A DNA stretch of 32,562 bases, taken from Bacteroidota bacterium (GTDB taxonomy: Bacteria > Bacteroidota > Bacteroidia > UKL13-3). Shown here one piece after another: positions 1 through 32,562 of the stretch; positions within the stretch are counted from its first letter, which is position 1, and every line of letters starts with the position of its first letter. Under the pieces are notes generated by a model. It was not told the origin of the DNA. It was given only the letters and a program-made list of their open reading frames with translations, and did no database searches. The stretch covers positions 1-32,562 of the forward strand of contig CANGPW010000027.1 of NCBI GenBank assembly GCA_947456185.1, given 5' to 3'. A program made the translations under genes and the position numbers.

Positions 1-192
1 ACTTACAGTGGCGGTATTTACTTAAGCATTGCTAAAAATATTTTTTCTGTCTATTTGCCATTTTTTGCTTCAGATGATGTAATAAAAGTTTGGGAATTTA
101 ATAATTTAAACAATCCGTTTGAAAGAGCAAGTTTTATACTAAATTTGAACGCTTTAAATCCAGTAAAAATTGTAAAAGAAGCGAAGCTATAA
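1..192 (+). CDS. C-terminal 63 codons of an unidentified protein (5' end outside window)
   Basis: An open frame runs from the first base to a TAA at 190-192. The visible residues begin TYSGGIYLSIAKN and end in NPVKIVKEAKL. The stretch is rich in aromatic and alternating hydrophobic residues (YLSIAKNIFSVYLPFF). This resembles the last strands of a membrane-associated or beta-barrel-like domain, as seen at the ends of some large Bacteroidota membrane metallopeptidases, but I cannot name the family from so short a piece. No start is visible. The gene reads toward the ALDH gene but is separated from it by 133 bp containing repeat-like sequence, so co-transcription is uncertain. Confidence 0.55.
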   Translation, partial: TYSGGIYLSIAKNIFSVYLPFFASDDVIKVWEFNNLNNPFERASFILNLNALNPVKIVKEAKL

Positions 193-227
193 TAGGCAAT
201 GAGCAATTGGCAATAAGCAAAGATTTA

Positions 228-262
228 TAACCGTTTGCGGTTACTGAGCGGAGTCGAAGTAT
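228..262. repeat. Intergenic hairpin plus REP-like motif (ctgagcggagtcgaag)
   Basis: A perfect 6-bp inverted repeat TAACCG-TTTG-CGGTTA (228-243) runs directly into ACTGAGCGGAGTCGAAGT (243-260). The GC-rich motif stands out from its AT-rich surroundings. From memory, the core gagcggagtcgaag recurs in intergenic regions of many Bacteroidota genomes, like REP-type elements of other phyla. Only one copy was noticed here. A role as transcript-end structure or dispersed element is inference. Confidence 0.45.
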
Positions 263-303
263 AGCCAACGGAATAAAATAACTAAGTACTATAAACTAAG
301 AAA

Positions 304-318
304 CTATCAACTAACAAC
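304..318. repeat. Left copy of inverted CTATCAACTAACAAC motif flanking the ALDH gene
   Basis: CTATCAACTAACAAC lies just before the ALDH start. Its reverse complement, with one mismatch, is at 1880-1894 just after the ALDH stop. The shared core AGTTGATAG also occurs at 17215-17223. These look like members of a degenerate low-complexity family scattered in intergenic DNA rather than ends of a mobile element. Confidence 0.4.
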
Positions 319-325
319 TAAAACA

Positions 326-1873
326 ATGAGTGCAACACAAACATTTTCTCTTGATTTTTTAACAGCGTTAAACTTAAAAGAAATAAACGAAGGAACTTCT
401 ACTGGTCAAAACCATTTTGCTGCAAGCAATGCGGAGGTAAAAGAAATATACTCTCCAGTAGATGGAAAGTTAATTGGTAAAGTAAAATTTACCACAGAAG
501 AAGAGTACAACCAAGTAGTAAAAACTGCGGAAGAAGCATTTAAAGTTTGGAGAAAAGTGCCATCGCCAAAGCGTGGAGAAATAGTACGCCAATACGGAAA
601 TTTATTGCGTGAATACAAACAACCACTTGGCCAATTGGTAAGTTACGAAATGGGTAAAAGCCTGCAAGAAGGTTTGGGTGAAGTACAAGAAATGATTGAC
701 ATTTGTGATTTTGCGGTGGGATTAAGCCGTCAACTAACTGGCTCAACCATGCATAGCGAAAGACCCAACCACAGAATGTATGACCAATACCATCCGCTTG
801 GAATAGTTGGAATTATTTCAGCATTTAATTTCCCAGTAGCTGTATGGAGCTGGAACAGCATGTTAGCTGCTGTTTGTGGTGATGTGTGCATTTGGAAACC
901 ATCGGAAAAAACTCCACTTTCAGGAATTGCTTGTCAATTATTAATGGCAAAAATATTAAAAGAAAATAATTTACCTGAAGGTATTTTCTGTATGGTAAAT
1001 GGCGATTACAAAGTAGGTGAATTAATGAGCAAAGATGAACGTGTACCATTAATTTCAGCTACTGGTTCTACCCGCATGGGCCGAATTGTTGGCGCTACAG
1101 TAGCCCAGCGTTTTGGAAAAGCATTGTTAGAATTAGGCGGAAACAATGCCATTATTTTAACACCTGACGCTAACTTAGATTTAGCCATGGTAGGTGTGGT
1201 TTTTGGTGCAGTTGGAACTGCAGGCCAACGTTGCACTACCACTCGCAGGTTAATTATTCACGAAAGTATTTACGATAAAGTAAAAGAAAAATTGGTAAAA
1301 GCTTATGCGCAATTAAGTATTGGCAATCCACTTGGAAGCAGTTTAGTAGGACCATTAATTGATAAAGATGCAGTAGCTGCTTATTTAAATTCAATAGAAC
1401 AATTAAAAGCCGAAGGCGGAAAAGTGCTTTGCGGTGCGGAGGTAATGACAGGCGAAGGTTATGAAAGTGGCTGCTATGTAAAACCAACCATTTGTGAAGC
1501 AGAAAACCATTATAAAATAGTACAACACGAAACTTTTGCACCCATTCTTTATATCATGAAATACACCAATTTTGAAGAGGCAATTGAATTGCAAAATGGT
1601 GTAAAACAAGGTTTAAGTTCAAGTGTGTTTACCGATAATTTGCAAGAAGCAGAAGCATTTTTAGCTCATTGGGGCAGCGATTGCGGAATAGCAAACGTGA
1701 ATATTGGTACAAGTGGCGCTGAAATTGGTGGTGCATTTGGTGGCGAAAAAGAAACAGGTGGCGGACGCGAAAGTGGCAGCGACAGTTGGAAAGCCTATAT
1801 GCGCAGACAAACCAACACCATTAACTATGGTAAAGAATTGCCATTGGCACAGGGTATTAAATTTGATATATAG
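326..1873 (+). CDS. amaB: ALDH7-family semialdehyde dehydrogenase (probable L-2-aminoadipate-6-semialdehyde / piperideine-6-carboxylate dehydrogenase)
   Basis: This 515-residue NAD(P)-dependent aldehyde dehydrogenase has the usual length. The segment PLGIVGIISAFNFPVAVWSWN and the following WKPSEKTPLS form the cofactor-binding fold. The general-base glutamate is E269 in LELGGNNA, and the catalytic cysteine is C303 in AGQRCTTTRR. LELGGNNA, GQRCTTTRRL and the late GGEKETGGGRESGSDSWKAYMRR are characteristic of ALDH7A1/AmaB enzymes, which oxidise 2-aminoadipate semialdehyde (in equilibrium with piperideine-6-carboxylate) in lysine breakdown. The substrate is inferred from family membership only; no other lysine-catabolism gene is in the window. 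The ATG at 326 follows an A-rich leader without a Shine-Dalgarno sequence. It appears to be a single-gene unit, flanked on both sides by related low-complexity intergenic sequence. Confidence 0.88.
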   Translation: MSATQTFSLDFLTALNLKEINEGTSTGQNHFAASNAEVKEIYSPVDGKLIGKVKFTTEEEYNQVVKTAEEAFKVWRKVPSPKRGEIVRQYGNLLREYKQPLGQLVSYEMGKSLQEGLGEVQEMIDICDFAVGLSRQLTGSTMHSERPNHRMYDQYHPLGIVGIISAFNFPVAVWSWNSMLAAVCGDVCIWKPSEKTPLSGIACQLLMAKILKENNLPEGIFCMVNGDYKVGELMSKDERVPLISATGSTRMGRIVGATVAQRFGKALLELGGNNAIILTPDANLDLAMVGVVFGAVGTAGQRCTTTRRLIIHESIYDKVKEKLVKAYAQLSIGNPLGSSLVGPLIDKDAVAAYLNSIEQLKAEGGKVLCGAEVMTGEGYESGCYVKPTICEAENHYKIVQHETFAPILYIMKYTNFEEAIELQNGVKQGLSSSVFTDNLQEAEAFLAHWGSDCGIANVNIGTSGAEIGGAFGGEKETGGGRESGSDSWKAYMRRQTNTINYGKELPLAQGIKFDI

Positions 1874-1879
1874 TTGGTG

Positions 1880-1894
1880 GTTGTCAGTTGATAG
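1880..1894. repeat. Right copy of the inverted motif (GTTGTCAGTTGATAG)
   Basis: This matches the reverse complement of 304-318 at 14 of 15 positions. It is followed by a similar run, accatagacgatagtt, at 1895-1910. The flanks show no transposase or target-site duplication. Confidence 0.4.
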
Positions 1895-2012
1895 ACCATA
1901 GACGATAGTTAAAATACTATTTCAAACAATGTCTTTTCACTTTCAAAAACTAATTAATCTTAACATTTTAAAGTGAATAGCAATTTGCATTAGCAAAACT
2001 GCATTAAAGCAT

Positions 2013-2020
2013 TAATTTTG
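2013..2020 (+). promoter_or_regulatory. Candidate -7 promoter box (TAATTTTG) for the E2 gene
   Basis: TAATTTTG matches the Bacteroidota -7 consensus TAnnTTTG exactly and lies 44 bp before the E2 start codon. A possible -33 TTTG is at 1984-1987, but the 25-bp spacing is longer than the usual 17-23, so only the -7 element is convincing. Confidence 0.45.
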
Positions 2021-2064
2021 CCTATTATTTTTTAAAAGAAATAAATTTAATTATTAAAAATACA

Positions 2065-3399
2065 ATGTCAGAATTTCAACTTGTAATGCCTAAAATGGGC
2101 GAAAGTATTGCTGAAGCAACCATAATAAAATGGCTAAAAAACGAAGGTGATGTAATAGCTATTGACGAAACTGTATTAGAAATTGCTACTGACAAAGTAG
2201 ACAGTGAAGTTCCAAGTCCTAAAGCAGGAATTTTATTAAAAAAACTATATAAAGATGGTGATGTAATAGCTGTTAACATGCCAATAGCAATTATACAATT
2301 AGCAGGAAGCGCAAGTGCTGCTCCAGCTTTACCAGTAGTTCAAGCACCAAATATAGTTGCAAAAATAGAAGCAACAGTTCATACTGCCATCAATACTGTA
2401 ATACCTGTTACGGGAGTTGCTGGTGGCAATAAATTTTATAGTCCATTGGTGTTAAACATTGCTCGTGAAGAAAACGTAAGCATGAGTGAATTAGAAACCA
2501 TACCTGGAAGTGGAAATGAAGGCAGGGTGACCAAACGTGATATTTTAACTTTTGTAAGTAATAGAGCTGGTGGAATTGCTCAACCTGTTGCTGCTCCTGT
2601 GAGTATGCCAGCTGCCATTTCAACTCCAATGATAGAAAGTCCAAAAACTGTTACACCTGCCGATCCTGCTGCTGTTACAAGTGTAAGTGGTGGCGATGAA
2701 ATTATAGAAATGGATAGAATGCGTAAACTAATTGCCGATCACATGGTAATGAGTAAACATACTAGCCCACATGTTACCAGTTTTGTAGAAGCTGATGTTA
2801 CAAACATGGTTTTATGGCGCGAAAAAAATAAAAAAGCATTTGAAAAACGTGAAGGTGAGAAAATCACTTTTACGCCTTTATTTATAGAATGTGTTGCCAG
2901 GGCAATTAAAGATTATCCAATGATCAATTGCAGTGTAAGTGGCACAAATATTATTAAGAAAAAGAATATTAATATAGGAATGGCAGCAGCATTGCCAAGC
3001 GGCAACTTAATAGTTCCTGTAATTAAAAATGCAGACACCATGAACTTAATTGGTATTACTAAATCAGTAAATGATTTAGCAAATAGAGCCAGAGCTAACC
3101 AATTAAAACCAGACGATATTTCGGGTGGAACTTTTACCATTACAAATGTGGGTGGATTTGGAAATTTAATGGGAACTCCTATTATTAATCAACCCCAAGT
3201 GGCTATTATGGCAACTGGTGTAATTAAGAAAAAACCCGCTGTAATGGAAACTGAATTTGGTGATGTAATAGCCATTCGCCACATGATGTTTTTATCGTTA
3301 AGCTATGACCACAGAGTGGTTGATGGTTCATTAGGAGGTAGTTTTTTGCGCAGGGTTGCTGACTATATGGAGCAATGGGACGTAAATAGAGAGTCGTAA
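2065..3399 (+). CDS. 2-oxo acid dehydrogenase E2 subunit (dihydrolipoamide acyltransferase)
   Basis: This 444-residue protein is the core acyltransferase of a 2-oxo acid dehydrogenase complex; it moves the acyl group from E1 to CoA through a lipoyl arm. Domains in order: an N-terminal lipoyl domain with lipoylated K44 in EIATDKVDSEVPSP; an Ala/Pro/Val-rich linker; a peripheral-subunit (E3/E1) binding domain around residues 127-165 (YSPLVLNIAREENVS ... GSGNEGRVTKRDIL); a second flexible linker; and the catalytic domain with SLSYDHRVVDG, placing the catalytic pair at H416 and D420. A single lipoyl domain and this architecture fit branched-chain or mixed-substrate E2 enzymes better than pyruvate E2, but substrate cannot be settled. 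E1 and E3 are not adjacent. The gene is followed by a terminator, so it is probably monocistronic. Confidence 0.93.
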   Translation: MSEFQLVMPKMGESIAEATIIKWLKNEGDVIAIDETVLEIATDKVDSEVPSPKAGILLKKLYKDGDVIAVNMPIAIIQLAGSASAAPALPVVQAPNIVAKIEATVHTAINTVIPVTGVAGGNKFYSPLVLNIAREENVSMSELETIPGSGNEGRVTKRDILTFVSNRAGGIAQPVAAPVSMPAAISTPMIESPKTVTPADPAAVTSVSGGDEIIEMDRMRKLIADHMVMSKHTSPHVTSFVEADVTNMVLWREKNKKAFEKREGEKITFTPLFIECVARAIKDYPMINCSVSGTNIIKKKNINIGMAAALPSGNLIVPVIKNADTMNLIGITKSVNDLANRARANQLKPDDISGGTFTITNVGGFGNLMGTPIINQPQVAIMATGVIKKKPAVMETEFGDVIAIRHMMFLSLSYDHRVVDGSLGGSFLRRVADYMEQWDVNRES

Positions 3400-3430
3400 T
3401 TTAGAATTACAGCTAAAAATTATAAAATTT

Positions 3431-3460
3431 AAAAAAGCTTTTCGAAAGGACGGCTTTTTT
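3431..3460 (+). terminator. Rho-independent terminator after the E2 gene
   Basis: AAAAAAGC (3431-3438) pairs with GCTTTTTT (3453-3460) across a 14-nt loop, and the T-run continues to 3461. It lies 32 bp after the E2 stop. The A/T-rich stem is weak in GC, but the U-tract is good. Confidence 0.6.
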
Positions 3461-3621
3461 TGTGTAAATTGATGTCTATAAAAAATATTTTAAATATTTA
3501 ACTTATAAAATCCTTTTCAAAACCATAAAAAGCTAGTGAAATTTGAAATTCTAAATTTTTTAATATGGCTTATTTGGAAGCATGTTTTTGTCTTGTTTTT
3601 TCCAAATTATTATCACAAAGG

Positions 3622-3641
3622 TTCTTGACAAGCGTCAAGAA
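3622..3641. promoter_or_regulatory. Perfect 8+8 palindrome containing an FNR-like site (TTGAC-N4-GTCAA)
   Basis: TTCTTGAC (3622-3629) and GTCAAGAA (3634-3641) are perfect inverted repeats around AAGC. The inner 14-mer TTGAC-AAGC-GTCAA (3625-3638) has the half-site spacing of Crp/Fnr-family operators (FNR consensus TTGAT-N4-ATCAA). Its centre (3631.5) is 36.5 nt before the last G of a TTCATTTG box at 3661-3668, one mismatch from TAnnTTTG. If that box is used, the site would be near -41, a class II activator position. A second such arrangement precedes mbnP. Confidence 0.5.
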
Positions 3642-3660
3642 AACACGACCATTTTGACAT

Positions 3661-3668
3661 TTCATTTG
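3661..3668 (+). promoter_or_regulatory. Candidate -7-like box (TTCATTTG) for the forward array
   Basis: TTCATTTG differs from TAnnTTTG only at the second position and ends 14 bp before the ATG at 3683. A degenerate -7 box beneath a palindromic site would fit activator dependence. The start point is not proven. Confidence 0.35.
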
Positions 3669-3682
3669 TATCTGTAAAAAAA

Positions 3683-4747
3683 ATGCAAATGTTACCATCG
3701 GTTGATATCGTAATTTTAAATTATAATGGTAGAAAATTTATTGATGAATGTATTCAAACTGTTCAACAATCAACATACTCCAATAAGCATATTTATGTAT
3801 TAGATAACGCTTCCACTCACAATGATGTAACTTACATTACAGCAAATTATCCTGCAGTAAAAGTAATTCAAAACCCTAATAATAACGGTTATTGCGCAGC
3901 TTATAATTTGGCTTTGCAGTTTTGCACTGGTGATTATATTATTTGTTTAAATAACGATGTTGCGGTAGCACCCAATTGGATAGAAAGCATGGTGGAATTA
4001 GCCGAGGCTGATGAATCAATTGCAGCCATTCAACCCAAACTACTTTCCTATTTTAATGAAACTGAATTTGAATATGCAGGTGCTTCTGGCGGAAAAATGG
4101 ATGTGTATGGTTTTCCTTTTTTACGCGGAAGAGTTTTTGATAGCATAGAAAAAGACAACCAACAATACGACAATATCACTCAAATATTTTGGGCTAGTGG
4201 TGCCGCATTATTCATGCGTAAATCGGCTTTAATACACAGCGGCTTTTTTGATGAAACCATTGTTCATCACATGGATGAAATAGATTTGTGTTGGCGCTTA
4301 AGAATGGCTGGTTACAAAATTATTGTTCAACCAAAATCTGTAATTAAACACATTGGCGGAGCTACTATTCAAACCAAAAGCTTCAAAAAAATTTACTGGA
4401 ATCACAGAAATTCCATTTACATCATGCTCAAAAATTATAATTCTAAACATGCGTGGAAGTTTATTCCTGTTCATGTTTTATTGGATTATGTGGCGGTGGC
4501 TTATGCCATTATTTCACTCAATTTTGTAATGGCAGCAGGCATATTATCAGCACATTTTTGGTTGTTATCAAACATTTTTTTAATAATAAGTAAGCGAAAA
4601 GAAATGCAAGCAATTAGAAAAGTGGGCGATGAAAAAATACTGCCATTTTTATACAGAAAAAGTGTGGTAATAGAATACTTTTTTAAAAGAAACAAAACCT
4701 ATTCAACTTTAACAAATATAGATTTACATGAAAATATCAATCATTAA
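3683..4747 (+). CDS. Family 2 glycosyltransferase, rhamnosyltransferase-like
   Basis: This 354-residue GT-A fold glycosyltransferase has the nucleotide-binding start VDIVILNYNGRKFIDECI, the metal-binding acidic motif in CLNNDVAVAPNWIE (N90-N91-D92), WASGAALFMRKSAL near residue 170, and the acceptor-side acidic motif MDEIDLCWRLRMAG (D198-E199 region). This set is typical of WbbL-like rhamnosyltransferases that build cell-surface polysaccharide. The C-terminal third has hydrophobic segments (VLLDYVAVAYAIISLNFVMAAGIL and following), suggesting membrane association. It overlaps the downstream rmlC by 20 bp, so the two are translationally linked, and the dTDP-sugar genes that follow suit a deoxysugar donor. 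The exact donor and acceptor are inferred. A second in-frame ATG lies two codons downstream. Confidence 0.88.
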   Translation: MQMLPSVDIVILNYNGRKFIDECIQTVQQSTYSNKHIYVLDNASTHNDVTYITANYPAVKVIQNPNNNGYCAAYNLALQFCTGDYIICLNNDVAVAPNWIESMVELAEADESIAAIQPKLLSYFNETEFEYAGASGGKMDVYGFPFLRGRVFDSIEKDNQQYDNITQIFWASGAALFMRKSALIHSGFFDETIVHHMDEIDLCWRLRMAGYKIIVQPKSVIKHIGGATIQTKSFKKIYWNHRNSIYIMLKNYNSKHAWKFIPVHVLLDYVAVAYAIISLNFVMAAGILSAHFWLLSNIFLIISKRKEMQAIRKVGDEKILPFLYRKSVVIEYFFKRNKTYSTLTNIDLHENINH

Positions 4748-5300
4748 CGAAGCGCTAAATGGATTATTGGTATTACAGCCCGAGGCATTTGAAGACGAAC
4801 GAGGTTTTTTTATTGAAGCTTATCGCAAAGATCAGTTTGCTGAATTAGGAATCCATGAAGAGTTTTTTCAAGATAATCATTCACGTTCATCGAAAGGTGT
4901 TTTGCGTGGTTTGCATTTTCAGTGGGAACCACCCATGGGAAAGGTGATGCGCGTTACTCAAGGCGAAGCATTTTTAGTGGCTGTAGATATTAGAAAAGGT
5001 TCACCAACTTTGGGCCAATGGCATGGTGAAATAGTGAGTGCTGCCAATAAAAAAATGGTGTGGGCACCTGCTGGTTTTGCACGTGGATTTTGTACACTTA
5101 GCGACTTTGCTGAAATTCAATATAAATGTAGTGGATTATACAGTAATAAAGCTGAATCGGGCATTTTATGGAATGATCCAGCAATTGGAATTGTTTGGCC
5201 AATAGAAAATCCGCAACTTTCAGAAAAAGATAAAGTGGCTCAAACTTTAAATCAATGGTTGAAAACTGAAAACTCAAATAACTTTCAATATGCACGCTGA
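4728..5300 (+). CDS. rfbC: dTDP-4-dehydrorhamnose 3,5-epimerase
   Basis: This 190-residue cupin-fold epimerase converts dTDP-4-keto-6-deoxyglucose to dTDP-4-keto-L-rhamnose. RmlC hallmarks are present: DERGFFIEAYRKDQF, QDNHSRSSKGVLRGLHFQ with the catalytic base at H63, VAVDIRKGSPTLGQW, and WAPAGFARGFCTLSD. Y138 in CSGLYSNK is in the position of the active-site tyrosine. GILWNDPAIGIVWP is the usual C-terminal signature. Length is normal. It starts inside the end of the glycosyltransferase gene and overlaps the next SDR gene by 11 bp. RmlA and RmlB, needed earlier in the same pathway, are not in this window. Confidence 0.95.
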   Translation: MKISIINEALNGLLVLQPEAFEDERGFFIEAYRKDQFAELGIHEEFFQDNHSRSSKGVLRGLHFQWEPPMGKVMRVTQGEAFLVAVDIRKGSPTLGQWHGEIVSAANKKMVWAPAGFARGFCTLSDFAEIQYKCSGLYSNKAESGILWNDPAIGIVWPIENPQLSEKDKVAQTLNQWLKTENSNNFQYAR

Positions 5301-6276
5301 TAAAAAAATAATGATTCTTGGAGGTGCAGGTTATATTGGAACTACGCTAGCGCCTTTTTTAAAAGAATGTGGTTACGATATTACTGTGGTTGATATTGGT
5401 TGGTTTGGAAATCATTTACCAGAAGATATTCGTTTTATAAAAGCTGATATTTTTGATTTAAAAATAAATGATTTGAAAGAATTTCATAGTGTTATTTTTT
5501 TAGCAGGACTTTCAAATGATCCAATGGCAGAATTTAGCCCAAAGGATAATTTTATTTATAATACTGGATTGCCAGCTTATATTGGTTATTTGGCAAAAGA
5601 AGCTGGTGTAAAACGAGTAATTTTTGCTAGTTCATGTTCGGTTTATGGTTACACGCATAACCGTACATTTTCGGAAGACGATATTGCCATTAGCAATTAT
5701 CCTTATGGCGTTTCAAAACTTCAAGGCGAAAAAGCATTATTAGCATTAGCCGATGAGAATTTTTCTGTAATTTGTTTCCGACAAGGAACTGTTTGTGGTT
5801 ATTCACCAAGAATGAGACTGGATTTGGCCATCAATACCATGTTTAAAAACGCACTTAAAAACAACATCATTACACTTAGTAATCATAAAATTTGGCGACC
5901 TATATTAGGACTTACAGATTTATGCAATGCTTATAAATTAGGTGTTGAGAGCGATTTGGAATTTGGACATGTGATCAATTTGTCATCGTTTAACACCACC
6001 ATTGGCGATATAGCAAAACAAGTTAAAGAGTTTATGTTAGCATACTGTGGGCTTGAAATAACTATTATCGATTCACACGTTGAAGATTATAGAAATTATA
6101 AAGTAAGTATAGAAAAAGCTGAAAATTTATTAGGATTTAAAGTCGTTCAAGATGGGTTAAGCATTATCGATGATTTGTATAAAAACTTAGCCCATTTTAG
6201 TGATTTTAACGATGAATCATTTTATAATATTGAAGTTTTTAAAAATTTAATGATGTCGAAACCAATTGGTTCGTAA
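5290..6276 (+). CDS. NAD-dependent epimerase/dehydratase (extended SDR), nucleotide-sugar type
   Basis: This 328-residue Rossmann protein has the nucleotide-binding motif GGAGYIG at residues 11-17, D35 positioned to bind the adenosine ribose, the SSCSVYG catalytic-serine region (residues 114-120), and the YxxxK pair Y139/K143 in YPYGVSK. It belongs to the extended SDR family acting on nucleotide sugars. It lacks the TDE-type active-site motif of RmlB dehydratases (SCSVYGYTHNRTF instead), so I do not call it RmlB. It could be a 4-epimerase, 4-reductase or related enzyme making a sugar other than, or in addition to, L-rhamnose. It sits between rmlC and rmlD, with an 11-bp overlap upstream and 36 bp downstream. 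Confidence 0.85.
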   Translation: MHADKKIMILGGAGYIGTTLAPFLKECGYDITVVDIGWFGNHLPEDIRFIKADIFDLKINDLKEFHSVIFLAGLSNDPMAEFSPKDNFIYNTGLPAYIGYLAKEAGVKRVIFASSCSVYGYTHNRTFSEDDIAISNYPYGVSKLQGEKALLALADENFSVICFRQGTVCGYSPRMRLDLAINTMFKNALKNNIITLSNHKIWRPILGLTDLCNAYKLGVESDLEFGHVINLSSFNTTIGDIAKQVKEFMLAYCGLEITIIDSHVEDYRNYKVSIEKAENLLGFKVVQDGLSIIDDLYKNLAHFSDFNDESFYNIEVFKNLMMSKPIGS

Positions 6277-6312
6277 TAGCAAATTATATAAAAATTGGAT
6301 AAACAATTTAAA

Positions 6313-7179
6313 ATGAAAAAAATACTCATTATAGGCGCAAATGGGCAACTTGGCGCTGATATAAATACCAGTTTAAGCATTAATAAATGTATTACGCTTA
6401 CGCCAAATCATGAAGAATTAGACATTACAAATTTTGAAAGAGTAAAAGAGTATATTTTACAAAATAAACCTGAAATTATCATCAATACTGCTGCCTATCA
6501 TCACATAGATAAATGCGAAGAATTTCCATTATTAGCCACTTTAATAAATAACAATGCACCAACTTTTATTTCAAAATTATGCAAAGAAATAAACTGTAAA
6601 TTGATACATATTAGTACTGATTATGTTTTTGATGGCGCTAAAGAAAAACCATATGTAGAAAGCGATTTACCAAATCCTTTGAACGTATATGGAAAATCAA
6701 AATTTGCTGGTGAAAATGAAATTTTAAAAGCAAATAACAACGCACTTATTATTCGTGTTTCGGCATTGTATGGAGTAAATCCATGTAGGGCAAAAAACGG
6801 TTTAAACTTTATTCAGTTCATGCTAAAATTAGCAAGTGAACGCGATGAACTTACAGTGGTTGGAGACGAATATGTGTCGCCAACAGCAACTTTTAACATT
6901 GCAAATATTTTACCTGAAATAATAGAAAAAGACTTGAGTGGAATTGTTCATTTAACTTCGGAAGGAGCTTGTAGTTGGTATGAATTTGCAAAAGAAATAA
7001 TGGATTATACCCATACAAATGTAAAAATAAAAGAAGTTACATCGAGCCATTTTCCAGCAAAAACGCCACGTCCAAAATATTCAGTTTTAGAAAATCAATC
7101 CTTAAAAAACAATGGCATTCAAAGCATGCCTCATTGGCGAGATGCTTTGCATATTTACTTAAATAAGATTAAAAAATAA
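6313..7179 (+). CDS. rfbD: dTDP-4-dehydrorhamnose reductase
   Basis: This SDR makes dTDP-L-rhamnose from its 4-keto precursor using NAD(P)H. Starting at ATG 6313 it has 288 residues and opens with MKKILIIGANGQLG, the usual RmlD N-terminus. An in-frame TTG at 6295 would add six residues (MDKQFK) and is less likely. Further motifs are INTAAYHHIDKCEE, LIHISTDYVFDG (residues 98-109), and the Y126/K130 catalytic pair in NVYGKSKFAGE. The TAVD motif common in RmlD is changed to HHIDK. It lies in the deoxysugar cluster with rmlC and ends 12 bp before the next gene. Confidence 0.9.
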   Translation: MKKILIIGANGQLGADINTSLSINKCITLTPNHEELDITNFERVKEYILQNKPEIIINTAAYHHIDKCEEFPLLATLINNNAPTFISKLCKEINCKLIHISTDYVFDGAKEKPYVESDLPNPLNVYGKSKFAGENEILKANNNALIIRVSALYGVNPCRAKNGLNFIQFMLKLASERDELTVVGDEYVSPTATFNIANILPEIIEKDLSGIVHLTSEGACSWYEFAKEIMDYTHTNVKIKEVTSSHFPAKTPRPKYSVLENQSLKNNGIQSMPHWRDALHIYLNKIKK

Positions 7180-7191
7180 CAAAAAATTAAA

Positions 7192-9000
7192 ATGATACAA
7201 GCTAAGCAACATCAATTTCATATACCTGTAATGGGTCTTGGATTTACCATTGATACTCCAGTAAAAATTGCTCGTTATGGAATAAATTCTGCTATTTCTA
7301 TTGTAGAAGATAATTTAATAGAACAAATGCGAGAATTTTATTGTAATAAATTGAATTTTCCTTACGAAAAAATAACTAATACAGAGGATGATTACAGGGC
7401 TAAAAGAATTACTGCCTATTTAAATTTAGTAGATTATATGGTTCAAGACCAATCGAAAGAATTAAAATCAGAAGCATTTGAACCATTAACAGACATTACA
7501 AAATATTTTGAACTATTACCTGAAAATTCTCCTGTAAAAATTAAATATAATCAACTTCAAAAATTAAGTGTAGAAGCTAGAATTAATTTAGAAAATGAAT
7601 TAAGAAATGAATTAATAAGTGGTTCTATTGAGGTAAATATTATGACCAAAGTTGATAAGCCAAATTATGATAATGAGGGCAATATATTGGGAATAGAATT
7701 TTCGGATGCATTATCGGCTTTACGTGGTTTTGCAAATAGTAATTTAAGTTCTGGAGTCATATTTTCGGCTGGTTTAAACCCTCGTTTATACAGCTATTGC
7801 GAGTCGTTTCCGGATTTTTATCCTGACAAAAATGGCTATTTAAAAAAGAAAATTATTTTAAAAGTCAGTGATTACAGATCAGCTTTAGTGCAAGGAAAAT
7901 TCTTAGCAAAAAAAGGTTTATGGGTTTCAGAATATAGAATTGAATCTGGCTTAAATTGTGGCGGACACGCATTTGCAACTGAAGGACTTTTAATGGGTCC
8001 TATTTTAGAAGAATTTAAAAACAAAAGAGATGAATTATTTGATGAAGTTTATGCTGTTTGCGAAGCAGCTTTAACAACTAATGGAAAAGGAAAATTTAAT
8101 ACAAAACCAGTATTAAATATTACCGCTCAAGGTGGAATAGGAACTGCCATTGAAAATAATTTTTTTCTTGATTACTATCAATTAAGTAGTATTGGTTGGG
8201 GAAGTCCATTTTTATTAGTTCCCGAAGTTACCAATGTAGATAAAGTAACATTAAACAGTTTGGCTACTGCTAAGCCCGATGATTATTTTTTAAGTCATGC
8301 TTCACCTTTAGGTGTGCCTTTTAATAATTTTAGAAAAAGCAGTTCAGAAGCACAAAGAATAGAACGAATTGAAAAAGGAAAAGCGGGAAGTCCGTGCTTA
8401 AAAAAATTCTTACAGTTCAATACAGAATTTACCAAAACACCCATTTGTACCGCTTCTACAAAGTACCAATATTTTAAATTAAAAGAACTAAAAGAAGCTG
8501 GATTAAGTGATGAAAAATATGCTGAACAAGAAAAAATAATTCAAGAAAAAGATTGTTTGTGCGAAGGATTAAGTGTGCCCGCATTATTGGTAAATGACAT
8601 AGCTGTGCCGTTTAATTTTAATGCAGTAACCATTTGTCCTGGACCTAATTTGGCGTTTTTCTCGGGTGTACATACTTTAAAACAAATGGTGGACCATATT
8701 TATGGTAAAACAAATATTTTAAACGATGTGCCAAGGTCAAATGTGTTTATTAACGAACTTAGACTTTATGTAAAATATTTGGTGAATGAAAATAATAATA
8801 TTTCACATCAATTTAACCAGAAAAAAGAAGATTATATCAATAAATTTAAAGCAAATTTATTAATAGGAATCAACTACTATCAAGAGTTGGCAGAAAAAAT
8901 GGAAGGCCAAGCCAACGAATTATTTAAAGGCATGCAAAATGAATTAGTACAAATAGAAATTTCATTGCTTGCATTAAAAACTGCTACTGTAACTGTATAA
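7192..9000 (+). CDS. Uncharacterised 602-residue protein, possible FMN/Fe-S TIM-barrel enzyme, upstream of nadAB
   Basis: I do not recognise a named family with certainty. The N-terminus IPVMGLGFTIDTPVKIARYGI reads like the first strand of a TIM barrel. SGLNCGGHAFATEGLLMGPILEEF (C256-G-G-H259) and LNITAQGGIGTAIENNF resemble the GGH and GGI phosphate/flavin-binding turns of nitronate monooxygenase-like FMN proteins. The last third carries five cysteines in conserved-looking contexts: C402 (GSPCLKKFL), C419 (TPICTAS), C455 and C457 (KDCLCEG) and C482 (TICPGPN). These could ligate a metal or Fe-S cluster. No signal peptide is seen, so it is probably cytoplasmic. It begins 12 bp after rmlD and ends 18 bp before nadA, another Fe-S enzyme. 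Function is unknown; the flavin and cluster assignments are inference. Confidence 0.75.
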   Translation: MIQAKQHQFHIPVMGLGFTIDTPVKIARYGINSAISIVEDNLIEQMREFYCNKLNFPYEKITNTEDDYRAKRITAYLNLVDYMVQDQSKELKSEAFEPLTDITKYFELLPENSPVKIKYNQLQKLSVEARINLENELRNELISGSIEVNIMTKVDKPNYDNEGNILGIEFSDALSALRGFANSNLSSGVIFSAGLNPRLYSYCESFPDFYPDKNGYLKKKIILKVSDYRSALVQGKFLAKKGLWVSEYRIESGLNCGGHAFATEGLLMGPILEEFKNKRDELFDEVYAVCEAALTTNGKGKFNTKPVLNITAQGGIGTAIENNFFLDYYQLSSIGWGSPFLLVPEVTNVDKVTLNSLATAKPDDYFLSHASPLGVPFNNFRKSSSEAQRIERIEKGKAGSPCLKKFLQFNTEFTKTPICTASTKYQYFKLKELKEAGLSDEKYAEQEKIIQEKDCLCEGLSVPALLVNDIAVPFNFNAVTICPGPNLAFFSGVHTLKQMVDHIYGKTNILNDVPRSNVFINELRLYVKYLVNENNNISHQFNQKKEDYINKFKANLLIGINYYQELAEKMEGQANELFKGMQNELVQIEISLLALKTATVTV

Positions 9001-9018
9001 ATTATTTAGAGAAATAAC

Positions 9019-9966
9019 ATGTTAAATGCTGACTCAAAAGTAGATTTTGCTAAGGAGATTTTGGCTTTAAAAAAAGCTAAAAAAGCAATAATTCTTGCTC
9101 ATTATTATCAAGAACCAGCTATTCAAGACATAGCCGATTTTGTGGGTGATAGTTTGGCTTTATCAAAACAAGCAGCTAGTACCAATGCCGATATAATTGT
9201 TTTTGCTGGCGTACATTTTATGGCTGAAACAGCAAAAATTTTAAACCCAACTAAAAAGGTTTTATTGCCCGATTTAGCCGCTGGTTGCTCGTTGGCTGAA
9301 TCATGTTCTGCTAGCGATTTTGCTGCTTTTAAAAAGCTGCATCCAAATCATGTTTGTATTACTTATATCAATTGTTCGGCCCAGGTAAAAGCATTAAGCG
9401 ATATTATTTGTACTTCGTCAAATGCTAAAAAAATAGTGGAATCAATTCCTTTGAATACGCCAATAATATTTGCCCCTGACCGTAATTTAGGAAAGTATTT
9501 AATGCATGAAACTGGTAGAGATATTTTACTTTGGGATGGAGCCTGTATAGTTCATGAAGCATTTTCATTCCAAAAATTAATAGTTCTTCATTTATTACAT
9601 CCAAATGCAAAAATAATAGCACATCCAGAATCTGAAACTGATGTATTAAAAGTGGCACATTTTGTTGGTTCAACTAAGGCCATGTTAGACTTTGTAAAAA
9701 ACGATGCTTGCACAGAATTTTTAATAGCTACAGAAGTTGGAATTATACATCAAATGATGCATGACGTGCCTCATAAAACATTCATTCCCGTTCCTGCAAA
9801 AGAAGACAATACTTGCGCTTGCAGCGAATGCGCATTTATGAAAGTAAATACAATGGAAAAATTATATAACTGCTTATTGAACGAAACTCCTGAAATAGTT
9901 CTTTCAGATGAATTGATTCAAAAGGCAATTTTACCATTAAATAAAATGTTGGCATTATCAAATTAA
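9019..9966 (+). CDS. nadA: Quinolinate synthase A
   Basis: This 315-residue [4Fe-4S] enzyme condenses iminoaspartate with dihydroxyacetone phosphate to quinolinate, the NAD precursor. [55 protein letters not shown] and VGSTKAM are standard NadA segments. By comparison with Thermotoga NadA, the cluster ligands should be C90 (AAGCSLA), C176 (GACIVHE) and C271 ([10 protein letters not shown]). C266 and C268 add a CxCxxC group near the third ligand; similar extra cysteines occur in other NadA proteins. It is followed after 4 bp by nadB, which supplies its substrate. Confidence 0.96.
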
Positions 9967-9970
9967 CGCA

Positions 9971-11518
9971 ATGGAAAACACAGACATTCTTATTGTAGGT
10001 TCGGGCATTGGAGGTTTATCATTGGCTATAAAAATAAATAGCTTAAATCCTGATTTGAAAATTACATTAATTACTAAAGCCGATGCGCTAGAAAGTAATA
10101 CAAGATATGCTCAAGGTGGCATTGCCGCTGTATTAGATACCATTAACGATTCGTTTGAAAGTCATATAAACGATACTTTAAAATGTGGTGTCGGACTTTG
10201 TATAAAACCAATTGTAGAAATGGTAGTTCACAAAGCGCCTGAAAGAATAAAAGAATTGGAAAATTTAGGTGTTCAATTTGATAAAAAATCGAATGGAAAT
10301 ATTCACTTGTCTTTGGAAGGTGGCCATGATGCGCCTCGCATCGCACACCATAAAGATAAAACAGGTTTTGAAATAGAAACAGTTTTGTTAAATGAAGTAA
10401 AATCCAGAAAAAATATTGATTTGATTTCACACCAAATAGTCATTGATTTGGTAACAAATAATGACCATGAAAACAAGAAATGTATTGGCGTAAATGTATT
10501 TGAACATTTAACCAATAAAATAAAATCCATAGCCGCCAAAACCATTGTATTGGCAACTGGTGGTTGTGGGCAGGTTTATTATAATACCACCAATCCTTTG
10601 GTTGCCACTGGCGATGGTTACGGAATGGCTTACCGTGCTGGCGCAATACTAGAAAACATGCGTTTTGTGCAATTTCATCCTACTACTTTATTCCAAAAGA
10701 ATCACAATGATGTTTCGTTCCTAATTTCGGAAGCAGTTCGTGGTTTTGGCGCTCATGTAATTGATGAAAATGAAAATAGGTTTTTGTTCGTTTATGACAA
10801 GCGTGGAGAGTTAGCTACTCGTGATATTGTAAGCGCTGCAATTTTTGAAAACATGAAAGCTAAAAAAACGGATTGTGTGTACTTAGATTTACGTCATTTA
10901 AATGCAAAAGCTTTTCAAAATAATTTTCCAGTTATTACCAAAAAATTAACCGAATTAGGCTATCATATTCCTACCGATTTAATTCCAATAGTTCCATCGG
11001 CACATTATCAATGTGGTGGAGTAAAAGTAAATGAAAAAGGTCAAACAACTATTGAAAATTTATATGCTTTGGGAGAAGTATCGTGTACAGGATTGCATGG
11101 TGCAAACAGACTCGCATCAAACTCCCTTTTAGAAGCGCTTGTTTTTGCCCACGAAGCAGCAGTAAATATTGTAAATAACATTGATTTTTTGAAACAAAAT
11201 AGTAAAGATTTAACACCAATAACTAAAGAAAATTTAGTGCAATACACTAACTATAATTGGATTCAAAAACAGACTAATTTATTGAAGAAAACCATGAGTG
11301 CAGCTACTTTTCAAGCTGTTAATTATAATTATAAAAAGGTACTAGATTTTACAGAACAAATATTAGAAAATATTGAAAGAGAAAACGCTGAAAATTATTA
11401 TTCCATGGAACTTTTAAACTTACGAAGTTTGGCTACTACAGCTAAAATAATTATTGAAGATATAATTTATTCCAATCAACTAAAACATAAAAATCATTTA
11501 GTATTAGAAACAATTTAA
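9971..11518 (+). CDS. nadB: L-aspartate oxidase
   Basis: This 515-residue FAD enzyme oxidises L-aspartate to iminoaspartate for NadA. It shows the FAD dinucleotide-binding start ILIVGSGIGGLSLAIKI, SNTRYAQGGIAAVLD, FVQFHPTTL with H236, EAVRGFGAHVIDENENRF, and GEVSCTGLHGANRLASNSLLEALVF with the substrate-binding arginine R380. The C-terminal helical domain is present and length is normal. The order nadA-nadB with a 4-bp gap indicates one transcript. The tyrosine phenol-lyase-like gene begins only 3 bp downstream, an unusual neighbour. Confidence 0.96.
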   Translation: MENTDILIVGSGIGGLSLAIKINSLNPDLKITLITKADALESNTRYAQGGIAAVLDTINDSFESHINDTLKCGVGLCIKPIVEMVVHKAPERIKELENLGVQFDKKSNGNIHLSLEGGHDAPRIAHHKDKTGFEIETVLLNEVKSRKNIDLISHQIVIDLVTNNDHENKKCIGVNVFEHLTNKIKSIAAKTIVLATGGCGQVYYNTTNPLVATGDGYGMAYRAGAILENMRFVQFHPTTLFQKNHNDVSFLISEAVRGFGAHVIDENENRFLFVYDKRGELATRDIVSAAIFENMKAKKTDCVYLDLRHLNAKAFQNNFPVITKKLTELGYHIPTDLIPIVPSAHYQCGGVKVNEKGQTTIENLYALGEVSCTGLHGANRLASNSLLEALVFAHEAAVNIVNNIDFLKQNSKDLTPITKENLVQYTNYNWIQKQTNLLKKTMSAATFQAVNYNYKKVLDFTEQILENIERENAENYYSMELLNLRSLATTAKIIIEDIIYSNQLKHKNHLVLETI

Positions 11519-14952
<3,434 letters not shown>

Positions 14953-14955
14953 AAA

Positions 14956-15369
14956 ATGAAGATAAAACCAATCCATATTTTTATAGTTTTAAGTTTAAGT
15001 TTTTTAATTTATTCTTTTAGCATTTATATACATCCAATATATGCTAAAACCGAAGCGAATATTAATATAGAAAAAGCCATTAGCGGCAGATTAGTTTGGC
15101 AAAAATATAATTGCCAAAGTTGTCATCAATTTTATGGTTTAGGTGGATATATAGGAACTGATTTAACCAATATTTATTCAGCAAAGAATAAAGGAAATGC
15201 AATAATAAAGGCAGTAATTTTAACAGGAAATGATGCTATGCCAGCTTATCATTTATCGGAAAATGAATTAACAGATTTGATGGAATTTTTCAAACAAACC
15301 AATCAAAGTGGCAGGGCTGATTATAATAATTTTACAATTTATAACAACGGAATGATAGAACGAAAATGA
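14956..15369 (+). CDS. NorC-like membrane-anchored cytochrome c
   Basis: This 137-residue protein has one N-terminal membrane segment (about residues 6-30) followed by a monohaem cytochrome c domain. The haem-c motif is C53-Q-S-C56-H57. M95 in NDAMPAYHLSENEL is the likely axial methionine. GRLVWQKYNCQSCHQFYGLGGYIGTDLTN closely follows the NorC pattern of cNOR-type nitric oxide reductases. It would pass electrons from a periplasmic donor to the catalytic subunit encoded by the next gene, which it overlaps by 4 bp. I leave the symbol empty because the partner lacks key NorB ligands. Confidence 0.85.
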   Translation: MKIKPIHIFIVLSLSFLIYSFSIYIHPIYAKTEANINIEKAISGRLVWQKYNCQSCHQFYGLGGYIGTDLTNIYSAKNKGNAIIKAVILTGNDAMPAYHLSENELTDLMEFFKQTNQSGRADYNNFTIYNNGMIERK

Positions 15370-16703
15370 TTAAACAAATAAATTTTGGTAAATTATTTTT
15401 TGCATTTGCCTTGCTATTACTGCTAGCAGGTATTGTGTTTGGATTATTGGCATCTTATGTTTATATAAATCCTAAATTTTTAAAAGATTCATTGGGGTTT
15501 TCAGCGCTTAGGCCCTTGCATGTTTCCTTGGTAGTTTTTTGGATTATATTGGGAGCTACAGCAAGTGTAATTAGTGGCATGCAGTTAATCAATCCAAATG
15601 CATTTTCTAGTAAAACTGTTGCTTTACAGTTAGCACTCTGGATGATAGCAATTATTGGTATTGTAATTGGTTATTTTAACCAAGAATTTGGCGGTAGAGA
15701 ATACTGGGAATTTAATCCTATTTGGGCATTGCCAATTGCAATATCGTGGTTATTGTTTTTATATAACTTTTTAAAAACTGCGCTTAAAATAAAAAATTGG
15801 CCTGTCTATATTTGGATGTGGATGACAGGCATTATCTTTTTCTTATTTACTTTTATTGAAAATTACCTTTGGATTTTCCCCTATTTCAGGGAAAACTTCA
15901 TTACCGATATGACCATTCAGTGGAAAGTAAATGGTTCGTTAGTGGGTTCGTGGAATCAAATTATTTATGGCACTGCTTTTTTCTTAATGGATAGAATTAG
16001 TGGGAATAATAAAGTGGGTTACAGTAAACTTTCTTTCGCCATGTTTTTCCTCGGTTTGTTTAACCTCATGTTTAATTGGGGTCATCATATTTACACCCTT
16101 CCAACCGAATATTATATTAGGTATATTGGTTATGTAGTTAGCATGACAGAATGGATTTTCTTTATTAGAATAGTTTATTCGTGGAGGTCAACTTTAAACG
16201 ATATAAACTCCAATTATAATTACTATCCATATCGTTTTATTATGGCTTCCGACTTTTGGGTTTTTTTAAATATGGGACAAGCTATATTAATGTCAATTCC
16301 CGCTATTAATATTTATACGCATGGCACGCATGTTACTGTTGCGCACGCAATGGGAACCACCATTGGAATAAATACCATGATTCTTTTTGCAGCTTGTTTT
16401 ACTTATTTTAGTAAGCACTCCAAAACGTATGGCAAATCAAATAAACGCTTAAATATTGCTTTTTGGATTGTTCAAATTAGTTTATTAATTTTTTGGATTT
16501 CATTAAATATTGCTGGAATAAAAAAGGGAATTTGGCAAGTTACAAACAGTACTATTTCTCACCATGATATGATGAAAAGCTTGATGCCTTGGTTTCAAAC
16601 TTTTACTTACTCTGGTGTATTATTAATGATATCATTGGCTTTTTTATGCATCACTATTTTATACCATTATGTTAAAAGTATAGTTAGTCAAAAAGCCAAT
16701 TAA
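15366..16703 (+). CDS. Divergent NorB-like haem-copper-superfamily catalytic subunit
   Basis: This 445-residue, roughly 12-helix membrane protein is NorB-like. H52 (RPLHVSLVVFW) corresponds to the first low-spin haem ligand. The GHH pair H240/H241 corresponds to FeB ligands His258/His259 of Pseudomonas NorB, E262 fits Glu280, and H327 in YTHGTHVTVAHAM fits the high-spin haem ligand His347. The 51-residue spacing from canonical His207 to His258 is kept exactly, but position 207 is N189, Glu211 is V193 and Glu215 is N197. The second low-spin haem ligand (His349) falls on M329. The partner NorC-like cytochrome overlaps by 4 bp. NO reductase activity is therefore uncertain; it may be a variant NOR or have another function. 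Confidence 0.82.
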   Translation: MIKQINFGKLFFAFALLLLLAGIVFGLLASYVYINPKFLKDSLGFSALRPLHVSLVVFWIILGATASVISGMQLINPNAFSSKTVALQLALWMIAIIGIVIGYFNQEFGGREYWEFNPIWALPIAISWLLFLYNFLKTALKIKNWPVYIWMWMTGIIFFLFTFIENYLWIFPYFRENFITDMTIQWKVNGSLVGSWNQIIYGTAFFLMDRISGNNKVGYSKLSFAMFFLGLFNLMFNWGHHIYTLPTEYYIRYIGYVVSMTEWIFFIRIVYSWRSTLNDINSNYNYYPYRFIMASDFWVFLNMGQAILMSIPAINIYTHGTHVTVAHAMGTTIGINTMILFAACFTYFSKHSKTYGKSNKRLNIAFWIVQISLLIFWISLNIAGIKKGIWQVTNSTISHHDMMKSLMPWFQTFTYSGVLLMISLAFLCITILYHYVKSIVSQKAN

Positions 16704-16740
16704 TTAAACAAAATATAACGATTTTAAAGAGAAAAAAACT

Positions 16741-17154
16741 GTGCTAAGTATTACAAAAATATTTCATTTTGAAGCTGCTCACACCATTTCGTGCTATCAT
16801 GGTCAATGTAAAAATATTCATGGTCATAGTTATGAATTACATGTTACTATAACTGGTGAAGAACTCAATGATTACAATATGTTGATAGACTTTAAAGAGC
16901 TAAAAAAAATAGTGGGATTAAATGTTACAAACGATTTTGATCATGCACTAATTTTGAAAGCTAGCGATGAAAATATTGCAAATTATAAAACTTTAAATAC
17001 TAAAATTCATTGGCTAAATGCTGAGCCAACAGCGGAGTTTTTAATTATGGAAATTGCCAAAAGAATAATGGAAAATTTGCCTGAAAAAATTAAACTAAAA
17101 AAACTAAAACTTTTTGAAACTGCAAGTTGCTACGCAGAGTGGGAAAATGATTAG
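16741..17154 (+). CDS. queD: 6-carboxy-5,6,7,8-tetrahydropterin synthase / PTPS-family protein
   Basis: This 137-residue T-fold protein is typical in length for bacterial QueD, which converts dihydroneopterin triphosphate to 6-carboxytetrahydropterin for queuosine and other deazapurines. Zinc ligands are H14, H27 and H29 (EAAHTI ... NIHGHSYE). C23 in GQCKNIHGH is the catalytic cysteine, D67/H68 in FDHALIL complete the catalytic set, and E126 near the C-terminus (FETASCYAEW) should anchor the pterin. The start is GTG at 16741; no better upstream start is apparent. It follows the NorB-like gene after 37 bp. QueC and QueE are not in the window. Some PTPS-family paralogues have other pterin roles. 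Confidence 0.88.
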   Translation: MLSITKIFHFEAAHTISCYHGQCKNIHGHSYELHVTITGEELNDYNMLIDFKELKKIVGLNVTNDFDHALILKASDENIANYKTLNTKIHWLNAEPTAEFLIMEIAKRIMENLPEKIKLKKLKLFETASCYAEWEND

Positions 17155-17216
17155 CATTGAATAATTTTTAATAGTTAATTTTTTTCTCAATTCTACATCA
17201 TTTATCACCGAATTAG

Positions 17217-17230
17217 TTGATAGCTGTCAA
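17217..17230. promoter_or_regulatory. FNR-like palindrome TTGAT-AGCT-GTCAA upstream of mbnP
   Basis: TTGATAGCTGTCAA differs from the FNR consensus TTGAT-N4-ATCAA at one position. Its centre (17223.5) is 36.5 nt before the last G of a CACCTTTG box (17253-17260), one mismatch from TAnnTTTG. The site before the forward array at 3625-3638 has exactly the same spacing. Binding by a Crp/Fnr-family regulator is inferred. Confidence 0.5.
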
Positions 17231-17252
17231 CGAATTTGTAGTTTTCTTCTTA

Positions 17253-17260
17253 CACCTTTG
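17253..17260 (+). promoter_or_regulatory. Candidate -7-like box (CACCTTTG) for mbnP/mbnH
   Basis: CACCTTTG differs from TAnnTTTG only at the first position and lies 20 bp before the ATG at 17280. Together with the palindrome above it suggests an activator-dependent promoter. Confidence 0.35.
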
Positions 17261-17279
17261 ATATTATAAATTGAAGGAG

Positions 17280-18023
17280 ATGAAATTTAGCATAAAATAC
17301 ATGTATTTGTCCATGGTTTTTATAACCATTGTATCCTGTACCAAAACCCAAACAATTGTGGAAGATCCTATTGCTCCAAAAGGAATTTTGAATATTCAAA
17401 TTTCTCATGAAGTAGATGGAAAAGCATTGATTTTTGATTCCATGTTATACCATAACAATGCCAATAATTTTTACAGTGTTTCGCGTGTAAATTATTATAT
17501 TTCTAATGTTAAATTATGGGGTAAGGGCAATAATAATTACTTATTTGATTCCATCATGTTTATTGATGCGAGTTTAAAATCAATCAACTTCAATTTATCA
17601 AGTGTACCAGTTGGCAATTATCAATATATTTCGTTTAATATTGGAATAGATGCTGCAAGAAATATTCATAATACCATTCCAAATTCACCAGAAAACATTT
17701 CCATGCTTTGGCCCGATGTAATGGGTGGGGGTTATCATTTTTTAAAACTAGAAGGAAAATATTTGGATTCGTTAAATAATGAAAAAGGAATTGCCATTCA
17801 TATTGGTTTAAATTCATCGTTGGTTTATCAAAACCCAATTATAAAAGACATCAATATTGCTGAAAACAAAACTACCAACTTAAGCTTGGCAATGAATTTA
17901 AACGAATGGTTTACCAATCCTTATGCTTTTAATTTTGACATAGATGGTAACTATACAATGGGCGATTCAACCGCTATGAATTATATTAAAAACAATGGTA
18001 ATGATGTATTTTATGCAAAGTAA
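17280..18023 (+). CDS. MbnP-family lipoprotein (predicted copper-binding)
   Basis: This protein has 247 residues from ATG 17280; an in-frame TTG at 17271 would add MKE, but it leaves less upstream room. The N-terminus MKFSIKYMYLSMVFITIVSC is a lipoprotein signal with lipobox IVSC. The body shows the MbnP-like pattern: LNIQISHEVDGKALIFDS, FYSVSRVNYYISNVKLWG, SVPVGNYQYISFNIGID, a Trp-Pro segment MLWPDVMGGGYHFLKLEG (W144), and a histidine in GIAIHIGL. In methanotroph MbnP/CorA proteins a tryptophan is oxidised to kynurenine by the dihaem partner MbnH and helps bind copper; W144 is a candidate but not proven. It overlaps the following mbnH-like gene. An AAGGAG lies directly against the ATG, too close to serve it. 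Confidence 0.8.
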   Translation: MKFSIKYMYLSMVFITIVSCTKTQTIVEDPIAPKGILNIQISHEVDGKALIFDSMLYHNNANNFYSVSRVNYYISNVKLWGKGNNNYLFDSIMFIDASLKSINFNLSSVPVGNYQYISFNIGIDAARNIHNTIPNSPENISMLWPDVMGGGYHFLKLEGKYLDSLNNEKGIAIHIGLNSSLVYQNPIIKDINIAENKTTNLSLAMNLNEWFTNPYAFNFDIDGNYTMGDSTAMNYIKNNGNDVFYAK

Positions 18024-19065
18024 ATTTTTAAAAATAAGCTTAATTGTTTTAGTGAGCTTGATGTTTTCATGTACCAAAAACCCAAGCAATGATCCTGAAA
18101 TAAATTACTATAAACCCACACCTTATAAGATACAAATTCCGGCTGGTTTTCCTGAATACAATGTTTTATCTATTGCTAATCCATTAACAGTAGAGGGAAT
18201 TGCTCTTGGCAAAAGTTTTTATTTCGACCCCATTTTATCAACCAATGGTAGAAGTTGTAATTCTTGTCATTTCAAGGAAAATTCGTATTCAATTCCAATT
18301 TATAATGCAAAAAATGGATTTAAAATTAGCGTGCCTCCACATGTAAATTTAGCTTTTAAAAAGAACTATAATTGGACAGGTTCAGAATTAAGTTTAGATA
18401 CTTTATGCATGGGCGATTTTGCTCCTGAATTTTTCAATTCAGATTCAGCCACTTTATATGCAGCACTTTACAAACACCCATTTTATAAAGATGCTATTTA
18501 CAAAGCGTTTTTAATTAACGATATTTACACACTAAATTTCAAACAGCTTCAAAAGAAAATTGCTTACGCTATTTCACAATATTTAAGAACTAAAATTAGC
18601 GTGAATTCAAAATACGATCAATTACAATTAGGAACTGCTAGGTATACTGATGAAGAATGGGAAGGTTATAATATATTTTTTACCGAAAAAGGCGATTGTT
18701 TTCATTGTCATCAACCACCACTTTTTAGCGATAATGAGTTCCATAATAATGGCGTAAGTGCTACTTTTGAAGGCTTTGACGCAGGCCGTTGGTTAGTTAC
18801 TAATAACAAATCTGATATAGGAAAATTTGCAACTCCAACTTTAAGAAATTTAAGTTTTACTGCTCCATATATGCACGATGGACGCTTTAAAACATTGGAA
18901 GAAGTAGTGGAATTTTATAATGCTGGAGTTAACTATTCGCCAACTATTGATCCTATTAGTAGTAGTAAAAAAGCACCTAGTTATCAATTGAATTTAAGTA
19001 CACAACAAAAAGCATCGTTGTTAGCATTTCTTAAAACTTTAAGCGATGATAGTTATGTAAAATAG
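18013..19065 (+). CDS. MbnH/MauG-type dihaem cytochrome c peroxidase-family lipoprotein
   Basis: This protein has 350 residues from ATG 18013, chosen because MQSKFLKISLIVLVSLMFSC is a compact lipoprotein signal; in-frame ATGs at 17995, 18001 and 18004 would lengthen it. It carries two haem-c motifs, C82-N-S-C85-H86 and C229-F-H-C232-H233. It also has the CcpA/MauG-type segments GIALGKSFYFDPILSTNGRS, AISQYLRTKISVNSKYD, EEWEGYNIFFTEKGDCFHC, and ATPTLRNLSFTAPYMHDGRFKTLEEVVEFYN. Pairing with an MbnP-family gene is typical of MbnH, which oxidises a tryptophan of MbnP. Its start codon overlaps the mbnP stop region, so the two are co-translated. A plain cytochrome c peroxidase role is possible but less supported by context. 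Confidence 0.83.
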   Translation: MQSKFLKISLIVLVSLMFSCTKNPSNDPEINYYKPTPYKIQIPAGFPEYNVLSIANPLTVEGIALGKSFYFDPILSTNGRSCNSCHFKENSYSIPIYNAKNGFKISVPPHVNLAFKKNYNWTGSELSLDTLCMGDFAPEFFNSDSATLYAALYKHPFYKDAIYKAFLINDIYTLNFKQLQKKIAYAISQYLRTKISVNSKYDQLQLGTARYTDEEWEGYNIFFTEKGDCFHCHQPPLFSDNEFHNNGVSATFEGFDAGRWLVTNNKSDIGKFATPTLRNLSFTAPYMHDGRFKTLEEVVEFYNAGVNYSPTIDPISSSKKAPSYQLNLSTQQKASLLAFLKTLSDDSYVK

Positions 19066-19096
19066 GTTTTTAAATTTTAAAGCTGTAAAAATTTCA

Positions 19097-19104
19097 TAGC
19101 TTTG
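19097..19104 (+). promoter_or_regulatory. Candidate -7 promoter box (TAGCTTTG) for rsmA
   Basis: TAGCTTTG is an exact TAnnTTTG match ending 7 bp before the rsmA ATG, so the transcript would have a very short leader. No clear -33 TTG is seen at the usual distance. Confidence 0.45.
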
Positions 19105-19111
19105 AAGCCTC

Positions 19112-19912
19112 ATGGAGAAATTTTATTTATCAACTAAAAAAAGCACCCAAGTAAGGGCTAAAAAACATTTAGGGCAGCATTTTTTAAATGATGAAAACAT
19201 TGCTTTTAATATTGTTAAAGCATTTACTGATCAATGTGAAACACCCGATATATTAGAAATTGGTCCGGGAATGGGCGTTTTAACAAAGTATTTGTTAGAA
19301 AATAAAAATTTCAATACTTGGGCCATTGAATTAGATAAAGAATCAATTCCATATTTAAATACCAATTTCCCACAGTTAGCAAATCGTTTAATTGAAGCTG
19401 ATTTTTTGGCTTTAAATTTCGATGATCATTTTCAAAATAAATTTAGTTTAATAGGCAATTTCCCCTATAATATTTCTTCGCAAATTGTTTTTACTTTAAT
19501 TGATAAGCGCGATAAAATTCCATTAATGGTGGGCATGTTTCAAAAAGAAGTAGCTGAAAGATTAGGAGCCAAACCTCGCACCAAAGATTATGGAATTTTA
19601 AGTGTGATTACACAAGCCTATTTTGATGTAGAATACCTGTTTACAGTTGACGAACATGTATTTATTCCACCTCCAAAAGTAAAGTCGGGAGTGGTAAGAT
19701 TAACACGTAAGAAAACTGAATTAGGTTGCGACCCCAAGAAGTTTAAACAAGTAGTAAAATTGGCCTTTAACCAACGCAGAAAAAAATTAAGCAACGCCAT
19801 AAGTTCACTCGTTAGCGATAAAAGTTTAATAGTAAATTATGCCGATAAACGAGCTGAGGAATTAAGCGTAGAAGACTTTGTAAAACTCACGCACATTTTA
19901 TTAGGAGCGTAA
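19112..19912 (+). CDS. rsmA: 16S rRNA (adenine(1518)-N6/adenine(1519)-N6)-dimethyltransferase
   Basis: This 266-residue SAM-dependent methyltransferase (KsgA) dimethylates two adjacent adenines in the 3'-terminal helix of 16S rRNA during 30S maturation. The N-terminal RAKKHLGQHFLND is the family signature. SAM-binding motif I is DILEIGPGMGVLTKYL (residues 47-61). Motif IV is N116-F-P-Y119 in IGNFPYNISSQI (NLPY in most homologues). FQKEVAERLGAKPRTKDYG, FIPPPKVKSGVVRL and FNQRRKKLSNAISS are also standard. Length is normal. It is convergent with the downstream YdeI-like gene, 29 bp apart, with no strong terminator between them. Confidence 0.95.
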   Translation: MEKFYLSTKKSTQVRAKKHLGQHFLNDENIAFNIVKAFTDQCETPDILEIGPGMGVLTKYLLENKNFNTWAIELDKESIPYLNTNFPQLANRLIEADFLALNFDDHFQNKFSLIGNFPYNISSQIVFTLIDKRDKIPLMVGMFQKEVAERLGAKPRTKDYGILSVITQAYFDVEYLFTVDEHVFIPPPKVKSGVVRLTRKKTELGCDPKKFKQVVKLAFNQRRKKLSNAISSLVSDKSLIVNYADKRAEELSVEDFVKLTHILLGA

Positions 19913-19941
19913 TAAATTATTTGAATCTGATTTGAGATTTC

Positions 19942-20580
19942 TTATCTAATTTGTTTATGTGAACCATCGCAGTTGGGCATTCTTTTAGATAATCCACAAG
20001 TGCAATCGGTTAATCCTTTTCCTTTAAAAATTAGTGGAATGCTGTTTTCAATTCTAAGTTCAATTGTTTTAGGTTGCTTGGGTGCTGAAAAATAAAGTAA
20101 ATATCCTCTTTGTCTGCCTGGAGTTAATGCTTCAAAAGCAGTTTTTAAAGCAGGATTTTCAGCTAATTTATTTTGAAATTCTGCAACTATTTTATATTCA
20201 ACATGTTTTTTAAGTTCCACTTTTAAGCCTGCTTTATCTACTTCAATGGCTTCAAAAATATATGCTTTTAAAATGGGTTTTAAATCCACTATTTCTTGAC
20301 TATTTGTAAACCTAATTTGTCGACCAGCTTGTACATTTTCTGTTTGTTGAATAAGCAAATCATTGGCATCATTTAACAAAGCGCCTTTAAAAAACAAAAG
20401 TGCACAGTAATCTTTAAACGCATGAATTAAAACAATATTGCTGTTTTGGTGAGTGTAACACGGAACTTTCCACTTTAATTCTTCAGTAAGGCCACAATCA
20501 AGAACAATTGATCTCAATAGTTCCAATTCTTTATGCCATTTTTTAACATTACTAAAATAAAAATCAACGCTTGAATTCAT
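19942..20580 (-). CDS. YdeI/DUF1801-family protein with C-terminal CDGSH-type motif
   Basis: This 212-residue protein begins with a DUF1801-like domain (VDFYFSNVKKWHKELELLRSIVLDCGLTEELKWKVPCY ... FFKGALL). It continues with a YdeI-type C-terminal region (ALTPGRQRGYLLYFSAPKQPKTIELRIEN). It ends in DCTCGLSKRMPNCDGSH, which fits the CDGSH pattern CxCxxSxxxPxCDGSH; the expected 2Fe-2S ligands are C193, C195, C204 and H208. The function of YdeI proteins is not established, though roles in stress or peptide resistance have been suggested for relatives. No signal peptide is seen. It lies downstream of dxs on the same strand, with a terminator between, so it probably has its own promoter. Confidence 0.82.
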   Translation of the reverse strand: MNSSVDFYFSNVKKWHKELELLRSIVLDCGLTEELKWKVPCYTHQNSNIVLIHAFKDYCALLFFKGALLNDANDLLIQQTENVQAGRQIRFTNSQEIVDLKPILKAYIFEAIEVDKAGLKVELKKHVEYKIVAEFQNKLAENPALKTAFEALTPGRQRGYLLYFSAPKQPKTIELRIENSIPLIFKGKGLTDCTCGLSKRMPNCDGSHKQIR

Positions 20581-20642
20581 ATTAATTACTCATTTTTTTT
20601 GACTATAGACTAATGGCTATTTACTTAATAAATTGGAAAAAT

Positions 20643-20677
20643 AAAAGGGTTTGAAATCAATCATCTCAAACCCTTTT
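20643..20677 (-). terminator. Rho-independent terminator after dxs
   Basis: AAAAGGGTTTGA (20643-20654) and TCAAACCCTTTT (20666-20677) form a perfect 12-bp stem with an 11-nt loop. Read on the minus strand it follows the dxs stop by 22 bp, and the flanking A-rich sequence to the left supplies the U-tract. The T-run on the right could also let it work from the plus strand. Confidence 0.8.
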
Positions 20678-20699
20678 TATTAATATTTAAATTCAAATT

Positions 20700-22622
20700 T
20701 TATATAGAAACTAAAGATTCTAATAATAATTTTTTTACTTGAATTTTTATTGCATTGGCATCAAAACCACATTCAGCATATAGTTCTGATTGTTCGCCAT
20801 GTTCAGTAATTTTATCAGGCATTCCTAACATTTTAACATGGGCAGAATAATTATTTTCAGCCATAAATTCTAAAATGGCACTTCCTGCACCACCAACTAT
20901 TGTTCCGTCTTCAACGGTTATAATTTTATTGAATTTAGCAAAAACTTCATGCAACATTTCTTTGTCAATAGGCTTCACAAACCTTAAGTCGTAATGTGCT
21001 ACATTTATTCCTTCCTCAGTTAAACTATTGATAGCTGAAGCGGCCAAATTACCTGCAGTTCCAAACGAAATGATAGCAATGTCATCACCATCTTTAAGTT
21101 TACGTCCTTTGCCAATTTCTAATTCTTTTAAAGGAGTTTTCCAATTTGGATTGGTACCATTTCCTCTTGGGTAACGTATAGAAAAAGGACCCGCATTTTT
21201 ATCTAAAGAAGCAGTATACATTAAGTTACGCAACTCTTCCTCATTCATGGGAGCAGAAACTACCATATTTGGAATACAACGCATAAAGGGAACGTCTATC
21301 ATTCCATGATGAGTTTGCCCGTCAGCGCCAGCCAAACCTGCTCTATCCATACAAAATACAACATGTAATTTTTGCAAAGCAACATCGTGAACTACTTGGT
21401 CAAATGCACGCTGCATAAACGATGAATATATATTACAAAAAGGAACTAATCCTTGAGTAGCCAATCCAGCAGAAAAAGTAACTGCATGTTGCTCCGCAAT
21501 TCCAACGTCAAATGCTCTGTCTGGCATTGCTTTCATCATAATATTTAATGATGAACCAGAAGGCATGGCAGGAGTAATTCCTACTATTTTTTTATTTGCT
21601 TCAGCTAATTCCACTAACGTATGTCCAAATACATCTTGGTATTTTGGCGGTTGTGGAATTTCTGAAATAGTTTTATAAATTTCACCTGTAACTTTATCAA
21701 ATAAACCGGGTGCATGCCATTTAGTTTGATCTTTTTCAGCCAATGAATAACCTTTGCCTTTTACGGTAACACAATGCAATAGTTTAGGTCCAGGAATTTT
21801 CTTTAAATCATTCAAAACTTTTACTAAATGGTTCACATCATGTCCATCTACTGGGCCAAAATACCTGAATCTTAACGATTCAAACATGTTACTTTGACGA
21901 AGAATTCCTGATTTTAAAGTATCGTGTACTTTACTGATTACATCGCTTGAAAATTTTCCAACTTTATCTAATTTATTTAAAGCTTTCCAAACGTCATCTT
22001 TGAATTTATTATAGGTTGGCGAAGTAGTGATATCGGTTAAATATTCTTTTAAAGCACCAACATTTGGGTCAATACTCATGCAATTATCATTTAAAATAAC
22101 AATGATATTACTGTTCTCAACTCCAGCATGATTCAAACCTTCAAAAGCCAAACCTGCAGTCATGGCACCATCGCCAATAATAGCTACATGTTGTCTATCA
22201 AACTCCCCTTTTAAACGAGATGCAACTGCCATGCCTAGAGCAGCAGAAATAGAAGTTGAGGAATGTCCTACACCAAAAGTATCATATTCACTTTCTGCTC
22301 TTTTAGGAAATCCTGAAAGACCTTTGTAAACTCTATTTGTATAAAAATTATCTCTTCTTCCTGTAAGAATTTTATGCCCGTATGCCTGATGTCCAACATC
22401 CCAAACCAATTGATCATAAGGAGTATTGAATGCATAATGTAACGCAACTGAAAGTTCTACAACTCCCAAACTTGCACCAAAATGCCCACCATAAACAGAT
22501 ACAGTATCAATTATATATTGACGTAAATCAGTGCAAACATTCACTAGGTCAGCTTCTTTTACTTTACGTAAATCGGCTGGAAACTTAATTGGTTCTAAAT
22601 ATTGTCCGGCTTTTATTTCCAT
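20700..22622 (-). CDS. dxs: 1-deoxy-D-xylulose-5-phosphate synthase
   Basis: This 640-residue thiamine-diphosphate transketolase-like enzyme condenses pyruvate and glyceraldehyde 3-phosphate, the first step of the MEP isoprenoid pathway. H47 (YGGHFGASLG) and H78 (WDVGHQAYGHK) are active-site histidines. The ThDP/Mg motif runs from G150-D-G (IIGDGAMTAG) to N178-D-N (LNDNCMSID). FRYFGPVDGHD, DVGIAEQHAVTFSAGLA, DRAGLAGADGQTHHG and SIRYPRGNG are standard Dxs segments. Length is normal. The leader has AAGGAG two bases before the ATG, a Shine-Dalgarno-like element unusual for this phylum but closely spaced. It follows the T9SS gene by 105 bp and is closed by the terminator at 20643-20677. Confidence 0.97.
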   Translation of the reverse strand: MEIKAGQYLEPIKFPADLRKVKEADLVNVCTDLRQYIIDTVSVYGGHFGASLGVVELSVALHYAFNTPYDQLVWDVGHQAYGHKILTGRRDNFYTNRVYKGLSGFPKRAESEYDTFGVGHSSTSISAALGMAVASRLKGEFDRQHVAIIGDGAMTAGLAFEGLNHAGVENSNIIVILNDNCMSIDPNVGALKEYLTDITTSPTYNKFKDDVWKALNKLDKVGKFSSDVISKVHDTLKSGILRQSNMFESLRFRYFGPVDGHDVNHLVKVLNDLKKIPGPKLLHCVTVKGKGYSLAEKDQTKWHAPGLFDKVTGEIYKTISEIPQPPKYQDVFGHTLVELAEANKKIVGITPAMPSGSSLNIMMKAMPDRAFDVGIAEQHAVTFSAGLATQGLVPFCNIYSSFMQRAFDQVVHDVALQKLHVVFCMDRAGLAGADGQTHHGMIDVPFMRCIPNMVVSAPMNEEELRNLMYTASLDKNAGPFSIRYPRGNGTNPNWKTPLKELEIGKGRKLKDGDDIAIISFGTAGNLAASAINSLTEEGINVAHYDLRFVKPIDKEMLHEVFAKFNKIITVEDGTIVGGAGSAILEFMAENNYSAHVKMLGMPDKITEHGEQSELYAECGFDANAIKIQVKKLLLESLVSI

Positions 22623-22727
22623 AACTCCTTATCAAACGAAAATAATTGAATTTTGTTTGCATGTTTTTTTTTGTTTTTATCAAACCGCAAAATAGTTGAA
22701 TAAAATATCATTTAACAATGCTTTTTA

Positions 22728-23453
22728 TTAGTCAATTAACAATTTTTGAGAATAGAAAACTTCCTCATTATTGATTGTAATAAAATGCATTCCTTTAGGT
22801 AATTCCGATATATCAATAGCATTGATATTTGAATTCAAGGTTTTAACTAATAATATTTTACCAGTTAAATCAACAATTATAATCTCTGTATTTTTGGTAT
22901 TAAAAGAAAGGTTTTCAATGTGTAAAATATTTTTTGCTGGGTTAGGATACACACTGAATAATGGTTTGCCATTTAAATCATTGATACTATTTTTCCCCCC
23001 TACCACATAAAAGTCAATGATACTTGAATCAAGTCTTTCAACTGGAAATGAAAGCCCGGCTATTGTAATCCAAGAACGAATAAATACTTTAATTTCATAA
23101 TGATTAAAATGAGTAGAATCTGGTTTTCCTTCTAATAAAGCGCAACCTTTTTCACCACCTTTCCAAGTACAATTTGGTTTATTACATGACCAAGTAAATC
23201 CTGTAGGAATGTTTTTAATTAAGTCAACCCTTGCCGAATCAATGGTAGCATTGTAATTTTGACCGGAATAGTAAATAATGGTATCTTTGGGTGTTTTAAA
23301 TGAAATTACTGTTGAATAATTTGATCCTACTGTGCCATCGGGTGCACGACTAGGACTTATTCCATCTGTGTTCCAATCAGGATTAGGAATACATTGTGAG
23401 TATGAAGTAATGGTTGCTAAACAAAGCAATATTAATAAATATTTTTTTTGCAT
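22728..23453 (-). CDS. Secreted protein with T9SS type A C-terminal sorting domain
   Basis: This 241-residue protein has a signal peptide MQKKYLLILLCLATITSYSQ and a C-terminal sorting domain (residues about 166-241). The latter starts FSVYPNPAKNILHIEN and continues with IIIVDLTGKILLVKTLNS and GMHFITINNEEVFYSQKLLI, so the protein should cross the outer membrane by the type IX system. The passenger of about 145 residues has conserved-looking cysteines (CIPNPDW, WSCNKPNCTWKGGEKGCALLEG) and beta-rich segments. No catalytic motif is recognised. A promoter is predicted inside the 3' end of waaA. The function is unknown; a small adhesion or surface-layer role is possible. Confidence 0.82.
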   Translation of the reverse strand: MQKKYLLILLCLATITSYSQCIPNPDWNTDGISPSRAPDGTVGSNYSTVISFKTPKDTIIYYSGQNYNATIDSARVDLIKNIPTGFTWSCNKPNCTWKGGEKGCALLEGKPDSTHFNHYEIKVFIRSWITIAGLSFPVERLDSSIIDFYVVGGKNSINDLNGKPLFSVYPNPAKNILHIENLSFNTKNTEIIIVDLTGKILLVKTLNSNINAIDISELPKGMHFITINNEEVFYSQKLLID

Positions 23454-23465
23454 GGTTTTTATTGA

Positions 23466-24737
23466 TTAGTTCAAATGTATATAAGCTTTTGAAATAATTT
23501 CAAATATTTTTTCACTTGCGCCAGTATTTTTTAAAATTTGTTGTTGCGCATTGTTTCCAAATTTTTGTCTTAAATTGTTATTTGTGATTAAACTATTCAT
23601 GTATAAATCAAATTCTGATTGATTTTTTACACTGATGGCAGCAGCATTTTTTACAAATTCAATGGCTTCAGGAAAATAATCTAGCTCATTTCCGAAAATT
23701 ATTGCATTGCCAAAAGTAGCAGCTTCCAATATATTATGCAATCCTTTTGGTTTAAATCCTCCTCCAATAAATGATATATCAGCGTATTTATAAATTTTGT
23801 TAAGCATCCCAATATTATCTATCAATAGCAAATCGAAGTTGGTTATTAAAGTTTCATTTGTTTTACTAAATCTAATTATTTTTTCAGAAAAAGTGGATTC
23901 AATAGCTGCTAATTGATTTTCAAAAACAAAATGTGGAGCTATGATTATTTTAAGGTTTTCATTTTTGAATTTTGCTAAATAATTAGCTAATAATTGTACC
24001 TCAAATTCATAACTGCTTCCCAAAACTAAGAGTAAATTTTCACCTTTAAATTGGTTTATTAAATCAATATTTTCAATTAATTGAAAAGCATTATAAACCC
24101 TGTCAAATCTTGTATCTCCGGTAGTTTGTACATTTAAAATATCAATGCTTTCAAGCAATGTTTTACTTGATTCATTTTGAGTGAAAATATAAGTAAAGTT
24201 TGTTAAAATATTTTGATAAAACACAGCGTATTTTTTAAAATAAACTTGCTTTGAGTGAAAGCTAGCAGCTATTAAAAAAGTAGGAATATTTTGTTTTTTA
24301 AGTTCATTTAAGTAAAAAAACCAAAAGTCATATTTAACCCAAAAAACCAATTCAGGTTTAAATAAATCAATTAGTTTTTTTGCGTTTTTCTTTGAATCGT
24401 TTGGTAAGTAAAAAATAAAATCTGCAATCGAATCATTTTTTCTAATTTCATAACCCGAAGGCGAAAAAATGGTAATAATATATTTGTAATTTGGAAAGTT
24501 AATTCTCAACTTTTCTATAACAGGACGTGCTTGTTCAAATTCTCCTAATGATGCTACATGAAACCAAATTGATTGCCTTGTATCACCTTTTAATGATTGA
24601 GAAATATGGCTAAAAATATTTTTTCTGCCATTTACAAATTGCTTTGCTCTTTGGTTAAAAGGAGCAATGATTTGTAGCAATAAAAAATATGAATTGGTAC
24701 TAATTACATAAAGAAAATAACCTATATAATTTAACAT
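23466..24737 (-). CDS. waaA: 3-deoxy-D-manno-octulosonic acid (Kdo) transferase
   Basis: This 423-residue GT30 enzyme transfers Kdo from CMP-Kdo to lipid A precursors at the inner membrane. An N-terminal membrane anchor (residues 1-25) precedes WFHVASLGEFEQARPVIEKL, whose E66 in SLGE is the expected catalytic base. Later motifs are WVKYDFWFFYLNELKKQNIP, TGDTRFDRV (linker/donor domain), SFIGGGFKPKGLHNILEAATFGNAIIFG (nucleotide-binding GGG and HN-EA motifs) and YFPEAIEF. Length is normal. The start lies 4 bp after the stop of the upstream outer-membrane-type gene, so they share a transcript. One lysine of the PVWKYD-like motif seen in many WaaA proteins is kept (VFWVKYDFW). Confidence 0.95.
   Translation of the reverse strand: MLNYIGYFLYVISTNSYFLLLQIIAPFNQRAKQFVNGRKNIFSHISQSLKGDTRQSIWFHVASLGEFEQARPVIEKLRINFPNYKYIITIFSPSGYEIRKNDSIADFIFYLPNDSKKNAKKLIDLFKPELVFWVKYDFWFFYLNELKKQNIPTFLIAASFHSKQVYFKKYAVFYQNILTNFTYIFTQNESSKTLLESIDILNVQTTGDTRFDRVYNAFQLIENIDLINQFKGENLLLVLGSSYEFEVQLLANYLAKFKNENLKIIIAPHFVFENQLAAIESTFSEKIIRFSKTNETLITNFDLLLIDNIGMLNKIYKYADISFIGGGFKPKGLHNILEAATFGNAIIFGNELDYFPEAIEFVKNAAAISVKNQSEFDLYMNSLITNNNLRQKFGNNAQQQILKNTGASEKIFEIISKAYIHLN
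23472..23504 (-). promoter_or_regulatory. Bacteroidota-type promoter inside the 3' end of waaA
   Basis: On the minus strand, TACATTTG (23479 to 23472) matches the -7 consensus TAnnTTTG. TTTG (23504 to 23501) matches the -33 element, 21 bp upstream of it. The -7 box is 18 bp before the T9SS gene start at 23453, so that gene can be transcribed independently of waaA. Confidence 0.6.
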
Positions 24738-24741
24738 GTTT

Positions 24742-25518
24742 TTATCGGTTAGCGCTAAAGTTAAATTCTTCTTTTTTTGAACTTAAATATATTGGAATCA
24801 TCCAAGCAAAACGAAATGCTGTATAATTATCTTGTTTTGAATTCAAATCATATTGGCGAGTATCGTAGTTGTATTCCCGCAAATTTTTGGTGTATGCTTG
24901 CGCAAAATCAACGCCAACATAAAAGTTAATAAGTCTGCTTTCAGAATGAAAATAATAACCAATGAACTGATTAAATGCAAGTCCACCATGTAACCTATCA
25001 TAGCCTCGTTGATTCACTTCATTTAATTGTGCAACTGTATTTTGCGGAATATTGAAATTTAAATAATGCATTAAATAACCCGCACCAATTTGCAATAAAA
25101 TACCATGGTTTTTATTGAACCTACTTACCGGAATTATTTTACCAATTCTACCAAAAGCAGTAAAGCCTCTCATCGATAAATCGACAGTAGCGGGAGCTCC
25201 ATTATTATCATTAAAAGTATAATTATTGCTATTGGTTAAATTCACCAAATCGGCAGTATTTTTCAAATTGCTAGAAAGCATAAAACTACTTTCAGCACTC
25301 AATAACCAATTTGTTTGAGATTTATAATTAATACCAAAACCCAAACCATGACTTAATCCATACATTTTTTCCCAATCACCACCAGGAAATTGTCCATTAT
25401 AAATAAATTGAAAATTGAAAATTTTATTGCTAAAATCATCTCCTTTTTTTTGTGCAATTGCAAATGATTTTATAAAAACAAAAAGTATTAAAAGTGAGTA
25501 TTTAACTTTATTTAACAT
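24742..25518 (-). CDS. Hypothetical secreted protein, probable outer-membrane beta-barrel
   Basis: This 258-residue protein has a signal peptide (MLNKVKYSLLILFVFIKSFAIAQ). The mature part is rich in Gly, Asn, Tyr and Phe with alternating hydrophobics (FNFQFIYNGQFPGGDW, HGLGFGINYKSQTNWLLSAESSFML, ILLQIGAGYLMHYLNF, FIGYYFHSESRLINFYVGVDF, FRFAWMIPIYL). That is the pattern of amphipathic strands in a small outer-membrane barrel. No enzyme motif was found. It sits between the DUF6913-like gene (25 bp away) and waaA (4 bp away), suggesting a cell-envelope role. I do not recognise a named family. Confidence 0.75.
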   Translation of the reverse strand: MLNKVKYSLLILFVFIKSFAIAQKKGDDFSNKIFNFQFIYNGQFPGGDWEKMYGLSHGLGFGINYKSQTNWLLSAESSFMLSSNLKNTADLVNLTNSNNYTFNDNNGAPATVDLSMRGFTAFGRIGKIIPVSRFNKNHGILLQIGAGYLMHYLNFNIPQNTVAQLNEVNQRGYDRLHGGLAFNQFIGYYFHSESRLINFYVGVDFAQAYTKNLREYNYDTRQYDLNSKQDNYTAFRFAWMIPIYLSSKKEEFNFSANR

Positions 25519-25543
25519 GTTAAACTTTTTTAAATAGTGAGAT

Positions 25544-26077
25544 TTAAATTACTTTTAAATAATATTCCATTTGTTTTGCCAAAAAATACAAATCTTTATT
25601 ATTACCAGTATCTATAGTCATGTCAAATAATTGGGTGGCAAGGTTCATTTGAGCTCCTAATTGATATTTAGCTTTACTTAATACCGATATTCCTAACAAT
25701 GCCAATGTTTCTTCATTATAAATATTAAATAATATATCAAATTTCATGTCCAAAAATCTTCCAATTTTATCGGGATCTGGTAAGTTAAAAAATGTAAGAT
25801 TGGTATTTAAAAACAATTCGCTGCTAATATGCGGAATACGTTTATATGGCATTTCTTTTTGGTTAATAAAACCAAGTAAATAAACCTTTTTGCCCTCACT
25901 CCTTAAATCACTTGCAAACTGCTGAACTTTCTTTTCATTTTGCATGTCTTCAGCATTATAAATTATTCCAATTTCATTGGCTTTATCAAATGACATAAAA
26001 GCATGTTTTTCCTTTTTAGCTTTTATTTGATTGGCTAAAATAATTTTTCCGAAAAAATTCTTTATTTGATTGAACAT
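25544..26077 (-). CDS. DUF6913-like Bacteroidota-specific protein
   Basis: This 177-residue protein has no signal peptide. Segments GIIYNAEDMQNEKKVQQFASDLRSEGKKVYLLGF, FFNLPDPDKIGRFLDMKFDILFNIYNEETLALLGISVLSKAKYQLGAQ and LFDMTIDTGNNKDLYFLAKQMEYYLKVI match my memory of the DUF6913 family, found almost only in Bacteroidota. Function is unknown. The alternating strand/helix pattern suggests a Rossmann-like fold, but no cofactor motif is visible. It starts 12 bp after the flavoprotein gene and precedes the outer-membrane gene by 25 bp, within a minus-strand operon leading to waaA. Confidence 0.75.
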   Translation of the reverse strand: MFNQIKNFFGKIILANQIKAKKEKHAFMSFDKANEIGIIYNAEDMQNEKKVQQFASDLRSEGKKVYLLGFINQKEMPYKRIPHISSELFLNTNLTFFNLPDPDKIGRFLDMKFDILFNIYNEETLALLGISVLSKAKYQLGAQMNLATQLFDMTIDTGNNKDLYFLAKQMEYYLKVI

Positions 26078-26089
26078 ATCTAAAATCGA

Positions 26090-27334
26090 TTAATCATTAA
26101 TAAGCAATTTTACATAAAAAAGTGGATTTCGCAACTTTGCTCTCAAATCTAAATCTTCAAACATGCAACTTATTGTTTCGCGAAGTGCTTTGTTTTTATT
26201 TGCTTTATTCACCACAAAATTAAATAACCACGGGTATTTACAGAGTTTTTGCATGGTATGACTTAACTTTAATTCATCCCACTGTCTATCGTAAAAAGCT
26301 TTGTCGTAGGTTTGATTAAATTCAGCACTAAAATTATTTTGTTTAATACAATTTTGAATGTGTGCAGCCGCTAACATTCCACTGTACATGGCATTACCTA
26401 TTCCTTCGCCAGTAAATGGGTCTATTAAACTTGCTGCATCGCCAGTTAGTAGAAAATTATTTCCACTTATCACACGTTTTTTGCTGCCTAATGGCAATCC
26501 CCATCCTTGAATATTATTGACCAATTTTGCATTGGCAAAACGGTGTTTTATTTTAGGATTATTGGCAATTGCTCGCAACATGTCTTCCTTTAAATTTACC
26601 TTTTTGGCACTTACCGATGAACTTAACATACCTGCACCAACATTGGCTTGCCCATTTGGTAAAGGAAAAATCCAAAAATATCCAGGCAGTAATTCCTCTA
26701 GGAAATGAAGCTCAATAAAATTTTGATCATGCAGTTCAGTTACACCTTCATAATAAGCCCTGATTCCAGCACAATAATGGTCATTTTCTTTTTTTATAGC
26801 TGATAATTTTTTAGCTACTAATGAGCGGTCGCCTTCTGCTCCAATGAGCATTTTTATATTTTTTATTTCAAATGTTTCAATCTTATTTTTTAACTGAATT
26901 GTTATTTCATCATTCGTTTTAATCACATCTAATAATTCAGTTCCATCTAAAACATTTGCATAATTTTTATCTAATTTGCTAAATAAACTGGCATCAAAAT
27001 CTATGCGTTTACTAATAAATCCTGGCGCATGTGTTTCTTTACTTACATCTGACTTAAATGGAATGTCTATAGATTTTCCATTTGGCGCAACAAATTTTAC
27101 ACCCCAACTTGGCATAAACTGATTGCTGTTATTATTATAATCATCAATCATTTCAGGATTCAGCTGCTTCATTACATAAACTACTTTGCCGCTTAAAGCA
27201 TCGCCACAAACTTTATCGCGTGGAAAAATAGCCTTATCTATGATTGTATGGGGAATTTTGTTTTTTGCTAGAAAAAGCGAAGTACTGCAACCTGCCGGTC
27301 CCGCTCCAATTATTACTATGTCGGTTGGTTTCAT
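26090..27334 (-). CDS. Geranylgeranyl-reductase-family FAD-dependent oxidoreductase
   Basis: This 414-residue flavoprotein has the FAD dinucleotide-binding start DIVIIGAGPAGCSTSLFLAKN, a DKVCGDALSGK segment (residues about 40-50) typical of geranylgeranyl-reductase-like and related monooxygenase-fold proteins, the LIGAEGDRSLVAKKL motif, and the second FAD motif LLTGDAASLIDPFTGEGIGNAMYSG. YFWIFPLPNGQANVGAGMLS matches the family's central substrate domain. Members saturate double bonds of isoprenoid chains, for example in quinones or lipids. Location upstream of envelope genes and not far from dxs fits isoprenoid chemistry, but the substrate is unknown. It appears to be the first gene of a minus-strand operon running to waaA. 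Confidence 0.85.
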   Translation of the reverse strand: MKPTDIVIIGAGPAGCSTSLFLAKNKIPHTIIDKAIFPRDKVCGDALSGKVVYVMKQLNPEMIDDYNNNSNQFMPSWGVKFVAPNGKSIDIPFKSDVSKETHAPGFISKRIDFDASLFSKLDKNYANVLDGTELLDVIKTNDEITIQLKNKIETFEIKNIKMLIGAEGDRSLVAKKLSAIKKENDHYCAGIRAYYEGVTELHDQNFIELHFLEELLPGYFWIFPLPNGQANVGAGMLSSSVSAKKVNLKEDMLRAIANNPKIKHRFANAKLVNNIQGWGLPLGSKKRVISGNNFLLTGDAASLIDPFTGEGIGNAMYSGMLAAAHIQNCIKQNNFSAEFNQTYDKAFYDRQWDELKLSHTMQKLCKYPWLFNFVVNKANKNKALRETISCMFEDLDLRAKLRNPLFYVKLLIND

Positions 27335-27413
27335 TTAATGGTTTGCAATTTAAAAAAAAGTAACACTTTTTTAGTTTTAAATAATCGCCTCTATAATTTT
27401 AATTTAAAAACAA

Positions 27414-27445
27414 AAAGCCATTGAACATTTTTGTTCAATGGCTTT
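27414..27445 (-). terminator. Rho-independent terminator after the DUF3127 gene
   Basis: AGCCATTGAAC (27416-27426) and GTTCAATGGCT (27433-27443) form a perfect 11-bp stem with loop ATTTTT, extendable by two A-T pairs. The A-rich tract at 27402-27415 reads as a U-tract on the minus strand. It lies just after the DUF3127 stop and ends that transcript before the flavoprotein operon. Confidence 0.85.
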
Positions 27446-27467
27446 GCTATATTTTTATTTTAATTTA

Positions 27468-27845
27468 TTAAAATGGTAAATCGTCTGAAGTACTTTCATC
27501 ACTGCTAAACGACATGTTTGTAGGTGCATCGGTATGATTGTTTTGTGGTGTACTTGGTTGAGTTGGATGAATAGGAGCGGATCCTGCTGGTGTAACTTTC
27601 CAAGCATTTAAATTGGTAAAATACCTACCATTATATTCTTTGCTTTCAGCATCAAAACTAACCACTACTTCTTGACCAATGCTATAAGGGTTTTGGTCAA
27701 TTTTAGTTCCCATTAAACCAAACATTACCTTTTTAGGGTATTGGTCACCTGTTTCAATTAAAAACTCTTGCTTACGCCATTGGCCGTTTTTTCCTTCACC
27801 GGTAACTACTGGTAACGATAAAATTACTTTTCCTTTCAAATCCAT
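27468..27845 (-). CDS. DUF3127 protein (OB-fold-like) with SSB-type acidic C-terminal tail
   Basis: This 125-residue protein opens MDLKGKVILSLPVVTGEGKNGQWRKQEFLIETGDQYPKKVMFGLMG and continues KIDQNPYSIGQEVVVSFDAESKEYNGRYFTNLNAWKV. This is the DUF3127 pattern, a small five-strand OB-like domain common in Bacteroidota. A Pro/Thr/Asn-rich linker (residues about 90-115) leads to the end SDESTSDDLPF. Single-stranded DNA-binding proteins end in DDDLPF/DDDIPF, which recruits repair and replication partners. The tail here is close to that peptide, so a nucleic-acid or replication-associated role is plausible but inferred. It is monocistronic, with its own terminator. Confidence 0.85.
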   Translation of the reverse strand: MDLKGKVILSLPVVTGEGKNGQWRKQEFLIETGDQYPKKVMFGLMGTKIDQNPYSIGQEVVVSFDAESKEYNGRYFTNLNAWKVTPAGSAPIHPTQPSTPQNNHTDAPTNMSFSSDESTSDDLPF

Positions 27846-28168
27846 ACTGCAAATAAAAACTTTATTTTTAAAATATTATTTGATGTGTAAAACTTTTTTT
27901 GAATGAAAAAAAAATTTTACACTTTAATTTTTATTTTTAATTAAAAATTGATTAATTAACTCATTTAATTTTTTATTTACAGTGTTTAAGGTGCCTTTGA
28001 ATAATTTTTTGAAAAATATTTTTTGAAAAAATGGCATTTTTTAAGGTTATCGCTTTGAATATATTAAAAAATTTACAGTTAAAAAAGAAAAAAATGCGCA
28101 TTAATTGTATTTTTTTTAAAAAAGTAATTTTTTTTGCTTTAACATTGTATTAACTAAAAAAAACAATT
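27846..28168. other. AT-rich divergent intergenic region (323 bp)
   Basis: This region separates the minus-strand DUF3127 gene from the plus-strand surface-protein gene and is extremely rich in A and T runs. It contains two adjacent copies of ATTTTTTGAAAAA (28004-28016 and 28018-28030), each an imperfect palindrome. A near -7 box (minus strand TTTATTTG at 27850-27857) abuts the DUF3127 start. No exact TAnnTTTG box is seen for the plus-strand gene. No ORF or RNA gene is recognised. Confidence 0.6.
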
Positions 28169-31100
28169 ATGGTAAAAATTTACAAAACAATTCTTTTCAT
28201 TTTATTTATTGTTTCAATAAATAATTTAAACGCTCAGATTACGCTTAACGCTACATCTGGAACTACTACAGGTAGCTACACCACACTAAAAGCTGCCATT
28301 ATTAACATTAACAATGGAACCCATCAAGGTATCATTGATATTAGGGTACATGATAATACCACCGAAACTGATAGTATCAGTTTAGATTCTACTTCAAATC
28401 CTACTGGATCTAATTATACATCCATTTTAATTAGACCAGCAGATACTGCAACAGTTGTTAAAAATATCAATTGTAGCGCTGGTGGTACTACAATTTTCAA
28501 ATTAAATGGAGCTGATAATGTTACAGTTGATGGTAGGGTATTATCTAGTGGCTCAACTTCATTATTAAAAATTAATTCAACTGCAGTTATAACTGCGTCA
28601 TACAATATTCGACTTATCAATGGAGCTCAGAACAATACTTTTTCATTTTTGCAAAGTAATTGTATTTTAAATCCAGCATCTGGTGTTACTATCATTCATG
28701 TTCTTTTTTCGTCAGGAACTTCTACAACTGGGAATTCATCAAACACATTTAAAAACAATGTATTTACTGGTGGTTCTCAAGGTTTTCAATTTGGGGGTTC
28801 TGCAGCTGCAGCCACTCAAAATAATTTATTATACCAAAACATTATTCAAGATTATAAGACATTAGGAATTTTATTATCAAATGGAATTGGTTCAGTTACC
28901 ATTGATTCAAATGTGATAAAACACAATGGTACTTTTAATTCCATTGAAACTGCTGGGCTATATGGTATTGATATTAACTTTATCATTAGTAATTCTACAA
29001 TAAACATCACACGAAATACCATTGCTGATTTATCATTTAGTGCAGCCGTTTCTACAACAGGATTTTATGGAATTAGAATATTCCCTCAAACTGCAGGTGT
29101 TACACTTGCCGATGTAAATGTTTATAATAATGCCATCAGTTTAACAAGAACAAATAGCACTGTAACAGGAAATCAAATTTTTCAAGGCATAAGATTTTCT
29201 GGAACACAACCTGTTAATGTTAACATAATCAACAATACAATAAGAATAGGTGGGTCTACAACAACGGTATTAGCTGGGGCAATTAATTCAATAGGCATAA
29301 TGAAAGCAAATACCAGCGTAACTTCGTCTTTTGTATCAAGAAATAATGTTGTTATTAATGAAAGAGTAACTAACAATGGGGGTTGTGCAGGGTTTTGGCT
29401 TAGTTCAACTGCAGGAACAAATAATGTTGACTATAATAATTATTACGTTCCTTCAGGTAATTATAATGCAATTTGGCTTACTGGTGCTCATACTACAACA
29501 GCTACGTTTAGAACAGCAGCAACTCCAAATGAACAAAACACAACATTTGATTTTGTAAATTTTGTTAGCAGTTCTAATCTTTCATTAGCGGGTTCCTCTA
29601 TTAATAATTATGTGGTAATGAACTGCCCTCGTTCTTCATCGGTTCTAAGCGATATTTTTGGCACTTCTCGATTAATTTTAACTTATAAGGGTGTACATCA
29701 ATCTACGCCATTTTCTAATTTAAAAGATGCTAGTGTTAAAGAAGTATATTCATTGGGTAAATTACCTATTCCTTATGCCAATCCTCATAATGTAAAAGCA
29801 AATGTTAGAAATACTGGAATTGATACAATATTCAATCAAAAAGTAATTTTAACCATTGCTGGCTCAAATTCATTTATTGATAGTGTATACATTGATACCC
29901 TTGCACCTGGATCAGGGAAAACAGTTACATTCAGTTCATTTAATTATGTAAACTTAGGAACATGTACAGCTACTGTATCAGTGCCAAACGATAGTAATAA
30001 TACCAATAATAGCAAGGTGTATAACCAAATAATTACAACGGGTACTTATGCTTTTGCCGATCCAACCTTGCCGTCAGTGGCTGGTGGTGTAGGATTTACT
30101 GGAGGAACAGGTGATTTTGTGGCGAAATTTCCATACACTGGATCTAATAATATCAATCAAATTGGAATAACCATAGGTACTGGCGGTCAAACAATTAAAG
30201 TAGGAATTTGGGATACTTCAGCTACAGGTGGTCCTGGAGCATTACTTTGGTCATCTGCACCTTTTTTAACCACAACAGGTGTAAACACAATTATGGTTAA
30301 TCCACCAGTACCAGTAACTGGAAGTTTTTGTGTGGGCGTTATTCAATTCAATACAACCAATGCATCATTTGGATTTCAATACGAAGATCCAATGAGAAGC
30401 GGAACTTTCTTTTATACTTTTCCAACAGGTGCAACTACTTGGACTGATTTTGGAAGTAATAATTCAGCCTATCGTTTTATGGTAGAGCCACGCTTGCAAG
30501 TAGCAGACGATATTGGTTTGGCAAGTGTTGAACAACCTTGCGCAGCAGTAATGACAGGTAGTTCGGCCATTGCTCCGCAATTTAAAATTACTAATTATGG
30601 TTTAAATGGCCAAGCAAGTTACATTGTTCGCTCTCAAATTACTGGTCCTGTTAATTCAACCACAGCCGATACCATATCATTGTATTTAGCAAATGGAGAA
30701 ACGGAAGTAATTAATTCAACAACTTTGTTTAATCCAACTACGCCAGGAACCTACACTGTAAAAGCTTGGACACAACTAGCCGGAGATTTGGAAAGTAATA
30801 ATGATACTACTACTTATACTTTTACAGTAATAACCCCAGATACTATAAACAGTTCAGGTAAAGGATTGCAGTTAAGTGGAACTCAATATTTACAAACCAA
30901 TGGCGATAAAACTTTAAACATTACCAATGAAAAATTAACTTTAGAGGCTTGGGTAAAGAAAACATCAAATGCTAACGATAATTATATTATTTCTAAAGAT
31001 TCTACAGCTAATTATGCACAGTACGACTTATACATTTCTGCTGCAGGTAATTTAGTTTTCAAACTAAAAACTACCATTGCAGTTGATTCAGTTATTTCAA

Positions 31101-32512
31101 GTGTAATTTTCCCATCAGATGTATTTACCCATGCTGCTGCAACTTATGATGGAGTTAATATGAACATTTATCAAAATGGAAGTTTGGTAGGTTCAAAAGC
31201 CATGTTTGGAACAATTACAGGAAATAATCAACCAGTTTTTGTTGGCAAATCAATAAGTACTAATAACGGATTTTTAAATGGAGCAATAGATGAAGTAAGA
31301 ATTTGGGACACTTGTAGAACTGAATTACAAATTAGAAGAAACATGCACACACGTTTACCAAATGCTTCTCATGTAAACTTAAAAGCTTATTACCGTTTAG
31401 ATGAATTGAGTGTGAGTGGAAGTTATTCGGTAGATGCATCTGGAAACTGTAACGCAGGTATTATTAATAATGCGCCAACTAATTTAGCTACTAATTTTCC
31501 TTTAGGTACACCAGTAGTAAATAATCAAACGATAAGTTCAAGTGGCACGCAAGCATTTGCTGGTACAGGAATAAATATGAATATTTATAATCAAATTGCT
31601 TCAAATGACATTTATGTACATCGCTTTTCTGACTCTCCTTTAGTAGTTTCTCCTGTTACTGCACCTGGTGGAGTATCATCAGTTTATGGAAATTATTGGT
31701 TAATGTACCGTTATGGTGCAGGTACTATGGATAGTGCGGATGTTACTTTTAATTTGGTAGGTATGGTTAATGGTGCAAATGCAAACGATTTTAAACTTTT
31801 TAATCGCGCAAGCGGTAGCAGTGCAACATGGACTTTGGCAAAAAATTATGCAAATTCATTTAGTTTATTTGCTCAAACAGTAACAATGGGAGTGGACTCA
31901 ACCATGTTTAACAAGCAATTTATAATTGGTGCTACTAATAACCCATTGCCTGTTAAATTAATTTCATTTACTGGAAATGCTAAAAACGAAAATGCCAATT
32001 TATATTGGTCAACTGCCAGTGAAATCAATAACAATGGTTTTGCAATTGAACGTAGTTTGGATGGCAAAAAGTTTATTGAAATTGGATTTGTGAAAGGTGC
32101 CGTTAATAGCAATCAATTAACAAACTACAATTTTGTAGATGGCAACGTATTTTTAGTCAATAAAGCAGTTTTTTACAGACTAAAACAAATTGATTTGAAT
32201 GGTGAATTTGAATATTCTAAAACTATTTCAATAGTAAATGGCAAAGATATTTCAACTCAAGTAATTGTTTATCCAAATCCAATTACTGATCAATTATTTA
32301 TAGAAATTGAATCATTTGAAAATGCAAATACCCAACTTAATATTACCGATATAACTGGCAAAATAATTAAAGATATTGCTATTAATTTAACTGCAGGTTA
32401 TAATAAGTTTGCTATTGAAAATTTAAATGAATTAACCAATGGAATTTATATGGTAAATATTGTTTCAAACGGAACAGTTTTATACAATAATAAATTTGTA
32501 AAGGTTAAATAA
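28169..32512 (+). CDS. Large T9SS-secreted surface protein with beta-helix repeats and LamG-like domain
   Basis: This 1447-residue protein has a signal peptide (MVKIYKTILFILFIVSINNLNA). Residues about 30-480 contain recurrent strand-turn units with Asn ladders (TIDSNVIKHNG, INITRNTIADLS, VNVYNNAISLTR, VNIINNTIRIGG), typical of a right-handed parallel beta-helix. Next come Ig-like/CARDB-like beta-sandwich segments (about 530-630 and 790-890). A LamG/concanavalin-type domain follows at about 890-1085 (LQLSGTQYLQTNGDKTLNI ... LTLEAWVKK ... GAIDEVRIWDTCRTELQIRRNM). A fibronectin-like segment (LPVKLISFTGNAKNENANLYWSTASEINNNGFAIERS) precedes the T9SS sorting domain (1365-1447, VIVYPNPITDQLFIEIE). 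It is probably an adhesin or glycan-binding surface protein; no catalytic motif was seen. A terminator lies directly downstream. Confidence 0.9.
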   Translation: MVKIYKTILFILFIVSINNLNAQITLNATSGTTTGSYTTLKAAIININNGTHQGIIDIRVHDNTTETDSISLDSTSNPTGSNYTSILIRPADTATVVKNINCSAGGTTIFKLNGADNVTVDGRVLSSGSTSLLKINSTAVITASYNIRLINGAQNNTFSFLQSNCILNPASGVTIIHVLFSSGTSTTGNSSNTFKNNVFTGGSQGFQFGGSAAAATQNNLLYQNIIQDYKTLGILLSNGIGSVTIDSNVIKHNGTFNSIETAGLYGIDINFIISNSTINITRNTIADLSFSAAVSTTGFYGIRIFPQTAGVTLADVNVYNNAISLTRTNSTVTGNQIFQGIRFSGTQPVNVNIINNTIRIGGSTTTVLAGAINSIGIMKANTSVTSSFVSRNNVVINERVTNNGGCAGFWLSSTAGTNNVDYNNYYVPSGNYNAIWLTGAHTTTATFRTAATPNEQNTTFDFVNFVSSSNLSLAGSSINNYVVMNCPRSSSVLSDIFGTSRLILTYKGVHQSTPFSNLKDASVKEVYSLGKLPIPYANPHNVKANVRNTGIDTIFNQKVILTIAGSNSFIDSVYIDTLAPGSGKTVTFSSFNYVNLGTCTATVSVPNDSNNTNNSKVYNQIITTGTYAFADPTLPSVAGGVGFTGGTGDFVAKFPYTGSNNINQIGITIGTGGQTIKVGIWDTSATGGPGALLWSSAPFLTTTGVNTIMVNPPVPVTGSFCVGVIQFNTTNASFGFQYEDPMRSGTFFYTFPTGATTWTDFGSNNSAYRFMVEPRLQVADDIGLASVEQPCAAVMTGSSAIAPQFKITNYGLNGQASYIVRSQITGPVNSTTADTISLYLANGETEVINSTTLFNPTTPGTYTVKAWTQLAGDLESNNDTTTYTFTVITPDTINSSGKGLQLSGTQYLQTNGDKTLNITNEKLTLEAWVKKTSNANDNYIISKDSTANYAQYDLYISAAGNLVFKLKTTIAVDSVISSVIFPSDVFTHAAATYDGVNMNIYQNGSLVGSKAMFGTITGNNQPVFVGKSISTNNGFLNGAIDEVRIWDTCRTELQIRRNMHTRLPNASHVNLKAYYRLDELSVSGSYSVDASGNCNAGIINNAPTNLATNFPLGTPVVNNQTISSSGTQAFAGTGINMNIYNQIASNDIYVHRFSDSPLVVSPVTAPGGVSSVYGNYWLMYRYGAGTMDSADVTFNLVGMVNGANANDFKLFNRASGSSATWTLAKNYANSFSLFAQTVTMGVDSTMFNKQFIIGATNNPLPVKLISFTGNAKNENANLYWSTASEINNNGFAIERSLDGKKFIEIGFVKGAVNSNQLTNYNFVDGNVFLVNKAVFYRLKQIDLNGEFEYSKTISIVNGKDISTQVIVYPNPITDQLFIEIESFENANTQLNITDITGKIIKDIAINLTAGYNKFAIENLNELTNGIYMVNIVSNGTVLYNNKFVKVK

Positions 32513-32523
32513 ATGAGGTTTTT

Positions 32524-32562
32524 GAAGCAATCATTTTTGTGTAAAGCAAAAATGATTGCTTC
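32524..32562 (+). terminator. Terminator hairpin after the large surface-protein gene
   Basis: A perfect 16-bp stem is formed by 32524-32539 and 32547-32562 with a 7-nt loop TGTAAAG, 11 bp after the stop codon. The window ends at the base of the stem, so the U-tract cannot be seen, but the position and stem strength support a terminator, possibly bidirectional. Confidence 0.75.

Follow-up and report, generated by a model that had tools for sequence, protein, structure and literature searches.

A NorB-like haem-copper family, mainly of Bacteroidota, that lacks the helix-VI metal ligands and carries methionine at haem b: a candidate NO-consuming enzyme

The window – the whole stretch of DNA analysed here, 32,562 nucleotides long – contains a two-gene unit encoding a NorC-like cytochrome and a NorB-like membrane protein, the two frames overlapping by four bases (ATGA) at the stop of the first and the start of the second. 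The NorB-like protein belongs to the COX1 family of membrane proteins (Pfam COX1, E 8.1e-38) and thus a homologue of the haem-copper superfamily; its best solved relatives by sequence are the NorB subunits of cNOR, 4xyd_A (2e-19) and 3o0r_B (1.2e-14). An AF2 model (pLDDT 88.7, pTM 0.91) has its best Foldseek match in the cNOR chain 3o0r_B (TM 0.83, E 8.3e-13), with 4xyd_A at TM 0.85, and the nearest folds are those of cNOR (TM 0.83–0.85) and cbb3 (TM 0.82–0.85). The features are as follows, with residue counts for the 81 family rows described below, or for 80 rows at His327 and Met329, before which one of the 81 ends.

14956-15369, + strand: norC-like ORF; membrane-anchored cytochrome c with CxxCH and axial Met95, its stop overlapping the norB-like start
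15366-16703, + strand: norB-like ORF; 445 aa, ATG start, intact frame; haem-copper superfamily catalytic subunit with variant FeB and haem b sites
15519-15521, + strand: His52 codon; first haem b ligand, kept (H 81/81)
15930-15932, + strand: Asn189 codon; column of the cNOR FeB ligand His207 (N 61, Y 19, S 1; n = 81)
15942-15944, + strand: Val193 codon; column of the FeB ligand Glu211 (V 78/81, never acidic)
15954-15956, + strand: Asn197 codon; column of Glu215, second sphere (N 81/81)
16083-16088, + strand: His240-His241 codons; the two kept FeB histidines (H 81/81 each)
16149-16151, + strand: Glu262 codon; Glu280 column, candidate carboxylate ligand (E 81/81)
16344-16346, + strand: His327 codon; haem b3 proximal ligand, kept (H 80/80)
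16350-16352, + strand: Met329 codon; replaces the second haem b ligand (M 80/80; His in 27/27 cNOR, qNOR, Nod and cbb3 rows)

A preliminary description of this DNA anchored the comparison with NorB on a gap-free spacing between helix VI and the GHH motif. That spacing holds: the 51 residues from N189 to H240 align without a gap with both NorB structures (4xyd_A and 3o0r_B), and relative to cNOR a one-residue gap lies directly before N189. Profile–profile comparison of the family (65 rows) with cNOR (12 rows) pairs the residues in the same way (probability 99.7, E 2.7e-27), with one gap just before Asn189. The residue assignments made there are likewise upheld, with N189, V193, N197 and M329 replacing His207, Glu211, Glu215 and a haem b histidine, and H52, H240, H241, E262 and H327 kept. 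Three linked sites had been counted as changed, and all three changes are present, but Glu215 is not an FeB ligand and N197 is therefore a second-sphere replacement. A quick alignment shifted cbb3 by one residue, and a careful alignment of 58 rows was used for column 189; there, every one of the 27 cNOR, qNOR, Nod and cbb3 rows has His in this column where the 31 family rows have Asn or Tyr, and in column 329 the same 27 have His and the family rows Met (31/31).

The family was sampled by scanning public genomes, one per species, which gave 215 pattern matches, 210 of which encode relatives; the best 80 of the 210 were kept. Family counts refer to 81 of 88 phmmer matches (at least 400 bits, or locus L049), seven paralogues (three cNOR, three Nod and one cbb3) having been set apart, and the 81 rows comprise the window copy, two 100%-identical copies and 78 others. 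Alignment A1 consists of the window and 64 of 67 non-redundant picks (L036, L037 and L048 were left out), and its 64 other rows have 47–65% identity to the window protein. Bacteroidota is named for 76 of the 80 kept records (the best 80 of 210); two (L030 and L069) have no phylum, and two metagenome bins labelled with other phyla (L058 and L074) may be mis-binned. Plasmid records gave 234 matches to the variant, all below 60% identity and the ten listed at 26–29%, and a PHROGs search gave no match.

Throughout the 81 rows, residues 182–206 (helix VI) contain no His, Glu or Asp, which excludes a helix-VI His or acid ligand for the family as sampled, including one supplied from elsewhere on the helix. 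Position 193, when not Val, is Thr, Ser or Ile (once each). Two subtypes can be distinguished, one with Asn189 together with Gln198 and Trp263 and the other with Tyr189, Met198 and Leu263 (19 rows, one with Gln198); L011 has Ser189. The residue at position 189 thus changes and the ligand loss does not, so that the family is marked by Met329 and by a helix VI with no His or acid left, and Asn189 is no hallmark. Conservation of N189, V193 and M329 among homologues had been the point at issue: M329 (80/80) and V193 (78/81) are conserved, and N189 is not fixed (Y in 19/81). The FeB site accordingly has two His in place of the three His and Glu211 of cNOR, the column of the second low-spin haem b ligand is Met329 (80/80) where 9/9 cNOR rows have the His of bis-His coordination, and four of the six superfamily His are kept.

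Seen in a single sequence, such a loss of catalytic ligands might be taken for decay of a former cNOR. This has next to no chance of being correct, because identical replacements recur across the 81 rows in open frames (N197 81/81, M329 80/80), and we regard decay as refuted. The earlier reading of a selected variant active site, based on an intact NorB-like frame and a NorC-like partner, is instead borne out by the same replacements across the best 80 of 210 relatives.

Outside the metal site, R111, E112, E115, N315 and H319 are invariant (81/81) and fall in the columns of cNOR Arg134, Glu135, Glu138, Asn335 and His339, residues assigned in PMC4816578 to the Ca2+ and haem-propionate region; the same source places calcium at the same position in cbb3 and cNOR. 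Their invariance speaks for continued binding of both b haems. Two other positions stand out: Lys187 (15924-15926), two residues before Asn189, is invariant (81/81) and is aromatic or aliphatic in cNOR, and His322 (16329-16331), at the start of helix X, is an extra His in 76/81 rows, with Gln or Leu in the compared cNOR rows, and is a possible propionate partner.

The NorC-like gene lies directly upstream in 77/81 loci (75 by script, with L051 and L061 read from the script output). All 75 aligned partners have CxxCH and Met95, and in the calcium loop Gly63 is present in 75/75 and Tyr65 in 73/75, so that a cytochrome c partner of the NorC kind is a consistent feature, as it is of cNOR.

A haem-copper tree of the kind suggested in the preliminary description was built from 58 rows (31 family rows, with cNOR, qNOR, Nod and cbb3), and in it the variant is its own clade (100/98), outside a clade of cNOR, qNOR and Nod (100/99), with cbb3 as a third group. 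The stems are long (3.4 changes per column for the variant and 6.3 for cbb3), drawing a program warning about long-branch joins; the claim is therefore limited to separateness from cNOR, qNOR and Nod, and no sister group is named. The variant resembles cNOR (NorCB; 3o0r, 4xyd) in fold, NorC partner, calcium/propionate residues, haem b3 His, His pair, Glu280 position and cytochrome c electron entry, and differs in the absence of His207, Glu211 and Glu215, in the Met at haem b, in having no NorD of its own, and in clade. It is also similar in fold to CcoN of cbb3, although 5/5 CcoN rows keep all six His and lie in a separate clade. Nod offers a further parallel, being NO-linked according to PMC3413370, having one FeB His changed to Asn and, in Bacteroidota, adjoining variant genes. 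However, Nod rows keep the helix-VI His and Glu, have Asn where the His pair has its second member and Gln in the Glu280 column (8/8), and represent a qNOR-type single chain with both haem b His kept, whereas the variant has two subunits; with its His pair and Glu262 kept in 81/81 rows, identity of the variant with NO dismutase is ruled out.

Non-canonical NO reductases have been proposed elsewhere in the superfamily. According to PMC11388526, cNOR and qNOR are related to the C-family, and bNOR, eNOR, sNOR, gNOR and nNOR to the B-family, oxygen reductases; PMC8756737 describes a cupredoxin second subunit in eNOR, sNOR and gNOR, and Gln replacing the oxidase Tyr as the mark of eNOR. The variant is like nNOR, eNOR, sNOR and gNOR as a proposed non-canonical NOR, but those are B-family enzymes and it is nearest to cNOR and cbb3, with a cytochrome c subunit. 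Membership of nNOR, which has a CuA-type subunit II, is rejected on the sequence relatives (cNOR and cbb3) and the cytochrome c partner, the tree covering cNOR, qNOR, Nod and cbb3. A non-canonical NO reductase, perhaps of an Asn-type family, was one of the two functions first suggested for the window protein, the other being an enzyme with a different small-molecule substrate. The genomic context does favour an NO enzyme, and the Asn-type link falls away, since nNOR is B-family and the nearest solved structures are cNOR and cbb3. No NorB-type family with these ligand losses was found described in the literature searched; the principal NOR-diversity survey (Murali 2024, PNAS) lay outside that scope and may contain an earlier mention.

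We put at roughly one in two (about 0.5) the probability that this is a distinct NorCB-type haem-copper family, mainly of Bacteroidota, that consumes NO, most likely in the reaction 2 NO -> N2O. The case is made by the conservation of the remaining ligands, the invariant haem-side residues and, as set out below, the enzyme set of the window's own genome, the carriers with a gap at the NO step, the enrichment of NosZ, and the NO/N2O genes found nearby and in carrier genomes. Electrons would enter at the NorC haem c and go on to a low-spin haem b whose putative ligands are His52 and Met329, a ligation that would probably raise the haem b potential. From there they would reach the His327-ligated haem b3, where NO would bind next to a non-haem metal whose ligands would be His240, His241 and probably Glu262, replacing three His and Glu211. 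A cNOR simulation has a bound water molecule between FeB and Glu280 (PMC3431322), so that direct ligation by Glu262 after remodelling is plausible. Against NO reduction stands the importance of the missing site in cNOR, where Glu211 and Glu280 are both described as critical and a Glu211Ala change probably destroys FeB coordination (PMC3431322); the variant has neither Glu211 nor His207. A fuller proposal, to which we give somewhat less than even odds, is that of a new respiratory NO-converting haem-copper class with four of the six signature His, a His/Met haem b, and a metal on two His and Glu, or none, which is spread through Bacteroidota and performs the NO step in nirK+/nosZ+ genomes otherwise scored as NOR-less.

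How the metal site would be filled bears on these proposals. Among 51 genomes NorD is present in exactly the nine with canonical cNOR and in 0/42 others, including the window's genome (G000) and a second assembly (G296); the contrast with cNOR maturation concerns NorD, the maturation gene searched for. NorQD is described as docking on the cNOR acids D220/E222 (PMC9976466), and these are not kept in the variant, column 215 being K in 39 rows and N in 8 and column 217 V in 20, T in 15, Y in 15 and I in 12, with other residues in the rest. The same source reports that cNOR made without NorQDEF is haem-loaded and lacks FeB, and that qNOR acquires its FeB without help from NorQD. With no NorD and the docking acids lost, the variant site may be filled without NorQD, in the manner of qNOR, or be different, or be empty. 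An empty FeB site would suit a non-catalytic or regulatory haem protein – an NO buffer, an NO sensor or an electron conduit to NosZ – for which the loss of the helix-VI ligands, the absence of NorD from the 42 carriers without cNOR and the altered docking acids all speak. We nevertheless find it unlikely, as His240, His241 and Glu262 are kept in 81/81 rows and would be needless in an empty site, as qNOR manages FeB insertion without NorQD (PMC9976466), and as NosZ does not reach the cut-off in 7/50 carriers.

The genome to which the window belongs (94% complete) encodes NirK (338 bits) and NosZ (940 bits), and a COX1 search found three haem-copper enzymes only: an A-family oxygen reductase with HPEVY, a cbb3 enzyme and the NorB-like variant. 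The G296 assembly has an identical NorB-like protein and the same set of NirK, NosZ and haem-copper enzymes. A flavodiiron NO reductase was considered and rejected for the window's genome, with a best match of 21 bits against a cut-off of 27.2 that 3/8 genomes searched pass, and none over the cut-off was found in G296. This leaves the variant as the sole candidate for the conversion between NirK and NosZ in this genome, barring an unsearched enzyme or a missing genome part.

Fifty carrier genomes were hand-picked for spread, non-randomly, from the 80 loci. Sec-type (clade II) NosZ occurs in 43/50 carriers versus 99/296 Bacteroidota (Fisher 2e-12, which ignores kinship); five of the 296 have strong variant matches (the window genome included, two of them partial) and NosZ is present in 5/5 (Fisher 0.004, again ignoring kinship). 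The carriers include nine with canonical cNOR, 11 with Nod and one with qNOR; among the 29 with none of these, six have both NirK and NosZ. The gene sets are NosZ only (20), NosZ+Nod (8), NosZ+NirK (6), NirK+cNOR (4), NosZ+NirK+cNOR (3), NosZ+NirK+Nod (3), NosZ+cNOR (2), NosZ+NirK+qNOR (1), NirK alone (1) and none (2). NirK is over the cut-off in 18/50 and not in 32/50, with two fragments in G300; NirS was rejected as the source of NO, since the 6/50 that pass the low Pfam cut-off (25.5 bits) reach at best 31 bits over 111/368 positions, which is unconvincing. The NO consumed thus need not come from the same cell.

The COX1 search covered eight genomes, the window's and those of the seven carriers that have NirK and show none of cNOR, qNOR and Nod, and B-family NORs were sought in these eight only. 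An A-family enzyme with HPEVY is present in 8/8 and a cbb3-type enzyme in most; G335 has a B-family enzyme with the oxidase Tyr, G303 a CcoN-like enzyme of 731 aa, and G311 (NirK, no NosZ) two B-family NOR-like enzymes with Gln or Asn replacing the Tyr. In the six NirK+NosZ carriers without cNOR, qNOR or Nod, this search recognised no B-family NOR-like motif and no other NOR. Against the NO-reduction reading, 21/50 carriers already have cNOR, qNOR or Nod, so that the variant is not their only NO enzyme, 32/50 have no NirK and 7/50 no NosZ over the cut-off, and G311 has its other NOR-like enzymes.

Gene neighbourhoods were compared across the 81 loci, one representative of each named neighbour cluster being identified. 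Within about 8 kb there are Rrf2 regulators (36/81), RIC/ScdA iron-sulphur repair proteins (21/81), nosZ/D/L (9/81) and Nod (9/81); other neighbours are anaerobic ribonucleotide reductase (13/81), Crp-type regulators (9/81) and canonical cNOR (3/81), some labels, such as NrdD and NosF, being our own presumptive assignments. In 30/81 loci none of nosZ/D/L, Rrf2, RIC, Nod, cNOR or Crp was found within the sampled stretch. Three loci (L057, L060 and L062) have the order norC-norB*-cytC-nosZ-L-D-F-Y in one direction, where F is presumably nosF. In six (L063, L071, L072, L073, L076 and L077) a divergent Nod gene adjoins the variant norC, the variant lying near 8001 in five and 4671 in L071, and these six loci are of the Tyr189 type. 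The aligned Nod rows read GISHN in the place of GTGHH, the kind of change described for putative NO dismutases (PMC3413370). The Nod gene is followed in the six loci, in one and the same order, by a DGC-domain protein (Pfam) and genes that we take to encode thioesterase-like, U32-type (missing in L071) and PPOX-type proteins.

Proximity to Nod raises the alternative of an NO-oxidising or NO-disproportionating haem enzyme acting beside Nod or NosZ, in which a high-potential His/Met haem b would draw electrons towards cytochrome c. Nod is present in 11/50 carriers as well as in the 9/81 loci, as the divergent neighbour of six Tyr189-type genes, and the variant and Nod have lost complementary halves of the site. 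We judge this alternative rather unlikely, given that 39/50 carriers show no Nod and that the NorC partner and the NO/N2O context suit an electron-consuming enzyme equally.

Activity on a different small molecule (O2, N2O or hydroxylamine), at a copper site or an iron site with two His, is improbable. Two His and a Glu resemble the facial-triad iron sites, and downstream in the window an MbnP-family gene (17271-18023, + strand) is followed by one for a MauG-type di-haem protein (17995-19065, + strand), clusters found in 12 loci each. We take these two to be a copper-linked pair, possibly relevant because NirK and NosZ require copper. The helix-VI His that carries the crosslinked Tyr in A- and B-family oxygen reductases is, however, missing from 81/81 rows, so that a His–Tyr crosslink of that kind is not available, and several neighbours are NO/N2O genes. 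NO consumption, most likely by reduction, remains the reading that we favour from this context.

The set of six His has been called the superfamily signature (PMC3413370), and a large conserved family without two of them, one being a haem b axial ligand, would alter the view of what this fold requires in order to act on NO. A recognised puzzle, the 'nir-nor mismatch' (PMC8756737), is posed by genomes that encode a nitrite reductase and neither cNOR nor qNOR; for part of the Bacteroidota the variant family offers an answer that can be tested, with a bearing on genome-based prediction of N2O production and consumption. Carriers are N2O consumers (as far as NosZ is present, in 43/50), and some are NO makers with no other known enzyme for the intermediate step. 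Curation by ligands could discard the variant, and similarity searches could label it an ordinary NorB.

Some further features were observed. A B-family haem-copper subunit I with a COX2-like partner lies near the variant norCB in L007 (9655-11693), L016 and L032, and in fragmentary form in L078; the L007 enzyme, in which Asn stands four positions beyond the helix-VI His, presumably is nNOR-like. A membrane protein of about 410 aa (L067, 9502-10755, - strand) belongs to a cluster found in ten loci (L067 and nine others); both sequences read have HSHFAF, and the single one scanned against Pfam gave no match. Rfam gave no match in the window, where a promoter scan found 30 sites against 24.1 expected and a terminator scan six against 2.2 expected. 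Upstream in the window, at 9019-12901 (+ strand), are nadA, nadB and a tyrosine phenol-lyase/tryptophanase gene, whose functional link to the variant is not evident, and before them a gene for a 602-aa protein (7192-9000, + strand) that matches nothing in Pfam or NCBIfam and belongs to a cluster lying near the variant in 30 loci. Among the 81 loci, the beta-eliminating lyase cluster is found near the variant in 46, nadA in 27 and nadB in 26.
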